Positions 1-64,000 are shown, numbered from the stretch's first letter. The stretch: 64,000 nucleotides of DNA from Microcaldota archaeon (GCA_022627495.1 JAKEGJ010000024.1:1-64000), one strand, 5' to 3'. Numbers and translations are program-made. Notes: generated by a model from the sequence alone, not told the origin.

Positions 1-120
1 CTTAGGATTAAACGTACTTTCCTAAGCGAAATCATGTCCTTTTCAGCGGATTTTCCAGTTTTGAATTCTATCGAGGTGTCAGAATTAGCAGGAACTACAC
101 CCGGAGGGGAAAATCCCCAT

Positions 121-131
121 ATTTATAAAGG
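121..131 (+). promoter_or_regulatory. TATA-like box upstream of the tatA-like/tatC pair
   Basis: atttataaagg about 30-40 nt upstream of the CDS at 162. Confidence 0.4.
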
Positions 132-161
132 GCATCAGAGATAACCCAGCGTGAGCGAAAG

Positions 162-587
162 ATGATAATCCTGGAAGCGTTCCTTGGCCTCGGCGTGCCT
201 GAGATAGTCGTTATAATAATTGCGATAGTCCTAATCCTCGAGCCGAAAAACATCGTCTACCTCAAGCCCATCTTCAAGGCGGTCTACAAGGCATGGCTTG
301 CATACAATCGCGAAGTCGACAATGCCAGAATGGAGATGAACGGGGTGAAGAAAACCATAATGGAGCCCATAGAGGCTGCAAAGAGGGAAGTCGAGTGCGA
401 GACCACCTCGATAAAGGGGAGCGGGATGGGCAATACATTAAAGAGCGGGACCGATACGGCCAGTCAGGCAATCCGGGATGTGAAGGACATGGTGGCCGGG
501 GAGATAAAGGCTGCGGAGAAGGAAGCCCGGGAAGAGCAGGCTGACAGCGTTCCGGCAAGGAAAAAGCGGGGGAAGGTGTCCGGATGA
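162..587 (+). CDS. TatA/TatB-like translocase subunit
   Basis: N-terminal TM plus amphipathic helix (LGVPEIVVIIIAIVLILEPKNIVYLKPIFKA), charged tail; overlaps tatC by 4 nt. Confidence 0.7.
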   Translation: MIILEAFLGLGVPEIVVIIIAIVLILEPKNIVYLKPIFKAVYKAWLAYNREVDNARMEMNGVKKTIMEPIEAAKREVECETTSIKGSGMGNTLKSGTDTASQAIRDVKDMVAGEIKAAEKEAREEQADSVPARKKRGKVSG

Positions 588-1300
588 CAGAAAAACGGAT
601 GACATTCTTCGGCCATGTCGACGAGTTCAGGCAGAGGCTGCGGACATCTCTGATAGTCTTCGTAATCGCCTTTTTCGCCGCATTCTTCGCCTCCGGAGCT
701 TTGCTGAACATGCTCTGGGACTGGTTCCTTGGCGCTTACCCGCCCGAGGAGTACCACATAGTAATCCTTGCTGACTCGGTCATGAGCGGATTCGTCATCC
801 AGCTCAACCTCGCGTTCATCATCGCGGCCGCGTTTTCCATGCCGGTCTTCCTTTACGAGATATTCATGTTCATCGAGCCCGCCCTCAGCAAGAAGCACAA
901 GATAACCGCGGCCAAGATGCTGCTTTCGGCAGGCTTCCTGTTCCTGACCGGGGCTTCGTTCATGTATTTCATCATGGTGCCCATGGTCCTGGGTTTCTTC
1001 CTCGAAGTGAACACAGCCCTGGGGGTGTCAAATTTCTTCACGGTGGAGAGCTTCTTCGAGTTCATCACCCTCAACCTCTTCATAGGCGGGCTGATTTTCC
1101 AGACGCCCCTAGTCATTGTGACTGCGAACAGGATAGGGATTCTCCCCAAGGACTGGCTCGTGAAATCCAGGAGAATCGTCTATGTCGTCATACTGATAAT
1201 CGCAGCCATCGTCACACCGGACAGCTCGGTCATTTCCCAGCTGGTGCTTGGTGGGGTGATGGTTGTGCTCTTCGAGCTGAGCCTGTTCCTGGCGAAATGA
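584..1300 (+). CDS. tatC: Sec-independent translocase TatC
   Basis: 238 aa polytopic; FFGHVDEFRQRLR start and P-rich TM loops typical of TatC. Confidence 0.92.
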   Translation: MTEKRMTFFGHVDEFRQRLRTSLIVFVIAFFAAFFASGALLNMLWDWFLGAYPPEEYHIVILADSVMSGFVIQLNLAFIIAAAFSMPVFLYEIFMFIEPALSKKHKITAAKMLLSAGFLFLTGASFMYFIMVPMVLGFFLEVNTALGVSNFFTVESFFEFITLNLFIGGLIFQTPLVIVTANRIGILPKDWLVKSRRIVYVVILIIAAIVTPDSSVISQLVLGGVMVVLFELSLFLAK

Positions 1301-1365
1301 GAGTCGCCGGCAGGGGGGACTTTCGAGGGCAATCCATCCGGCTAAAACAGAGATGCAGTACCGGG

Positions 1366-1428
1366 CCATTCTATTGCCCCGTCGGCAGGTCGGGCTATTC
1401 TTCTGCCTTAGCTCGCGAACTCGGGTTT
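1366..1428. repeat. Dispersed repeat, part B copy
   Basis: ccattctattgccccgtcggcaggtcgggctattcttctgcc... closely resembles 20139-20200. Confidence 0.6.
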
Positions 1429-1570
1429 CTGGAGGAGAATGGAGCGGCTGGGAGTTGGAAGTGGTGCGTGGAAAGATTAGCCGGGTTTTTTCCGATAAAA
1501 AAATAGGGTTGGCGGCTGTGCGCCGCACGATGCCGCCCGTAATTTAATGAACCCGCCGATCCGGCGGCGT

Positions 1571-1804
1571 TCATTCCTCTTTTTCCTCTTCCTTGGGGGC
1601 GGCCGCTTTCTTCTTCTTGGACTTGGCTTTTGCCTTGGAATCCTCTTCTTCTGATTCGCGCGCGCCCTTCTTGAACTCGCCTACGGACTGGCCGAGGGCC
1701 TTGAATAGCGCGGGAATCTTCTGCGGCCCGAGTATCAGGAGCACTACGACAAGTATTATGATAACCATCTCACTGGGTCCAAGCCCTAAAATCTGCAAAA
1801 TCAT
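1571..1804 (-). CDS. tatA: TatA translocase subunit
   Basis: MILQILGLGPSEMVIIILVVVLLILGPQKIPALFKALGQSVGEFKKG, classic TatA; likely internal start within the ORF 1571..1876. Confidence 0.87.
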   Translation of the reverse strand: MILQILGLGPSEMVIIILVVVLLILGPQKIPALFKALGQSVGEFKKGARESEEEDSKAKAKSKKKKAAAPKEEEKEE

Positions 1805-1808
1805 CCTA

Positions 1809-2009
1809 TCACCATTTTCGTATTTTTGGCATTGCCCCGGATGGGACGGCCGGCGCTTCATCGCACTGCTTTTCATCGGGCTTCAAGGAAAGAACGGGAG
1901 GCTCATCCTGGCCCGGCGCGATGTCGCCGAAGACCATCTGCAGGAACTCTGCCCTTGTGATTTCTAACGTTGCCGGAAGCGCCATTTCGGATTTCTTGCG
2001 TTTCACCAT
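1809..2009 (-). CDS. Small hypothetical protein immediately upstream of tatA
   Basis: MVKRKKSEMALPATLEITRAEFLQMVFGDIAPGQDEPP...; ends 4 nt before the tatA start, same strand. Confidence 0.5.
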   Translation of the reverse strand: MVKRKKSEMALPATLEITRAEFLQMVFGDIAPGQDEPPVLSLKPDEKQCDEAPAVPSGAMPKIRKW

Positions 2010-2184
2010 CGAAATCACCTGATATTATTACGTCGCGGGGGTTTTTAAATGAATTTTTTCATCATCCGCAGGCTTTACGGGGTAAGGAACAAAAAGAGCG
2101 GCGGTTTTCTGGACGAAACCAATAAACTACAAAAACACAAAAATAATAACATTTATTAGCACTTCTAAACATTAAAAGTAACTT

Positions 2185-3339
2185 ATGCAAATTGCAAGCC
2201 AGCAGGCCCGCCCCACGACCAGGCATCGCAGGAGAACCGCCTCTTCGCTTTTCTGCGCAGTCGGAAAGGTTCCGGTCCTTGGCGAGCCGGTCTGCAGGGG
2301 CCTGGCAGTGCTTTCAGGGCGCCGGGCGGCGGGCAGGGCGGCGTGCGGAGAGGAAAATAAACCCGGCCTTGATGCGTTCTCGCGGATGGCCGCGGAAACT
2401 ATGACCGGCCGGCCCGGATTCCCCAGCCTCCCCGAGGTGCTCATGCGCTCGCGCCTTGCGGGGCATTACGCGGAGAAAGTCGCCAGGCAGTGCATCCGGC
2501 TCAGGCTGGCGGATTCGTCGCTCTTGCGCCTGGCGATGAAGGTTTCGCCGTACACAAAGGCAGGGCTGTACTGCGTTCCATACGCGATTTCCGACCACGA
2601 GCGCGTGACAAGGCATTCAATGCCCGCGCATTTCCTCAGGATAATGAGGGACGTCTACCCGGAACTTTCCTGGAAGCTCCTCAAGGCGTTCGATGACGGT
2701 TCGGATGAGTTCGTCAGGGCGGGGCTCATGGTGAGGTACCAGCAGGTCGCCTATGACGGCGTGGGTTCGCACCGCTCGCCGAGCTACCCGCTTTTCGATG
2801 ACGCCGGAATCCGCATCAGGGGGAGCAGCCTCCCCCTGGAAGCCAGGTTCACGAAGCTGATAGAGGCGTTTTCCTCGGTATTGTTCAGGCGCTTTGGGCC
2901 GGACCTCTCGGACTGCGAAGAGCCGGGGCATCTGGATTTTGCCGCCGCGATGATGGTCGCCGTCTCGGGAAAGGACGTGGACCCGGAACTCTCCGCGGTA
3001 TTGCTCGCCGCCCTTTTCCCCCCGGTGCCGATGCCATATGCACGGATGGTGGTGGAGCGCCTCGCATCAAAGGACCATAAAGCGCTGGAGGACTGCCCCG
3101 GATTCGACATGCAGTGCGCCGAAAAAATCGCGGGGAGCGAGATTTTCCGCATGATGCGGGAGATACACCGCGAGGCGAAAGCGGAAAAAAAGGAAGCAAA
3201 GGAAGCGCGGGAGAAGGCCTTGCCGCAGAGGATGTTCTCCGAAACCCAGACCCTTCCGGCATGGGCCGCCCCCGGCCTGGCGGAGGGATTCGACGAGGAC
3301 ACCCTGCTAGACGCATACCCGGCTAAAAAGAACGGATAG
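2185..3339 (+). CDS. Hypothetical protein (start uncertain)
   Basis: 384 aa ORF, charged Lys/Glu-rich region near the C-terminus; fills the space between flanking genes. Confidence 0.55.
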   Translation: MQIASQQARPTTRHRRRTASSLFCAVGKVPVLGEPVCRGLAVLSGRRAAGRAACGEENKPGLDAFSRMAAETMTGRPGFPSLPEVLMRSRLAGHYAEKVARQCIRLRLADSSLLRLAMKVSPYTKAGLYCVPYAISDHERVTRHSMPAHFLRIMRDVYPELSWKLLKAFDDGSDEFVRAGLMVRYQQVAYDGVGSHRSPSYPLFDDAGIRIRGSSLPLEARFTKLIEAFSSVLFRRFGPDLSDCEEPGHLDFAAAMMVAVSGKDVDPELSAVLLAALFPPVPMPYARMVVERLASKDHKALEDCPGFDMQCAEKIAGSEIFRMMREIHREAKAEKKEAKEAREKALPQRMFSETQTLPAWAAPGLAEGFDEDTLLDAYPAKKNG

Positions 3340-3399
3340 GCGGCTGGCGGCCCGGGAAAGCGCCGAGATTTAAAATACCAATCAGCCCGGAGGGGTATT

Positions 3400-4338
3400 G
3401 TGAAAGTTCCGGTGACCATAATAACGGGATATCTCGGCGCGGGCAAGACTACGCTGCTTCAAAGGATTGCAGGGGAATCAGGCATGAGGCTCGCCATCAT
3501 CATAAACGAGTTCGGCGAGATTGCCATAGACAGCAGGATAGTCAAGGGGAAGAACATCGTGATGGCCGAGCTTGCCGGCGGATGCGTCTGCTGCTCGCTT
3601 TGCGGCGAATTCAGCCTTGCCGTTGCAGAGCTGCTTGAGGCCGCGGAGCCGGAATGGATAGTAGTCGAGACCACCGGGGCGGCGGAGCCTGCCGCGCTTG
3701 TCCATGACATCCGGGAAAACATCCCCCGGGTCCGCCTGGACTCCGTGGTGACGGTCGTTGACGCGGATGCAATGGCGAGGTTCCCCAGCCTGGGGGCGAC
3801 AGGCAGGGAGCAGATTGAGCTTGCAGACATCATAATAATCAACAAGGCTGACCTCATCGACGAAGAGGCGCTTGCGCGCGTGAGGCGGGCGGTGGCAGGA
3901 CTTAACGGCCGGGCCGTTGTGATGGAGGCCGAACGGTGCGGGATCTGGACAGGCGCGCTTTTCGGCATCGGGCGCAATGCGCCCGCGCCGGAACGCAAGG
4001 CGCATCATGTGGAATTCAGGCACTTCGGATTTGCCGCAAAGGATGTGCTGGAGCACGGTCCGCTGATGCGGGTGCTTGAAACGCTTCCGTCAGGCATTTA
4101 CCGGGCCAAGGGGTTCGCCCGCACCGACAGGGGCTGCTTCCTGGCGAATTATGTCGCCGGCAGGCTTGAACTCGAGGAGCGCGAATGCTCCATGACAGAG
4201 CTGGTTTTCATCGGCATAGATGCGGAAAAGTGCCAAGACGGCGTGATAAGGTCGCTGGAAGCGGTCCCGGCCGCCAAGACGGTTCGGGCGGGAAATGATT
4301 TAATACCGGCCCGCCAAGAGGAATGCCAGGACAAGTGA
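3400..4338 (+). CDS. COG0523/CobW-like G3E GTPase (putative metallochaperone)
   Basis: Walker A GYLGAGKTTLL, metal motif GGCVCCSLCGE, NKADL. Confidence 0.9.
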   Translation: MKVPVTIITGYLGAGKTTLLQRIAGESGMRLAIIINEFGEIAIDSRIVKGKNIVMAELAGGCVCCSLCGEFSLAVAELLEAAEPEWIVVETTGAAEPAALVHDIRENIPRVRLDSVVTVVDADAMARFPSLGATGREQIELADIIIINKADLIDEEALARVRRAVAGLNGRAVVMEAERCGIWTGALFGIGRNAPAPERKAHHVEFRHFGFAAKDVLEHGPLMRVLETLPSGIYRAKGFARTDRGCFLANYVAGRLELEERECSMTELVFIGIDAEKCQDGVIRSLEAVPAAKTVRAGNDLIPARQEECQDK

Positions 4339-4344
4339 TCACGT

Positions 4345-4776
4345 ATGCCTTATCGTTTCATTGAAGGCCTGACGATGGCCGATGTCGCCTTCGAAGCGTC
4401 CGGCAGGACGCTCGAGGAGATGTTCGTCAGCGCCGCGAACGCAATGACAGTCACCCAGATACAGGACATCGGGCAGCTGGGAATCGGGGAGAAGAAGGAA
4501 TTCGCAATCAATGCCGACAAGCCGGACAGGCTGCTCCACGATTTCCTGCAGGAGCTGATTTTCCTCAAAGACGCGGAACTGCTTCTCTTTAGGGAATACG
4601 ACCTGAAAATCACCCAGTCCGGGCAGGGGCTTTCGCTTTCTGCCAGGCTAAGCGGCGAGCAAATCGACCCGAGAAAGCACACCCTGCTTGTGGATGTGAA
4701 GGCGGTGAGCTGGCACAAGTTCAGCGTGGAAAAGTCGGATGGCGGCTGGAAGGCAATCGTCATCATCGACGTGTGA
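4345..4776 (+). CDS. Archease (RtcB ligase cofactor family)
   Basis: MPYRFIEGLTMADVAFEASGRTLEEMF...; 143 aa, archease-type N- and C-termini. Confidence 0.9.
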   Translation: MPYRFIEGLTMADVAFEASGRTLEEMFVSAANAMTVTQIQDIGQLGIGEKKEFAINADKPDRLLHDFLQELIFLKDAELLLFREYDLKITQSGQGLSLSARLSGEQIDPRKHTLLVDVKAVSWHKFSVEKSDGGWKAIVIIDV

Positions 4777-4843
4777 GCTCTCTGGCGCATCAGCGCTCAG
4801 GCGTATTGGCGGGCCCATGAGCAACCCGCGCGCTGCCGCGCCG

Positions 4844-5611
4844 TCAGTCCACGCATATCGCGCCGTCCAGATGGCGAGTGTAGGCGACCTTGCGGCCAAG
4901 CTCACGGATTTCCCCGCCGGCCGATACGGAGTAGCGGACTTCCTCGTAGTCTATCCTGTCATAGCATCCGAACATGTTGAATCGGTAGGCGGTGACAAGA
5001 AAGCCGGATTCGTCTTTCTGCGCACGGGCCAGGAGGGGAGGGAGTGCGTCGCGCTCGACTTCGCCTATCACATCCTCGGAAAGCATCACGAATGCGAGGG
5101 CCTCCTTTTCGCCTGATATGGGGCCGGCATAGCGCGCGAGCGCTTCCGGGTTCTTTATCTGGACGAATTCAGTGCCGTCGTAGGCCACGTAGCTCGTGCA
5201 CGTGCGGAGCAGTCCGCCGCCGCAATAGAAAAAGCCTTCCATTTCCGCCTGGCTCAGGTTGTTGCCGTATACCTCGACCGGGCACCAGGCAAGGACCATG
5301 GATGGCTCGAGCGAGAGGCCTTCGTCCATGATTTGCAGCGATTGGGAGAAGCATCCGAACCGGGACATGAATGAAGCATTTGCGCAGTCGATGAATCCGC
5401 TGGAATCATTCCGGCATCCGGCCGCCAGAAATGGCGCCAAATCCTCGGATGTGAGGTTGCGGGGATGGTTTGGGCCTCCGCCATCCTGCGTGCAGCCATA
5501 CAGCGCCATTACTGCGGCGAATAGGATTCCAAGAATGATAAGCATGCGGCGCGGCCCGCGCGGCTGGATTTGTGCCATGAAGGGAATGGGCAACGGGGGA
5601 TTATTAAGCAT
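4844..5611 (-). CDS. Cys-containing lipoprotein (start possibly 5545)
   Basis: MLIILGILFAAVMALYGC lipobox-like signal; multiple Cys. Confidence 0.7.
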   Translation of the reverse strand: MLNNPPLPIPFMAQIQPRGPRRMLIILGILFAAVMALYGCTQDGGGPNHPRNLTSEDLAPFLAAGCRNDSSGFIDCANASFMSRFGCFSQSLQIMDEGLSLEPSMVLAWCPVEVYGNNLSQAEMEGFFYCGGGLLRTCTSYVAYDGTEFVQIKNPEALARYAGPISGEKEALAFVMLSEDVIGEVERDALPPLLARAQKDESGFLVTAYRFNMFGCYDRIDYEEVRYSVSAGGEIRELGRKVAYTRHLDGAICVD

Positions 5612-5648
5612 CGGATTGGCCCTTGCCGGTGCGCGCGCCCGGATTTTT

Positions 5649-6536
5649 TTACGGGGTTATTGTCGTTCCCGCATTTCCTGAAAGCGCAGCCTCAATCTCT
5701 TCAATGGCGCAGATGACCACCTTCTTCCCGCCCTTCCGAAGGAACTGGAGGGCGGCCTCCACTTTCGGCTTCATGCTCCCCTCGGCGAAATGATTTCCTG
5801 CCATATGATGCGCGGCTTCCTGCGCAGAAAGCTTGCGAAGTGCTTTTTGTGTCTTCTTGCCGAAATCCAGGTATGCCGAGTCCACGGAAGTGACGAAAAC
5901 CAGGAGGTCTGCACGTATCTCGCCCGCAAGGAGGGAAGTCGCCCTGTCCTTGTCTATCACGGCTTCAAGCCCCTTCCCGTTTTTCGCAATCGGTATGCCG
6001 CCCCCGCCTACGGCTATGACGACGAAGCCCGAGTCCAGAAGCGCGCTTATTGCGTCATGCTCGCGTATCTTGACGGGTTCTGGCGATGCGACGAAAAGGC
6101 GGTAGCCGCGCCCTGCGTCCATGAAATAGGGTTTCCCGTTTCCGGTTTCCGGTTTCGCCGCATAAAACGGACCGATGGGCTTTGAGGGGTTCTGGAACGC
6201 CGCGTCGTCCGGGTCCACCACAACGCGGGTAATCAGGGTGGCTGAATGAAGCCCGGTCATAGAGACGGCGCTTGCGATGAAATAGCCTATCTGCCCCTGC
6301 GTCATGGCATCCAGGACATCGAGGGGCATCTTTGCAACCTCTCCCGTCGCCTGCTGCTGTATGAGAAGGTTGCCGACCTGCGGGCCATTGCCATAGGTGA
6401 GCACGACTTCGTTCTGCTTGAGGAGGGGCTCGAGCCGGGAGATTGCTGAATTGGCAGCTGCAAGCTGCTCTCCGGAATCCCCTTTGGCCCCTTTGGGGAG
6501 AAGTGCGTTTCCGCCCAGTGCTATAACGATGCGCAT
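5649..6536 (-). CDS. Carbamate kinase
   Basis: MRIVIALGGNALLPKG, TYGNGPQVGNLL, VAVGGGGIP; internal start of ORF 5649..6662. Confidence 0.92.
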   Translation of the reverse strand: MRIVIALGGNALLPKGAKGDSGEQLAAANSAISRLEPLLKQNEVVLTYGNGPQVGNLLIQQQATGEVAKMPLDVLDAMTQGQIGYFIASAVSMTGLHSATLITRVVVDPDDAAFQNPSKPIGPFYAAKPETGNGKPYFMDAGRGYRLFVASPEPVKIREHDAISALLDSGFVVIAVGGGGIPIAKNGKGLEAVIDKDRATSLLAGEIRADLLVFVTSVDSAYLDFGKKTQKALRKLSAQEAAHHMAGNHFAEGSMKPKVEAALQFLRKGGKKVVICAIEEIEAALSGNAGTTITP

Positions 6537-6588
6537 GCATGGAACAACCCAGGATAGAATAAAAAATTCATAGGATGTATCAATAACC

Positions 6589-7896
6589 ATGAAGAGAACC
6601 GTCCTCATTCTGGGTGCTGCAGGTAGGGATTTCCACAACTTCAACATGTTCTTCCGCGACAATCCGGATTACAACGTCGTGGGTTTCACAGCGACGCAGA
6701 TACCGAACATCGCTAACCGCAGATACCCGCCCGCGCTCTCGGGGAAGCTCTACCCGAAGGGGATTCCGATTTTCGAAGAGAAGGACCTGGAAGCGTTGAT
6801 TGAGAAGCATTCGGTCGACGAGGTGTATTTCTCGTATTCGGACGTGGCGCACGAGTATGTGATGCACCTGGCATCCCGCGCGCAGGCGAAGGGAGCGAGC
6901 TTCGTGCTCCTCGGGCCTAGGGAGACCATGCTGAAAAGCTCAAAGAAAGTAATCGCGGTCACTGCTGTCAGGACCGGCGCGGGGAAAAGCGCCCTGTCCC
7001 GGACTCTGACTCGACTGCTCAAAAAGAAGGGGAAGAAGTTCGTGGTGATAAGGCACCCGATGCCATATGGCGATTTGACAAAGCAGAGGGTGCAGAGGTT
7101 CGCGACGATGGAAGACCTCGACAAGCAGGAGTGCACCCTGGAGGAAAGGGAGGAGTACCAGCCGCACATCCGCGACGGGGTGGTCGTCTACGCGGGCATC
7201 GATTACGGCGAGATACTGAAAGCTGCCGAGAAAGAGGCGGACGTCATACTGTGGGATGGCGGGAACAACGACATGTCGTTCATCAGGCCGGATTTGCTGA
7301 TTGTCATAGCGGATTCCCTGCGCCCTGGCCATGAGATGTGGTATTACCCGGGAGAAACCAATTTCCGGGCGGCGCAGATAATCGTCATAAACAAGGTCAG
7401 CGAGAACCCCATGGACGTCAGGAGGATCCTCAAGAACGTCGAGAAAGCGAACCCGAAGGCGAAAGTGATTGAGACGGACATGGAACTGATACCTTCCGAG
7501 AAGCTCGACATATTCGGCAGGAAGGTCATAGTGATTGAGGACGGCCCGACAGTAACGCATGGAGGGATGAAGTTCGGGGCGGGTTTCGAGTACGCCGCCA
7601 GGATGGGGGCCGAAGTGATCGACCCGAGGCCATTTGCGGTCGGGAGCATCAAGGAGACGTATGAGAAATTCGAGCACATGGGCAGCGTACTGCCGTCGAT
7701 GGGGTACTACGAGAAGCAGATGAAGGACCTCGCCGAGACGATAGACCGCAGCGGCGCGGAAATCATCGTCTCCGGCACGCCCATAGACATCACGAAGCTC
7801 CTGAAGGTCAAGATTCCGGTCCTGCACGTGGACTTCAGCATAAAAGAGAGGTCCGGAAGCCTTGAATCGGCATTGGACAAGTTCCTGAAGAAATGA
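6589..7896 (+). CDS. Cyclic 2,3-diphosphoglycerate synthetase-like P-loop protein
   Basis: 435 aa; TAVRTGAGKSALSRTLTRLLKKKGKKFVVIRHPMPYGDL; GIDYGEIL; WDGGNNDMSF. Confidence 0.8.
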   Translation: MKRTVLILGAAGRDFHNFNMFFRDNPDYNVVGFTATQIPNIANRRYPPALSGKLYPKGIPIFEEKDLEALIEKHSVDEVYFSYSDVAHEYVMHLASRAQAKGASFVLLGPRETMLKSSKKVIAVTAVRTGAGKSALSRTLTRLLKKKGKKFVVIRHPMPYGDLTKQRVQRFATMEDLDKQECTLEEREEYQPHIRDGVVVYAGIDYGEILKAAEKEADVILWDGGNNDMSFIRPDLLIVIADSLRPGHEMWYYPGETNFRAAQIIVINKVSENPMDVRRILKNVEKANPKAKVIETDMELIPSEKLDIFGRKVIVIEDGPTVTHGGMKFGAGFEYAARMGAEVIDPRPFAVGSIKETYEKFEHMGSVLPSMGYYEKQMKDLAETIDRSGAEIIVSGTPIDITKLLKVKIPVLHVDFSIKERSGSLESALDKFLKK

Positions 7897-7944
7897 CCGC
7901 GCAAAGACAACTGCGGCAAATGGCTCCCGGTTTTGCCCCCGCCA

Positions 7945-8448
7945 CTACCTGTTCTCGCCCTTGTACTGCCCGGAGTAGAGCGTCTTGGCATCCTCCGCAA
8001 GGCGGATGAATATCATCTGGCCGATTTTCGCGTTCCTCTTGAAATTGACCCCGTGCTCGTTCCTGACGATAAGCAGCGCCTCGCTCCGCCCCTCATAGCC
8101 CGGGTCCCATACCGCGCATTCGAGCGTCACGCCGCAGCGCAGGAGGGATGAGCGCGGCAGGCAGAGGCCGGCCACGTTCTTGGGGATGCGGACGTACTCG
8201 TTGAATATTACCTTGTACGCCCCAGTCGCAAGCGAGACTCGATGCGCCGAAGCGTCGCCTTCGCCAGCGAAGGGGACCGGCTCCACATCGCTTATCTTCC
8301 GCTCCTTGTTGTCGAAATCAATCGTGCCGGGGGACTTGAACCTGTAGACCTCCTTCAGCGTTATGTCGATGCCGCAGGGCTGGAATTGGCTGGCGTGGAG
8401 CCCTTCGAAAATCTTCGCCTCCTCAAGATGCTGCCTGGGAAGTATCAT
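7945..8448 (-). CDS. dCTP deaminase/dUTPase family protein
   Basis: MILPRQHLEEAKIFEGLHASQFQPCGIDITLKEV... PRSSLLRCGV ... WDPGYEGRSE; C-terminal part of ORF 7945..9849. Confidence 0.87.
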   Translation of the reverse strand: MILPRQHLEEAKIFEGLHASQFQPCGIDITLKEVYRFKSPGTIDFDNKERKISDVEPVPFAGEGDASAHRVSLATGAYKVIFNEYVRIPKNVAGLCLPRSSLLRCGVTLECAVWDPGYEGRSEALLIVRNEHGVNFKRNAKIGQMIFIRLAEDAKTLYSGQYKGENR

Positions 8449-8499
8449 GAACGTGATTACGCAGGGCAGGTTTATATTTTTGGAGGAAGAAGGGCGGGT

Positions 8500-9954
8500 A
8501 TGGCCGCTTATAAGATGTATATCGGGGGGGAATGGACAGGCGGTGATGGCTATTTCGAAACGATTAATCCGGCTACAGAAAAACCGATAGCTAAATTTCC
8601 CTCGGGCACCGCCAGGCATGTCGACATGGCCGTCGACGCCGCGAAAGCCGCCCTGCCGAAATGGTCCATGATGCCTCCGCCCAAACGGGGTCTGATTCTC
8701 CTCCGGATTGCGGAGATACTGAAGGCGGAGAAGGAGAGGCTCGGCCGCCTGGTCTCGACCGAGATGGGCAAGGTGCTTCCTGAAGCGCTCGGTGACGTTC
8801 AGGAGGCCATCGACACTTTCGAGTATTTCGCCGGGGAAGGGCGGCGGCTCTATGGCAGCACGACGACAAGCGAGCTCAAAGACAAGTTCTGCTTGACTTT
8901 CCGGCAGCCGGTCGGAGTCGTCGGCCTGATAACCCCGTGGAACTTCCCCACCGCGATTCCGGCCTGGAAGCTTGCGCCTGCGCTGATTTGCGGAAACACG
9001 GCGGTCTTCAAGCCGAGTTCGGACACTCCGCTCTGCGCTTATGAGATGGTCAAGGCGCTCGTGAAAGCCGGAGTGCCGCCAGGCGTGGTCAATTTCGTCA
9101 CCGGACCCGCAGCGTCGGTTGGCGAAGCGATTGTCAGGCATCCGGGAATAGAGGGGATCTCGTTCACTGGCTCGAAAGCAACGGGCGAATGGATAATTAG
9201 GAATGCGGGGCTGAAAAAGGTCGGCCTCGAACTTGGCGGCAAGAACCCCATCATCGTAATGGACGATGCAAAACTGGACTTGGCCGTAGACGGCATACTC
9301 TGGGGAGCGTTCGGCACAACGGGCCAGCGCTGCACCGCGACGAGCCGGGTGATTGCGCACCGGAAAATCAAGCCCCGCCTGCTTTCCGCTCTCATCACCA
9401 GGGCGAGGATGCTGCGCCTCGGGCCCGGGACGGAGAAGACGAGCGATGTCGGCCCGCTGATAAACCGGGCCGCGCAGGAAAAAACAGCGAAATACGTCGG
9501 CATCGGCATAGGCGAAGGCGCGAAGCTCCTTTGCGGGGGCATGAAGCCTGCGGGGAAGGGATACTATTTCAAGCCCACGATATTCGACGGTGTCAGCCCC
9601 GACATGCGCATCGCCCGCGAGGAGATTTTCGGACCGGTGCTCTCGGTTCTCGAGTTCGAGAAGCTGGATGATGCCATTGACATCGCAAACTCGGTCGAGT
9701 ACGGCCTCAGCTCGTCCATCTATACGAACGATGTGAACAACGCCTTCAGGGCGATAGGGCGGATAGAGGCCGGCATCACGTACGTGAACTCCAGCACGAT
9801 AGGCGCGGAAGTGCATCTTCCCTTCGGCGGCGTGAAGGGCACGGGGCACACGCGCGAGGCGGGGATTCTTGGCCTCGATGAATTCTCGAACACGAAGACG
9901 GTCTATATCGATTATTCCGGAAAGCTCCAGAAAGCGCAGATAGATGTTGATTGA
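8500..9954 (+). CDS. NAD(P)-dependent aldehyde dehydrogenase
   Basis: PWNFPTAIPAWKLAPAL, LELGGKNPIIV, GQRCTATSR catalytic Cys, EEIFGPVL. Confidence 0.94.
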   Translation: MAAYKMYIGGEWTGGDGYFETINPATEKPIAKFPSGTARHVDMAVDAAKAALPKWSMMPPPKRGLILLRIAEILKAEKERLGRLVSTEMGKVLPEALGDVQEAIDTFEYFAGEGRRLYGSTTTSELKDKFCLTFRQPVGVVGLITPWNFPTAIPAWKLAPALICGNTAVFKPSSDTPLCAYEMVKALVKAGVPPGVVNFVTGPAASVGEAIVRHPGIEGISFTGSKATGEWIIRNAGLKKVGLELGGKNPIIVMDDAKLDLAVDGILWGAFGTTGQRCTATSRVIAHRKIKPRLLSALITRARMLRLGPGTEKTSDVGPLINRAAQEKTAKYVGIGIGEGAKLLCGGMKPAGKGYYFKPTIFDGVSPDMRIAREEIFGPVLSVLEFEKLDDAIDIANSVEYGLSSSIYTNDVNNAFRAIGRIEAGITYVNSSTIGAEVHLPFGGVKGTGHTREAGILGLDEFSNTKTVYIDYSGKLQKAQIDVD

Positions 9955-10505
9955 AGGGAAAAATGGGTGCAGTTATGAAAGAAGCGGCCAGGCTTTATCT
10001 GATGCAGCTCCAGTACGGGGGCATACCCGAGGACATATTCCATTTCCTTACCGGGCGCGAGAAGGAGATGCTGATTGAGAGGGAAGGCAGATTCTTCCTG
10101 AAAGATGCGGAGAGGAAGCGGATAAAGGTCGTCCTGACAGGCGGCGTGTTCGACATCCTGCACATAGGCCATATAGTGACGCTCAGCGAGGCCAGGAAGC
10201 ACGGCGACGTCCTGGTCGTGGCAATCGCCCGCAACGAGCACATCCGGAAAAAAGGGAGGGAGCCGATACACGACGTGGAATACCGGAAGATCATGGTCGA
10301 ATGCCTTAAGCCCGTGGACCTTGCGGTAGAGGGGTTCGACAAGCCGGAGCGCATGCTCGAACTCGTGAAGCCGGATGTCATCGTATACGGCTATGACCAG
10401 AAGGAGGCGCCTGCGCCCAAAGGCGTGGCCGTGGTGAAGCTGGAAAAAAAGGTTGACGATGGGAAATTCAAGACCAGCAGGATTCTTGAGGACCTCGGCC
10501 TCTGA
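9951..10505 (+). CDS. Cytidylyltransferase-fold protein, RibL-like FAD synthase candidate
   Basis: VVLTGGVFDILHIGHIVTLSEARKHGD; GYDQ; KTSRIL. Confidence 0.8.
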   Translation: MKGKMGAVMKEAARLYLMQLQYGGIPEDIFHFLTGREKEMLIEREGRFFLKDAERKRIKVVLTGGVFDILHIGHIVTLSEARKHGDVLVVAIARNEHIRKKGREPIHDVEYRKIMVECLKPVDLAVEGFDKPERMLELVKPDVIVYGYDQKEAPAPKGVAVVKLEKKVDDGKFKTSRILEDLGL

Positions 10506-10538
10506 GAAGCGGGCCTAGGGAAAATTTATAAAGTTGCC

Positions 10539-10940
10539 ATGAGTTCTAATGCCATGATTCTGGGCCAGTTCAGACCCATGGCGATGAAGCAGCCGGGAGA
10601 GGAGGAGAAAGAGCCTGAGCAGGCGCAGACAGCGACCCAGGGCCGGTCTTCGACTTCGGACGAGTTCCTCAAGACCCCGGAGGCCAAGGAATTCGTTAAC
10701 AAGATGCATGGAAAGCTCAAGGAGGGGAACTTCCCCGCGACAAGGCGGGGGATAACCGACATAATGGGGACGCTCCACCGGAATTCGAACCTTACAGACA
10801 AGGAGGTCATGAAGGAGACGGACAGGATTCTCCTCCGGCTCGGCGGGCTCGACGGATTCAGCGGGGTCCTCTCGGGCCTTAAAGCCAAATCCGAAGGCCT
10901 GGTCAAGGGCCTGAAGTCAATATTCGGCGGCGGCAAATGA
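10539..10940 (+). CDS. Hypothetical protein
   Basis: 133 aa ORF with TATA-like aaaatttataaag upstream. Confidence 0.6.
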   Translation: MSSNAMILGQFRPMAMKQPGEEEKEPEQAQTATQGRSSTSDEFLKTPEAKEFVNKMHGKLKEGNFPATRRGITDIMGTLHRNSNLTDKEVMKETDRILLRLGGLDGFSGVLSGLKAKSEGLVKGLKSIFGGGK

Positions 10941-10959
10941 CTGCCGGAGCATCAAGCTC

Positions 10960-11094
10960 ATGAACGTTGATGAGAGCAGGGCGAGGGAACTCGTCCGGGA
11001 AGGCATATGCCCGGTCTGCGGCACCCGGCTCAAGCACATCGAAGGATGCGTGGAATGCATAATGTGCGGCTGGAGCCAGTGCGGCGAAGCCTGA
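10960..11094 (+). CDS. Small zinc-ribbon protein (44 aa)
   Basis: My translation: MNVDESRARELVREGICPVCGTRLKHIEGCVECIMCGWSQCGEA; two CxxC pairs; below the supplied ORF cutoff. Confidence 0.6.
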   Translation: MNVDESRARELVREGICPVCGTRLKHIEGCVECIMCGWSQCGEA

Positions 11095-11226
11095 GGCGGC
11101 CCGGGTGCGTCCTGTGCCGGATTCCCAGGATGCCCTAATTTGCATGATGCTCCCCATGAACTACTGATTAACGCAAAAGTCCTATTTTGGCAACTATTAT
11201 AAAATGAAGGCGGCACGTAATCATGC

Positions 11227-12273
11227 ATGCATGCCCGCGGCGAGAAGTACCTGGGACATATGGCCGGCCCGGCTGAGCGCGGAAGGTTCGCCAATGCCAT
11301 GAAAACCGCGGCTGCGAAGGGAGCCATAATCACAACCCATGACGTACCTGATTGCGACGGCCTTGGCTCCGCCTTCGCCCTTCAGAGAGTACTCCTCAAA
11401 AAAGGCGCGCAGGCGGACATTGTGACCGGCCCGCCCATCCACCTTACGGACCCGCTCGTCGAAAAACTCAGCATCCACACGAAACGGTGGGACGAGATAC
11501 CTGAATTGGACAGCCGGCCGATAATTGTCGTGGACACAAATACCCCCTCGCTCCTAAACGGGATGGGCAGGCGCAAAAACCAGCTCCTTATGGTCATAGA
11601 CCACCATCTAGGGAGCGGTGCCTGCCTCAAACCGGTTTTCAATGTAGAAAACCAGAAAGCGATATCCGCAAGCGAGATCCTTGCTTCCGTGATAAACAGG
11701 AAGGAGATTGACATGATTAGCGCCCTTGCGCTCGCCGTCGGGATTGCTGGCGACAGCGAGAGGCTCAGCGACGCGGAATTGGGGACGCTCCGCATTTTCG
11801 AGTCGCTCCTGCGTATATCGGGCGCATCCAAGAGGGAAGTCGACGCGCTCGCCTATCCGGACAATCCCCCTGCGATTGTCGCGGCCATATTGGAGGAGTT
11901 GAAGCGCGTGAAAAGCGCGCTTTACCGGAACACGGTCATTGCGGTAGGCGCGAGCGCGCTCGAGAATCCGGCCATCCTCGCCAACGAAATCCGGAACATG
12001 GGCGCAGCCGTGGTTGCGGTGCTGGGAGCGCAGGGCAATGGCTATCACAAGGTTTCGTTCCGCGTGAGGTTCATGGACGCGTGGAAGGGCGGCATCCATG
12101 CAAATGACATCGCCCGCAGGGCGAGCGAGGCCTGCGGAATGCCGGAACGGATGTGGGGCGGCGGGCATATCGACAAGGCCGGCGCCATGATACGCGGGGA
12201 ATGCCAGGAGATTACGGACGCGGTATTTGCGGCCGCGAAGGAAGCGATAGACAGGGCGGCCGGGAAGCAGTAG
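11227..12273 (+). CDS. DHH-family phosphoesterase
   Basis: TTHDVPDCDGLGSAFALQRVL, VVDTN, VIDHH, C-terminal GGGHIDKAGA. Confidence 0.87.
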   Translation: MHARGEKYLGHMAGPAERGRFANAMKTAAAKGAIITTHDVPDCDGLGSAFALQRVLLKKGAQADIVTGPPIHLTDPLVEKLSIHTKRWDEIPELDSRPIIVVDTNTPSLLNGMGRRKNQLLMVIDHHLGSGACLKPVFNVENQKAISASEILASVINRKEIDMISALALAVGIAGDSERLSDAELGTLRIFESLLRISGASKREVDALAYPDNPPAIVAAILEELKRVKSALYRNTVIAVGASALENPAILANEIRNMGAAVVAVLGAQGNGYHKVSFRVRFMDAWKGGIHANDIARRASEACGMPERMWGGGHIDKAGAMIRGECQEITDAVFAAAKEAIDRAAGKQ

Positions 12274-12315
12274 CTTTTTTAAACAAGATGCGCCAATCAA
12301 ATCCTATCCAATTGT

Positions 12316-12361
12316 CTCGGTAGCTCAGATTGAACGGCATTCCGTTCAATTCGCTCCCGAG
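12316..12361 (+). other. Hairpin carrying a copy of the tRNA-Asn 5' end
   Basis: CTCGG...CCGAG closing stem and perfect ATTGAACGG-catt-CCGTTCAAT; gtctcggtagctcag matches 14/15 nt of the tRNA 5' end. Confidence 0.5.
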
Positions 12362-12369
12362 TTATGAAT

Positions 12370-12523
12370 GCCTCGGTAGCTCAGTTGGTAGAGCGGCTGA
12401 CTGTTAAGGCTTTTTGACTTCTGTCTTTCTCCGGGCAAAAACCCTGGAAAAAGCCCTGAGGATAAAGGAGGTCAATACGCCAAAGCAATCAGCAGGCCAG
12501 AAGTTCAAATCTTCTCCGGGGCG
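12370..12523 (+). tRNA. tRNA-Asn(GUU) with an 81-nt intron (12407-12487) at position 37/38
   Basis: Exons of 37+36=73 nt form a full cloverleaf: acceptor GCCTCGG/CCGGGGC, D stem GCTC/GAGC, anticodon stem GCTGA/TCAGC with loop CTGTTAA, T stem AGAAG/CTTCT with loop TTCAAAT. Confidence 0.95.
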
Positions 12524-12637
12524 TGAATACTTAAGTCGCACATTAGCCACGGGGACAGACGGCCGATAAGGCCGGCATTGTCTCCGGGGCGTATATCATA
12601 TCCGTAATACGCCACGCCTTTTTTTCAATTCGGAAAA

Positions 12638-13078
12638 TCAGAGGAACTTGCTCATCACTGAAAGGTCCGCTCCTCCAAAATGCCTCTTGAGGCGGGCTTC
12701 TTCGACATACCCTCTTTTTTTGTAAAAACCAAATGCTTTTGTTGTCGGGAGGGCAAACAGCCAGATTTTCTCGCACTTGTTTTTCTTGGCGACATTTTCG
12801 CATTTATCAAGAAGCTTGGTGCCCACGCCGCTTTGCCTGGACTTTTTTGCCACAACAAACGAACCGAGTCTCGCGACCTTATGGCCGACACTAAGCGATG
12901 CCATACCTACGATTTTTTCCCCTTCCCTTGCTGCAAAGAATATTTTTTTTTCCTTGACCGATACCGCCTTGATGTATTCCTTGCTTTTTTCCTTACCAAA
13001 AAAATCGATGAGAAATTGTTCAAGCTCTCTGTGAGCAAATCTGAGGTCAGCTGACTTGGAAATCTTACCTATCTTCAT
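12638..13078 (-). CDS. GNAT N-acetyltransferase
   Basis: LGSFVVAKKSRQSGVGTKLLDKCENVAKKNKCEKIWLFALPTTKAFGFYKKRGY. Confidence 0.87.
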   Translation of the reverse strand: MKIGKISKSADLRFAHRELEQFLIDFFGKEKSKEYIKAVSVKEKKIFFAAREGEKIVGMASLSVGHKVARLGSFVVAKKSRQSGVGTKLLDKCENVAKKNKCEKIWLFALPTTKAFGFYKKRGYVEEARLKRHFGGADLSVMSKFL

Positions 13079-13128
13079 ACACCGGCTTTCCACCCGGATT
13101 TTATATATATTTTTGTATCGCATGTTTC

Positions 13129-13214
13129 TCAGAATGGCTGGAGACGACATCTCCGTTGATTGTCGGGGAATGGCGACGTGTTGCCGGAGAAAGCGCTGTG
13201 GCGAAGTCAGGTTA
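13129..13214 (+). repeat. Dispersed repeat part A, 86 nt
   Basis: Inverted copy at 20062-20147, 84/86 identical by eye. Confidence 0.92.
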
Positions 13215-13269
13215 TAAACACAAGCGGGCAATTCAACCACAAACAGCCAAATCATGAGATGAAAAAACC

Positions 13270-14175
13270 ATGATGAGAGAGCTTTCGCTTGAAGAAGCCA
13301 AACCGGTCTGGGACAGGTTCGTCCCGGAGAAGGTCGTCTGGACCGACGATTGGGACATTCGGGTGGCCCTCTGCAAACAATACGATTACAAGACGCTCAT
13401 CCTCTATGACGGGAAAAACTTCTTCCCCCTCCAGCTTGATGCGGACAGGGGGTTCTACGAGATTATCGGCGGGGACAGCGTGGAGAGGAACTACCTTACC
13501 TTCGACCCTGAGTTCATGAAAAAAACAGATGGGTTGCCCAAGGACGTCTATTTCGATTTTCTAATCGAACGGTTCGACGGCTGCCTGGAGGGGCTCTGCC
13601 CGCAGTTCTTCCTGGACCTGGCGGGCATTGAGGGCATTGACGATTACCTGAAGCGGTTCTCTAAGAAGCACCGGAAGAATTTCAAGAGCGATTACCGGAA
13701 GTTCGGCGAGCACGAGTTCCGGAGGGAGGGCTCCCTGGAAGGCATCGCCGCATTCAGCAAAGTGATGTTCGGGGAGAAATCCGATTTCGCCCAAGGCGAC
13801 CGGGGCTGCTACGACATCCTTGATAAGGATTCCCGGACCGAGTACTGGTCCGTCATCAAGGACGGCCGCCGGGCGCTAACGACGCAGTACTTCTTCTACG
13901 GGAAAACCATGTCCGTCTGCATCTGGGGCGTGGATGAACGTTACGGCGACACGATAAAAATCGCTTTGGTCGAGGCGATTAAGCTCGCGAAAAGCAGGGG
14001 CTGCACGAGGATAGACTATGCGCCGACATATTCCGGCTGGAAATTCTTCTACCGCCTCGACACCGCGCCGCTCTGGAGATACAAGCGGGGCAATATCCCG
14101 GATTCCGTGGATGCGGCCGAATACGGAATACCGGCGGATGAAAGGATAAGGCTCAAAGCGGAAGGCAGAATCTGA
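13270..14175 (+). CDS. GNAT/BioF2-like acyltransferase family protein
   Basis: FSKKHRKNFKSDYRKF; IKIALVEAIKLAKSRGCTRIDYAP; W-F-Y-rich C-terminus. Confidence 0.7.
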   Translation: MMRELSLEEAKPVWDRFVPEKVVWTDDWDIRVALCKQYDYKTLILYDGKNFFPLQLDADRGFYEIIGGDSVERNYLTFDPEFMKKTDGLPKDVYFDFLIERFDGCLEGLCPQFFLDLAGIEGIDDYLKRFSKKHRKNFKSDYRKFGEHEFRREGSLEGIAAFSKVMFGEKSDFAQGDRGCYDILDKDSRTEYWSVIKDGRRALTTQYFFYGKTMSVCIWGVDERYGDTIKIALVEAIKLAKSRGCTRIDYAPTYSGWKFFYRLDTAPLWRYKRGNIPDSVDAAEYGIPADERIRLKAEGRI

Positions 14176-14314
14176 TTGGGGGCACGGATAGGGCGGCCTT
14201 CATACAGTAAAGAATTATCCGAAAAATTAATTACTTCATCTTCCTTAGAGACGGGGGGTTTGGTAAAAACAACTACTTCCCAACGAATATAAACATTAAG
14301 TTTTCTATCCACTC

Positions 14315-17300
14315 ATGCGAACAATTGCACTTTTATCAGCGCTTTTCCTGGTTTTCGGCTCCTCATATGCCGCGGATGTGAGCGGATGCCAGCTCATCTC
14401 AACGCCTGGCAATTACGTGCTCGTCGCCCCCCTCACCGGCGCGAACATACCGACGCCGGAGCTGGAGGTGTTCGGCTCTTCTTTCAACACGTCCTTCGCA
14501 TGCATCAAGGTACTGTCGTCCGACGTCACCCTCGACTGCAGCAATTATTCAATATCCAACAACGGGACGCTTAAGGCTGCAGGAATTGCGGTCGCCGGCA
14601 CCAATGTCACGAACTATACGGGCGTGACGATAAAGAACTGCCCGGACATCAACGGATACCCGAACGGAATCATGCTGGTCAACACCAGCCGAAGCCGCCT
14701 GCAGAACATCACGGCCCGAAACAACTGGAACACCGGCATCGCTCTCATTTGGAGCGGCTCCAATAACCTCAGCAACTGCACGGCAAGCGATGCGAATGAT
14801 GGCATTCTGCTTGATGAATGGGCATCAAACAACCGGCTCATCGGCAACTCGGTTTTCAACAACTCGGAGGGCATCAGCATCATCTGGTGGTCGACGAACA
14901 ACACGGTGGCCGGCAACAGCGTGCACGACAATATAGACGGCATCCACCAGGCAAGCGGCTCGAACGGCACGAATTTCACCAACAACAGCGTGTATAGCAA
15001 CGGTGACGGATTCGACCTCATCGCATCTAGCCATCTCTTTTTCGACAACAACTCCATACTCCACAATACGAGAGGGATGCAGCTCCAGGAAGTAACATTC
15101 TCCAAGCTTCAACGCAATAGGTTCCACAACAACTCCCTGGCAGGACTATACCTGAACTGGAACTCCAACAACACCACCATCATAAACAATAGCATCGACG
15201 GCTCGACCTATTGCCTTACCACGCTTTCGCCGCACAATCTTACGGCCATAAACACACACGTATTCAACTGCTCATATGGCGTGACACTCGAGGACAAGGT
15301 GATTTCGGGCGAATCGACGCCCGCTCCCGTCTATATATACAACCTCACCGTGGACAGGGCGCAGGGGGACTTCGTGAACTATACGAGCCTCAATATCACA
15401 GACATCATCGAGGTGAACACATCCTACTCGATAACATGGTCCAGCAGGCCCCCGACTCTTCCGCCCAATACGACTTCATTCGCCGGAAAGTTCGTGACCA
15501 TAAAGAACGAGACGTCCACCGCCATCCCGAAGAATGTCTCCATAGACACCATCGTGTGGCAGTGGCAGAATGGAGAGATTAACGGAAGCGTCAATGAATC
15601 CGCCTTCGCGCTCTGGAAATACACTGTGTTTTCAGGCATCTGGAACAACACCAACGCCACCCTTGACACCGGGACGAACACACTGACGCTCACGAACATG
15701 AATCCGGCCTCCGTATATGCCATTCTCCAGTCCAACGCCACCACCGGCAACGGAACGCTTGGGAACTGTCCTGTGATAAACGCCCCGGGGGTGGTCATCC
15801 AGAACCAGAACTATTCGGGCTCTCCGAATGGGAACCTGGGCATCACTGGGACCGCATGCGTCCGGATAAACAGCTCCGACGTCGTTTTCGACTGCAACGG
15901 CTATAACATGAGCCACAACGGGGCCGTCAACACAATCGGCATATTCGCAGGCTCCGGGCTCCACAACATAACAGTGAGGAACTGCCCGCTCATCACGAGA
16001 TATTACTATGGAGTCTATTTCCGCAGGGTGAACGACAGCAGGGTGGAGAATGTCACCAGCAGCCACCACGCGTATGCTGGATTCTATTTCACGGAGAGCT
16101 ACAACAACGTCTTCACCAGGAACATTGTGCAAAACGACACCTATGGCGCCTACTTCACCACCAATTCCAAGAACAGCACCATCACCAACAACAATGCGAG
16201 CAACAACAGCATTTACGGAATACTCGTGACAAACGGTGCGGATGGATGCACTGTATCGGACAACGTACTGAAATTTAACGGCGCATACGGCCTTAGCGTG
16301 GGATCATCCAATTCGGTCGTGAGGGATAATTTGGTGCATAGGAACCAGAATGGGTTGTACCTTTCGGGGACCAACACTACGCTGCAGAACAATACACTGA
16401 GCAACAACACCCAGTTCGGCGCATACTTGTCAAACGCTATAGACTGCACTTTCGAGAAGAACCAGGTGAAATATAACGGCGGGAGCGGACTCTATTTCGA
16501 CAGCACTCCCGGGAACAATTTCTCCGGCAACGAGGTTTCAGGCAACGGCGGGAGCGGATTCTACCTTAAAGGGGCAATGAACAACCGGTTCGAGGCCAAC
16601 AACGTCACGAACAACGGCGCGTGCGGATTCAACCTGAGCTGGGGGGGTGAGGGCAGCCCGGCATTGAACAACACATTGACAGGTAACAACGTGACAGGAA
16701 ACGCCATCGACGGAATCCTCCTTGAATCGGCCGCAAACACCAGCGTATCGGGCAACAATATCAGCGGAAGCGGGCGGAATGGGATAACCATATCGACAGG
16801 GACCGATGCGTTCAGCGCAGGAAACAATTCCGTGCTCCTTGGCAACAGGCTCTCGGACAATGCTCTGGATTTGCTCGTCAACGCCTCCTTCGACATGTAT
16901 TATACGATGTCCGACAACCTGTTCCTCAATCCGGCAGGAACGATGGGGAACTTCACCAACCTCAGCATCAACGACACAGTACTGGCCAGTTCGGCCTATT
17001 CGATAAACTGGAGCCGGGCCCCTTCCGTGCCAATCCCGGGGGGATACCGGTCATTTTATGAAAAATATGTGAATATTACCCGGATTTCCGGGAACGTCTC
17101 CATAGACGGCATAGCATGGCGCTGGCTGGATTCCGAGCTTGCCGGAACGCCGCCATACGATGAGAACATGCTTCGGGTATGGAAGTACAATGCCAGCGGA
17201 TGGAACAACACCCTGGCCCCAAACAATCCGTTCACGAACACCATGCACCTCTCTGGCATGAATCCGGAATCCATATACGCGGTCCTCGAGAAAAACGAAT

Positions 17301-18937
17301 TCGCGCCTTCCATCCCCATCGACGAATGCACGGTGATAAACGAAAGCGGGAGTTATGTTTTGAGCGCCAACCTCACAGGCAACTTAAGCAACGGCGCCTG
17401 CCTGAAAATCGAGGCTTCGGACGTGTTCCTTGACTGCGATCGGCATCCGCTGACGGACTCTTCCGAAGCTGTCGGAATCTGGATATCCTCCGCGAATAAC
17501 GTTACGGTTGTCAACTGCACCGTCATAGATTATGACGGCGGCTTCCTCATCGATAACGTCACCAACTCGCTTTTCCTCCACGACAGGGTGGTGGACAGCG
17601 AATACGGATTCTGGTTCAACCGCAGCAGCGACAACAATCTGACCTCCTGCAGGACGAGGGGCGGGGGCAGGGGCGTGGTCAAGACCATGTCGAGGCGCAT
17701 ACATATCGACCCCTCCGAATTCTGCGGCAGCATAGTGGGCATCGAGCTGAACATGACCAACGATTCCGTGATAGAGGATTCTACGGTCTGCAACAACACG
17801 CTGTACGGAATCCACCTTATAGATTCCGGCAACATCACAATAAGGAATTCGAGGACTCATAACAACGGCCTGGACCTGATTGATGAGAACAATCTCGGGA
17901 GTCCGCTGGACATCCATGTCGATTCCCTCATTATCGACAGGCCTGCAGGCGACCTCGAAGCCTACACAAACCTTAGCCTAGAGGACAGCCTCAGCCCGTC
18001 CTCGGCGTTCTCAATAAACTGGAGCGCGAATCCCGGCTCGCTTCCCGAAAACTTCACGAGCTTCAACGAAAAGTTCGTGGATATCGCTGCCCTAAGCGGC
18101 ACGGTTTCCATAGATAGCGTCACATACCGGTGGAAGAACTCCGAAGCCATGGGTTACGACGAGAGCACACTGGAGCTGATGAAGTACAACGGCTCCTGGG
18201 AAGGCACGGGCGCTGCGCTGGATGCCGAAGCCAACACGCTCACGCTCGCTCCGCTCGTTCCGGCCAGCACTTACGGAATACTCAGCAACCTGACTCCGAA
18301 GAACTGGAGCGACGTAACGCTATACGGAGCGAACCTGTCGGATGTGACCGAGTTCCCCCGCTACAACGGGACGGCTGCGGGCAACGAAACCACGGAAGGC
18401 GGCAACATAACTGCTGCAAACACCAACACGACGCAGCTCACCGAAAGGTGGGCGGCATATTTCGGGAACGTCACCGGGGACATTTCCCTTGGCCAAGGGC
18501 CCGGCGCGCAGAACGTGTTCACATGGGCATGGAACCCCGCGGCGGGCGGAGTCGTATGTGCATCCACCAATTCAACACTGGGCATGTTCACGGCATACCC
18601 GGCATACGGATTCGACATAGATTCGGCATGGGGTTTCATCCCTGCGACCACGGATTCAGGCACGAACACGTTCAATTTGACAGACTGCACGCTCGATATC
18701 GGCGGCGGGACGATAAGCAACGCATCCTCCGCGGACACCGGGCAGCCGGGGGGGTTCCGCACCTGCGCGCTGAAAGCGGACGCGCTCCCGGCCAAGGGCC
18801 AGATGGTCTTCTGCTCTGAGATAATAGGCGGGGGCACCGCCTGGAACAGCCAGAGCGCGGATTTCGAAATAATCGTGCCGACTCCGGAGAGTTTCGGCTC
18901 GACGGAAACATATTATTTCTATGCGAACCTTAACTGA
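14315..18937 (+). CDS. Giant secreted parallel beta-helix (NosD-type) surface protein
   Basis: 1540 aa; Sec signal MRTIALLSALFLVFGSSYAAD; many GI.L..S.NN.. repeats; three internal modules. Confidence 0.87.
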   Translation: MRTIALLSALFLVFGSSYAADVSGCQLISTPGNYVLVAPLTGANIPTPELEVFGSSFNTSFACIKVLSSDVTLDCSNYSISNNGTLKAAGIAVAGTNVTNYTGVTIKNCPDINGYPNGIMLVNTSRSRLQNITARNNWNTGIALIWSGSNNLSNCTASDANDGILLDEWASNNRLIGNSVFNNSEGISIIWWSTNNTVAGNSVHDNIDGIHQASGSNGTNFTNNSVYSNGDGFDLIASSHLFFDNNSILHNTRGMQLQEVTFSKLQRNRFHNNSLAGLYLNWNSNNTTIINNSIDGSTYCLTTLSPHNLTAINTHVFNCSYGVTLEDKVISGESTPAPVYIYNLTVDRAQGDFVNYTSLNITDIIEVNTSYSITWSSRPPTLPPNTTSFAGKFVTIKNETSTAIPKNVSIDTIVWQWQNGEINGSVNESAFALWKYTVFSGIWNNTNATLDTGTNTLTLTNMNPASVYAILQSNATTGNGTLGNCPVINAPGVVIQNQNYSGSPNGNLGITGTACVRINSSDVVFDCNGYNMSHNGAVNTIGIFAGSGLHNITVRNCPLITRYYYGVYFRRVNDSRVENVTSSHHAYAGFYFTESYNNVFTRNIVQNDTYGAYFTTNSKNSTITNNNASNNSIYGILVTNGADGCTVSDNVLKFNGAYGLSVGSSNSVVRDNLVHRNQNGLYLSGTNTTLQNNTLSNNTQFGAYLSNAIDCTFEKNQVKYNGGSGLYFDSTPGNNFSGNEVSGNGGSGFYLKGAMNNRFEANNVTNNGACGFNLSWGGEGSPALNNTLTGNNVTGNAIDGILLESAANTSVSGNNISGSGRNGITISTGTDAFSAGNNSVLLGNRLSDNALDLLVNASFDMYYTMSDNLFLNPAGTMGNFTNLSINDTVLASSAYSINWSRAPSVPIPGGYRSFYEKYVNITRISGNVSIDGIAWRWLDSELAGTPPYDENMLRVWKYNASGWNNTLAPNNPFTNTMHLSGMNPESIYAVLEKNEFAPSIPIDECTVINESGSYVLSANLTGNLSNGACLKIEASDVFLDCDRHPLTDSSEAVGIWISSANNVTVVNCTVIDYDGGFLIDNVTNSLFLHDRVVDSEYGFWFNRSSDNNLTSCRTRGGGRGVVKTMSRRIHIDPSEFCGSIVGIELNMTNDSVIEDSTVCNNTLYGIHLIDSGNITIRNSRTHNNGLDLIDENNLGSPLDIHVDSLIIDRPAGDLEAYTNLSLEDSLSPSSAFSINWSANPGSLPENFTSFNEKFVDIAALSGTVSIDSVTYRWKNSEAMGYDESTLELMKYNGSWEGTGAALDAEANTLTLAPLVPASTYGILSNLTPKNWSDVTLYGANLSDVTEFPRYNGTAAGNETTEGGNITAANTNTTQLTERWAAYFGNVTGDISLGQGPGAQNVFTWAWNPAAGGVVCASTNSTLGMFTAYPAYGFDIDSAWGFIPATTDSGTNTFNLTDCTLDIGGGTISNASSADTGQPGGFRTCALKADALPAKGQMVFCSEIIGGGTAWNSQSADFEIIVPTPESFGSTETYYFYANLN

Positions 18938-18992
18938 TGGGCCGGCTAATCCGGCCCAATCGGCCGGCGATGGCGCTTACGAAGATGATTTT

Positions 18993-19151
18993 ATGGGAAT
19001 GAGCAAGAAGGATTTGTCACGGAAGAAAGCAAACATCAAGGCCAGAATAGAGGATTTGGAGAAGAAGGCGAAGATGGACCCCCTGAAAAAGAACCGGGCG
19101 CTCCATGACGAATTGGACGACCTCCGGAAGAAGCTGGCCGAAGCGGACTGA
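18993..19151 (+). CDS. Small coiled-coil protein
   Basis: MGMSKKDLSRKKANIKARIEDLEKKAKMDPLKKNRALHDELDDLRKKLAEAD. Confidence 0.55.
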   Translation: MGMSKKDLSRKKANIKARIEDLEKKAKMDPLKKNRALHDELDDLRKKLAEAD

Positions 19152-19253
19152 AGCCATGCCCCGAGAGGGGGGGGGGCGCCGGATGCTGGGAACCGGCGGC
19201 AGGATGCCGAGAATCCGGCAGGGCTATAAGATTTGCCGTTCCATGAGCTTCAC

Positions 19254-19382
19254 ATGGGGGATTGCTTCCTCTGCCGCGGGCAACGCGACACGAGAAAGGT
19301 TTACATGGGAAGCGCGAGGGGCTTTGCCGACCTCTGCATAGACTGCGTCATCAAATTCTACAAGATAAAGAGCGAGCAGTGA
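19254..19382 (+). CDS. Small CxxC...CxxC protein (42 aa)
   Basis: My translation: MGDCFLCRGQRDTRKVYMGSARGFADLCIDCVIKFYKIKSEQ; below the ORF cutoff. Confidence 0.5.
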   Translation: MGDCFLCRGQRDTRKVYMGSARGFADLCIDCVIKFYKIKSEQ

Positions 19383-19479
19383 GCATGCGGAAATGGGGGT
19401 GCGGAGAGCCTGATATCCAGCCCGGCTTGCGCTCTGGCCATAAGGAATAATAACGTTCATGGGGGAGAGATAGCCACAC

Positions 19480-20055
19480 ATGGCCGGCCTTTTCGAAGCG
19501 TTCATCCTGCTACTGGGCATAATCGACCCCATAGCCAGCCTCGCCGCGTTCCTGTCGCTGACATCAAAGATGGATGACCGGGAAAGGCTGAGGATTGCGC
19601 ACAAGGCGGTCCTGGTGGCGGCCCTGGTCTTCTTCATATTCGCAATCGGCGGGCAGTCCATACTCTCGCTCCTGGGCGTCGATATCGAAGCGTTCAGGGC
19701 TGCGGGGGGCATCATTCTTATTCTGCTGGGCATCCAGATGGGGCTTGGCATATCGTTCCCGAAGGAGAAGGAGGAAGTCAGCGAGGTGGCGGTCGTCATA
19801 GGCACGCCGATGATTTGCGGCCCGGCGACAATCACCACTACGATAATACTCACCGGGGACGTCGGAATCCCCACAACGGCGCTGGCCGGCGGAACAGTGC
19901 TCATCATCACACTGGGGGTGCTCGCCCTCTCCAGATTCCTCACAAAAATCGTCGGACGCGGCGGGCTCCAGATTCTGTCGACGATGATGGGGATAATCAC
20001 GATGGCATGGGGCATCCAGTACCTGCTCACGGGCCTGAACGCTTTCAATAACTGA
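19480..20055 (+). CDS. MarC-family integral membrane protein
   Basis: LLGIIDPIASLAAFLSLT; PMICGPATITTTIIL; six hydrophobic segments. Confidence 0.9.
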   Translation: MAGLFEAFILLLGIIDPIASLAAFLSLTSKMDDRERLRIAHKAVLVAALVFFIFAIGGQSILSLLGVDIEAFRAAGGIILILLGIQMGLGISFPKEKEEVSEVAVVIGTPMICGPATITTTIILTGDVGIPTTALAGGTVLIITLGVLALSRFLTKIVGRGGLQILSTMMGIITMAWGIQYLLTGLNAFNN

Positions 20056-20061
20056 ATAATT

Positions 20062-20147
20062 TAACCTGACTTCGCCACAGCGCTTTCTCCGGCAACACGT
20101 CGCCATTCCCCGACAATCAACGGAGATGTCGTCCCCGGCCATTCTGA
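20062..20147 (-). repeat. Dispersed repeat part A, inverted copy
   Basis: Reverse complement matches 13129-13214 with 2 mismatches. Confidence 0.92.
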
Positions 20148-20200
20148 TGCTCCATCGGCAGGTCGGGCAATCCTTCTGCTCTAACTGGCGAACCCGGATT
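20139..20200. repeat. Dispersed repeat part B
   Basis: ccattctgatgctccatcggcaggtcgggcaatccttctgctc... resembles 1366-1428. Confidence 0.6.
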
Positions 20201-20287
20201 TTAAAAAAAAGTAATTTGCGGGAAAAAAGCCGCCCGCCCGGCCAATGACCTACTTGCCCATCACCCCCGGGTCTTCCCCGACGCAGC

Positions 20288-20410
20288 TCACGCGAGGCGG
20301 GATAGGCGCCTTAATGCCCTGCGGCTGCGCCTGCGGCCCCGTATCGCCCTCACCCTAAATGCCATTATCTCGTCCAGGAGCGCCAAATCGTCATAGCTCA
20401 TTCCTATCAT
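20288..20410 (-). CDS. Possible 40-aa Arg-rich small protein
   Basis: My translation: MIGMSYDDLALLDEIMAFRVRAIRGRRRSRRALRRLSRLA; G-rich ggtggt upstream; coding status uncertain. Confidence 0.25.
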   Translation of the reverse strand: MIGMSYDDLALLDEIMAFRVRAIRGRRRSRRALRRLSRLA

Positions 20411-20530
20411 GCTACCACCGGATTGAGAATCCGGGGCCGGTTATAGAGCGTTTCGCAGCGGAGCTGATTTCCGCGGAATCCGCAGGGCGGTGGGAAGCGC
20501 GGTTATATTGTTTCTCTGCAAGAACCGGGC

Positions 20531-20935
20531 ATGGACGCAGACATCCCCGGAATACTGAGGAACGCAAAAACAAGAGCTGTGGTCGGCATTTCGGAAAAGC
20601 CGGACCGGCCGAGCTACGGCGTCGCCAGCTACCTGATGGAAAAGGGATACCGGATAGTCCCGGTGAACCCGAACCTGCGCGAGTGGCGCGGGATAAAGGC
20701 ATATCCCGACCTGCGCGCCATACCAAAGGACGTCCGGGTGGATGCCGTGGACATCTTCCGAAAGAGCGGGGATGTGCCGCCGGTCGTGGACGGGGCGATT
20801 GCGATAGGGGCTAAAACAGTATGGATGCAGCTTGGCATAGTCAATGAGGCGGCGGCAGATAAGGCGAGGAAGACCGGCATCCAGGTCGTCATGGACAGGT
20901 GCATGAAGATTGAGCGCATGAAAATGAAGGATTAA
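20531..20935 (+). CDS. CoA-binding (YccU-like) protein
   Basis: AVVGISEKPDRPSYGVASYLMEKGYRIVPVNP; VWMQLGIVNEAAADKARKTGIQVVMDRCMKIE. Confidence 0.87.
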   Translation: MDADIPGILRNAKTRAVVGISEKPDRPSYGVASYLMEKGYRIVPVNPNLREWRGIKAYPDLRAIPKDVRVDAVDIFRKSGDVPPVVDGAIAIGAKTVWMQLGIVNEAAADKARKTGIQVVMDRCMKIERMKMKD

Positions 20936-20959
20936 AACCTCCGGTGCGGACATTACCTC

Positions 20960-21934
20960 ATGGAACCGGGGGATTACGCGCCTGCGCTGAAAAAAATCAA
21001 GGTCGGTGCGCTGGAACCAGAACTCCAGCGCGAGATATGCGAGCTTGCGGCGGAGCTTGGGTATGAAGCCACCATCACCGCGTCTAGCAGCCTGCATTTC
21101 CTTATCAGGCTATACCGGGCCGAGAAAGCGAAGGACCGGGCAGGCGCGGACCGGCTGAAGAAAGCCGAGGACATGATACTCCGGCTCTCGTCGCTGCATT
21201 TCGCAATCACCCAGCGCGAGGAGCAGAGGAGGAAGGAGGAGCGGAAGAAGAAGATGCCGCTTACTCTGATTGAAGGCGGGCTCCGCGTTAGCGACAGGAC
21301 AAGGAAGCTCCTGAATTCCATAGGCATCGAAAGCGAGGGCGTGATAATCCGCGCTGAAGAGCTTTTCGGGGAGAGGAAGGTCGGGGAAAGGGTGGTTTTG
21401 ACCTTGAGCACCACACTCGGCGAGGAGGTTGTCAGGAAAGTCTTCGCGGCGTATCCCGAAACGATACTCATACCCAAGGAAGATGCTTTCCTCTCAGAAC
21501 TCGACGCGATGGAGAACAAGAAGGCTATGCTGGACGGCTGGGCGCAGTCGAATGGCAGGCCCCTCCCCGCGTGGGCCGATTACAACCAGACCCCGGGCAT
21601 CCTGCTGGACACGTATGCGGATATCGCCCGCCAGCTCGATATTGAATTGCCTCCGGAAGTCCGGCCCACCCAGCCGGAGAAGGAGGTAAAATACAGGGGC
21701 AAACCGATGCATCCGGACGATTTCATGAAGGTGGTCAAGACGCTGGGATTTGCAGAAGTCAGGCACGCGACCCACGGCACGCTTCTTCGGGATGACCGCG
21801 GGAACGTGATGTCCGTGGCTAAGAGCCACAGGAGCCAGGCGGAGCTGAATTCGCCCACGATTAAGAAGAAGCTGGTGGAAGCGGGGGTGGACCTCGACCA
21901 GTTCGAGGAGAAACGGAGGCAGCTCAAGCTTTGA
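20960..21934 (+). CDS. Protein with C-terminal HicA-like domain
   Basis: Residues ~246-318: YRGKPMHPDDFMKVVKTLGFAEVRHATHGTLLRDDRGNVMSVAKSHRSQAELNSPTIKKKLVEAGVDLDQFEE. Confidence 0.75.
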   Translation: MEPGDYAPALKKIKVGALEPELQREICELAAELGYEATITASSSLHFLIRLYRAEKAKDRAGADRLKKAEDMILRLSSLHFAITQREEQRRKEERKKKMPLTLIEGGLRVSDRTRKLLNSIGIESEGVIIRAEELFGERKVGERVVLTLSTTLGEEVVRKVFAAYPETILIPKEDAFLSELDAMENKKAMLDGWAQSNGRPLPAWADYNQTPGILLDTYADIARQLDIELPPEVRPTQPEKEVKYRGKPMHPDDFMKVVKTLGFAEVRHATHGTLLRDDRGNVMSVAKSHRSQAELNSPTIKKKLVEAGVDLDQFEEKRRQLKL

Positions 21935-21952
21935 GCCCATGGGGGTTTTGAC

Positions 21953-22210
21953 ATGAAGGAAATAATGGTCGAGGGATTCAAGGTCATAATCGAAAAAGAG
22001 GAGGGGAAGTTCATCGCATCTGTCCCGAAGCTGCCCGGCTGCATAGCGCAGGCGGACCATGAGGAGGATGTCCCGCGCCAGATGCGCAAATTGATCGGCC
22101 TTTACCTGGCGGAACTCGCTTCCAGGAAACCCGGTATCAGGGGCAGGAATGCAGAGCCCGGAGCCGGGAAGCGCAGTGACGGAGAGCCCCCCGGGAAAAT
22201 CAAGAAATAG
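21953..22210 (+). CDS. HicB-like antitoxin-family protein
   Basis: FKVIIEKEEGKFIASVPKLPGCIAQADHEEDVPRQMRKLIGLYLAELA. Confidence 0.77.
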   Translation: MKEIMVEGFKVIIEKEEGKFIASVPKLPGCIAQADHEEDVPRQMRKLIGLYLAELASRKPGIRGRNAEPGAGKRSDGEPPGKIKK

Positions 22211-22249
22211 CATCAGGCCGGGCCTGCCCTTTGCCGGCGGCCCAATCCC

Positions 22250-23275
22250 CTACCCGTCTATCAGGTTCCAGAACACCCAGTCGAAGAGTTTCCGCCTCAC
22301 CTTGCCGTTGGGATTTTTGAGCACCCACTCAAGCATCCAGCAGAAGGGAAGGCGCGGGTTCGTGAAGAGGCGGAAGAGGCGGACCTGCCAGATGTGCGCG
22401 TCAGCCATCCGCTTCATGATTCTCCTGCCCTCCGGGTCCCCACGGATGTGCCTGGCCACGCCCTCGCCGCTTTTCATGGCGAAAGCGATGCCTTCCGTGG
22501 TGAGCGGATTGAGGAAGCCGCCGGCGTCGCCGACAAGGTAGATGTTGCCGAAGTCCCAGCCGCGGTAATCCGCGTTGCCGCGCATGGCCTCGGTCTTCAG
22601 CTTCGATGCGTCTATGCCGAAGGTCCTCCCGACCCATACCTTTGCCCTGGCCGCAAGGGCGTGGTCGAACTCACCCCGCCATGCCATGCCGACCATGGTC
22701 TTGTCCCTGTTCTTGGACATCATATACCCATACGAGCCAGGAAGCGTCTTAGGGAGCCAGTACATATGGAATTCCGTGCAAGGACGTTCGAGCACGCAAT
22801 GGAACGCCCAGCCCGAGATGTTCTCGGACGGGAGGCCCAGGTGCTTCCGGACGACGGAGAACGAACCGTCCGCACCAACAAGGTGGCGGTATGCGTAGCG
22901 GCCTTTCGCAGTCTCGACGTATCCCGGGGCGATGCCGATAACCGGCTCGGAGAATCGGACGGCCGCGCCGCAGTGGGATTCCAGGTGGCTCTCGATTTCG
23001 AACCGGCCCACCGTGTGGAGGTATGGCCGCGGCAGCTTCACGACCGTTTTGGTCTCATCCGTGCCCACGTGGATTTCGGTCCATGCATGGCCGCGGTCGA
23101 ACCCGGCAGGCGTCTTGACTTTCGAGGAGATTTCGCCCGAGCATATCTTCTTCCCCAGGCGGTCGTTCTTCTCGAGGACCAGGACCCGCAACCCGGAACC
23201 GGCCAGATGGCTTGCGCAGGATAAGCCGCCGGGGCCGGCGCCCACAATCACCACGTCGAAAGGCTGGGGGTCCAT
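22250..23275 (-). CDS. Geranylgeranyl reductase family FAD oxidoreductase
   Basis: DVVIVGAGPGGLSCASHLAGSGLRVLVLEK; YLVGDAGGFLNPLTTEGIAFAMKSG. Confidence 0.88.
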   Translation of the reverse strand: MDPQPFDVVIVGAGPGGLSCASHLAGSGLRVLVLEKNDRLGKKICSGEISSKVKTPAGFDRGHAWTEIHVGTDETKTVVKLPRPYLHTVGRFEIESHLESHCGAAVRFSEPVIGIAPGYVETAKGRYAYRHLVGADGSFSVVRKHLGLPSENISGWAFHCVLERPCTEFHMYWLPKTLPGSYGYMMSKNRDKTMVGMAWRGEFDHALAARAKVWVGRTFGIDASKLKTEAMRGNADYRGWDFGNIYLVGDAGGFLNPLTTEGIAFAMKSGEGVARHIRGDPEGRRIMKRMADAHIWQVRLFRLFTNPRLPFCWMLEWVLKNPNGKVRRKLFDWVFWNLIDG

Positions 23276-23380
23276 GGGGTATGGTTATGCGGAAGTGATT
23301 TTAATGCATCTTTACACTATTGATTATGTTGATGCCCCAGCCCTGAAAATGGGCCCGGGGGGCGAAAGGAAAGTGTGCAT

Positions 23381-24172
23381 ATGCCAAAGGAAGCCTTCGG
23401 CGGAGATGACGGCGGCTCACCGGCCCCGGAAAAGAGGAAGCTCGGGCTCGGCAAGTTCGGCCTGTCCCCGGATACCAATATACGCGACATCTTCTGGCGG
23501 GTGCTTGGCGGCTATGCGGCCGCGAAGAAGCCCGGCGTCGATTTGTCCACGCTCGAAAACGACAGGTTCGCCCTGGTCCGCGTGGCGATAGCCGTTCTTT
23601 CAACCCAGCAGGGCGAGCGGTACGGCCTTGCGCCAAAATTCATCGCCATCTACTCGCTGATGATGATTATCGACGGCGGCTGGAACGACGCGCTCGTGGA
23701 GTTCCTCGAAATGGCATGTGAAAAGAAATTGGGCATCCGGAAGGAGGCCTCGCACGCCATGAAGAAGCTCCTTGCGCACGAGAAATACGGCAAGGCCCTT
23801 TCCGAGAGCCTCGCCGCGATGGTGAGGGGGAGGGACACCGGGCCCGTGGCCCTCGAGTACCTTGCCGACATGGACAGCCCGCAGCTGGCATCGGCGATGA
23901 AGAAGGAATTGATGATTATAGCAAGGGGAGACATCGGGCAGAACCAGCTGAACGCTATTAAAGCGATATCGCAGATAAGGGATGACCCGGAAATCCGGAA
24001 ATCGCTGGTGATCCTGCTGTCGCACTGGGATGCCCAGGCGCGGCTTGCCGCCGCCGAAGTTCTCCTGGAGATTGCAGATGACGGCGAAGTCCGCCAAGCC
24101 GCTGAAAAAAGGCTGGCAGCGGAGACCGATGAGGAGATAAGGAAGCTGCTGCAGAGGATTGCCGGGAAATAG
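23381..24172 (+). CDS. HEAT-like alpha-repeat protein
   Basis: Repeated ~30 aa helical segments (ALVEFLEMACEKKLGIRKEASHAMKKLL; QARLAAAEVLLEIADDGEVRQAAEKRL). Confidence 0.6.
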   Translation: MPKEAFGGDDGGSPAPEKRKLGLGKFGLSPDTNIRDIFWRVLGGYAAAKKPGVDLSTLENDRFALVRVAIAVLSTQQGERYGLAPKFIAIYSLMMIIDGGWNDALVEFLEMACEKKLGIRKEASHAMKKLLAHEKYGKALSESLAAMVRGRDTGPVALEYLADMDSPQLASAMKKELMIIARGDIGQNQLNAIKAISQIRDDPEIRKSLVILLSHWDAQARLAAAEVLLEIADDGEVRQAAEKRLAAETDEEIRKLLQRIAGK

Positions 24173-24218
24173 GGCATCGAAAGATTAAGCCGGCAATAGC
24201 ATGCGCGGGGGTTTTCAT

Positions 24219-24746
24219 ATGACTGATTTCGTAAGGATTCCGGCAGAGCGAGTGGGAGTGCTTCTGGGCAAGGACGACGCCACGAAGAAGAAAATCGAGA
24301 AGAGATGCAACGTCGAGCTTGTCGTCGACCATGAAGGCGAGGTCGAAATCATCGGCGACCCGGCGGACGTCTTTTTCGTGCATGAAATCGTGAAGGCCAT
24401 AGGGAGGGGCTTCTCCGCAGAGACGGCGCTGAAGCTGCTTGGAAGCGATTACGGCCTCTACATCATACCGCTCAAGGAGCTGATCAGCTCCGAGAACGCC
24501 ATCACCCGCCTGAAGGGGAGGGTGATAGGCGAGAAGGGCAAGATAAAGGCCGCGATAGAGGACGCGACCGACTCCTATGTCAGCATCTACGGGAACACGA
24601 TTGCCATAATCGCGAGGATAGACACGATGGAATACGCCAAGGAGGCGATAGGGATGCTGATTGACGGCGCGCGCCACACGAGCGTCCTTGCCTACCTCGC
24701 CAAGTCGAAGCGGGGGATACTGGAGTCCAGGCTGAAAGGTGGATAA
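24219..24746 (+). CDS. KH-domain protein (archaeal Dim2/Pno1-like)
   Basis: VRIPAERVGVLLGKDDATKKKIEKRCNVEL; ITRLKGRVIGEKGKIKAAIEDATDSYVSIYGNTIAII. Confidence 0.87.
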   Translation: MTDFVRIPAERVGVLLGKDDATKKKIEKRCNVELVVDHEGEVEIIGDPADVFFVHEIVKAIGRGFSAETALKLLGSDYGLYIIPLKELISSENAITRLKGRVIGEKGKIKAAIEDATDSYVSIYGNTIAIIARIDTMEYAKEAIGMLIDGARHTSVLAYLAKSKRGILESRLKGG

Positions 24747-24973
24747 GAAAACGGCGATTCATAGGAAGCGCGCATCCCAGGTTGCGCCTGCTTGAGTTCC
24801 CAATACAACGCCGGATAAGGGGGTATGGAGCCGTAGAGAAAGCGCTTCTGCCGCTAATATCTAGGATTTTGCTATTATGGGGGCTGAAGTGTCGCCTGGA
24901 TTCTTGAAGTTGGAGAAACCGGGTTTGCATCATTTTCATACTTTTATAAACACTTCGCTTCACGATTATTCCG

Positions 24974-25858
24974 ATGCGCCTGAAAAGAAGCCATGTGCAT
25001 TCCGTTGGAGATGTCAGTCCGGCGAAAGCCAAGCCGCTAAGCCTCATCGGAGGCGCGCTCGTCTGCGCAGCTCTTTCCGGCGGGGTGACCTCAGGTTATG
25101 TCAGCGGCTTATCGCCCTGGACCGAGCAGATAATAGATCGGCTGGCGGACACGCTGACATACCGCTCGGCACGGAGGAGGGGGGAGGAGGAGCTGCGCAC
25201 ATTCGCCAATGCGCTATCCATTGCCATGGAGACGAAAGCGAACATGCTGGAAGCTGAAGCGGCATACCTTTCGGCTGAAAAGGAAATGACTGACCTCCGC
25301 AACGATGAGGAGCATTATTCCAATCTGCGGGGATTATATAGAAGCGGATGGATCGACCCAAAAAACCGCGCCCTGGACAGGCAGGCAAGCCGCTTGGCGA
25401 TATGGCAGAAAATCCTTTTTGGGGAAAACGGATATAGAGCTTCAACTCTTGGCTTGGCTTTCGGGTACATCAGAACGCTGGACCCGTCCTGCGAAAATCA
25501 TCAGGGAAGGAGCGTAAATGGGATTATCAGCTCCGGCAGGGCCAGCAGCGAGGAGAAGGCCCGGGTGCTTGCCAGTTTCATCCTTGCAGCCGGCGGAGAG
25601 GCGTATCTTTCTGCGGACTGCTCATTCCTTTATGCGCTTGCGAAGAAAAGAGCCACTTTGGACGACATACGGGAGATTGACGGGCATTTTCGCAAGCTGG
25701 CAGCGGCTTATGGAATCCGTGATGGGGACATCCACGGCAGGCTTTTCGGGGAGGATTACTACATCTATTGCGACCCTGCCCGCCAGATATCGCCCGGCCT
25801 CGGCACGCCTCCGGAAGGCCCGCTGCCCCTGCAGCATCTCGAGACGCTGGATTATTGA
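24974..25858 (+). CDS. Transglutaminase-like paralogue, apparently lacking catalytic Cys
   Basis: ASSEEKARVLASFILAAGGEAYLS aligns with GDCKDQSALLASLALAGGLRVKYV of the next gene; keeps YCDPARQISPGL. Confidence 0.6.
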   Translation: MRLKRSHVHSVGDVSPAKAKPLSLIGGALVCAALSGGVTSGYVSGLSPWTEQIIDRLADTLTYRSARRRGEEELRTFANALSIAMETKANMLEAEAAYLSAEKEMTDLRNDEEHYSNLRGLYRSGWIDPKNRALDRQASRLAIWQKILFGENGYRASTLGLAFGYIRTLDPSCENHQGRSVNGIISSGRASSEEKARVLASFILAAGGEAYLSADCSFLYALAKKRATLDDIREIDGHFRKLAAAYGIRDGDIHGRLFGEDYYIYCDPARQISPGLGTPPEGPLPLQHLETLDY

Positions 25859-25866
25859 GTGATTCC

Positions 25867-26844
25867 ATGAAGCTTGTCCATGGGAAATTGGCTGATGGTG
25901 CCGCGAAGGCCTGGGAGCGGGGCGGTTTCAGGGGCAGGTGCGGGCTGCTTGCCGGTGCGTTCATGGCCTCGCAACTTGCGGGCATTGCATGCGGCGGCAT
26001 TTTCGGGCTGGCCGGAACCAGCGCGTTCTCAGTCGCAAGCGCTGTTGAGGAGGCGCGTTTCGAGGCGGTTGGCAGGGAGCTGAAGGCTGCGGACAGCATA
26101 TCCCATTCATTGCTGGGCAGCTTGAAGGATATTAAGGCGAGGTCAAGCGAGGTGACACTTAAGGCCGAAGCCCTGAGTGAGGAGATTGACGCGAGGAGGC
26201 GGGAGAAGGCAGGGAAGGGCGCGGGAAAGCGCTTCCTGCTGGAAGGCATCAGGAAAGCAGTCTCTCCTCTTGAGCCGGTCATCCTGAGGAACGTAGAGAT
26301 TCAGAGGGCTGACCTGACCAGAAGGCATGGCCCCGGATTCGCGGCATACCGCCTCATTTTCTTCCTCCATTATGCGATATCAGACTACATCACGTACAGG
26401 AATACCGCCGGAAACAGCATCCCGCGCAGCATTGCAGATATATCAGACAGCGCCAGCGGCGACTGCAAGGACCAGAGCGCCCTTCTCGCCAGCCTCGCCC
26501 TTGCTGGCGGCCTTCGGGTGAAATACGTCTCATGGAGCGGCGGCGAGATGGGCAGGGACGGGCATGCCTACCTTTTCGTGAGAATTTTCGAGCAGGCTTC
26601 TGATGAGGACATAAATCAGGTTTCAGAACATTTCACCAAATTCGGGAAGAACGCCGGTGCATTCATGATGGGAAGGGAACGGCCAGCCCTCAGGCGGTTC
26701 GATGATGGGCTTTATATCGCCTGCGACCCGACGAACCACCTGGTTCCGGGCCTGATAATGGATGAATACCTGGGACCAGAAGACAGGATAAGGAGGATAG
26801 ATTTCCGGCCTGAGGATTATGGAATTGCACCGTGTAAAAGATGA
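25867..26844 (+). CDS. Transglutaminase-like membrane-associated protein
   Basis: SGDCKDQSALLASLALAGGL (Cys), GHAYLFV (His), ACDPTNHLVPGL (Asp); N-terminal hydrophobic segment. Confidence 0.72.
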   Translation: MKLVHGKLADGAAKAWERGGFRGRCGLLAGAFMASQLAGIACGGIFGLAGTSAFSVASAVEEARFEAVGRELKAADSISHSLLGSLKDIKARSSEVTLKAEALSEEIDARRREKAGKGAGKRFLLEGIRKAVSPLEPVILRNVEIQRADLTRRHGPGFAAYRLIFFLHYAISDYITYRNTAGNSIPRSIADISDSASGDCKDQSALLASLALAGGLRVKYVSWSGGEMGRDGHAYLFVRIFEQASDEDINQVSEHFTKFGKNAGAFMMGRERPALRRFDDGLYIACDPTNHLVPGLIMDEYLGPEDRIRRIDFRPEDYGIAPCKR

Positions 26845-26942
26845 ATGGGGCCGTGCTTTGGCAATGGCCCGGACAGCATCAACCTGTTTTATAGCCTTTT
26901 CGCGATAGATAAGCCCAGACCACACCGCACATCGTGATTGCC

Positions 26943-28568
26943 ATGCCAGACGACGACGTTTTCAAGCAGTTCAAGGAGCATTCAATCGCCGAGTTCTTCA
27001 AGAAGAACCGGCAGATGCTCGGGTTCACGGGCAAGGTCCGCTCGATGACCATCATAGTTCACGAGATTGTCACTAACTCGCTGGATGCGTGCGAGGAAGC
27101 GGGCGTCCTCCCGGACATCTTCGTCCAGGTTGACGAATTGGACAAGGAGAAGGAGCACTACCGGCTCACGATAAAGGACAACGGCCCTGGAATCCCCAGG
27201 TCGCACCTCGGAAAGGCGCTCGGCCAGATGCTCGCGGGGACGAAGTTCCACCGCTACCTCCAGCAGAGGGGCCAGCAGGGCATAGGGGCGGCTGCCTGCA
27301 CCATGTTCTCATACCTCACGACAGGCCAGCCGACAAAGGCGGTCTCGGTTTACAAGGGGAAGAAGCTGACGGCCAGCATCGGAATAGACTTCAAGCAGAA
27401 CAAGCCCGTCGTGGAAGTGATCGAGGAGGTCGACGCATCGGAAGGCGAAAGCGGCCTTACTTTCATATCCGAATTCAAGGACGTCCGGTATGAGCGGAGC
27501 AACTACGGGGTTTACGAATACCTCCGCCGGACAGCGCTCGCAAACCCCCACTGCGCCATAACGCTCATAGAGCCGGAGGGCAGGAGCACAGCGTTCCCGC
27601 GCTCCGTAATCGTCAATCCCTCAAAACCGACAGAAATAAAGCCGCACCCGCTGGGCATAGGCACGCACGACCTCCTGGAATTCGCAAGGCAGAACCGGGA
27701 GAAGCGCAGGCTCTCGTCTTTCCTGCAGGAGACGTTCTCAAGGGTGAGCGCCGGGAAGATTGACGAATTGAGGGCGCTCCTGCCGAATGTGGATTTGAAC
27801 AAGAATCCGCAGGATTTGTCCTGGGAGGAAGCGGAAGCCCTGGTAAAGGCGTTCTCCCAGGTGAAATGGATTGCGCCAGCAACCGATTCCCTGGTTCCGA
27901 TAGGGAAGGACCAGGTCGAAGTGTCATTCCGCAACATATTCAATCCTGAAGTGCTTGTCGTCACCGAGCGGAGCCCCAAGGTCTACCGCGGGGGCATCCC
28001 GTTCATGGTGGAAGTGGGCATCGCGTATGGCGGCGGCGTGGCCGAGGCGGGCAAGAAGGGCGAGGTGATGCGCTTCGCCAACAGGGTGCCGCTCCTTTTC
28101 GATTCCGGGGGCTGCGCAATCACAGAGACAATCAAGACGATGGACTGGAAGCGCTACGACGTCAAGGACTTCGAGGAGGAGCCGATAGCCGTGCTCGTGA
28201 ACCTCATCAGCGTCCATGTCCCGTATACGAGCGCGGGCAAGCAGGCAGTATCCCCGGAAGAGGACGTGATGGACGAAATCAAGTTCGCGATTATGGAAGC
28301 GTCGCGCGGCGTGCAGAAATACCTTTCCGGCAAAAGGAAGGCGCACGAGATAGCCACCAAGAAGAAGGTCGTGAGCAGGTACATCCAGCAGCTTTCAGGA
28401 GACCTTTCGTCCCTCACCGGGGAGAAGAAAGCGGACATAGAGAAGGCGCTCACGAAGATTGTCGAGGAAAAGTACGCGCGGGAGGACATGGAGGTCGAGG
28501 AGACCGCCGAAACCGGCCCCGAAACCGGAAACGGGAAACCGGATGCAGATAATGAGGGTGAAGAGTGA
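26943..28568 (+). CDS. top6B: DNA topoisomerase VI subunit B
   Basis: [53 protein letters not shown]; an alternative GTG start at 26934 gives ORF 26934..28568. Confidence 0.97.
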
Positions 28569-29662
28569 TGAGCGACGCTGCGAATACGAAGCTGCAGGCC
28601 CTTGGGACGCAGATGGTTAAAGAAGTGCAGAAGGGCGAGGGGCCGACTTTCGAGACCGTTTTGCGCACGAAAAGCAACACCATTTTCGACGAGGGGATGG
28701 GGTGCCTCCGCACAGGCGAGAAGAAGGAGGTCAGGAAGTTCCTGAGCGTAGCGCAGGCGCGCACGTTCATGCAGACCGTCGCCATTGCCGCAAAAAGCAG
28801 GCAGTTCCTCAAAGAGAACCTGCACACGTCAATCAGGGGCTTGTTCTACCAGCTCAAATTCACACTAGGCGAGGACATAGACGAGGACCTCTTCACCGAG
28901 CAGTCCGAGTCCAACGCCCTCATAGAGGACCTTGAGGTCGCGCTGAAGATCAAGCGCGAGGACCTGAACCTCACGACGGACAGGAAAGGGTTCGTTGCCG
29001 GGCCAATGACAATCCTGGACAAGTTCGGGGGGGAGGATACGCTAATCGACCTTTCCAAGCAGGGCCGCAGCGGCTGGAGCATCCCGTCCGACGTTGACAA
29101 CGGCATGGAAATCAAGCAATTGGACGCGGATTATGTCCTTGTAGTTGAAAAAGACGCCCTGTGGCAGAGGCTGAATGAGGACAAGTTCTGGAAGAAGGAG
29201 AACTGCCTTCTTGTGACGCCGAAAGGCCAGTCCACAAGGGGTACGCGGCGGCTTCTGAGGAAGCTTGCCGACCGGAAGCTCCCGATTTACTGCCTGATGG
29301 ACTGTGACGCCTGGGGATGGTACATCTACTGGACCATCAAGACCGGGAGCATGAACCTCGCCTATCTTGGAAAGGACTTTGCCGTGCCCGAGTCCAAGTT
29401 CCTCGGCGTGACGATGAGCGACATAAAGGAATTCGAATTCCTCGACAAGCTGACAATCAAAGCCAAGGACGTCGACGTGAAGCGCGCAGAGGAGATGCTC
29501 GGATACCCATGGATAAACAGGTATCCGGACTGGGTCCGCGAGCTCAAGATGGTCCTCAAGACGAAGAAGAAGATTGAGCAGGACGCCCTGCAGGGGCAGA
29601 GGCTGACGTTCGTCGGCGAGTACATCAACAAGAAAATCAATAACAAGGAATGGCTGTCCTAG
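28568..29662 (+). CDS. top6A: DNA topoisomerase VI subunit A
   Basis: Overlaps top6B; TSIRGLFYQLKFTLG catalytic Tyr; YCLMDCDAWGWYIYWTIKTGS Toprim. Confidence 0.97.
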   Translation: MSDAANTKLQALGTQMVKEVQKGEGPTFETVLRTKSNTIFDEGMGCLRTGEKKEVRKFLSVAQARTFMQTVAIAAKSRQFLKENLHTSIRGLFYQLKFTLGEDIDEDLFTEQSESNALIEDLEVALKIKREDLNLTTDRKGFVAGPMTILDKFGGEDTLIDLSKQGRSGWSIPSDVDNGMEIKQLDADYVLVVEKDALWQRLNEDKFWKKENCLLVTPKGQSTRGTRRLLRKLADRKLPIYCLMDCDAWGWYIYWTIKTGSMNLAYLGKDFAVPESKFLGVTMSDIKEFEFLDKLTIKAKDVDVKRAEEMLGYPWINRYPDWVRELKMVLKTKKKIEQDALQGQRLTFVGEYINKKINNKEWLS

Positions 29663-29737
29663 GGTTACTGCTGTTTTCTCATTCCCTTGTTATTCGTGGC
29701 CATTCCCCGGTGTTCAAAGGGGACGCGGACGCCAGTA
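29659..29737 (+). repeat. 79-nt direct repeat, copy 1 (begins at the top6A stop codon)
   Basis: ctagggttactgctgttttctcattcccttgttattcgtggccattccccggtgttcaaaggggacgcggacgccagta. Confidence 0.9.
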
Positions 29738-29761
29738 CTTCTTAAGCCGCGTCGGCCGGAA

Positions 29762-29840
29762 CTAGGGTTACTGCTGTTTTCTCATTCCCTTGTTATTCGT
29801 GGCCATTCCCCGGTGTTCAAAGGGGACGCGGACGCCAGTA
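29762..29840 (+). repeat. 79-nt direct repeat, copy 2
   Basis: Appears identical to 29659-29737; period ~103 nt; boundaries may be off by 1. Confidence 0.9.
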
Positions 29841-29924
29841 TAGATAATGCCGCGTCGTCAGACAGACGCCCAAGCTTATCAAGGATGCTGGAAACGGGGA
29901 ACCGGAAACCCGGAACCCCCCGAA

Positions 29925-32489
29925 TCAGCCGCCCAGGCTCAGGCCCCCGCCGCCAGTAGTTGACGTGGTAGCGCACTGCGGAAGGTCGGGGATATAGGGC
30001 GTGCCGCTAAGGGGCAAAGTCCGGTCCATCAGCTGGAAAAGCCGCTTTCCGTCTGGGCAGAAGTTGTTCGGGCATCCGTTGCTCAGGTATATGAACGCCT
30101 CGACCTTGTTCTTGCCCGGGTCCGCCCTGCGCGGGAGGAACGGCACCTCGCACTCCTGCACGTACTGTATGAAATCCGTGTAGCCGTAGCACTCGTACGG
30201 CGGGTTCTTTTTTGGGTGTCCCCCTTCGCAGTGCGGGTCATCCTGGCCTTCGCTCGATGAGCAGTATGTGTCGTTCACGGCCCAGCTGAGCGAGAAGCCG
30301 TAGGCCCAGCAGTCGCCGTTCGAGACGCCGCTCGAGCACCGGGGGTGGTCCGCCGCCCTGGCTGTGCTTCCCCAGAAGCCGGCATACATGTTGCCGGCGA
30401 TGTATGCCGCAAAGAGGCTGTCCTTGTCAATGTCTCCGGCGCCCCAGTTCAGCTTGCCGCGGTTGCTGCTTATCCACGCTCGCGCGTCTCGGAGGGCCCC
30501 TTCCATCTTGAGCGTCCCCATGCAGATTGAATCCGCAGGGACGAACGGGTTGAAGCGGGGGTTGCATCCTTTGGCCCCGACAAGGCTGATGGTGTGGAAG
30601 CCGGAGCGGTTGAAGACGTCGAAATACGGGCCGTCCGCGCCGTCCGGGTTCATGGCCGCGGGCCAGAAGGTATAAGGAGGCTCGAGGCTCTGCATCAGCC
30701 CCACTGCGCAATAGCGCCAGTCCGGGGCGGAGCTCCCTGAATTTGGGGCGATGTCGAATGTGCAGTTGCCGTTGGGGAGGTCGTACATCTCGTCGTATGC
30801 CTTGTCGTAGCACTCGTCCTTGCCCGGGCCGGGCTCGAAGCAGCGGCCGTCGTCATAGCCCTGCCTGCAGACGCGCGCGGCGGAGCAGGGGTCGAAGCCG
30901 CTCTCTGTGAGCACGAACGCGCGCACGAGCATCGGGTCGAGGTTGCGGGCGCTCGCCCACTGGTTGATTTCCGGGAATGCTGTGCAGTAGCGTTCAGGCG
31001 GCACTCCGCTTGAAGGGCGAAGGCTCGGGAAAATGTCGCTCACCGGGCGGCTGGCATTCGCCAGAAGGCATGCGTCGCAGGTGAATAGCAGGGGCGCGGC
31101 CGCCCGGAGCTCGACGGTCTGCTGCTGCATGATGTCGCGGCCTGCGAAGCTGAACCCGCGCATGTAATCCATATTCAGGTTGGAGTTGCATGCGGTCCCG
31201 GATTCGTTGCCAAAGACAATCTGCTGCGGCGACGGGTTGCTTGCCCCGGGCCTGGAGTTGTTCGTGAATGCCTGGCAGCCGCCGTACCAGGCCCGCAGGC
31301 GCGATGTGGTCCTTCCCACGCCGCAGTCGGTGCAGTTGAGGGGATTGGTGACTCCGATTCCCCCTGAAGTGTTGAAGGAATATGCGGCAATGCCTATCAC
31401 GCCCCGCTGCTTTAGCGTCGTGACGCCGAATGGGAAGAAGGCGCCGTAGGCCGAGACGACGTCGCTCTCGGTCCAGTTGCACGAGTTGTCGACGTCGCTT
31501 GTCCCGGGGTCGAACAGGACGTAAGGTATTATCGTCGGCTTGCTCCAGTTGTAAAGGGCGTACATGGAGAAGTTCTTGGCCTGGAGCCTGACATTCCCCG
31601 CGTCGCAGGTATGCATGTATCTTCCGTTGATGCCGTATGCGACCAGGTCCACCTTGTCCCTGTCGGCGCTGAGCGCGTTCATGACGGCGTCGAGAGCCTC
31701 GAAATCGTTGATTTTGGGCGCAACGGCGATGAAGCAGTTTATCTTGTTGTTGGCGCGGTCGTTCCGGCATCCGCTGTCTATCGCCCGCACCTGGGCGGCG
31801 ACTTCCCCGGCCCTGCTCTTGTCGAAATCCATCTCGGTGACCGCTATGACCGGCCCGACAGGGCCGCTGGAAAGCCTTCCGAGGAAGAGGTCGTCGCCCT
31901 CCGTTCCCCAGATTTCGCTGATGCTGGCGGTGCGGCTGATGTTGATGTTCGTTCCGTTGCTGTAGAATATGTATACGGGGATGATGTCCTTGCTCAGGAA
32001 GCACATGGCGCGCATGGCATCAGGGCGCAGGTACGGCGTCACGTTGTCGCCGACAAGCCACATGACGGCCATGTTCAGGCGGTCCGAGCACTGGGTGTTG
32101 GCGGCGCCGAAATCGCCGAATGTCGGGCCCTGGCCTATCATGAAAGGCCGCACGGAGAGGCTCGGGTCTCCCGTGTTGTTGTAGTTGTCATACTTCGCCA
32201 GCTGCTCGGGGGTGCAGTTCTTGTCATAGTAGCAGTAGCCGCCTATCAGGTTTGTGAGGGGGCCGAAGATGTTGGTGCCGTTCTTGCAGACCATGCACCA
32301 GCAGCTTCCGGGCTTGCAGAACTCTGCCATGGACGAATTGAATATCGCCACCCGGCTGAGGTTGTTGCGGTAATCCTGCTCGAAGAGAGAGGAGCCGCCG
32401 TTAAGCTTCTGCAGGCAGCCCGGAAGGATTAATGACACGCAAAGGAGCGCCAGAAGCGCCGGTATGAAGACTGCTGGTCTCATGGACAC
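29925..32489 (-). CDS. Secreted lipoprotein with SLT-like lytic transglycosylase domain
   Basis: Signal LLALLCVSLILPGC; ARNLDPMLVRAFVLTESGFDPCSA (catalytic Glu), YCAVGLMQS, FNPFVPADSICMGTLKMEGAL, AAYIAGNMYAGF. Confidence 0.75.
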   Translation of the reverse strand: MSMRPAVFIPALLALLCVSLILPGCLQKLNGGSSLFEQDYRNNLSRVAIFNSSMAEFCKPGSCWCMVCKNGTNIFGPLTNLIGGYCYYDKNCTPEQLAKYDNYNNTGDPSLSVRPFMIGQGPTFGDFGAANTQCSDRLNMAVMWLVGDNVTPYLRPDAMRAMCFLSKDIIPVYIFYSNGTNINISRTASISEIWGTEGDDLFLGRLSSGPVGPVIAVTEMDFDKSRAGEVAAQVRAIDSGCRNDRANNKINCFIAVAPKINDFEALDAVMNALSADRDKVDLVAYGINGRYMHTCDAGNVRLQAKNFSMYALYNWSKPTIIPYVLFDPGTSDVDNSCNWTESDVVSAYGAFFPFGVTTLKQRGVIGIAAYSFNTSGGIGVTNPLNCTDCGVGRTTSRLRAWYGGCQAFTNNSRPGASNPSPQQIVFGNESGTACNSNLNMDYMRGFSFAGRDIMQQQTVELRAAAPLLFTCDACLLANASRPVSDIFPSLRPSSGVPPERYCTAFPEINQWASARNLDPMLVRAFVLTESGFDPCSAARVCRQGYDDGRCFEPGPGKDECYDKAYDEMYDLPNGNCTFDIAPNSGSSAPDWRYCAVGLMQSLEPPYTFWPAAMNPDGADGPYFDVFNRSGFHTISLVGAKGCNPRFNPFVPADSICMGTLKMEGALRDARAWISSNRGKLNWGAGDIDKDSLFAAYIAGNMYAGFWGSTARAADHPRCSSGVSNGDCWAYGFSLSWAVNDTYCSSSEGQDDPHCEGGHPKKNPPYECYGYTDFIQYVQECEVPFLPRRADPGKNKVEAFIYLSNGCPNNFCPDGKRLFQLMDRTLPLSGTPYIPDLPQCATTSTTGGGGLSLGG

Positions 32490-32543
32490 CGATGGGAATT
32501 AGCCCGTTCGATAATTTAAACATTTGTTCTTGCCGGATTGCGC

Positions 32544-33722
32544 TCATTCCGGAGGCTGGTTCCCTGCCCTCGCCACCTTGAGCTGGAACGCCTTCCTTGC
32601 CTGTTGGCCCACGGCCGGCTTTATTGCCGGGGATTGCCCAGGAATACGGGGAGCGCGTCGGGGTGCCTCGGCCTGGCCCGGATTCGCCAGTATTGGGGGC
32701 TCGGCATTGGCATTGGGATTGTGAATGGATTTGCGCGCATGGGGGGCGAGACGGCCGGCTGCGCGGAGAAGGCAGTCTGAAAAAGCCGCTGCTGTGCAGG
32801 CGGCCCGCAGAAGCAGGCCGGAGAATGGAATGGGAAACGAAAACCGGCTGGGGCCAGGCTGGGGCATCGGAGTATCCCCTTGCCCGGAAGGGACTGCATT
32901 TATGGATTGGGCAGAAGGAAGGCTGGCGGATATGCCGAGCTGGTGACCGTCCCGGCGGGCACGGGAGCCGGATGGGACGAGTTCTGAGGAATTCCATTCT
33001 TGATGCCCGGGGCGCGGACCGGCATCCGGCACGCGGGAGGCATGAGGATGGTGCCCGGAAAGCCCAGTTGGCAGGCCGGGAATGATGCTGGGGGCATCCG
33101 CAAACGTCTGGGGTTCCGGCTTCGCGCCCATCATTTGCCCGTATGGATTGCGCCAATCCGCTGGCCGGCCCTCGGCTATGGCCGCCAAATTGCCTAAGAA
33201 CCCGGGATTTTCCCGGATATGCGAATCCCTGATGCGTGCTGGGAAGGGGAATGCCATGTCTCCATAGCTGTGCGGATGGCCAAGGCCAAATGCCATGAAA
33301 CCGGACCCGGTTCCGCGGCCAGGGGCCACGTAGCCAGGGGGTTCGTCGAATGCATGCCCATGCAGATGTGAGCCGGAGCATCTGAGCGCCAGGTTCCGGA
33401 TTTCGCCGCTAAGGATTGGGTTGGAGCAGTGCTCGAGAGGAGACGAGTGTGAGACCGAAGGGGCCCGCTGGTGCATGGTGTTCCGGTTCAAGCCGCCGGT
33501 CACCTGGTCCGCCCGCAAGCCGCGCCTCCCGCTCTTGTTGTATGCGTACTTGTGAAGCAGGGGATTCTTGAATGAGAGATGGGGCTTGTATTCTGGGAGG
33601 ATCTCCCGGCGTTCGGAGAGCATGGGCTTCGCTGCCGCCATCCCCCGCCACGTTCTTTCCTCCCGCCTTAGAGAGGTAGTCCTATGATTGAGGATTCTCA
33701 TCGTAAGGGAAAACAAAGCCAT
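32544..33722 (-). CDS. Low-complexity Pro/Gly/Ser/His-rich, probably disordered protein
   Basis: 392 aa ORF filling the gap between two same-strand genes; coding status not certain. Confidence 0.45.
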   Translation of the reverse strand: MALFSLTMRILNHRTTSLRREERTWRGMAAAKPMLSERREILPEYKPHLSFKNPLLHKYAYNKSGRRGLRADQVTGGLNRNTMHQRAPSVSHSSPLEHCSNPILSGEIRNLALRCSGSHLHGHAFDEPPGYVAPGRGTGSGFMAFGLGHPHSYGDMAFPFPARIRDSHIRENPGFLGNLAAIAEGRPADWRNPYGQMMGAKPEPQTFADAPSIIPGLPTGLSGHHPHASRVPDAGPRPGHQEWNSSELVPSGSRARRDGHQLGISASLPSAQSINAVPSGQGDTPMPQPGPSRFSFPIPFSGLLLRAACTAAAFSDCLLRAAGRLAPHARKSIHNPNANAEPPILANPGQAEAPRRAPRIPGQSPAIKPAVGQQARKAFQLKVARAGNQPPE

Positions 33723-33870
33723 GTTTTTAAATTTAATGCAGCGGCTTACGCTTCAAGACGTAGGATTTTCACGACAGGAAACGTAATGGGCGTCATGGGC
33801 AGGAACCCCGGGGGATATTCTGGGAAGAAAAGAGGTAAAATATAGAAAAATATGAAAGAAAAAGGGAAAA

Positions 33871-36800
33871 TCAGACCATGTTCTTGCCGCAGGAGGGGCA
33901 TTTCTGGTACCTGCTCCCCCTCGCGCCGCAGTGCGCGCAGCGGACGTCCCATGCCATCTGGCCGGGCTTCATCAGCCTGGACATGCCATCCGACATGTTT
34001 TTCACGCTGCGCTTCATGCCCGCCCCGACGCTCACGCTCTGCCCGTGCTTGGCTGCGGCCACGCGCTCGGATATCATCTTGGGTATGCCGAGCGTTATCG
34101 CCGCGAAGTGGATTGGCGTCATGAACCTGCCCTGGGGCGTCTGGAGGCTGCTGAAGTTCATCATCTCCTGCAGCCTCTTTATGGCAAGCGACTCCGCCGA
34201 CACGGTCCTCCGGACTGTGAGGTTGCTGGCCGCATCGTTGATGTCCTTCTGGTACCTGAACGCCGCGTCCTTCATCAGCTCGTGGGCCATGGGCGCGTCG
34301 AGGTGCTGGACGTTGCGGACGTCGTAGAACTTCTCGCGGGGGTTGGCATCGCCATACCTGCCCACGACAGCGACACCCTTGCGGACACGCATCGTATCCA
34401 TGGTGTCGGCTGAGAGGCCGAGCATGACCTCTTCTCCTGCCACCTGGGAGTGGCGCGCCTTGCCGCTGAAGCCGCTGAGCTTCTGCGCCCATTTCGAGCT
34501 GCTAAGCGAGAACGGGTTCGTCATCGCCTGCAGGGCTGATTGCACGCGCGGCTCGGTGTGGTAGAGCGTCCTGAACGGGTCCGTTGTGGTGTCCCACCGG
34601 CCTGCACGGCCGGACATCTCCTTCTGCGCGGCGCTGACAGGCGTTGCGAACCAGCTCATCACCTTGCGCGAGAGGTCCATCGGGAAGCCGTAGAGGGCGT
34701 TGAAGTTCCACATCGTGGTCTTGTCCATGTACGCCCCGATGTAATCCTTCTTCTTGAAGGTAAGGCCCGGGCCGTGCGAGAATAGGCCGGCATCGGCAGC
34801 CTGCGTGCTGTGCGAGGTGGAGTAGCCGAACGGCGAACGGTCGACAGTCCACTGGCGCGCCTGTATGAACGCGCCGTGCATCGCCGCGTAGTCGCGGTAG
34901 GCCGCAGCCTCCTTGGGCGAAAGCTTGTCCATGTCCTGGCCCGAGAGTATCCTCCGCGTCAGCTCGTTCGAGTGGATGCTGTACGCGCCGCCGACCGCGG
35001 CTATGCCGTACGAGGTGTCCAGTACCGGGCCTGCGGACTTGATGGCCACTTTCGAGACCATGTCCATGCTGGAAAGGCCGAGGTTGCGGAAAGGAGTCGC
35101 GGCCCTCATCAGCTCCGGCGCCTCCACACCGAACATGCGGAACACGGACGGCGCAACCGGGGTGACCTGGCGCTTCGCCTCCACGGTCACCGAGCTGTGC
35201 TTCCAGAAGCTGTCGTAGTCGTGCGTCCTGGTGCCGTATTCCCAGAGGACTGCGCCGAGAACCTTCTCCTTCTCGTAGTTGTGGACGCCGCCCTCCTTGG
35301 CCCATTTCACGACAGACTCCATGAACGACTTCCATTCGCCCGGGTCCTTGGTCTGGCGGAGCTTGTTGAACTGGGAGGAGAGGTCGTCCCTGCTCCCGAA
35401 TGTGATGGCAACGTCTTCAGGCACGAATGGCCGGAGCTGTCCCTTGTCGTCGCGGAGGGCCGCCTGGCCCGCCATGACGCGGTCCATGTCGCTCAGTATC
35501 ATGCCCTTCTTGTAGTAGGCGTATCCGCCTTCCTGCAGGAGGACCATTGCCCGGTTCGACTTCGCTATGTCGTCATAGGTCACAGGCTTGCTGATAACGG
35601 CCTTGTATTCCTTGTCGTACTTCAGGAGCAGGTCCTTGAAGTGCGAGAGGTCCTTCGAGCTTGTGAGGTCCATGCCGCGGACAAACTTCAAATCGTCGTG
35701 GCTGGCCGGAAGCTTCTTGTCTTCCATCGCTTTTTCCAGGAAGCCGGCCATTATGTTGCCGTAGAACTTCACGGATTCCCTGGTCGTGCCGTAGGCGTTG
35801 TGGCCGAACTGGGAGTTGAACCTCACTTCCAGGTCCTCTACGAGCGCCTTGGTGACCGCGAGCTTCTTTATCGCCTGGGCCTCCTGCTCGCCGCTCATGC
35901 TGGCATAGCCGGGCAGGCGCTTGACCTGCGCCTCCACCACCGGGTCGGCGTAGGTTATGTTGCCCCTTGTGACGCGGGCTTCGAGCCATGCGCCTATCGA
36001 GGCTATCTCCCTTATGTCCACGTTTGTCGTGTAGCGCCCTTTCAGGTCGACCTTGGTGGCGTTCTTGGGGAGCCCCAGCTCCACATCCGCGTTCCACCAC
36101 GTCATCCTTCCGGTCTTCTTGTCCATCTCGCCGCTGCGCGGCAGGTTGCCGCCGTACATGAATTCGACGAGCTGGGATATGGAAGCGTTCTCGATGCTGG
36201 TGGAGAGCTTCCGGTTGCTGGCGTATTTGGCGAACTCCGCCCGCCCTTCGGAAGTGAAGAGGGAAACCAGGTCCTGCCGGTTCCTCTCCGAGACCTTCTT
36301 GAGTTCAGCGGCGTTCCTCATGTGCTCGGGAAGGAGCTCCATGGTCCCTGCCGCCGCAGGGTCGAGGCCTGCAAGGCGGTTGGCTATCTTGAGCCGGGCT
36401 CCCAGCAGCTCTTCGGCGATGCCGCCGTTGAGGTAGCCGTTCGCGCCGTCATAGACCATCGTGCGGAAAACCATGGTCTCCAGTATCTGGTTGCCCCGGA
36501 GCGTTTCGCCGCCGACGTGGCAGACGTAGGCATTGTCCTTTGCCATCCCGCCGGTCGAAACGGCCAGCTTCACGCGGTTCTGCTCCTCGAGCGCCTGCTG
36601 GAGGAGTATCATCTTCACGTGCTCCGGCTGCGCCGAGGCCTCTATCGTATCGAGGCGCCTCGTGAAGTTGACCATCTGGTGGTCTATGTCCGCGTGGAAC
36701 TTGCCTGCGACGCCCATGAGCGCGGTCAGCTTCTCCTGCGCGCTAAGGGCGGGGTTGGAGAGGTGGCGTTTTATTTCCGCCTCGGCCTGCAGGAGCGACT

Positions 36801-38640
36801 CGCGCTGCGCCTGGCTCATCGCAGAGTAGCCGGTCACCTTGAGGATGTCCACGTCCTTGTGCCCGAGTTGGGCGAGCTCCTCTTCGCTCATCCGGACGTT
36901 GATGCCCATCTTCTTGTATATCTGGCGGAGGACGTAGCGCATTTCGTCGTTGAGCGCTTCGTTCCGGAGCGTCTTGTAGAGGTGGGCCATCCGATCGTTC
37001 ACCGGGAACATTGTGCCCACGACCACTTCGGACGGGTGCTTCTGGAGCCAGTTGGCGGCCCATGCGGCCGTCTGCGAGGTCTTGCCCCTCGCCTCGAGCT
37101 CCTCCATCGCGTGCTTGCCGCCAAGCATCTCCATCGTGGTCCTCGCGGTCGCGCGCGCAAGGTGCGGCGTTTCGGTGGCTATCGACTTGGTCATCCTGCC
37201 CATTATGCGGCCGGTCCTGACCATGGAGTCGGTGCCCGCCATGACGACGCCGCTCAGTATCGCGTAGCGGTTCGCGCCGTAGAACTTGCCGAGGGTGCTT
37301 GTCAGGCGGTAGTGCGCCGCGCTCCGCTTCCCGTATTCGGGGTGGGCTGTGAGCACCTCGAGCTGCTTGAACGTCGCTGCGCCGTAGAAGTAATCGCGGA
37401 TTGTCATGGCCATGAGGGCCTGCCTGCCTCCTGCGGCTTCAAGGCCCGCGAGTATCTGGGCCACGAGCTTGTGCTCCGCGTCGCCGTAGTGGTACGGGAG
37501 CGTCCGGGCAAGGGACGCAAGCTCGCTTCCGCGCATGCCAAGTGACATGCCCGCAGTCACGAGCGAGCTGGCTATGCGCTGGTTCTCGGCCACGTCGCCG
37601 GCCGCGCGGTCGGCTGCCGTTCCGCGCTGGGCGCGTATATCGCTCTGGAGCCGGTCGTGCTCGGAGTTGCCGGCGAACTTGCCCTGCATCACCGCCCTGC
37701 TCGCTTCCACTGCCGCGGCCGCGGTCCTCATCTTGTCCTTGGCCGATTTCTTCATCTCCGTGTAGCCGAACGGCGCGAGTATCTGGCCGCTTGCGGTCAC
37801 GCCCTTGGGCGTCGGGAGCCTCGGCGTGGTGATGTCAAGGAGCGTTATGGGCGATTTGCCCGAGAAGTAAAGCGATGCCAGCAGGAGCCCCATTATCATG
37901 AAGATGCCCACGCATGGCAGGGCGCCTCCCTGGAGATTGCTGCCCGCGCCGCCCGCATCGGCGACGCCGTTTATGAAGTTCCGCAGGTCCTGCGCGAACT
38001 GGGTCGCAGGAGTGACATTGGCGTTCGTGTATTCGTATTCGGCCGAGCTCTCGCTTACCGGCTGGTCCGGAAGCGGGACGAATGTGGCGCGTATGTAGGC
38101 CTTGTTGGACAGGCCGACATCAGGGCCGATGTCGCACTGGGCGTAATAATAGTTGGTCGCTATCATGTCTCCGGTAGTCGGGTCCGGGCGGTATGCCACG
38201 CCCACCTGGTTCGCCACTATGTCGCTGCAGCCGGGAAGGACGGTCCACTGGCCGCGGTACGAGTTCCCCATGGGGTTGAAGGATTCAACGACGAAATGCG
38301 CATTCTGCAGGGACGTCAGGTTCATCGTATAGTCCCTGGAGGCTGCGGTCCGCTCGAGCGACTTCTGCTCTATGCAGCTCATGCGGTTGGCCGCGCCTGC
38401 GCACTCCTGGACTATCTGTTCCATTACAGTGCGTATGTCCGTGCCGCCGGTGCTTGTCGCCGGCTCGAAGACCAGGACGCTGATGTTGAGGAGAGTGCCC
38501 GCGTCGTTGGCGGGGGTTATTATGACCTGGCTCTCCTTCAGGCTTTCCTGAGGGAAAAGCTCGTCTGCGAAAGCTGCGCCGCCAAGCAGCACGAGCACCA
38601 AAGCGCCCAAAACGAATTTCAATCCTGTCATACCGAACAC
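33871..38640 (-). CDS. Giant membrane protein: secreted N-domain, TM, ~1300 aa alpha-rich region, C-terminal zinc ribbon
   Basis: Signal MFGMTGLKFVLGALVLVLLGGAAFA; TM LPCVGIFMIMGLLLASLYFSG; C-terminus CAHCGARGSRYQKCPSCGKNMV; 1589 codons open. Confidence 0.9.
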   Translation of the reverse strand: MFGMTGLKFVLGALVLVLLGGAAFADELFPQESLKESQVIITPANDAGTLLNISVLVFEPATSTGGTDIRTVMEQIVQECAGAANRMSCIEQKSLERTAASRDYTMNLTSLQNAHFVVESFNPMGNSYRGQWTVLPGCSDIVANQVGVAYRPDPTTGDMIATNYYYAQCDIGPDVGLSNKAYIRATFVPLPDQPVSESSAEYEYTNANVTPATQFAQDLRNFINGVADAGGAGSNLQGGALPCVGIFMIMGLLLASLYFSGKSPITLLDITTPRLPTPKGVTASGQILAPFGYTEMKKSAKDKMRTAAAAVEASRAVMQGKFAGNSEHDRLQSDIRAQRGTAADRAAGDVAENQRIASSLVTAGMSLGMRGSELASLARTLPYHYGDAEHKLVAQILAGLEAAGGRQALMAMTIRDYFYGAATFKQLEVLTAHPEYGKRSAAHYRLTSTLGKFYGANRYAILSGVVMAGTDSMVRTGRIMGRMTKSIATETPHLARATARTTMEMLGGKHAMEELEARGKTSQTAAWAANWLQKHPSEVVVGTMFPVNDRMAHLYKTLRNEALNDEMRYVLRQIYKKMGINVRMSEEELAQLGHKDVDILKVTGYSAMSQAQRESLLQAEAEIKRHLSNPALSAQEKLTALMGVAGKFHADIDHQMVNFTRRLDTIEASAQPEHVKMILLQQALEEQNRVKLAVSTGGMAKDNAYVCHVGGETLRGNQILETMVFRTMVYDGANGYLNGGIAEELLGARLKIANRLAGLDPAAAGTMELLPEHMRNAAELKKVSERNRQDLVSLFTSEGRAEFAKYASNRKLSTSIENASISQLVEFMYGGNLPRSGEMDKKTGRMTWWNADVELGLPKNATKVDLKGRYTTNVDIREIASIGAWLEARVTRGNITYADPVVEAQVKRLPGYASMSGEQEAQAIKKLAVTKALVEDLEVRFNSQFGHNAYGTTRESVKFYGNIMAGFLEKAMEDKKLPASHDDLKFVRGMDLTSSKDLSHFKDLLLKYDKEYKAVISKPVTYDDIAKSNRAMVLLQEGGYAYYKKGMILSDMDRVMAGQAALRDDKGQLRPFVPEDVAITFGSRDDLSSQFNKLRQTKDPGEWKSFMESVVKWAKEGGVHNYEKEKVLGAVLWEYGTRTHDYDSFWKHSSVTVEAKRQVTPVAPSVFRMFGVEAPELMRAATPFRNLGLSSMDMVSKVAIKSAGPVLDTSYGIAAVGGAYSIHSNELTRRILSGQDMDKLSPKEAAAYRDYAAMHGAFIQARQWTVDRSPFGYSTSHSTQAADAGLFSHGPGLTFKKKDYIGAYMDKTTMWNFNALYGFPMDLSRKVMSWFATPVSAAQKEMSGRAGRWDTTTDPFRTLYHTEPRVQSALQAMTNPFSLSSSKWAQKLSGFSGKARHSQVAGEEVMLGLSADTMDTMRVRKGVAVVGRYGDANPREKFYDVRNVQHLDAPMAHELMKDAAFRYQKDINDAASNLTVRRTVSAESLAIKRLQEMMNFSSLQTPQGRFMTPIHFAAITLGIPKMISERVAAAKHGQSVSVGAGMKRSVKNMSDGMSRLMKPGQMAWDVRCAHCGARGSRYQKCPSCGKNMV

Positions 38641-38715
38641 CTAATCACAACTGCTAATATCGCGCTTTTCCCGCTTTATAAAGGTTTAGGTTCATAGTAT
38701 CCATGAAAAATACAA

Positions 38716-38736
38716 AAACTACAAGATTTGTAGTTT
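38716..38736. promoter_or_regulatory. Perfect 9-3-9 palindrome in a divergent promoter region
   Basis: AAACTACAA-GAT-TTGTAGTTT. Confidence 0.75.
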
Positions 38737-38768
38737 ATTGTTATAAAAACATGTTCAAGGTGGTATGA

Positions 38769-39821
38769 ATGAAGGGCCCGAACCCGTTTGCGCCATGGAA
38801 TGCGGACCCCGCGGGGATTTGCGGGAGGAAGGAAGAGGCGAAGGCTTTTTCCTCTTTCGCGAACGCAACGGCTTCGAAACAGGGCGGTGTTTTGCTTGTC
38901 GTGGGGGGGCCGGGGTCTGGAAAAAGCGCTTTGCTCTGGTATTTCCGGGCCGAGGCCGAGAAGGCGGGCCTGCTTGCGCCTTTCGTGAAAGCAGACCGGA
39001 ACGAGGGCATGGACTCCCTCGCGGGCAAGGTCAGGGGGGAGCTTGCCTCCGTCGCAGAAACGGGGGGGGCGCCAGTCAGGGCCCTGGCCAAGGCGTCTCC
39101 CCGCCAGGCCTCTCCTGAAGTCGGCATGGAAGGCATTGCAGAGGAAGGCGTGAGGGCGGCGAGAAAGCACTTCGGCGCGATAATATTCATAGACGATTTG
39201 GACTGCATGAGGAAGCCAGATGAGGCGCTCAAAACAATATTGAAATCCGCCGAAGCGGGCTGGGGGAAGCGCAACCTTTCCTTCGTCGTGAGCTCCACGC
39301 GGGGGTTCGGCGCCGATTCCCAAATCCTAAGGAGAATGGAGCTGAATCCGTTCGGGGAGCACGACGCGCGCGAACTCGTGGAGAAGGCGCTCAAGAAAGG
39401 GCCGCCGAAGATGGGGGAGGAGTGCCTGCAGTCGATTCTGCAGGACAGCGGTGGCAACCCCCGCCTGATAAAGACGGTCTGCTACGGCATTTACGACAAG
39501 CTCCGGGACAGCGAGAAGGTGATAACGAAGGGGCATTATCTTGCCTACCTGCCCCAGATTATGGGCACCATCTCCCGCGAATGGTTCGGAGGGATGTACC
39601 AGGAGACTCCGCCTGCAGAGCGGGACATCCTGCACGCCCTCGCGAAGGAGGAGGATGGCGCGCATGTGTCGGATATTGCGAGGATGGCCGGGAAGAAAAT
39701 GGGGCCGACGACCGCACTCATCGGACGGCTGCTCGGGCGGGGGCAGATTATAAAGGTCGCCAGGGGCAAGTACCGGGTATTTTCCAGGCTCTATGGCAGG
39801 TATGTCGCGCAGAGGGCCTGA
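38769..39821 (+). CDS. P-loop (AAA/STAND/Orc-like) ATPase with C-terminal wHTH-like region
   Basis: VVGGPGSGKSALLWYFRAEAE (Walker A), GAIIFIDDLD (Walker B), AHVSDIARMAGKKMGPTTALIGRLLGRGQIIKVARGKYRVF. Confidence 0.82.
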   Translation: MKGPNPFAPWNADPAGICGRKEEAKAFSSFANATASKQGGVLLVVGGPGSGKSALLWYFRAEAEKAGLLAPFVKADRNEGMDSLAGKVRGELASVAETGGAPVRALAKASPRQASPEVGMEGIAEEGVRAARKHFGAIIFIDDLDCMRKPDEALKTILKSAEAGWGKRNLSFVVSSTRGFGADSQILRRMELNPFGEHDARELVEKALKKGPPKMGEECLQSILQDSGGNPRLIKTVCYGIYDKLRDSEKVITKGHYLAYLPQIMGTISREWFGGMYQETPPAERDILHALAKEEDGAHVSDIARMAGKKMGPTTALIGRLLGRGQIIKVARGKYRVFSRLYGRYVAQRA

Positions 39822-39834
39822 TTGCAGCAACCGC

Positions 39835-40350
39835 TTACGAAGCAAGTGCCCAGTCCGTGGCGAACACGTCCATGAACTCTCCTACGGCTTTTGCATCGCG
39901 GATTATGACCGACGCCTCGCGGTTTTTGTAGAGGGCGGAATTGCTCAGGTTGTGCGAGCCGACCAGGACGGCCTTCCCGTCCACAATGATGAACTTGGCG
40001 TGCGTGAGCTTGTAGGCGCTGCTTGCGTAGCGGATTCGAAAGCCCTTCGAGGCAAGTTCCTGGAAAATGGCGTCGTTGTCGTCGCTTATCACGTTCCGCT
40101 CGATTATTATACGGACCATAACGCCGCGCGCTTTGGCCCGCTCCAGCGCCTCGACCACATCGCGCGATGTGAAGACGTAGATTTCGATGTCGATGCTCGA
40201 TTTGGCGCCATCCAGGAGGAGCGGGATTTCCTCCCCATCCTCCGGGGAGAAGACGGCCTGGATTTCCGGCGCGAAAAGGGCGGGCTGGAGGATGAAGAAG
40301 AGCAGCGCGCCGGCCGCCATGCCCGCCCCGAATACGGTTATCTTGCCCAT
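39835..40350 (-). CDS. Membrane-anchored single-domain PLD-like phosphodiesterase
   Basis: N-terminal TM; THAKFIIVDGKAVLVGSHNLSNSAL HxK motif. Confidence 0.87.
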   Translation of the reverse strand: MGKITVFGAGMAAGALLFFILQPALFAPEIQAVFSPEDGEEIPLLLDGAKSSIDIEIYVFTSRDVVEALERAKARGVMVRIIIERNVISDDNDAIFQELASKGFRIRYASSAYKLTHAKFIIVDGKAVLVGSHNLSNSALYKNREASVIIRDAKAVGEFMDVFATDWALAS

Positions 40351-40535
40351 GGGCGATGCGCTGCGGAGGGGGTATAAATCGGTTGGCATTCCGGAACGTT
40401 ACGCATCCACATTATCGAGGGGCTGCGTTTTCCTTTTCCGGCCTTGCGCCTTCGTCGTATATGCACTGAAAAAACAAACAATTATAAACATCAGATGAAC
40501 CGTAGTTTTGAAGGCCGGGTCCTTGGAGTGGAAAT

Positions 40536-42239
40536 ATGGGGAACAACAGAAGAACCGGGAGTTTTGGATTCATGGGAAATTCGGCAGCGGCTGCCAGGAA
40601 CGCTGCCATGAGCAGGGCAGGCTTCCTGAAGACCGTTGGAACAGGCGCTGCCGCAATGGGCGCAATTGCCGCCGGATTCGGCGGGGTTGCGATGGCCGGG
40701 AAGGCTCCGCCACCAGCTTATGACCGCATCGTAATCGGCACGGGCATTCCGTCAGTTGATGTTCAGGCAGTCCAGGCTGCAGTGGACCTTGGCGGCACGG
40801 TGCTCCTGAAAGGGACATTCGATTTCGGGACAGACCGGGGCAGCCAGATTATCGTGCCCGGAAGGCCCGCTCAGCCTGCAGTGCCCGGCGGGGACTACCA
40901 GGACCGGAAGGGGGAAAGCACGGTTTTCATATATAACCGCGATGTTAAAATATTAGGCGAATCCGATGCGGATGGGAATCCCCTCACCGTAATAAAAAAT
41001 GGGGCGCCGACGTTCTGGATCGGGTGGGACGGCATCACGCACAGGGCTCCGCCATCCGCGGTTTTTGGCGTCGAGCTATTTCCAGTGGACCAGTATGGAA
41101 ATATATATGGGGGCACACAGCTGCGGTTTTACCAACCATATTGGCCGGAGGTTTCAATCGAGGGGATTTCCTTCGAACACCCCATATTCCGTGCTTTTGG
41201 CGTGGGCGCTTGCAAGGGCTTCACATGCAGGGGTAACCAGGTCACTGATGCCGCATATGAACTGATGAACATCAACGGGCTTGCAGACTCCCCGATACAG
41301 TATAGTGCCGGTGCAGGAGGCTGCGTCAGCGTCTTCGTAGCGCCATTTGTTTTCCCTCCCCAGATACACCCATTCCTGCCGCCAGGATTTGAGTGGATTC
41401 CCCCGGTTGAAGGCATTGTCGGTAATATCGTGATTGAGGATAATGTTTTCGAGAATATGGGAGTCGTGAATACGATACCCGCTGCCACTATTCCCAATGA
41501 GTTCGTAGGGACGGGAGTGCTGTTCTCTAACGCAGCCAGCATAAACATTTCCAAGAACCGGATGAAAAACCTCGGCCTGGGAAGACCTATGGAGCACGGT
41601 TTCGGCATACTGTGCAATGATAACTTTCCGACAAGCAACAACGATGCCGCCATCATCAATATCAGTAAAAACAGCGTAGAGAACAGTGCGGGTTTTGGTG
41701 TGCAGGACTACCAGGTTTATGCCGAGATTCCGGGCGCTGTGATTTCCGGCAACGATTTCACCAACTGTTTTGTTGGCGTCCAGGTGCTGGATAAATCCGG
41801 AACGGTGATAAAAAACAACAGGATAACGAACGTGGCCTTCACAGGCATATGGCTGTCGAGCTATTACGGCCTCCCCGGCGCGAGAAACTGCTATATTGGT
41901 CAGAATAAGATTGCCGGGACTTCGATGTTCGGGGCAATAATCGGGGGGCCGTCCATTATGGGTGGGCAGGAGAGCAATGGCAGCGGGAATGTCTTCGTAG
42001 GAAACGAAGTGGCGTATTTAGCCACGCCTCCGTTCCCATACGGCGCTACTTACTACCTATCCGTCAATACGGCCAGTAATGTCATCAACGGGGATGCGGG
42101 AAGCGTAATCAATCTGGGAACAGACAACTTCATAACCGGAGTGACCCCGATGTCCGGAGCGCCGCAGCTCGGAACGCAGATGGCCGAGGCAGCGAAGAAG
42201 GTCAGGGATTACCGGCTGGCTTTCCCGAAACAACAATAA
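40536..42239 (+). CDS. Secreted right-handed beta-helix protein with Tat-like signal
   Basis: MSRAGFLKTVGTGAAAMGAIAAGFGGVAMA; many N-I/G-I beta-helix repeats. Confidence 0.85.
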   Translation: MGNNRRTGSFGFMGNSAAAARNAAMSRAGFLKTVGTGAAAMGAIAAGFGGVAMAGKAPPPAYDRIVIGTGIPSVDVQAVQAAVDLGGTVLLKGTFDFGTDRGSQIIVPGRPAQPAVPGGDYQDRKGESTVFIYNRDVKILGESDADGNPLTVIKNGAPTFWIGWDGITHRAPPSAVFGVELFPVDQYGNIYGGTQLRFYQPYWPEVSIEGISFEHPIFRAFGVGACKGFTCRGNQVTDAAYELMNINGLADSPIQYSAGAGGCVSVFVAPFVFPPQIHPFLPPGFEWIPPVEGIVGNIVIEDNVFENMGVVNTIPAATIPNEFVGTGVLFSNAASINISKNRMKNLGLGRPMEHGFGILCNDNFPTSNNDAAIINISKNSVENSAGFGVQDYQVYAEIPGAVISGNDFTNCFVGVQVLDKSGTVIKNNRITNVAFTGIWLSSYYGLPGARNCYIGQNKIAGTSMFGAIIGGPSIMGGQESNGSGNVFVGNEVAYLATPPFPYGATYYLSVNTASNVINGDAGSVINLGTDNFITGVTPMSGAPQLGTQMAEAAKKVRDYRLAFPKQQ

Positions 42240-42282
42240 TTCTTTTCACTTTTTTATCCGTTTTTTGCCCGAACGCACCCGG

Positions 42283-43155
42283 CTATAATCTGAGGAAATA
42301 GTCGGACAGCTTCACGAAATGGGTAGTCGATGTGCGGTCGATTTCAATGATTTTCCGCTTCTCCAGGCGGTTTAACGCCATCGCGAGGCTCGACTTCGAT
42401 ACACCTGTTTTCCTCTCAAGCTCGTTGCGCCGTGATTTGCCCCCGCAGCTAAGCAGATGATTGACGATTGTCAGGTCGTTCGCATTGAATGTTTCCATCA
42501 TCTCCTTTTTCCCGGGGCCGACATCAAGGCTGGGTGGCCTTTCCAAAGAAGCTGGCGACGCATCCGAAGCGGATGGCGGATTGGTCCGGGTCAGCGCCGG
42601 AGCCCGGCCACGGGAATATACGGCCGCTGCGACAATGAGCACGGCCAGCACAACGAGTGCATATGGAAGGTAATCCCAGGTCTCATTGGGCCGGGGCACC
42701 TCGCCGAGGCGGTAATACATGCTGACATGCTCGGATGGGGCGATTTCGATGACCAGCCGCGAATCATCCGATGTGACGCTTTCCGGCTGCGGATAAGAGT
42801 TCTCGATGGCAGAGTACGGCGGAGCGTATATCCTGACCCCTGCACCTTCGGGAGGCGCGAATGCGAGCTTCCAGCCCGATTCGGTCTTGGTCGTGAACAG
42901 GGACGTGGAGAACGAGAAGGCAGCCAGGCCGCTCGGGCCGGCGCTCACCGTGGAGGTGTTGCCCATTACGGAGTAAGAGCCCCCCACCATCCGGATGTTG
43001 GAAGCGTCCTGGGGCATGCTCACGTTGACGGCGTCCCCCCCTTCCAGGGAAAGCGTCACCGAAGCGCTGCCGGAGCGGTCCACGTCTACTGTGTAAGTGT
43101 AGGAGGCGAAGCTGGCAGAGAGCACAAGAAAGGCGAATAATTGCACCTTGTTCAT
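42283..43155 (-). CDS. Membrane-anchored wHTH regulator (extracellular domain-TM-wHTH)
   Basis: TM DYLPYALVVLAVLIVAAAVYSRG; HLLSCGGKSRRNELERKTGVSKSSLAMALNRLEKRKIIEIDRTSTTHFVKLSD. Confidence 0.82.
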   Translation of the reverse strand: MNKVQLFAFLVLSASFASYTYTVDVDRSGSASVTLSLEGGDAVNVSMPQDASNIRMVGGSYSVMGNTSTVSAGPSGLAAFSFSTSLFTTKTESGWKLAFAPPEGAGVRIYAPPYSAIENSYPQPESVTSDDSRLVIEIAPSEHVSMYYRLGEVPRPNETWDYLPYALVVLAVLIVAAAVYSRGRAPALTRTNPPSASDASPASLERPPSLDVGPGKKEMMETFNANDLTIVNHLLSCGGKSRRNELERKTGVSKSSLAMALNRLEKRKIIEIDRTSTTHFVKLSDYFLRL

Positions 43156-43260
43156 GTCCGTTCACTTCTGTTCGCGCATATTCCAGGAATCATATTTATG
43201 CTGTTCAGGTATTTATTGGTTCGGCCTCCGGCTGCTTGCCGGGGGACGGAGGAATGCCGT

Positions 43261-44130
43261 ATGAATAAATTCGTCATACTGCTGCTCGCAATCGGGCTCT
43301 TATCAGTGCCCGCTTTCGCGCAGGAAGCAAATGATACGCAAGGGAATGATACCTCGGTGCAGGAAGCCGCGGACGAACCAACCAACGAGACCGAAATCGC
43401 TGTGAATGAAACCGAAGTGGGCGCATTGCCCGGCGACTGGAATTACGGGTTCAAGAGGTTCTTCGAGAACGTGGACAAGTTCTTCACGTGGGACAAGAGC
43501 GAGAGCGCGAAGAAGCACGCCGAATACGGGTTGATGAGGGCGAAGGAGGCCCACATCCTTTCAGGAAAGGCCCGGAGGCTATTAGCCGAAGGAAATGAAG
43601 CGGGGGCCAATGCAACCCGTGCTGAGGTTGAGAAGCTGGCAGAGGAGCAGGGCGAGGAGCTCGAAGATGCTGAGGAAGCCCTTGAAGCCGCGGTAGAAGA
43701 CGGCAGCGCAAACGAAACAGAGGTTGAGCAGGTGCAAAACCGCACCCGAAACAGCATAAGGGTGCTCCAGAGGGTATACGAAGCTGCGCCTGAGGCGGCC
43801 AAGGACGGCCTTTCCCGCGCCCTGAACAACTCCATAAACAACTACGAGAGGCACGTGGAGAAGATGGAGACGAAGCAGCAGGAGAAGGAGCAGAAACGGA
43901 ACCAGACCATGGCCGGAAACGAAACCGAAGACGAGAGCGACGATGAAAACGAGACTGAAAACGAAACCGGAACTGGTCAAGGCCAGGGCCAGGTGAACAA
44001 GACCAAGGAAACCGGCAAACCGGATGATGCCGGAAAGAACGCCACCGGCAAAGGCAAGGGCAACGGCGGCCAGGATGAAGAAGAGGATGACGGCGAAAAC
44101 GAAACGGAAGCGAATGAAACAGAGGATTGA
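43261..44130 (+). CDS. Secreted DUF5667-like helical protein with acidic NxT-rich tail
   Basis: Signal MNKFVILLLAIGLLSVPAFA; helical core; C-terminal ENETENETGTGQGQGQ... Confidence 0.72.
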   Translation: MNKFVILLLAIGLLSVPAFAQEANDTQGNDTSVQEAADEPTNETEIAVNETEVGALPGDWNYGFKRFFENVDKFFTWDKSESAKKHAEYGLMRAKEAHILSGKARRLLAEGNEAGANATRAEVEKLAEEQGEELEDAEEALEAAVEDGSANETEVEQVQNRTRNSIRVLQRVYEAAPEAAKDGLSRALNNSINNYERHVEKMETKQQEKEQKRNQTMAGNETEDESDDENETENETGTGQGQGQVNKTKETGKPDDAGKNATGKGKGNGGQDEEEDDGENETEANETED

Positions 44131-44223
44131 GCCGTCTTTTCCTTTTTTTTATTTTTTAGTGCGTCCTCCGCTGGAAGGGCAGGCTTACAAAACAGTTTTA
44201 AGAGCAAAACCCGTATTCTTCGC

Positions 44224-45210
44224 ATGGGCGGTGAAGGACAGTCGGGGATTGTTATCCTAGTTTTTGCGGTTTTCGTTCTTTTTTCGGGTTGCGTCGGCGA
44301 CATTTTCGAATCCGATGACGAATTGGATAAGATTGTTAAGGCGGGGGATGCTTCCAAGTGCGCGGGCCTCAAGGAGGACAATAGCGGCTTCCGCAGGGAT
44401 TCCTGCTACCTTCAAATTGCCACCCGGAAGAACGACTCTTCCATATGCGCGGACATCAGATACGACGACACCGCAGACCAGTGCTATAATCACGTTGCCA
44501 AGGCGCTGGGCGACCCTACCATCTGCTATGACATGTCCAGCCCATCCTTCAAGTCGCAGTGCATCAGCGCCGCGGCTAAGGCGGGCGGCGACGTTTCCGC
44601 CTGCGACGATGTCGGCGACGAGATAGACAGGACGAACTGCCTGCAAGCTGTCGCAGTGGGCACTCTGGACGCGAACATCTGCCTAGAGATATCCAGCGAT
44701 GCCGGGCAGGAGAACTGCCTGCGGGCAATCGCAGAAGTGGCGGGGAATCCGGACATCTGCGCAGAGCTCGAGGATGCCGAAGACTGTTATATGAGCGTCG
44801 CGGAAGCCACAAAAAACGCCAGCATATGCGGCGAGATGGAGAACAAGACGCTCGCGGACAGATGCTATTCCAGGCTCGCGGGCATGAGGGAGGAAGCGAC
44901 GCTGTGCAACGAAGTGCTGGTGAACAAGGACAGGGATGACTGCTACGCCTCCGTCGCAGTCAAGAAAAGGGACGTTGGAATCTGCGAGAGGGTATACAAT
45001 AACACGGTGCATTACAATTGCGTCGAGGACATCGCGATGCTTGGCAAAGACGCTTCCGTCTGCTCCGGCCTGCCGACGCCGGGAGCCGTGGACAAGTGCA
45101 TGGCAGCTGTTGTGGACTATTACCCCAATCCCGCGGTCTGCGCCAACATCACGGAAGCGGCAGAGCTCGAAAACTGCAACGAATATGTGAGGATAAAATC
45201 CGGGGGGTGA
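44224..45210 (+). CDS. Lipoprotein with ~10 tandem 26-aa two-Cys repeats
   Basis: VFVLFSGC lipobox; repeats such as ADICAELEDAEDCYMSVAEATKNA and SICGEMENKTLADRCYSRLAGMREEA. Confidence 0.85.
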   Translation: MGGEGQSGIVILVFAVFVLFSGCVGDIFESDDELDKIVKAGDASKCAGLKEDNSGFRRDSCYLQIATRKNDSSICADIRYDDTADQCYNHVAKALGDPTICYDMSSPSFKSQCISAAAKAGGDVSACDDVGDEIDRTNCLQAVAVGTLDANICLEISSDAGQENCLRAIAEVAGNPDICAELEDAEDCYMSVAEATKNASICGEMENKTLADRCYSRLAGMREEATLCNEVLVNKDRDDCYASVAVKKRDVGICERVYNNTVHYNCVEDIAMLGKDASVCSGLPTPGAVDKCMAAVVDYYPNPAVCANITEAAELENCNEYVRIKSGG

Positions 45211-45298
45211 GTTTCCCGCCCGGGCGCACGCGCAGGTTCAGAACTCAAGATTCGATGGCTGCTGCCATCTCCTCTCAAGTTCTGATTATCGGTCGATA

Positions 45299-45358
45299 TC
45301 AGAACTCAAGATCGCGGTCATCGCCCTTGCGGGCTCTCAGGTATTGCATTCTCATCAT
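45299..45358 (-). ncRNA. Possible C/D-box sRNA
   Basis: Minus strand: ATGATGA (C), CTGA (D'), CGATGAC (C'-like), CTGA (D) in ~60 nt; no obvious terminal stem. Confidence 0.3.
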
Positions 45359-45418
45359 TGGGTTTTCTATTGTCCAACGTAGGTTATAATCCTATCAAAC
45401 ATCCAAAAAGCAGCCATA

Positions 45419-45527
45419 CCGGGGGTTTGACCGGACAGGGTGTTTAATGAACTTCACGAGCGACCGGCGTCCCGGTCGCGTGTGTGCAGGGAACGAAGTT
45501 CCCTGACATTGACCGGTGTCAACCCGG
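45419..45527 (+). ncRNA. Candidate structured RNA with three-way fold
   Basis: CCGGG..TTGAC pairs with GTCAA.CCCGG; perfect hairpins GCGACCGG-CGTC-CCGGTCGC and CAGGGAAC-GAA-GTTCCCTG; TATA gttataat at 45383. Confidence 0.5.
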
Positions 45528-45686
45528 AGAAAAAGTTCGGTCAGAGTGATATTCTACTTCATAGGGTTGCCCCTCAGCCTGTCAAACTCTCATCATCCCG
45601 AACGTTCCTATGATGCGCTCAGGTTAAAAGAATGACCAAAATACCGGAAGGGAAGAGAAAAATAGGAAAATGATAAGAAGAAAGAA

Positions 45687-46601
45687 TTAGAGATTGACCT
45701 TCAGGCCCAGCTCCTTCTTGAGCTCGCGGTAGCGGTTCCGTATCGTGACTTCCGTCACGCCTGCGACGTCCGCGACCTCCTTCTGGGTCTTCTTCTCTCC
45801 GTGCATCGCGCTCGCGATATAAAGCGCCGCTGCGGCCACGCCCGTCGGGCCCCTGCCTGAAATCAGGCCCTTCCTAAGCGCCTTGCGGATGAGCTTCACT
45901 GCCTCCTCCTGCACCTCTCCGCCCAGCTTGAGGGCGGTGGCGAACTTCGGCACGTACTGCGCCGGGTCTGTCAGAGGCACGTCGACCTTCAGTTCGGTCT
46001 TGAGGAAGCGGTACGCGCGGCCTATCTCCTTCTTCTCGATGCCTGATGCGCGTGAAATCTCATCCAATGTGCGAGGAATGCCCTGTAGCCTGCAGATGGC
46101 GTAGATGACCGCCGCTACGACGCTCTCGATCAGCCTTCCGCGGATGAGCTCTTCCTTGACGGCCCGCCGATAAAGCAGCGCCGCGCTCTCCTTGATGTTC
46201 TCCGGAAGGCCGAGGGACGATGCCACGCGGTCAAGTTCGGCAAGGGCTATCACCAGGTTCCGTTCCATCGACGTGGCTATGGAAACCCGCTTGTGCCATT
46301 TCCTCATGCGGTACAGCTGGGCCTGCTTCTTTGGGCTTATCTTGCCGCCGCGGATATCCCGGTTGTACTGGTCTATTTCGGTGACAAGGCCCTTGTTGGG
46401 CCTCATGTACTTAATCGGCGCACCGCCGCGGGCCTTCTTCTCCTTCTGCTCCGCGTCGAAAGCGCGCCACTCCGGCCCCATGTCGTGGATGTTCTCCGCG
46501 ATGATAAGGCCGCAGCTGGAGCATAGAAGCTCCCCCCGTTCATAATCGCGCACGACGCGCTTGCTCTTGCATTCTGGACATTTCGTTGCCGTAGCTCCCA
46601 T
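45687..46601 (-). CDS. tfb: Transcription initiation factor TFB
   Basis: Zn ribbon CPECKSKRVVRDYERGELLCSSCGLII; two cyclin repeats; RGPTGVAAAALYIAS. Confidence 0.97.
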   Translation of the reverse strand: MGATATKCPECKSKRVVRDYERGELLCSSCGLIIAENIHDMGPEWRAFDAEQKEKKARGGAPIKYMRPNKGLVTEIDQYNRDIRGGKISPKKQAQLYRMRKWHKRVSIATSMERNLVIALAELDRVASSLGLPENIKESAALLYRRAVKEELIRGRLIESVVAAVIYAICRLQGIPRTLDEISRASGIEKKEIGRAYRFLKTELKVDVPLTDPAQYVPKFATALKLGGEVQEEAVKLIRKALRKGLISGRGPTGVAAAALYIASAMHGEKKTQKEVADVAGVTEVTIRNRYRELKKELGLKVNL

Positions 46602-46613
46602 CGAAAGCCTCCG

Positions 46614-46631
46614 AAACCTTTAATAAGGTTT
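46614..46631. promoter_or_regulatory. Perfect palindrome 12 nt upstream of the tfb start codon
   Basis: AAACCTT-taat-AAGGTTT. Confidence 0.55.
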
Positions 46632-46663
46632 TTAAGAATTTGCAGAATTTTATTGAACGTGGG

Positions 46664-46678
46664 TATTTATATATTTTT
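46664..46678 (+). promoter_or_regulatory. Strong TATA box on + strand
   Basis: tatttatatattttt, with structured sequence starting ~25-30 nt downstream. Confidence 0.5.
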
Positions 46679-46690
46679 CGGTCGTCCTTC

Positions 46691-46790
46691 AGGGAGCGGT
46701 TATGGCAAGGGAACCGCGGCCTGCCGCGGGATACGCCCCGAGCCGCCTTCCACGGATGCTTCCGTGAGGCGTTTGCCCCGGGGAAGGGAT
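46691..46790 (+). ncRNA. Candidate structured RNA or 5' leader
   Basis: CCGCGG-cctg-CCGCGG hairpin, then CCCCG..GCCT..CACGG-atgctt-CCGTG-AGGC..CGGGG nested stem. Confidence 0.42.
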
Positions 46791-46827
46791 TAAAGCGTTG
46801 CAGACATAAGCATTTCCGGGTGATGGT

Positions 46828-47235
46828 TTGGTTCTCGGCCTTGTCCCTCCGGAAGAAGAGAGAAGGATATACGCGAAGCTGATCGGGTATTACCAGCAGC
46901 TCTATCCCGGAGTCAGGTTCGCGAAGCAGGAAAAGGCGCTGACACACCGCGAGGTGGGGGAGATTTTCTACACTTATTGCGGCGAGGAGACCGAAGCGAC
47001 GGCATTGGAGAAGATGCGCAGGATAAATTCGGCAATCGGGGAAGGGTATTCCACCCCGCTAATCGTCCTGGTCAAGAAAAAGAAGATGATTCTCCTGGAC
47101 GGGCACAGGCGGGCGCGCGTGGCATTCGCAGAGGGCATGGGCTGGCCCGCGCTCCTGATAGTCCCCGCCAAGGACGTAAAATACGGGATTGAGGGCATGA
47201 TACTCGGGAGGATAAAGGACCTCTACGGGAAATAG
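46828..47235 (+). CDS. ParB/sulfiredoxin-like domain protein (TTG start)
   Basis: STPLIVLVKKKKMILLDGHRRARVAFAEGMGWPALLI. Confidence 0.7.
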   Translation: MVLGLVPPEEERRIYAKLIGYYQQLYPGVRFAKQEKALTHREVGEIFYTYCGEETEATALEKMRRINSAIGEGYSTPLIVLVKKKKMILLDGHRRARVAFAEGMGWPALLIVPAKDVKYGIEGMILGRIKDLYGK

Positions 47236-47244
47236 CCCAAAAAA

Positions 47245-48363
47245 TCACTCGGCTTTCTTTGGAAGCAGGCCCATCCTCAATACCCAAAGGTATGAGCCCA
47301 CGGTCGCAACTATGGTCGAGCCGAGGAGCAGGGCCAGGTACCAGCCCTGGTCCGCCGGGGTGAGCGCGAAGGCCGAGCTGCCAAGGGCGGTCGCTATGGT
47401 GTTCGGGACGAGGAACGCCGTTCCGAGAACGGTAAGGTAGGCGACCAGGAGAGCGAGCTTGTTGTTCAGTATCTGCAGCTGGTTGTTGTAGATGCTTTGC
47501 ATGACTTCAAGGCCGCTTGCCAGCACCTCGCTCATGTGCTCGGCCAGGCCGATCTGGTTGTTGACCTCTACGACAAGGCCGTGAAGGCGCGTGAGGAGCT
47601 TGGGGTCGTCAGTAAGTATTTCCGGGTCACCGTACCGGAGAGTGTTCAGCACGTCGACAGTCTCCCACAGGGCGTTGAGGTATGTAATCAGCGCGTGCTT
47701 CATCAGGTGGATGTCTTTCCCTATCTCTTCCCTGGGCGTTTTCACGTCTGAAAGCTTTGCGCTCAGCTTGTCCGAGTTCTCCTCGATTTCACGGAGATGG
47801 TCGAAGTTCCGCGCATTGTTCTCGTCGATTATGCGCACGAGTATGTGGGTCAGCTTGTCCTTGCTGGGAAGGGTCGGCTTTATCTTTCGCATGAAAATCT
47901 TCGCGTAGCGCCTGAGCCTGAAAAAGCGCTTCACTTCCGTGGTGTGTATGGTGGCGACGAGGCCGTTGCGCAGAAGGAGGAGCAGGTACTCGACTTTGAC
48001 GTCGAATCCGTTCACGATGATGGCCGGGATGAGGACGCCCATCTCGTCGTCCAAATCCTCGTAGCCGGAGCGCTTGTTTTTGAGGAGGGTGGATACGAGC
48101 GAGTCGCTGAAGCCGAGCGCGGAGGCTATCGCAGGGCTCTCGCCGGCCAAATCCTCCACGATGTAGTCGACCCATGCGACGGAGCAGGATTCCGCGCGGG
48201 AGAGGAAATCCCTGACGTCCCGGGACTCCATCTCTTCGGTGCGCCCGTCTTTCTGCTGGGCTACGCAGAAGCCTTTTTCTTCGAGTGATAGGATTATTCT
48301 TTCGTCACCATGCTTCCGCCGCATCTTGTGGAGCAGGTCTTTGTTAAGGGGCATCGGATGCAC
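47245..48363 (-). CDS. CorA-like (MIT family) membrane protein
   Basis: Cytoplasmic helical domain plus two C-terminal TMs; VPNTIATALG where CorA normally has GMN. Confidence 0.8.
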   Translation of the reverse strand: MHPMPLNKDLLHKMRRKHGDERIILSLEEKGFCVAQQKDGRTEEMESRDVRDFLSRAESCSVAWVDYIVEDLAGESPAIASALGFSDSLVSTLLKNKRSGYEDLDDEMGVLIPAIIVNGFDVKVEYLLLLLRNGLVATIHTTEVKRFFRLRRYAKIFMRKIKPTLPSKDKLTHILVRIIDENNARNFDHLREIEENSDKLSAKLSDVKTPREEIGKDIHLMKHALITYLNALWETVDVLNTLRYGDPEILTDDPKLLTRLHGLVVEVNNQIGLAEHMSEVLASGLEVMQSIYNNQLQILNNKLALLVAYLTVLGTAFLVPNTIATALGSSAFALTPADQGWYLALLLGSTIVATVGSYLWVLRMGLLPKKAE

Positions 48364-48442
48364 CTCGGCGGCCCGTCTGGAATCTGGCTGCCGCCAATAC
48401 TCCGCATTCGGATATTTAAAAATGTGCCGGTCGGAGGCGGCG

Positions 48443-49693
48443 CTATCCCCGCGGTTTCGTTTTAGGATGCTTGTGCTTCGTATGCTCAGCCCGGCCCGGC
48501 GGCATGGGGAATCGCTTTTCGTTGTCTTCGAGGGCCGCTATCCCGGGAAGCGTCTGGCCGCACATATATTCTATAAGCGCCTTACCGGAAAGGCTCACAT
48601 AGCTGAAGTTCTTCTTGTCGATGTTGAACCGCTCGATTGCTGACACCGTATGGCCCCCGCCCAGTAGCGAGAACGAATCGGATTTTGCGACCGACTCGAG
48701 AAGGGCGCGGGTGCCGTGGGAAAAGTCATCGAGCTCGTAGACGCCAGCCGGCCCGTTCATGACTACGTAATGCGAGTTGCTGATCGCTTCCCTGTAGCGC
48801 TCAATCGTCTTGGAGCCGATGTCCCAGATCTGCCCTTTGAGTATGCTTTTGGAGTCGACCTCGTGCCGCTTCATGTCGATGGAAAGCCCCACATCGACCG
48901 GAAGGACAATCTTGCCGTCGAACTGCTCCAGGAGCGACTTCGCCTCGGGCACCTTCCCCATCAGGCCCGAATCCTCAAGGTACGCCATCGAATCGCCCAC
49001 GCGGTGCCCGCTGGCATACAGGAAAAGGACGGAGAGCGCGCCGCCGACTAAGACCTCCCGGGCCCTTCCGTCTGCGAGCCACTTCTTCATGACCGCAAAC
49101 GAGTCTTCGACCTTCGAGCCGCCGAAAATGAATGTCACGTCATTCCCATGGCGGACCTTGTCCACCGCTTCGATTTCCGCGGCAAGGACATCTCCGGCAA
49201 AGCACGGGATGTGGCGTGAGAACCCGACGATGCTCGAATGCCTCCGGTGTGCCACGGACAGCGCATCCAGGACGTAATAGTCGGCTATGGGGGCGATATG
49301 GAACACCAGCTCCCCTTCGCCGACAGGGTGCTCGGTCTCGCATTTGAGGTGGCGGACGTTGTCGAGGACAAGTATCTGCCCGTCTTTGAGGGATTCGATG
49401 GCCCGGTGTGCGCGCTCTCCGATGACGTCGTCTACGTAAATCACGTCGCGCTTGAGAAGCCCGTGCAGTATCCGGGTGTGCTCTTCAAGGCTTGTGAAAT
49501 CCTCGCGGCCCCGGCGGCCCTGGTGCGAAAGCACAATGACGCGGGCGCCCCGGTCGCTCAGTTCGCCTATTGTGGAAGAATGCGCCCGGATGCGCGTGTC
49601 TCCGATCAGCTTGCCATCCTTCACCGGGCAGTTGAAATCCGCCCGGACCAGGACTTTCTTCCCTTTGACTTCGTAATCAGCTATCTTCCTCAT
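48443..49693 (-). CDS. pgk: Phosphoglycerate kinase
   Basis: VLVRADFNCPVKDGKLIGDTRI, VLSHQGR, FSLLGGGHTVSAIE; overlaps topA. Confidence 0.95.
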   Translation of the reverse strand: MRKIADYEVKGKKVLVRADFNCPVKDGKLIGDTRIRAHSSTIGELSDRGARVIVLSHQGRRGREDFTSLEEHTRILHGLLKRDVIYVDDVIGERAHRAIESLKDGQILVLDNVRHLKCETEHPVGEGELVFHIAPIADYYVLDALSVAHRRHSSIVGFSRHIPCFAGDVLAAEIEAVDKVRHGNDVTFIFGGSKVEDSFAVMKKWLADGRAREVLVGGALSVLFLYASGHRVGDSMAYLEDSGLMGKVPEAKSLLEQFDGKIVLPVDVGLSIDMKRHEVDSKSILKGQIWDIGSKTIERYREAISNSHYVVMNGPAGVYELDDFSHGTRALLESVAKSDSFSLLGGGHTVSAIERFNIDKKNFSYVSLSGKALIEYMCGQTLPGIAALEDNEKRFPMPPGRAEHTKHKHPKTKPRG

Positions 49694-51773
49694 CGGCATC
49701 ACCTTTGGCTTTTGGCGCCTTGGTGGCCTTCGCCTCGCTTTCCTCTGCCGCGGCGCCGCGCTTCTTCCAGCTCGCTTTAGACGGGCAATTCGGGTCTATG
49801 CACATCGTATATCGTGTCCTAGCCTTTTTAACATTTATAGTGGGCTTGCCGCAGGACGGGCAGGCCTTCGCCCCGGGGGAAACGCTTGATTTCGGCGGAA
49901 GCGGGTATGCGTTCCTGCAATTAGGATACCCTGAGCAGCCGATGAACTGCCGGCCGTCCCTCATCCTGATGATGCGCAGCTGCGAGCCGCACTTTTCGCA
50001 TGGCCCAAGGAGGTTCTCGCGCGCCTGCGTGAGCTTCAGCGCGTCCGCCAGCTCGGCGCCGATTTTCGCCTCGTTCGACTTCCACTTGTCGAGTATCTGC
50101 GTGAGGATTTCCCGGCTTTCCTTGATGACCGCATCCTTGTCCAGCTTGCCGTCTGCTATCTGCTCCATCTCGTCCTCCATCTTCCGAGTCAGGTTCTCGT
50201 CGAGGATTTCCGGGGCGTACTTGCGGAGCACGTCCGTTACCTTGATGCCGAAATCGCTCACCTCGATGGACTTGGCGCCGGAGGCGTAGCCCCGTTTCAG
50301 CAGCGTGTCGACAATCACGGAGCGCGTGGCCTTGGTCCCGAGGTGGCGCTTCTCCAGCTCGGAGATGATGGATGCCTGGGTGTAGCGTTTCGGGGGTTTC
50401 GTCTCCTTCTTCGTCTTCTTCTTGGATTTCGCGTCCACGGACTCGTCCTTCCGGAACGGAGGGAGCTCGACGTCTTCTGGCGTGTAGTATTTCCCGTAGA
50501 ACTCGGTCCACCCCTTCTCGATAAGCCTGCTTCCGGATGCCGCGTAGGTCTCGCCGCCGCAGTCTGCCTCTATGCGGTTGCGCTGGCGCTTGGCCAGGGG
50601 GGCGAATGCCGCGAGGAAGCGCCGGACGATTAGGTCGTAGAGGTTCTTTTCCGGACCGGCCACCGAGCCTTTCTGGCCGGTCGGGTGGATTGCAGGGTGA
50701 GCCGGGTCCTCCTTCTTGCCCTGGACGGGCTTGAACCACCCCATCTCCGCGATTTTCTTTGCGAGCGGGGCGTAGTCCGGATTCGCAGCGAGTGCGGATA
50801 TGATGGGGGGCAGCTTGATTGTCGGCGGAAGCTGCTGGGACGACGTCCTCGGGTATGTAATCAGCGATGCCTCGTAGAGATTCTGCGCCAGCTCTAGCGT
50901 GCGCGAGGGGGGGTAGCCGAAAAGCCGGAACGCCTCCACCTGCAGGCTGGTCAAATCGAAATTCGGCTGGGCTGGGACTTCCTGCTCCTTCACTTCGACA
51001 AGAGAGACGAACCCCTTATCTTTGGTCTTCTCGAGGGCGGCCGATGCCTTCTGCTCATCAAGGAACCTGCCCGACTTGTGCAGGAACTCGACGTCCTTTA
51101 TGTGGACGGAGAGCTCCCAGTATGGCGTTGGGACGAAAGCGCGGATGTCCTTCTCCAGATCGGACAACAGCATGAGGCCGGGACCCTGGACGCGGCCGAT
51201 TGAGAGCACGCGGTATCCGTGCGCCTTGTGCAGCGCCCCCATCAGGGCGCGGCTGAGGTTTATTCCGTAGAACCAGTCCACGATGTGGCGCGTTTCGCCG
51301 GCAAAGCAGTTGTTGTAGTCGAACTCGCTGCGCCCGTCGTACGCGGTGGAGAGGTCCTCCTTGGTAAGGGCGGAGAACTTCATCCTCTTCCCCTCGCGGA
51401 TGGTTGTGGCGAACCGGAACACGTTGTACGCGATGGTGCTGCCCTCTATGTCGTAGTCGCACGCCGAGACGAACACGTCCGCCTTCTTGCCCAGCTTCTG
51501 GAGCAGCTCCACGTATCCCTTGGTGTATGCCGCGCCCTTGGATGCCGTGTATGAGGGCACCCATTCGATGTCGAAGACCGGGTATGTGCGCGTGCGCTCC
51601 CGCTCGACCAGCGTATACACATGGCCTACGGCGGGGGCGACGGTGATTTCCCGACCGTCCCGGGTGGTTTCGTAATATGACACGCCATTGTGGCCTTTCT
51701 TCTCCACCTTATCGCCAATGGCCATGGCGATTTTCTCAGCTACCCGTGGTTTTTCTGCAACAATGAGCTCCAT
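49677..51773 (-). CDS. topA: DNA topoisomerase I (type IA)
   Basis: MELIVAEKPRVAEKIA; SACDYDIEGS; SLITYPRTSSQQLP; C-terminal Zn ribbons. Confidence 0.96.
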   Translation of the reverse strand: MELIVAEKPRVAEKIAMAIGDKVEKKGHNGVSYYETTRDGREITVAPAVGHVYTLVERERTRTYPVFDIEWVPSYTASKGAAYTKGYVELLQKLGKKADVFVSACDYDIEGSTIAYNVFRFATTIREGKRMKFSALTKEDLSTAYDGRSEFDYNNCFAGETRHIVDWFYGINLSRALMGALHKAHGYRVLSIGRVQGPGLMLLSDLEKDIRAFVPTPYWELSVHIKDVEFLHKSGRFLDEQKASAALEKTKDKGFVSLVEVKEQEVPAQPNFDLTSLQVEAFRLFGYPPSRTLELAQNLYEASLITYPRTSSQQLPPTIKLPPIISALAANPDYAPLAKKIAEMGWFKPVQGKKEDPAHPAIHPTGQKGSVAGPEKNLYDLIVRRFLAAFAPLAKRQRNRIEADCGGETYAASGSRLIEKGWTEFYGKYYTPEDVELPPFRKDESVDAKSKKKTKKETKPPKRYTQASIISELEKRHLGTKATRSVIVDTLLKRGYASGAKSIEVSDFGIKVTDVLRKYAPEILDENLTRKMEDEMEQIADGKLDKDAVIKESREILTQILDKWKSNEAKIGAELADALKLTQARENLLGPCEKCGSQLRIIRMRDGRQFIGCSGYPNCRNAYPLPPKSSVSPGAKACPSCGKPTINVKKARTRYTMCIDPNCPSKASWKKRGAAAEESEAKATKAPKAKGDADEEDS

Positions 51774-51957
51774 AGAAATCTGATTTCTCACTTGAAATCG
51801 CAAGGAATATATATGTAACTGGGACGTTGTCGCAGAAAGCGTCCAATCGTAACTGGGCGCATCTATCAGGCCAATGTTGTATACATGCCATCCCAAATCT
51901 CCGGATGTGTGGAAAAAGAAATGAAGCGCCCAAAATGGGCGTACGAAAAAGAAAAAA

Positions 51958-53442
51958 CTACTTGCAGTACCATTCCCCGGTCACGGGGTCCTGGACCCAC
52001 TGGTTCCCGGTCTCCTCGCACGTCTGCTGGTTCAACACAGGGACGAAGCCAGTCGTGCCTTCATATATGTTGTCGTTCGTGACCGACCTGTCCTCGCCAA
52101 TCCCGACAATCGAGCTCAACCCGAAATTCTTCGTTATATCATTGTTGTTCGGAAACTCGAGGCTAGTGAAATTCAGCACGAGGCTCGGGCCGCAGGGGTA
52201 CTTGTAGGGCAGTGGGCTGATGGGAGAGTACGAGAGCGCATTGGTGCTTCCCCGGAAGTCGTTGAAGCCGACAGAGTTGTCCGCATACCCTGGCTGAGAG
52301 GTTGTTCCACGCCACCCCATCGTTTGGTAATAGGTGCTGGGTGCGTTAATTCCGTCCTGGAAATGGCATGCGCTGACAACGTTGTAGCATGGAACCGCGT
52401 TGCCGGTCGGGCAGAGATTCGGCGGGGTCGGCATATACGCCGCGGGTATAGAAACCTCGACCTGGTTGTGCACGATTTTGCTGTTCTTCACCGGCAGGAA
52501 GAATAGGTAGTACGGTCCGGGGGGTACGGGACATGCGGTGCCGGCGGCAACAACGCCGTTCCCATAATATATACCCACGCGCTCCCTTGCCCATGTGCCG
52601 GCCAGCACATCGGTCGCATATATCTTGTTGAAGCCTATGAAATTGCCTTCGCATTCGCCGTTATTGTTGCTGCCGACATATATTCCCCTTTCCGTCGGAA
52701 AGTTCGAGATTGGCGCGAACAAGCCTTGGATGGTGTTGTGCGTGGCGGCGCAGAAGCTGCATCCTGAGAAAGAAATGGCCTGCTGTGCCCGGTAGATTGT
52801 CAGATGGCTGACGGTGAGGTTCTTCGCCCCCTGCGCGAACACGCCCAGCGCGAATGGCTTGAGGCCCTGCCAGTTGTTTCCGTCGATTACGAAGTTGCTT
52901 ATCGTCGTCCCGTCGGCCTTGTTCCTCGGCGGTTGGATAAGGGTTGGAGGTTGCCCGGGGACCTGTTGCGTCGTGAAATTGCCGCTCGGCGCTATGAAAA
53001 ATGCTGCTTCATTCGCCGTCGATGTCGCCATGACGCCGCGGTTGATGACCGTACCTTCGCTTCCGATTATGTTGAGGCTTTTCTTTCCGCCCGGCATCTT
53101 CACCGAGTCTGCAGGCCAGCGGTTCCCGCCCAATACCGCGCCCTGGTAATAGCCAGGCAGCACCATTATAGTATCTCCGTCGCTGGCATAATCGACCGCA
53201 TACTGTATAGTCGCGAACGGCTGTTCATAAGTGCCAGGATTCGCATCGCTGCCATACGGGGGCATGTTCACATAATATGTTTTCGGCTCGAATGACTGCG
53301 CCCTTGCGACGCCGCCCAATCCAAGACCCGTGATTGCAGCTGCCCCGCCGATCATTCCGGCCGTGCGCAGGAACTGCCCGCGTGACATGGACGAATTAAT
53401 CTCTGACATTCCGTTTCCATTACTTCTGTTCGACACAGTCAT
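51958..53442 (-). CDS. Secreted right-handed beta-helix protein with Tat-like signal
   Basis: MSRGQFLRTAGMIGGAAAITGLGLGGVARAQ; GTYEQPFATIQYAVDYASDGDTIMVLPGYYQ. Confidence 0.85.
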   Translation of the reverse strand: MTVSNRSNGNGMSEINSSMSRGQFLRTAGMIGGAAAITGLGLGGVARAQSFEPKTYYVNMPPYGSDANPGTYEQPFATIQYAVDYASDGDTIMVLPGYYQGAVLGGNRWPADSVKMPGGKKSLNIIGSEGTVINRGVMATSTANEAAFFIAPSGNFTTQQVPGQPPTLIQPPRNKADGTTISNFVIDGNNWQGLKPFALGVFAQGAKNLTVSHLTIYRAQQAISFSGCSFCAATHNTIQGLFAPISNFPTERGIYVGSNNNGECEGNFIGFNKIYATDVLAGTWARERVGIYYGNGVVAAGTACPVPPGPYYLFFLPVKNSKIVHNQVEVSIPAAYMPTPPNLCPTGNAVPCYNVVSACHFQDGINAPSTYYQTMGWRGTTSQPGYADNSVGFNDFRGSTNALSYSPISPLPYKYPCGPSLVLNFTSLEFPNNNDITKNFGLSSIVGIGEDRSVTNDNIYEGTTGFVPVLNQQTCEETGNQWVQDPVTGEWYCK

Positions 53443-53618
53443 AATTTCACCTTCTAGGATGGGGTGGCTATCGCCCCGGATTGGATTATATCTCCTGCGC
53501 GGTTTATAAATAGGGATGGTGCGGACAGGCGGCAGATAATGAAGGGAGATAGAATGCACGACGGAGGGGATATCATGAAGCGCACGGATATCATCAAAGA
53601 ATGGATAGGATTATGGAT

Positions 53619-54845
53619 TCAATCGTAGCTCAGAGCCTCGACAGGGTCCATCTTGGCCGCGCGCCAGGAAGGGATGATGCCCGCAAGCACCCCGGTGCCT
53701 ATCGAGAAGATGAAGACGAATGCGATTATCCGGAGGCGCAAAAACACGGGTATCGCGAAGAGGTACACAAGCAGCTCGAGCGTCAGGTAGCCCAGCGCCA
53801 GGCCGATTATGCCGCCTGCAAGCCCGATTATCGCGCTTTCGATTAGGAAAAGCATCAGGATGTCGTTCCTTGTCGCACCGACAGACTTGAGGATGCCGAT
53901 TTCCCGGATTCGCTCAAGGACGTTCATGAACATCGTGTTCGCGATGCCTATCGCCCCCACGACCGACGCAATCAGCGTGACGGCTCCGAGGACCAGCTGG
54001 ATGCTCACGAGTATGGTCCCGACGATTTCGGATATCTGGGCGGATGTGATGACCGTGAAGTCCTTGTCGTCCACCCTGACGCGGTGGTTCGCGGCGAGCT
54101 TGTGCTCGATTGTGTCCTTTATATCCTCCGGATTGTAGCCCGAGTCCGCCTGTATCATGATGGTCCCGACCTCGTCTTCCAGGAACTGGCCGCGGAAGAG
54201 GTCCCTTGCGTCATCGAACGTCACGTATATCTGGGCATCGTCGGCGGATGAAAGTGACGTGCCAATTAGCTTCTGCACCCCCACGACACGGAAGTTCCTG
54301 CCGTTCATCTGCACGATGCTTCCGGGCTCGATTTTGTCTTTTCCGAAGAGCTTGTTCGCCGCGTCGTTGCCGAAAAAGGCCACGTTGCGTTCCCCGTTCC
54401 GGAACACGCGGCCGGATTCCACCTCTATGTACGTGGGGTACATGTCGAACATCTCGTCGTCCACGCCTATTATGAACCCGGTGATGTTCTTCCCCTTGAA
54501 AGACAGGCTCGCACGCCCGAATATCCCGCGGGTGACGGCCTTGACGCCGGGGATGCCCTGGATGTCGTCCACGTCGGCCTGCCTGAGCTTCCCGCTGGTC
54601 GTCATAAGCCCCCCGCTCCCTCCCGAGAAGGCGGATTCGAGGCTCGATATCGGATATACGAACATCATGTCTGCGCCGAAGGACGACATCTGGGTATTGA
54701 TGTCCCGGTTGAAGCCCTCGCTCACTGAGAGGATGACCACGATTGCTATCACGCCTACGACCATGCCCAGGATGGTGAGCCAGCTGCGCAGGCTGCGCCG
54801 AATCAGGTTGTTGAACGAGTATTTCGTCGCTTCCGGCAGGTTCAT
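53619..54845 (-). CDS. ABC transporter permease (MacB/FtsX-like)
   Basis: FNNLIRRSLRSWLTILGMVVGVIAIVVILSVSEG; IGIANTMFMNVLERIREIGILKSVGATRNDI. Confidence 0.93.
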   Translation of the reverse strand: MNLPEATKYSFNNLIRRSLRSWLTILGMVVGVIAIVVILSVSEGFNRDINTQMSSFGADMMFVYPISSLESAFSGGSGGLMTTSGKLRQADVDDIQGIPGVKAVTRGIFGRASLSFKGKNITGFIIGVDDEMFDMYPTYIEVESGRVFRNGERNVAFFGNDAANKLFGKDKIEPGSIVQMNGRNFRVVGVQKLIGTSLSSADDAQIYVTFDDARDLFRGQFLEDEVGTIMIQADSGYNPEDIKDTIEHKLAANHRVRVDDKDFTVITSAQISEIVGTILVSIQLVLGAVTLIASVVGAIGIANTMFMNVLERIREIGILKSVGATRNDILMLFLIESAIIGLAGGIIGLALGYLTLELLVYLFAIPVFLRLRIIAFVFIFSIGTGVLAGIIPSWRAAKMDPVEALSYD

Positions 54846-56057
54846 CTACTCATACCTCAGCGCTTCTATCGGGTCAATCCGGGCAGCGTCGATTGCCGGC
54901 TTTGTTCCGGAAATCAATCCCAGGGTTATTGAGAACGCTATCGAACCCCCGATCACAAGTGGGTCGAACACGAATGTCAGGTTGAAAAATATGATAAGAG
55001 CGTAGGCTATCCCCACGGCCGCCAGAAGCCCGAGTATGCCCCCTGCGAACCCGAGCATGGCGGATTCGACGATGAAAAGGTTTCGGATTTGCTCGGTCGA
55101 TGCGCCGATGGCTTTCATCGTGCCGATTTCCCTTCGGCGCTCCAGGACGCTCATGAACATGGTGTTCATGATGCCGATGCCGCCTACGATGAGCGAGATG
55201 GAGGCGATTGCGCTAAGGAAAAGCGTGAGCAGGTCGAACACAGTGTTGAAGCGGTCGTTGATGAACTTGGGGGTTATCACCGTGAAGTCCTTCGTATCGT
55301 TCGTCACCCGGTGCGACGCCATCATCTGGTCGGTTATCCATTCCGCATCCGCCTCCACGTCGCTCCCCTCCTTGAGGGTCAGCCGGATGGCGGAAATCTC
55401 GCCCGGAAGCAGGCTGTTGTTGAAAAGCTCGCGCGCGTCGTCAACTGGTATGAAAACGACGCTGTCCATAGGGGCGAAAGAGTTGCCGGTCTCCTTGAGG
55501 AGGCCCAGGACCTTGAATTTTTTTCCGGATATGAACAGGCTGGATTGCGTCTGCACGTCATCCTCGAAGCCGGTTGCGATGTCATGGCCAAGGCCGGCGA
55601 CAGCGCGGTCGGAAGATTCCAGGAACCTGCCCGATTCCATCTCGACTGGAACCGTGTCGTCGAACACGCCTGCCTCGATTCCGTAGACGGTCCCGCTTAT
55701 TGACTCGTTCTTGAATGTCAGCGTGGCCTGCGAAGCGATGACCTTCGTTATACTCGCAATGTTCGGGAGGCGCTTGATTCGCTCATAGTCCTTTTCGAAG
55801 AGCTTGCCTTTCGTGGGCATGAACTGGGAGGAGCCCGGCCCCCCGCCCCCGCTGGCGCTTGCAGGCGAGATGATTATCGTCCGTGGCCCGAAATCCTCAA
55901 GCTGCTTGAGTATGTCGGCTTTGAGCCCCTGAACCAGGCCCACAAGCAGGATGACCGATGAGATTCCGACGACTATCCCCAGGACGGTCAGGACTGTCCG
56001 GAGCTTGTGGTGCCCGAGGTAGTCCATGCTGTAATTGACCATCTCTCCCAGGTTCAT
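54846..56057 (-). CDS. ABC transporter permease (MacB/FtsX-like)
   Basis: LGHHKLRTVLTVLGIVVGISSVILLVGLVQG; GIGIMNTMFMSVLERRREIGTMKAIGAS. Confidence 0.93.
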   Translation of the reverse strand: MNLGEMVNYSMDYLGHHKLRTVLTVLGIVVGISSVILLVGLVQGLKADILKQLEDFGPRTIIISPASASGGGGPGSSQFMPTKGKLFEKDYERIKRLPNIASITKVIASQATLTFKNESISGTVYGIEAGVFDDTVPVEMESGRFLESSDRAVAGLGHDIATGFEDDVQTQSSLFISGKKFKVLGLLKETGNSFAPMDSVVFIPVDDARELFNNSLLPGEISAIRLTLKEGSDVEADAEWITDQMMASHRVTNDTKDFTVITPKFINDRFNTVFDLLTLFLSAIASISLIVGGIGIMNTMFMSVLERRREIGTMKAIGASTEQIRNLFIVESAMLGFAGGILGLLAAVGIAYALIIFFNLTFVFDPLVIGGSIAFSITLGLISGTKPAIDAARIDPIEALRYE

Positions 56058-56137
56058 TGCGCACCCCGCCGCCGGCTGGCCCGGGGGGGCTTACGGGCCC
56101 CGACGGATGCCGGCAAAATCCAGAAGGCTACCTCGCA

Positions 56138-57607
56138 TCACCCGCCATTGGTATTCTTCTTCCTGAGGAAGAGGAACCATACCGCGATTGCGAGCACGAC
56201 GATTCCGCCCACTATCGGAAGCGGGCTGCCATCGGCCGCAGGCGGGCTGTAGACATTCACGTTCTGTGTCACGGTCTTGCTTTTCCACTCTCCGGACTGG
56301 TCGCGGTAGTTGATTGTGACCTTGACAGGCGCGGAGCCTTCAGAGGTTGCATTCACAGCCATAAGGAACTGCACGGTCGAGAAATCATCGTTCTGCAGGC
56401 TCCCGATGTACTGCTTCTCGGAAATGTCCATTGAGCGGAAGGCCGGCGATTGGAGGGAAACGTCCACATTGTCTATGCGGTAGGAACCGAGGTTTGAGAC
56501 CAGCACGGAGATTGTGTGCTCCGAGCCCAGCGTCAGGGGCAGCGGCTTCGCTTCCAGGTAGACGCCCACATCGGCGTCTGAGGTTATTGTTATCGGAAGC
56601 TGCCTCGCCTCAAGCTTCTGCACGTCCCTCTCTATATAGCTGATTTCGGCGTTCACGGGGTTGACTCCGGGGGGAAGCTCAGCAAATGCCACAACGGAGG
56701 CCGAGGCGCTCTGGCCGGGGGCGAGGTTGCCGAATTTCATCTCTCCCGAGTCCTTTAAGCGGAGCGCGTCATCCGGGAATGACAGGCGGACGTCCTTGAG
56801 GGGCTCTGCCCCTTCGTTGCGCACCGTGAAGGTGAGGTTGCTCTCCATTTTCGTGATGATGGCGCTGGTCTGGTCGAATTTCAGGTCCAGCTTCTCGTTA
56901 CGGACGGTCATGCGCAGGGTGGAGTTGTCGAGGCCGCCCATGCCAAGCTCGTCCTGGTATTCGAAAATGAATGCCACGTCAGTCGGGCCGTCTGCCGCGC
57001 CACGCGAATCAAGGGTTATTTCGAGGGATTTGCTGCTGTTGCCGGCAAGCTCCCCGATGTATAACACATCCGAACCGGATATGGACACCGGGCCGGATGC
57101 GCTGAGCTTGAGGTTCTTGGCCGGGCCGCCGTTGTTGCTCACAGTCAGCACGACATCATCTATGCCCGAGAGGACGCTGTCGTCCACCGAGATGGAGAGG
57201 TCCGGCTCTTTGACCACGGTAATGGGGACAGACACTGTGTTGACGGTCGCCAGGGACGTGCCGCCGGACTGCTTGTAGCCGCTGAAGACCACGTTCAGCA
57301 GGTATATGCCCGGCCGCGCGTCGTCCCTTACCCGGAACGGGATGGAGACGATGGCCGTGCCACCCGCGTCGATATCGGACATCTTCGGGGCGCTTGTGAC
57401 CGCGATTTCGGGCGGGTTCTCGATGGACATTGTTATCGAGGTCACCCTCTCGGAGCCGATGGGGTTCGAGACAGTAACAGTGACGATACCGGGCTCGTTG
57501 GGCTCGTATTGCGTTTTTGACACGGTATATGCGTCCACGGAAAGCCCGGCGAAAGCGACGCCGAACGCCAATAGCATTGCAAATATCATCTTCGAGTTCA
57601 TGTTCAC
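56138..57607 (-). CDS. CARDB/S-layer-like secreted protein with C-terminal TM
   Basis: Signal peptide, repeated beta-sandwich [12 protein letters not shown] / [16 protein letters not shown]-terminal [24 protein letters not shown]. Confidence 0.85.
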
Positions 57608-58290
57608 ACCTTCTCAATCATTCCATCCTTGATTCTCACGACCCGGTCCGTAACGTTCGTGATATACTGGTCGTGCGTAATGATTACGACTGTCCTTCCC
57701 TGCCCGTGCAGGCTTTTAAGGAGCATGAGGATTTCGTGCCCGGTCTTTGAGTCCAGGTTCCCCGTGGGCTCGTCCGCGAGGATGAGCTCGGGCTCGTTCA
57801 CAAGGGCGCGGGCGATTGCCACCCTCTGCCGCTGGCCCCCCGAAAGCTCGTTCGGATGGTGGTCCAGCCGCTCGCCCAGGCCGACCTGCCGCAGAAGCTC
57901 GGCCGCCCTCTCCCGCCTGCCCGCGCATGCGCCGCGGCAGAGCATCAGGGGCAGCTCGACATTCTCCAGCGCCGTCAGGCTCGGTATCAGGTTGAATGTC
58001 TGGAATATGAAGCCGATTTTCAGGCCGCGGACGCGCGCCTGCTCGTCTTCGCCCATCCTGCTGGTGTCTATCCCGTCGATATACCGCTTTCCCGAGGTCG
58101 GGCTGTCGAGGATGCCTATCATGTGCAGGAGCGTGGATTTGCCGGAGCCGCTGGGCCCCAGGATGGAGACGAATTCTCCCTTCTTTATCGTGAGGTCGAC
58201 GCCCCGCAGCGCTTCGACAGTGACGCCCTTCCCCATAGGGTATATTTTCCGGATTTTCTCAAGGCGTATGATATCGTTCCCCGCGCTCAT
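57604..58290 (-). CDS. ABC transporter ATP-binding protein
   Basis: [46 protein letters not shown] overlaps on both sides. Confidence 0.95.
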
Positions 58291-58646
58291 GCGACCATCT
58301 CCCGCAGGAATTCCAGCTTCAGGGGGTTTTTGCGCATGCATTTCTTCACGTCCTGCAGCAGCACCCTCCCTTTCGCGGTTATCCTGTATACCTTCCTCGC
58401 CCGCTTCCCACGCATCTCCCTCTCCTGCGAAACGAAGCCCTGCTTCATCAGGGATTTCAGCATCGGGTAGAGCTGGCTCGGGGTCGTCACCCGGAAACCC
58501 TCTTCTTTCTCAAGCCTTTTAATCAGTTCATATCCGTGGACCCTGCCCTTCGAGATGTACCAGAGGAGGAATGCCGAGAACATGTGGCGCATGGCCATCC
58601 TCTCGAAGGCCTTCCGGTTTTTTTGGGCTGGGGGCAAAATATTCAT
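58287..58646 (-). CDS. PadR-family transcriptional regulator
   Basis: [47 protein letters not shown]. Confidence 0.9.
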
Positions 58647-58654
58647 ATTAAACG

Positions 58655-58676
58655 ATATATCTGGATGCAGATATAT
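58655..58676. promoter_or_regulatory. Perfect 9-4-9 palindrome in the padR promoter
   Basis: ATATATCTG-GATG-CAGATATAT, overlapping the minus-strand TATA element tttaaatatatat. Confidence 0.75.
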
Positions 58677-58757
58677 ATTTAAATGGACATGCAGGGGCGG
58701 ATGGCGCGGCCCGAGCCCCGAATCATATTTTAAATCCTTGAGGGAGAATCTCCATCC

Positions 58758-60008
58758 ATGGCTGATTACGAAGTGAAGGACGTGGCCCAGGCTGGCCAGG
58801 GGAAGCTCAATATCGAATATGCCGAGCGGAACATGCCCATCATGCTCATGATAAGGAAGCGCTTTTCCATGGAGCGGCCCTTTGCGGGGCTATGCATCGG
58901 GATGGCCCTCCATGTCACCAAGGAGACCGCGGTGCTCGTCCGGACGCTATGCGCCGGCGGTGCGAAGGTGGCGATAGCCGGCTGCAACCCGCTTTCCACG
59001 CAGGATGACGTGGCGGCGGCGCTTGCCGAAGAGGGCGTCGCGGTCTTCGCGAAAAAAGGCGAGACCAAGGAGGAGTATTACAGGTACATAGACGAGGTCG
59101 TCAAAAGAGAGCCCGACGTCACCATCGACGACGGATGCGACCTGGTGAGCGCGCTCCACACGCGCCACAAGGACAAATTGGGCAGGGTGATTGGCGCGTG
59201 CGAGGAGACCACTACAGGAGTCATCCGGCTCCGCGCGATGGAAGCGGACGGGGCGCTCAAGTGCCCGGTCGTGGCGGTCAACGACAACAAGACCAAGCAC
59301 CTGCTGGACAACTATTACGGTACCGGGCAGTCCACGATAGACGGCATCCTCCGCGCCACGAACACGCTGATAGCGGGCAAGGTTTTCGTCGTATGCGGCT
59401 ACGGGGACTGCGGAAAGGGGGTGGCCCTTCGTGCGAAAGGAATGGGCGCCCAGGTCGTAGTGACGGAAGTCGACGCCTTCAGGGCGCTGGCTGCTACGCT
59501 GGACGGATACCGCGTCATGCCGATAGCCGAGGCTGCGGCCATAGGAGACATATTCCTCACCGTGACAGGAGACAAGGACGTGATACGCCTCGAGCATGTG
59601 AAAAAGATGAAGGACGGGGCGATACTCGCGAATTCGGGGCACTTCGACTGCGAGGTGGATGTGGCGTCGCTCAATAAAAGCTTCAAGAAGCGCAGGATAC
59701 GGCCTTTCCTAGAGGAATACGACGTCAATGGGAAGAAGGTCTTCCTCTGCGGCGAAGGCAGGCTGATAAACCTGGCCGCGGCCGAGGGCCACCCCAGCGA
59801 GGTGATGGCCACGTCGTTCGCGGGCCAGTCGCTTGCGTGCGAGTACCTGGTGAAGAACAAGGGGAAGCTTAAGCCGGGCGTCCTGACGCTTCCATCCGCA
59901 ATAGACGATAGGATTGCCGAGCTCCAGCTTGAGGCGATGGGCGTGCGGAAGGACGTCCTGACGAAGGAGCAGGAGAAATACCTCCACAGCTGGGAGGAAG
60001 GGACATGA
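58758..60008 (+). CDS. ahcY: Adenosylhomocysteinase
   Basis: GCNPLSTQDDVAAAL, NNYYGTGQST-like DNYYGTGQSTIDGILRATN, GYGDCGKGVALRAKGMGAQVVVTEVD. Confidence 0.96.
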   Translation: MADYEVKDVAQAGQGKLNIEYAERNMPIMLMIRKRFSMERPFAGLCIGMALHVTKETAVLVRTLCAGGAKVAIAGCNPLSTQDDVAAALAEEGVAVFAKKGETKEEYYRYIDEVVKREPDVTIDDGCDLVSALHTRHKDKLGRVIGACEETTTGVIRLRAMEADGALKCPVVAVNDNKTKHLLDNYYGTGQSTIDGILRATNTLIAGKVFVVCGYGDCGKGVALRAKGMGAQVVVTEVDAFRALAATLDGYRVMPIAEAAAIGDIFLTVTGDKDVIRLEHVKKMKDGAILANSGHFDCEVDVASLNKSFKKRRIRPFLEEYDVNGKKVFLCGEGRLINLAAAEGHPSEVMATSFAGQSLACEYLVKNKGKLKPGVLTLPSAIDDRIAELQLEAMGVRKDVLTKEQEKYLHSWEEGT

Positions 60009-60081
60009 TGCAGAAGCAATTCGCCAGTCTCGAAATGCCGGGAACCCTGTGCCAGTCATTCTTTCAGATGGCTGTTTTCTG

Positions 60082-60507
60082 CTAATCCCTGGGAAACCAT
60101 GTAATTTTTTCCATACTGGCTGATTCTATAGTGGCTGCAAGGCCCCGCAACTCAGTTGCTACGCGATGATTGCCCGCAGTTGTCTCATAATCAGCGATAT
60201 CCCCAAGCACTACTAAAATTTTAGGGAACGCAATAAATCCGTGTGCGAATGTCATACAGACGAGGGAGTCCAGTATTTCCGCCCTAAGCGCAATAGCCTC
60301 GCTCGGTGAAAGATCTACGCTCGGGCCAATCCCTTCCAGATGCGACGCAATTATCCTGACGGCCTCAGTTGGGAGGCATTCGACAAGTTTTTCAGACGCC
60401 TTTTCATTTCCGCATGATGTTAGTGGCGGGGATGCCAATAGTATGCGTCTTATATTTTCCTGTGCCCCCGTATTCTGCGTTTTTCGGGCCGCGAGTCTTG
60501 CATTCAT
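60082..60507 (-). CDS. Hypothetical protein
   Basis: 141 aa helical ORF in the gap between ahcY and aIF2-beta. Confidence 0.5.
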   Translation of the reverse strand: MNARLAARKTQNTGAQENIRRILLASPPLTSCGNEKASEKLVECLPTEAVRIIASHLEGIGPSVDLSPSEAIALRAEILDSLVCMTFAHGFIAFPKILVVLGDIADYETTAGNHRVATELRGLAATIESASMEKITWFPRD

Positions 60508-60616
60508 AGTGTCAATTAATGGTAAGAAGTATTTTTAAATGGTTTGGGGAGGCGGCTTCACCTGGAATCTGCCCTGCCGACATGAGCTTAAAAATCATTA
60601 TGTAGTTAATCTCTCC

Positions 60617-61033
60617 ATGAGTTCTGAGAAAGATTACGAACAGCTACTTGACGACATCTACAAGAAGCTGCCCGAGCGCACCAAGGGCACCGGCGAGCGC
60701 TTCGAGATGCCACGCTTCGACTACTTCACAGAGGGCAACAAGACCATAATCAAGAACTTCAAGGCTGTCTGCGACAAGATACGGCGCGACCCGGTATTGG
60801 TGTCGAAGCACCTCTCCAAGGAGATGGCGGTGCCTGTCGAAATCGTGGGGGAGCGGCTCGTGCTCCAGAGGAAGCTCACCGGCGACATGGTGAACCGGAA
60901 GCTCGATGAGTTCGTGAGCAAGTACGTCATATGCAAGGAGTGCAACAGGCCGGACACCCATCTGGAGGATCTCGGCCACCGCGTGCGCAACCTCGTCTGC
61001 GAGGCGTGCGGCGCCAGGAAGGCAGTAAGGTAG
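60617..61033 (+). CDS. Translation initiation factor aIF2 beta
   Basis: FEMPRFDYFTEGNKTIIKNF; VICKECNRPDTHLEDLGHRVRNLVCEACGA. Confidence 0.96.
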   Translation: MSSEKDYEQLLDDIYKKLPERTKGTGERFEMPRFDYFTEGNKTIIKNFKAVCDKIRRDPVLVSKHLSKEMAVPVEIVGERLVLQRKLTGDMVNRKLDEFVSKYVICKECNRPDTHLEDLGHRVRNLVCEACGARKAVR

Positions 61034-61073
61034 CAAGCATTAAACGCCTTGGAACAAGGCGCAGGGTGATACG

Positions 61074-61415
61074 TTGGCATTTGGATACCGTGGCGGCGCA
61101 AAGAAGAAACCAGGCGGAGGCGCCCCGCCCCTGAGCAGGGATGAGGAAAGGAGGCGGCTGAGGTTCCCCCGCGAGGGAGAGGTCCTCGGCGTAGTGCTCG
61201 GCCTGATGGGCGGCTCAAGGATGAAGGTCGCCTGCAAGGACGGCAAGGAAAGGATGTGCCGCATCCCGGGCAAGCTGAAGAACAAGATATGGGTGAAGGA
61301 GGGCGACGTCGTAATAGTGAAGCCCTTCGAAATCCAGGGCGACTCAAAAGGCGATGTCATCTGGCGCTACTTCCCGCTCCAGGCGAGAATCCTCAAGGAA
61401 GAGGGCCACATCTGA
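61074..61415 (+). CDS. Translation initiation factor aIF1A
   Basis: RLRFPREGEVLGVVLGLMGGSRMKVACKDGKERMCRIPGKLKNKIWVKEGDVVIV. Confidence 0.95.
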   Translation: MAFGYRGGAKKKPGGGAPPLSRDEERRRLRFPREGEVLGVVLGLMGGSRMKVACKDGKERMCRIPGKLKNKIWVKEGDVVIVKPFEIQGDSKGDVIWRYFPLQARILKEEGHI

Positions 61416-61462
61416 TTTTTTCATTCTTCTTTCTCTTTTTGCCGCAAGGGACGGGGGAGCGG

Positions 61463-61475
61463 TGAATTTATATAA
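61463..61475 (+). promoter_or_regulatory. TATA box for a probably leaderless RIO kinase transcript
   Basis: aatttatataaaa, centre ~27 nt before the ATG at 61497. Confidence 0.55.
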
Positions 61476-61496
61476 AATTGCGCCCCAGTGCTATCG

Positions 61497-62222
61497 ATGA
61501 CGAAAAAGCCACTCAAGGAAGACTACCAGCTCAAAGAGCGGTTCAAGACCGAGAGCGAGGTCTTCGACCGCGAAGCGCTCCTCGATTTGTCCAAGCTCCT
61601 GAAAAAACAGATCCTCCAGACCGTGGACTACCCGGTCTCGACCGGCAAGGAGGCGAACGTCTTCCGCGCGTCGACGCCGGACGGGAAGTATGTGGCGGTG
61701 AAGATTTACAAGAACGAGACCGCGCCGTTTTTTAGGAAGATGGACTACCTTGAGGGCGACCCGCGCTTCGAGAGGATTAAGCACAACGACCGGGATATCG
61801 TGCGGGCTTTTGCGAGAAAGGAATTCAAGAACCTGGAGATTTGCGAGAGGGCCGGCATCCATTCCCCGAAGCCGTATTTCCTGATAAACCGCGTCCTTGT
61901 GATGAGCTTTCTGGGCGAGGGCGACCTGCCTTACCCAACCATGAACATGGTGGGGCCCCTGCACGGGGAGAAGGATTTGGACTCGATACTCGATGATGTG
62001 CGGAAGATGTACCGGAAAGGGCTCGTTCATGCTGATTTAAGCGAATACAACATAATGATGGGGGACGTGCCTTACCTGATAGATTTCGGGCAGGGCGTCG
62101 TCACGCGCCACCCCCATGCCATGAGGTTCCTGGAGCGCGATGTCGGAATAATCCTGAAGTTTTTCGCGCGCCATGGGATTAAGCGCGATTTGGCAAAGAC
62201 GCTCGGATGCATCAAGGATTAG
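61497..62222 (+). CDS. RIO-type serine kinase (Rio1-like)
   Basis: STGKEANVFRASTPDGKYVAVKIYK; GLVHADLSEYNIM; YLIDFGQGV. Confidence 0.95.
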   Translation: MTKKPLKEDYQLKERFKTESEVFDREALLDLSKLLKKQILQTVDYPVSTGKEANVFRASTPDGKYVAVKIYKNETAPFFRKMDYLEGDPRFERIKHNDRDIVRAFARKEFKNLEICERAGIHSPKPYFLINRVLVMSFLGEGDLPYPTMNMVGPLHGEKDLDSILDDVRKMYRKGLVHADLSEYNIMMGDVPYLIDFGQGVVTRHPHAMRFLERDVGIILKFFARHGIKRDLAKTLGCIKD

Positions 62223-62225
62223 CCT

Positions 62226-62510
62226 TCAGATATCAAAACCGAGATTCTCTTTTATCAACTGTTTGATCTCCTGCGCCATCTGGGGATTTAGAGAAACCTG
62301 CAGACCGTAATGCGTCGGTTTCTTTATTATGAATCCTTCGCGCACAAGCTCTTCTGCCAGGCTTTTCGCGTACTTCATCCCTTCCTTTCCGAATGCCTCG
62401 GATTTGAAAGATTTGAAGATATTTTCGTATGCGGTATGGCTCTCGCCCCATTTCCGCTTTCTCGCGAGTGAGAATAATAGCCGCGCTTTGATGGCGCTTT
62501 CATTATCCAT
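62226..62510 (-). CDS. Small hypothetical wHTH-like partner protein
   Basis: 94 aa; divergently encoded with the next gene. Confidence 0.6.
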   Translation of the reverse strand: MDNESAIKARLLFSLARKRKWGESHTAYENIFKSFKSEAFGKEGMKYAKSLAEELVREGFIIKKPTHYGLQVSLNPQMAQEIKQLIKENLGFDI

Positions 62511-62513
62511 ATA

Positions 62514-62529
62514 TTTACATTCATGTAAA
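62514..62529. promoter_or_regulatory. Perfect 7-2-7 palindrome between divergent genes
   Basis: TTTACAT-TC-ATGTAAA. Confidence 0.65.
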
Positions 62530-62563
62530 GAATTAAATAATATTCGTATAGTCAGTATAAACT

Positions 62564-62896
62564 ATGACATATGAAAAATCCATGCTGCTCGAAGTGATAG
62601 GCGATACCCCGGAGAATAGGGTGATTGATTTTCTTATCGAAGGCAGGGGGATAGATTATTCCAAAACAGACATCGCAGAAGGATGCGGGCTTTCGAGGCC
62701 CACGATATACAAGCTCTTGCCCGGGCTGATAAAAAATGGCATTGTCAGGATAAAACGGAAAGTGGGGCGAATCACATTATACCAGCTTGATGAAAAAAAC
62801 AACCGGGTAAAGGCCCTCGTCAAACTGGAAGAGATATTGCTCAAAGAGTCATTCGAAGAAGCCGGAGCCAAGGAAGCTATACCAGCTTCGCATTAG
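62564..62896 (+). CDS. wHTH DNA-binding protein
   Basis: DIAEGCGLSRPTIYKLLPGLIKNGIVRIKRKVGRITLYQL. Confidence 0.85.
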   Translation: MTYEKSMLLEVIGDTPENRVIDFLIEGRGIDYSKTDIAEGCGLSRPTIYKLLPGLIKNGIVRIKRKVGRITLYQLDEKNNRVKALVKLEEILLKESFEEAGAKEAIPASH

Positions 62897-63195
62897 GTTT
62901 TGCACTTCAAGAACACGGCTCCGCCCAATATGGAGAGAAGAATCAGCCCGACCTTGCAGGAATACGTGTGCTCAGGGTCGGCTGGGCCAGGCCCCTGGGG
63001 ACGGGCCGCCCATACGGCGGCTTCGCAGTCGGACACGCACCCGTCGAATCCGGTGGCGGCGCGCTTGCAGTCGTCGAAGTCCTCGTTCCAGGAGCCGTTG
63101 AAGGTGCTGCAGCATGAGTGCTCACAGTCGCTTGCTGCGAATGCGATGGGCATGAATGAAAAAAGGATTAGGATTACGGGCAATGGTTTCATCAT
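62893..63195 (-). CDS. Small secreted CxxxCC protein, copy 1
   Basis: Signal; CEHSCCSTFNGSW...C; C-terminal TM. Confidence 0.75.
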   Translation of the reverse strand: MMKPLPVILILFSFMPIAFAASDCEHSCCSTFNGSWNEDFDDCKRAATGFDGCVSDCEAAVWAARPQGPGPADPEHTYSCKVGLILLSILGGAVFLKCKT

Positions 63196-63512
63196 TCCGC
63201 CTTCCGCCCCATGCCTAGGAACGCCACGCCGCCAACGGCAGCAAGTATGAAGCCGCTCCCGCAGCAGGAAACGTTGCTCGAACTGCCCGTTCCCGTCTCG
63301 TACGAGGACGTCGAGCAGTAATCGTCCATGCAGGTGTAGTAGTTGCTGTCAGCCCCGCTGCAGTATTCGTAATCCGAATCCCACGAGCCGCCGTTTTCCT
63401 CGCAGCACGATTGCTCGCACCACGTCTGCGCAAAGGCAGCAGGGGCGAGCGCAAAAAGCGCCAGTATCCCAAAGATTGTCGTTTTCATCATATCACCTTC
63501 ATTGCCTCGCAT
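63192..63512 (-). CDS. Small secreted CxxxCC protein, copy 2
   Basis: Signal; CEQSCCEENGGSWDSDYEYC...CMDDYC; C-terminal TM. Confidence 0.8.
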   Translation of the reverse strand: MRGNEGDMMKTTIFGILALFALAPAAFAQTWCEQSCCEENGGSWDSDYEYCSGADSNYYTCMDDYCSTSSYETGTGSSSNVSCCGSGFILAAVGGVAFLGMGRKAE

Positions 63513-63807
63513 TTGATGTGCAAAAGATGGCAGCGCCCGCCAAGCCGAACATCATGAGCGCGGCGAGGGGGCAGGAATTGCCTTTCTCCTCCCTGCATGC
63601 GTCCGCGCATTCGAACATGTCCGCCTGCGGGCTCTCGCAGCCGTTGTGCTCCCATTCGTAGGTTCCGCCAACCGCCTCGCAGCATCCTTTGATGCACTGC
63701 TTTTCAGTATCGGTCAGGGACCCGCCCGAAGCCGCAAACACCGCGCCTGAAGCTGCCTGCAGCGCAAAAAGACAGATAATCAAATGCACAAATCCTTTGC
63801 CAGCCAT
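63499..63807 (-). CDS. Small secreted CxxxCC protein, copy 3
   Basis: Signal; CIKGCCEAVGGTYEWEHNGC...CADAC; C-terminal TM. Confidence 0.75.
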   Translation of the reverse strand: MAGKGFVHLIICLFALQAASGAVFAASGGSLTDTEKQCIKGCCEAVGGTYEWEHNGCESPQADMFECADACREEKGNSCPLAALMMFGLAGAAIFCTSNARQ

Positions 63808-63813
63808 GCGGGT

Positions 63814-64000
63814 TCACATCCTTTTTGGGCAGTCGATTCCGAGGAGGCCCAGGGCGCTCTTCAGCGCTATGCCGGTCGCCTCGGTGATTGCGAGCCTGGT
63901 CCTGCGGACCTTGGAGTCTTCGGCCACGAGGACCGGGCAGTTGGTGTAGAAGGAGCTGAAATCCGCCGCCACATCAAGCGCATATTGGGTGATGTGGTGC
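63814..64000 (-). CDS. argS: Class I aminoacyl-tRNA synthetase C-terminus, probably arginyl (partial)
   Basis: Minus-strand translation HHITQYALDVAADFSSFYTNCPVLVAEDSKVRRTRLAITEATGIALKSALGLLGIDCPKRM, DALR-type end; runs off the window. Confidence 0.8.
   Translation of the reverse strand, partial: HHITQYALDVAADFSSFYTNCPVLVAEDSKVRRTRLAITEATGIALKSALGLLGIDCPKRM

Follow-up and report, generated by a model that had tools for sequence, protein, structure and literature searches.

Two surface proteins of a probable, dispersed T4SS-like translocation machine in Micrarchaeota

Results

A giant membrane protein (GIANT) and an SLT lipoprotein, encoded side by side in a genome of the Micrarchaeota (DPANN archaea; 1.45 Mb, 29 contigs, about 82% complete), are probably the two surface-facing parts of a translocation machine of the Ced/VirB T4SS superfamily that is conserved in Micrarchaeota and whose other parts are dispersed. 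The computational evidence that carries this reading is the pairing of the two genes, three-part paralogous loci, the positional orthology of six membrane proteins (p1-p6), the family of an ATPase and a TIM-barrel fold model. No published description of the machine was found in a search of the literature available without subscription.

The window, that is, the whole stretch of 64,000 nucleotides analysed, contains all five ORFs that a sequence-only reading had placed in this region. Gene calls were mechanical, and the genomes used for comparison were mostly MAGs. The features are the following:

29925..32489 (-): SLT lipoprotein, 854 aa; lipobox C25, Cys-rich N-domain, modelled TIM barrel, SLT domain
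30075..30998 (-): lysozyme-like SLT domain, aa ~498-805, putative catalytic E529 (Pfam, conservation)
31257..32159 (-): (beta/alpha)8 barrel of SLT, aa ~111-411 (AlphaFold2 model, Foldseek, conservation)
32544..33722 (-): "disordered" ORF, 392 aa; doubtful gene, outside the conserved module
33871..38640 (-): GIANT, 1589 aa; signal peptide, ectodomain, one TM, cytosolic part, C-terminal CxxC/CxxC
33889..33939 (-): zinc-ribbon-like C-terminal CxxC...CxxC of GIANT, aa 1568-1584 (conserved Cys)
37801..37920 (-): TM of GIANT (aa 241-259) and conserved juxtamembrane motif (to aa 280)
38769..39821 (+): AAA_16/STAND-like ATPase with a winged-helix-like C-terminus, divergent from GIANT (AAA_16, 1.7e-10)
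39835..40389 (-): membrane-anchored PLD-superfamily protein, NucT/DrmC-like (PLDc_2, 1.9e-29)

Topoisomerase VI-like genes adjoin the GIANT-SLT region in the window, and no RNA gene was found in the region by comparison with Rfam.

The conserved unit is the GIANT-SLT pair

The five ORFs had been proposed to form one envelope or secretion module. Thirty-three related loci were retrieved from named genomes, and the named genomes with homologous loci are almost all Candidatus Micrarchaeota. In each of the 30 loci that reach beyond GIANT, SLT was found directly downstream of it and on the same strand, and the pair was met again, beyond chance, in many of the phylum's families. A locus of another set that appeared to lack SLT (L069) does carry it. 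Two proteins of 811 and 796 aa, from G098 and G211, respectively, were considered as SLT relatives and rejected. For SLT and GIANT, the possibility that the genes are never co-located, or that each belongs to an unrelated housekeeping family, is thus at odds with the data, and this part of the proposed module stands.

The other three genes did not hold their place in it. The ATPase was found beside GIANT in 19 loci and the PLD gene in 16, in the window's own family only, where the latter usually lies tail-to-tail with the ATPase gene. The two, first described as a P-loop ATPase with a DNA-binding-like C-terminus and a membrane-anchored PLD enzyme, are therefore family-level neighbours and not part of the core module. 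A defence system was also considered and rejected, since PADLOC supports only a generic PLD domain (DrmC).

The disordered protein was likewise dropped from the module. A GIANT-SLT gap of ~1.4 kb occurs only in the window's genome, where it measures 1.38 kb, and in its closest relative; in nearly every other locus the length ranges from about -165 to +456 bp. The 392-aa ORF has a homolog only in this closest relative, alike over the first ~150 codons; the first part of the ORF shows a weak coding signal (substitutions by codon position 46/34/67), and the remainder of the gap, with only about 45% DNA identity between the two genomes, is unconserved.

GIANT

The true start of GIANT is probably M4, which would give a protein of 1586 aa. 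In line with the description from the sequence, it consists of a signal peptide, a ~215-aa Cys-containing ectodomain, one TM, a cytosolic part of ~1300 aa and a C-terminal zinc-ribbon-like CxxC...CxxC. In an alignment of 13 homologs, each of the four Cys of this last element is invariant or almost invariant. Full-length homologs of similar length were found across the genus, with 28-85% identity. The juxtamembrane motif, LYFSGKSPxxLLDITTPRLPxPKG, is nearly invariant, and all five columns that are invariant across 31 diverse homologs fall inside it. No match above cut-off was obtained for GIANT in Pfam, NCBIfam or PADLOC, and its cytosolic part resembles nothing in them. The ectodomain resembled a ~505-aa protein encoded upstream of VirB6 in conjugative elements (P 6.4e-5, 93 columns); because a generic beta-sandwich before a TM might produce such a likeness, it was kept as a lead only.

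SLT

The true start of SLT is probably M3. The AlphaFold2 model (pLDDT 79.9) shows an eight-stranded barrel and, after it, a helical domain that contains the SLT motif. When the barrel was compared with the PDB by Foldseek, glycosidases of the GH53, GH26, GH5 and GH10 types came out on top (best E 8.9e-6), most of which we take to belong to clan GH-A. E219, located just after beta4, is invariant (29/29) and occupies the position of the acid/base Glu as in clan GH-A. No invariant Glu follows beta7 in the SLT alignment, where the clan GH-A nucleophile is expected; the barrel was thus not assigned to the clan and counts as no more than a candidate enzyme.

In the second domain, the Pfam SLT family (PF01464) scored weakly in the window copy, with 12.3 bits against a curated cut-off of 21.3, and exceeded this cut-off with 24.2 bits in the homolog of genome G066 (L058). 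The domain also matched MltC (E 0.05-0.12). The putative catalytic Glu of its ES motif, E529, is kept in 25 of the 29 sequences and lost in some class-level relatives. SLT was modelled as a TIM-barrel glycosidase joined to a lytic-transglycosylase domain.

By analogy, a VirB1-like role may be suggested for SLT. Like the VirB1/PrgK and MltC types, it is exported, has an SLT-type domain with a conserved Glu and travels with T4SS-like genes. Unlike them, it is archaeal and Cys-rich and has its SLT-type domain joined to a TIM barrel resembling those of clan GH-A, and a murein substrate cannot be assumed.

Arrays of six paralogous membrane proteins

In nine loci of relatives from the same taxonomic order, the GIANT-SLT pair is divergent from an adjoining run of five to six paralogous ~6-TM genes, whose products carry the signature FLPxGxxLRxFxxTRxxGGxLIA; the members tested had no match in Pfam. 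Wherever an array lies whole within the retrieved sequence, it contains six genes. Relatives of the 6-TM proteins were detected in 205 of 223 sampled Micrarchaeota genomes, compared with 84 of 223 for the profile of the GIANT ectodomain and TM, which suggests that GIANT-SLT is a lineage-specific addition or is too diverged elsewhere.

The window's genome contains three 6-TM arrays and one single copy. The arrays on contigs C16 and C3 are each accompanied by a ~1300-aa lipoprotein and a divergent giant protein. In profile comparisons, homologs of these lipoproteins share the barrel domain of SLT (P 3.6e-9), and the giants share the ectodomain and TM of GIANT (P 9.8e-14). Lipoprotein, giant and array thus make up one three-part unit, present in paralogous copies in a single genome.

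In a tree of 75 6-TM proteins, p1-p6 clustered by operon position, with eight label changes against a shuffled mean of 50.8 (0/200). Positions p2, p3 and p5 each formed one group, while p1, p4 and p6 needed two to three changes, in a tree whose deeper branching is limited by long branches and a quick search. The six positions are orthologous among operons, which points to six distinct subunits. The array on contig C26 grouped position by position with those flanking GIANT-SLT in relatives and, on this basis, is the probable partner of the window pair, from which it is separated on another contig.

These data bear on the idea that SLT and GIANT work as a two-gene system of their own, unrelated to the arrays, and adjoin arrays in one taxonomic order by coincidence. 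Some class-level relatives, like the members of the window's family, do have the pair away from any array. However, we consider this idea very improbable, given the grouping of the C26 array and the paralogous loci in which homologs of lipoprotein and giant are united with a six-gene array.

Link to T4SS components

In three genomes of sister lineages (G211, G124 and G098), two small proteins with 1-3 TMs, and then an ATPase of the VirB4/CedB/HerA superfamily, are encoded directly after the array. NCBIfam ranked CedB first for this ATPase (1.8e-20), followed by VirB4 families, all matches lying under the curated cut-offs (73 bits against 700 for CedB). For a 2-TM protein of about 270 aa, a collinear alignment of 226 columns to the N-terminus of VirB4 was obtained, with P 1.8e-4 as against 0.035 for the reversed control. 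In the window's genome, the array, the CedB/VirB4-like ATPase and GIANT are unlinked; the orthologous ATPase, on contig C29, is 67% identical to that of the G098 array and 40% identical to the single-copy type. A VirB4 at ~79 kb on the same contig was rejected as the partner ATPase, because it is part of another locus, which is conjugative-element-like and contains a VirB6-like gene of its own. The initial remark that no VirB4-type ATPase is visible is thus correct for the window and incorrect for the genome.

The 6-TM array profile was compared with a VirB6-like profile made from proteins adjoining intact VirB4 genes in Micrarchaeota conjugative elements. They matched with P 1.1e-5, in one register for p1-p6 (p3 weak), whereas reversed profiles and four unrelated TM families gave P 0.04-0.8. 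An AlphaFold model of one 6-TM protein (pLDDT 79) matched no PDB fold below E 0.001, VirB6 included, and the 6-TM profile had no match among PDB sequences. Given this modest profile match and the lack of a PDB fold match, sequence comparison makes it likely, rather than proven, that the 6-TM proteins belong to VirB6. The VirB6-like array and CedB/VirB4-like ATPase of relatives lend support to the early suggestion that a wall hydrolase beside a giant membrane protein follows the logic of secretion or conjugation modules.

An apparatus that translocates nothing was also weighed: a scaffold or surface-attachment structure that builds or remodels the envelope, or holds a partner cell, without a VirB-type channel. 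The 6-TM protein without a PDB fold match, the unlinked parts in the window's genome and the glycosidase domains, which would suit envelope remodelling, are in keeping with it. We regard it as quite unlikely, since the array is in direct operon linkage with the ATPase in three genomes and the VirB6-register match came with clean nulls.

Comparison with known systems

The machine resembles the Ced/Ted DNA import systems (PMC9905601) in its polytopic CedA-like protein, 2-TM protein and CedB/VirB4/HerA-type ATPase, and in being chromosomal in an archaeal host. It differs from them in that the place of the single CedA is taken by six distinct 6-TM paralogs, and in its giant TM protein, glycosidase lipoprotein and VirB4-N-like 2-TM protein, with no pilin identified. 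It could be asked whether chromosomal DNA is moved between Micrarchaeota cells for repair by a Ced/Ted-like exchange, with GIANT-SLT as accessory mating-contact proteins. CedB is the best NCBIfam match of the ATPase, a NucT-like PLD adjoins the AAA_16/STAND-like ATPase gene in the window's family, and a separate locus with a single 6-TM, a 2-TM and an ATPase gene, in the CedA/CedA1/CedB layout, is present in the window's genome and in G066, G211, G124 and G224. However, this Ced-like locus stands apart and forms its own clade in the 6-TM tree, so that another or an additional function is probable for the six-paralog arrays. The 6-TM proteins had no CedA match in NCBIfam, and reading the loci brought to light neither a pilin nor VirB8/9/10, a relaxase or a dedicated coupling protein. 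Membership in Ced/Ted, defined by a single CedA, a CedA1 pilin and CedB, was thus rejected in view of the six paralogs per array and the ATPase score below the CedB cut-off, and we consider such an exchange unlikely.

The rvh T4SS of Rickettsiales likewise has several divergent VirB6 paralogs and parts scattered in genomic islets, and its lytic transglycosylase gene, virB1, is encoded apart, a situation comparable to the one described here (PMC2653234). In contrast to the Micrarchaeota machine, rvh is found in bacterial diderms, includes VirB8-VirB11 and VirD4 and has five VirB6 copies (PMC2653234), and it is without GIANT or a TIM-barrel lipoprotein. The MPF-FATA T4SS of Patescibacteria is similar in belonging to an ultrasmall, host-dependent lineage and in being near phylum-wide, and differs in its intact VirB4, its single VirB6, its bacterial origin and its nesting in the MPF-FATA class (PMC12102498). 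VirB6 is a pentamer in R388 (PMC9259494), and six unlike subunits would be a departure from this arrangement.

Discussion

The reading that we favour remains that of GIANT and SLT as surface parts of a dispersed translocation machine. Several results count against it: in the window's own family the pair adjoins neither the array nor the CedB/VirB4-like ATPase, the likeness of the 6-TM proteins to VirB6 and of the 2-TM protein to the VirB4 N-terminus is modest and seen at profile level, the 6-TM fold had no PDB counterpart, the cytosolic part of GIANT had no match, no further T4SS parts such as a pilin were seen in the loci read, and the GIANT profile has hits in far fewer genomes than the 6-TM genes. 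In the mechanism that we infer (complex formation and stoichiometry, the assignment of the ATPase to the array, transport with its substrate and direction, and a role in host contact alike), the dispersed parts would be the six non-interchangeable, ~6-TM VirB6/CedA-like proteins (p1-p6) of C26 and a split VirB4 on C29, made up of the 2-TM VirB4-N-like protein and the CedB/VirB4-like ATPase. The six unlike subunits would assemble into one heteromeric channel, through which the ATPase would drive a substrate, either DNA or protein. GIANT, as a single-TM anchor, would tie this channel to its ectodomain and, on the inside, to a large scaffold or adaptor for substrates in the cytosol. SLT may open a glycan layer, either in the cell's own envelope or in that of a partner, in the manner of the VirB1/PrgK-type hydrolases of bacterial T4SSs.

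A further-reaching version is possible, if rather doubtful: the machine might represent a new T4SS class and a core organelle of Micrarchaeota, with a split VirB4 and a single channel that needs VirB6-like subunits of six different kinds, acting as a host-contact machine in which, in many lineages, a giant anchor and a double-glycosidase lipoprotein breach the partner envelope.

If the machine transports, Micrarchaeota would possess a T4SS-like apparatus that is near phylum-wide and whose channel is hetero-oligomeric. The analysis names concrete proteins for localisation in co-cultures of Micrarchaeota and their hosts. The machine could help to explain how DPANN archaea that depend on hosts interact and exchange material with other cells.

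Additional Paralogs and Other Loci

Two short ORFs similar to portions of GIANT, the 1589-aa one-TM protein (about 35-38% identity), were found on contig C17 of the window's genome (L100 6892-7721, minus strand) and are probably the remnant of a degraded paralog. On contig C16 (L109 9213-10550, minus strand), a 445-aa paralog of the barrel part of the SLT lipoprotein, sharing 53% identity with the copy of G009, the closest relative, is encoded close to system B. In G009 itself, the SLT lipoprotein gene is present downstream of GIANT as a tandem pair (L032 13597-18778).

Very large ORFs were observed near GIANT-like genes in two comparison genomes, G088 (L063; 3480 and 3065 aa, each ORF being truncated at an end of the locus) and G098 (L151 4517-12640; 2707 aa). 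The window also encodes two right-handed beta-helix/NosD-like proteins:

14315-18937, 1540 aa
40536-42239, 567 aa

A separate conjugative-element-like locus is located on contig C29 of the window's genome (~75.7-81.6 kb), with putative DNA methylase genes close to it:

L099 5732-11616, ~505-aa ectodomain-TM protein; VirB6-like protein; intact 1140-aa VirB4 with a PrgI-like N-terminus

Relatives of the VirB6-like kind were detected in 27 of 301 genomes of the class.

Finally, one 6-TM gene, together with genes for a 2-TM protein and a CedB/HerA-like ATPase, forms a Ced-like minimal set on contig C21 of the window's genome (L098 6667-10919). Such single loci were also present in G066, G211, G124, and G224, and their 6-TM proteins formed a clade of their own in the tree of 75 6-TM sequences.
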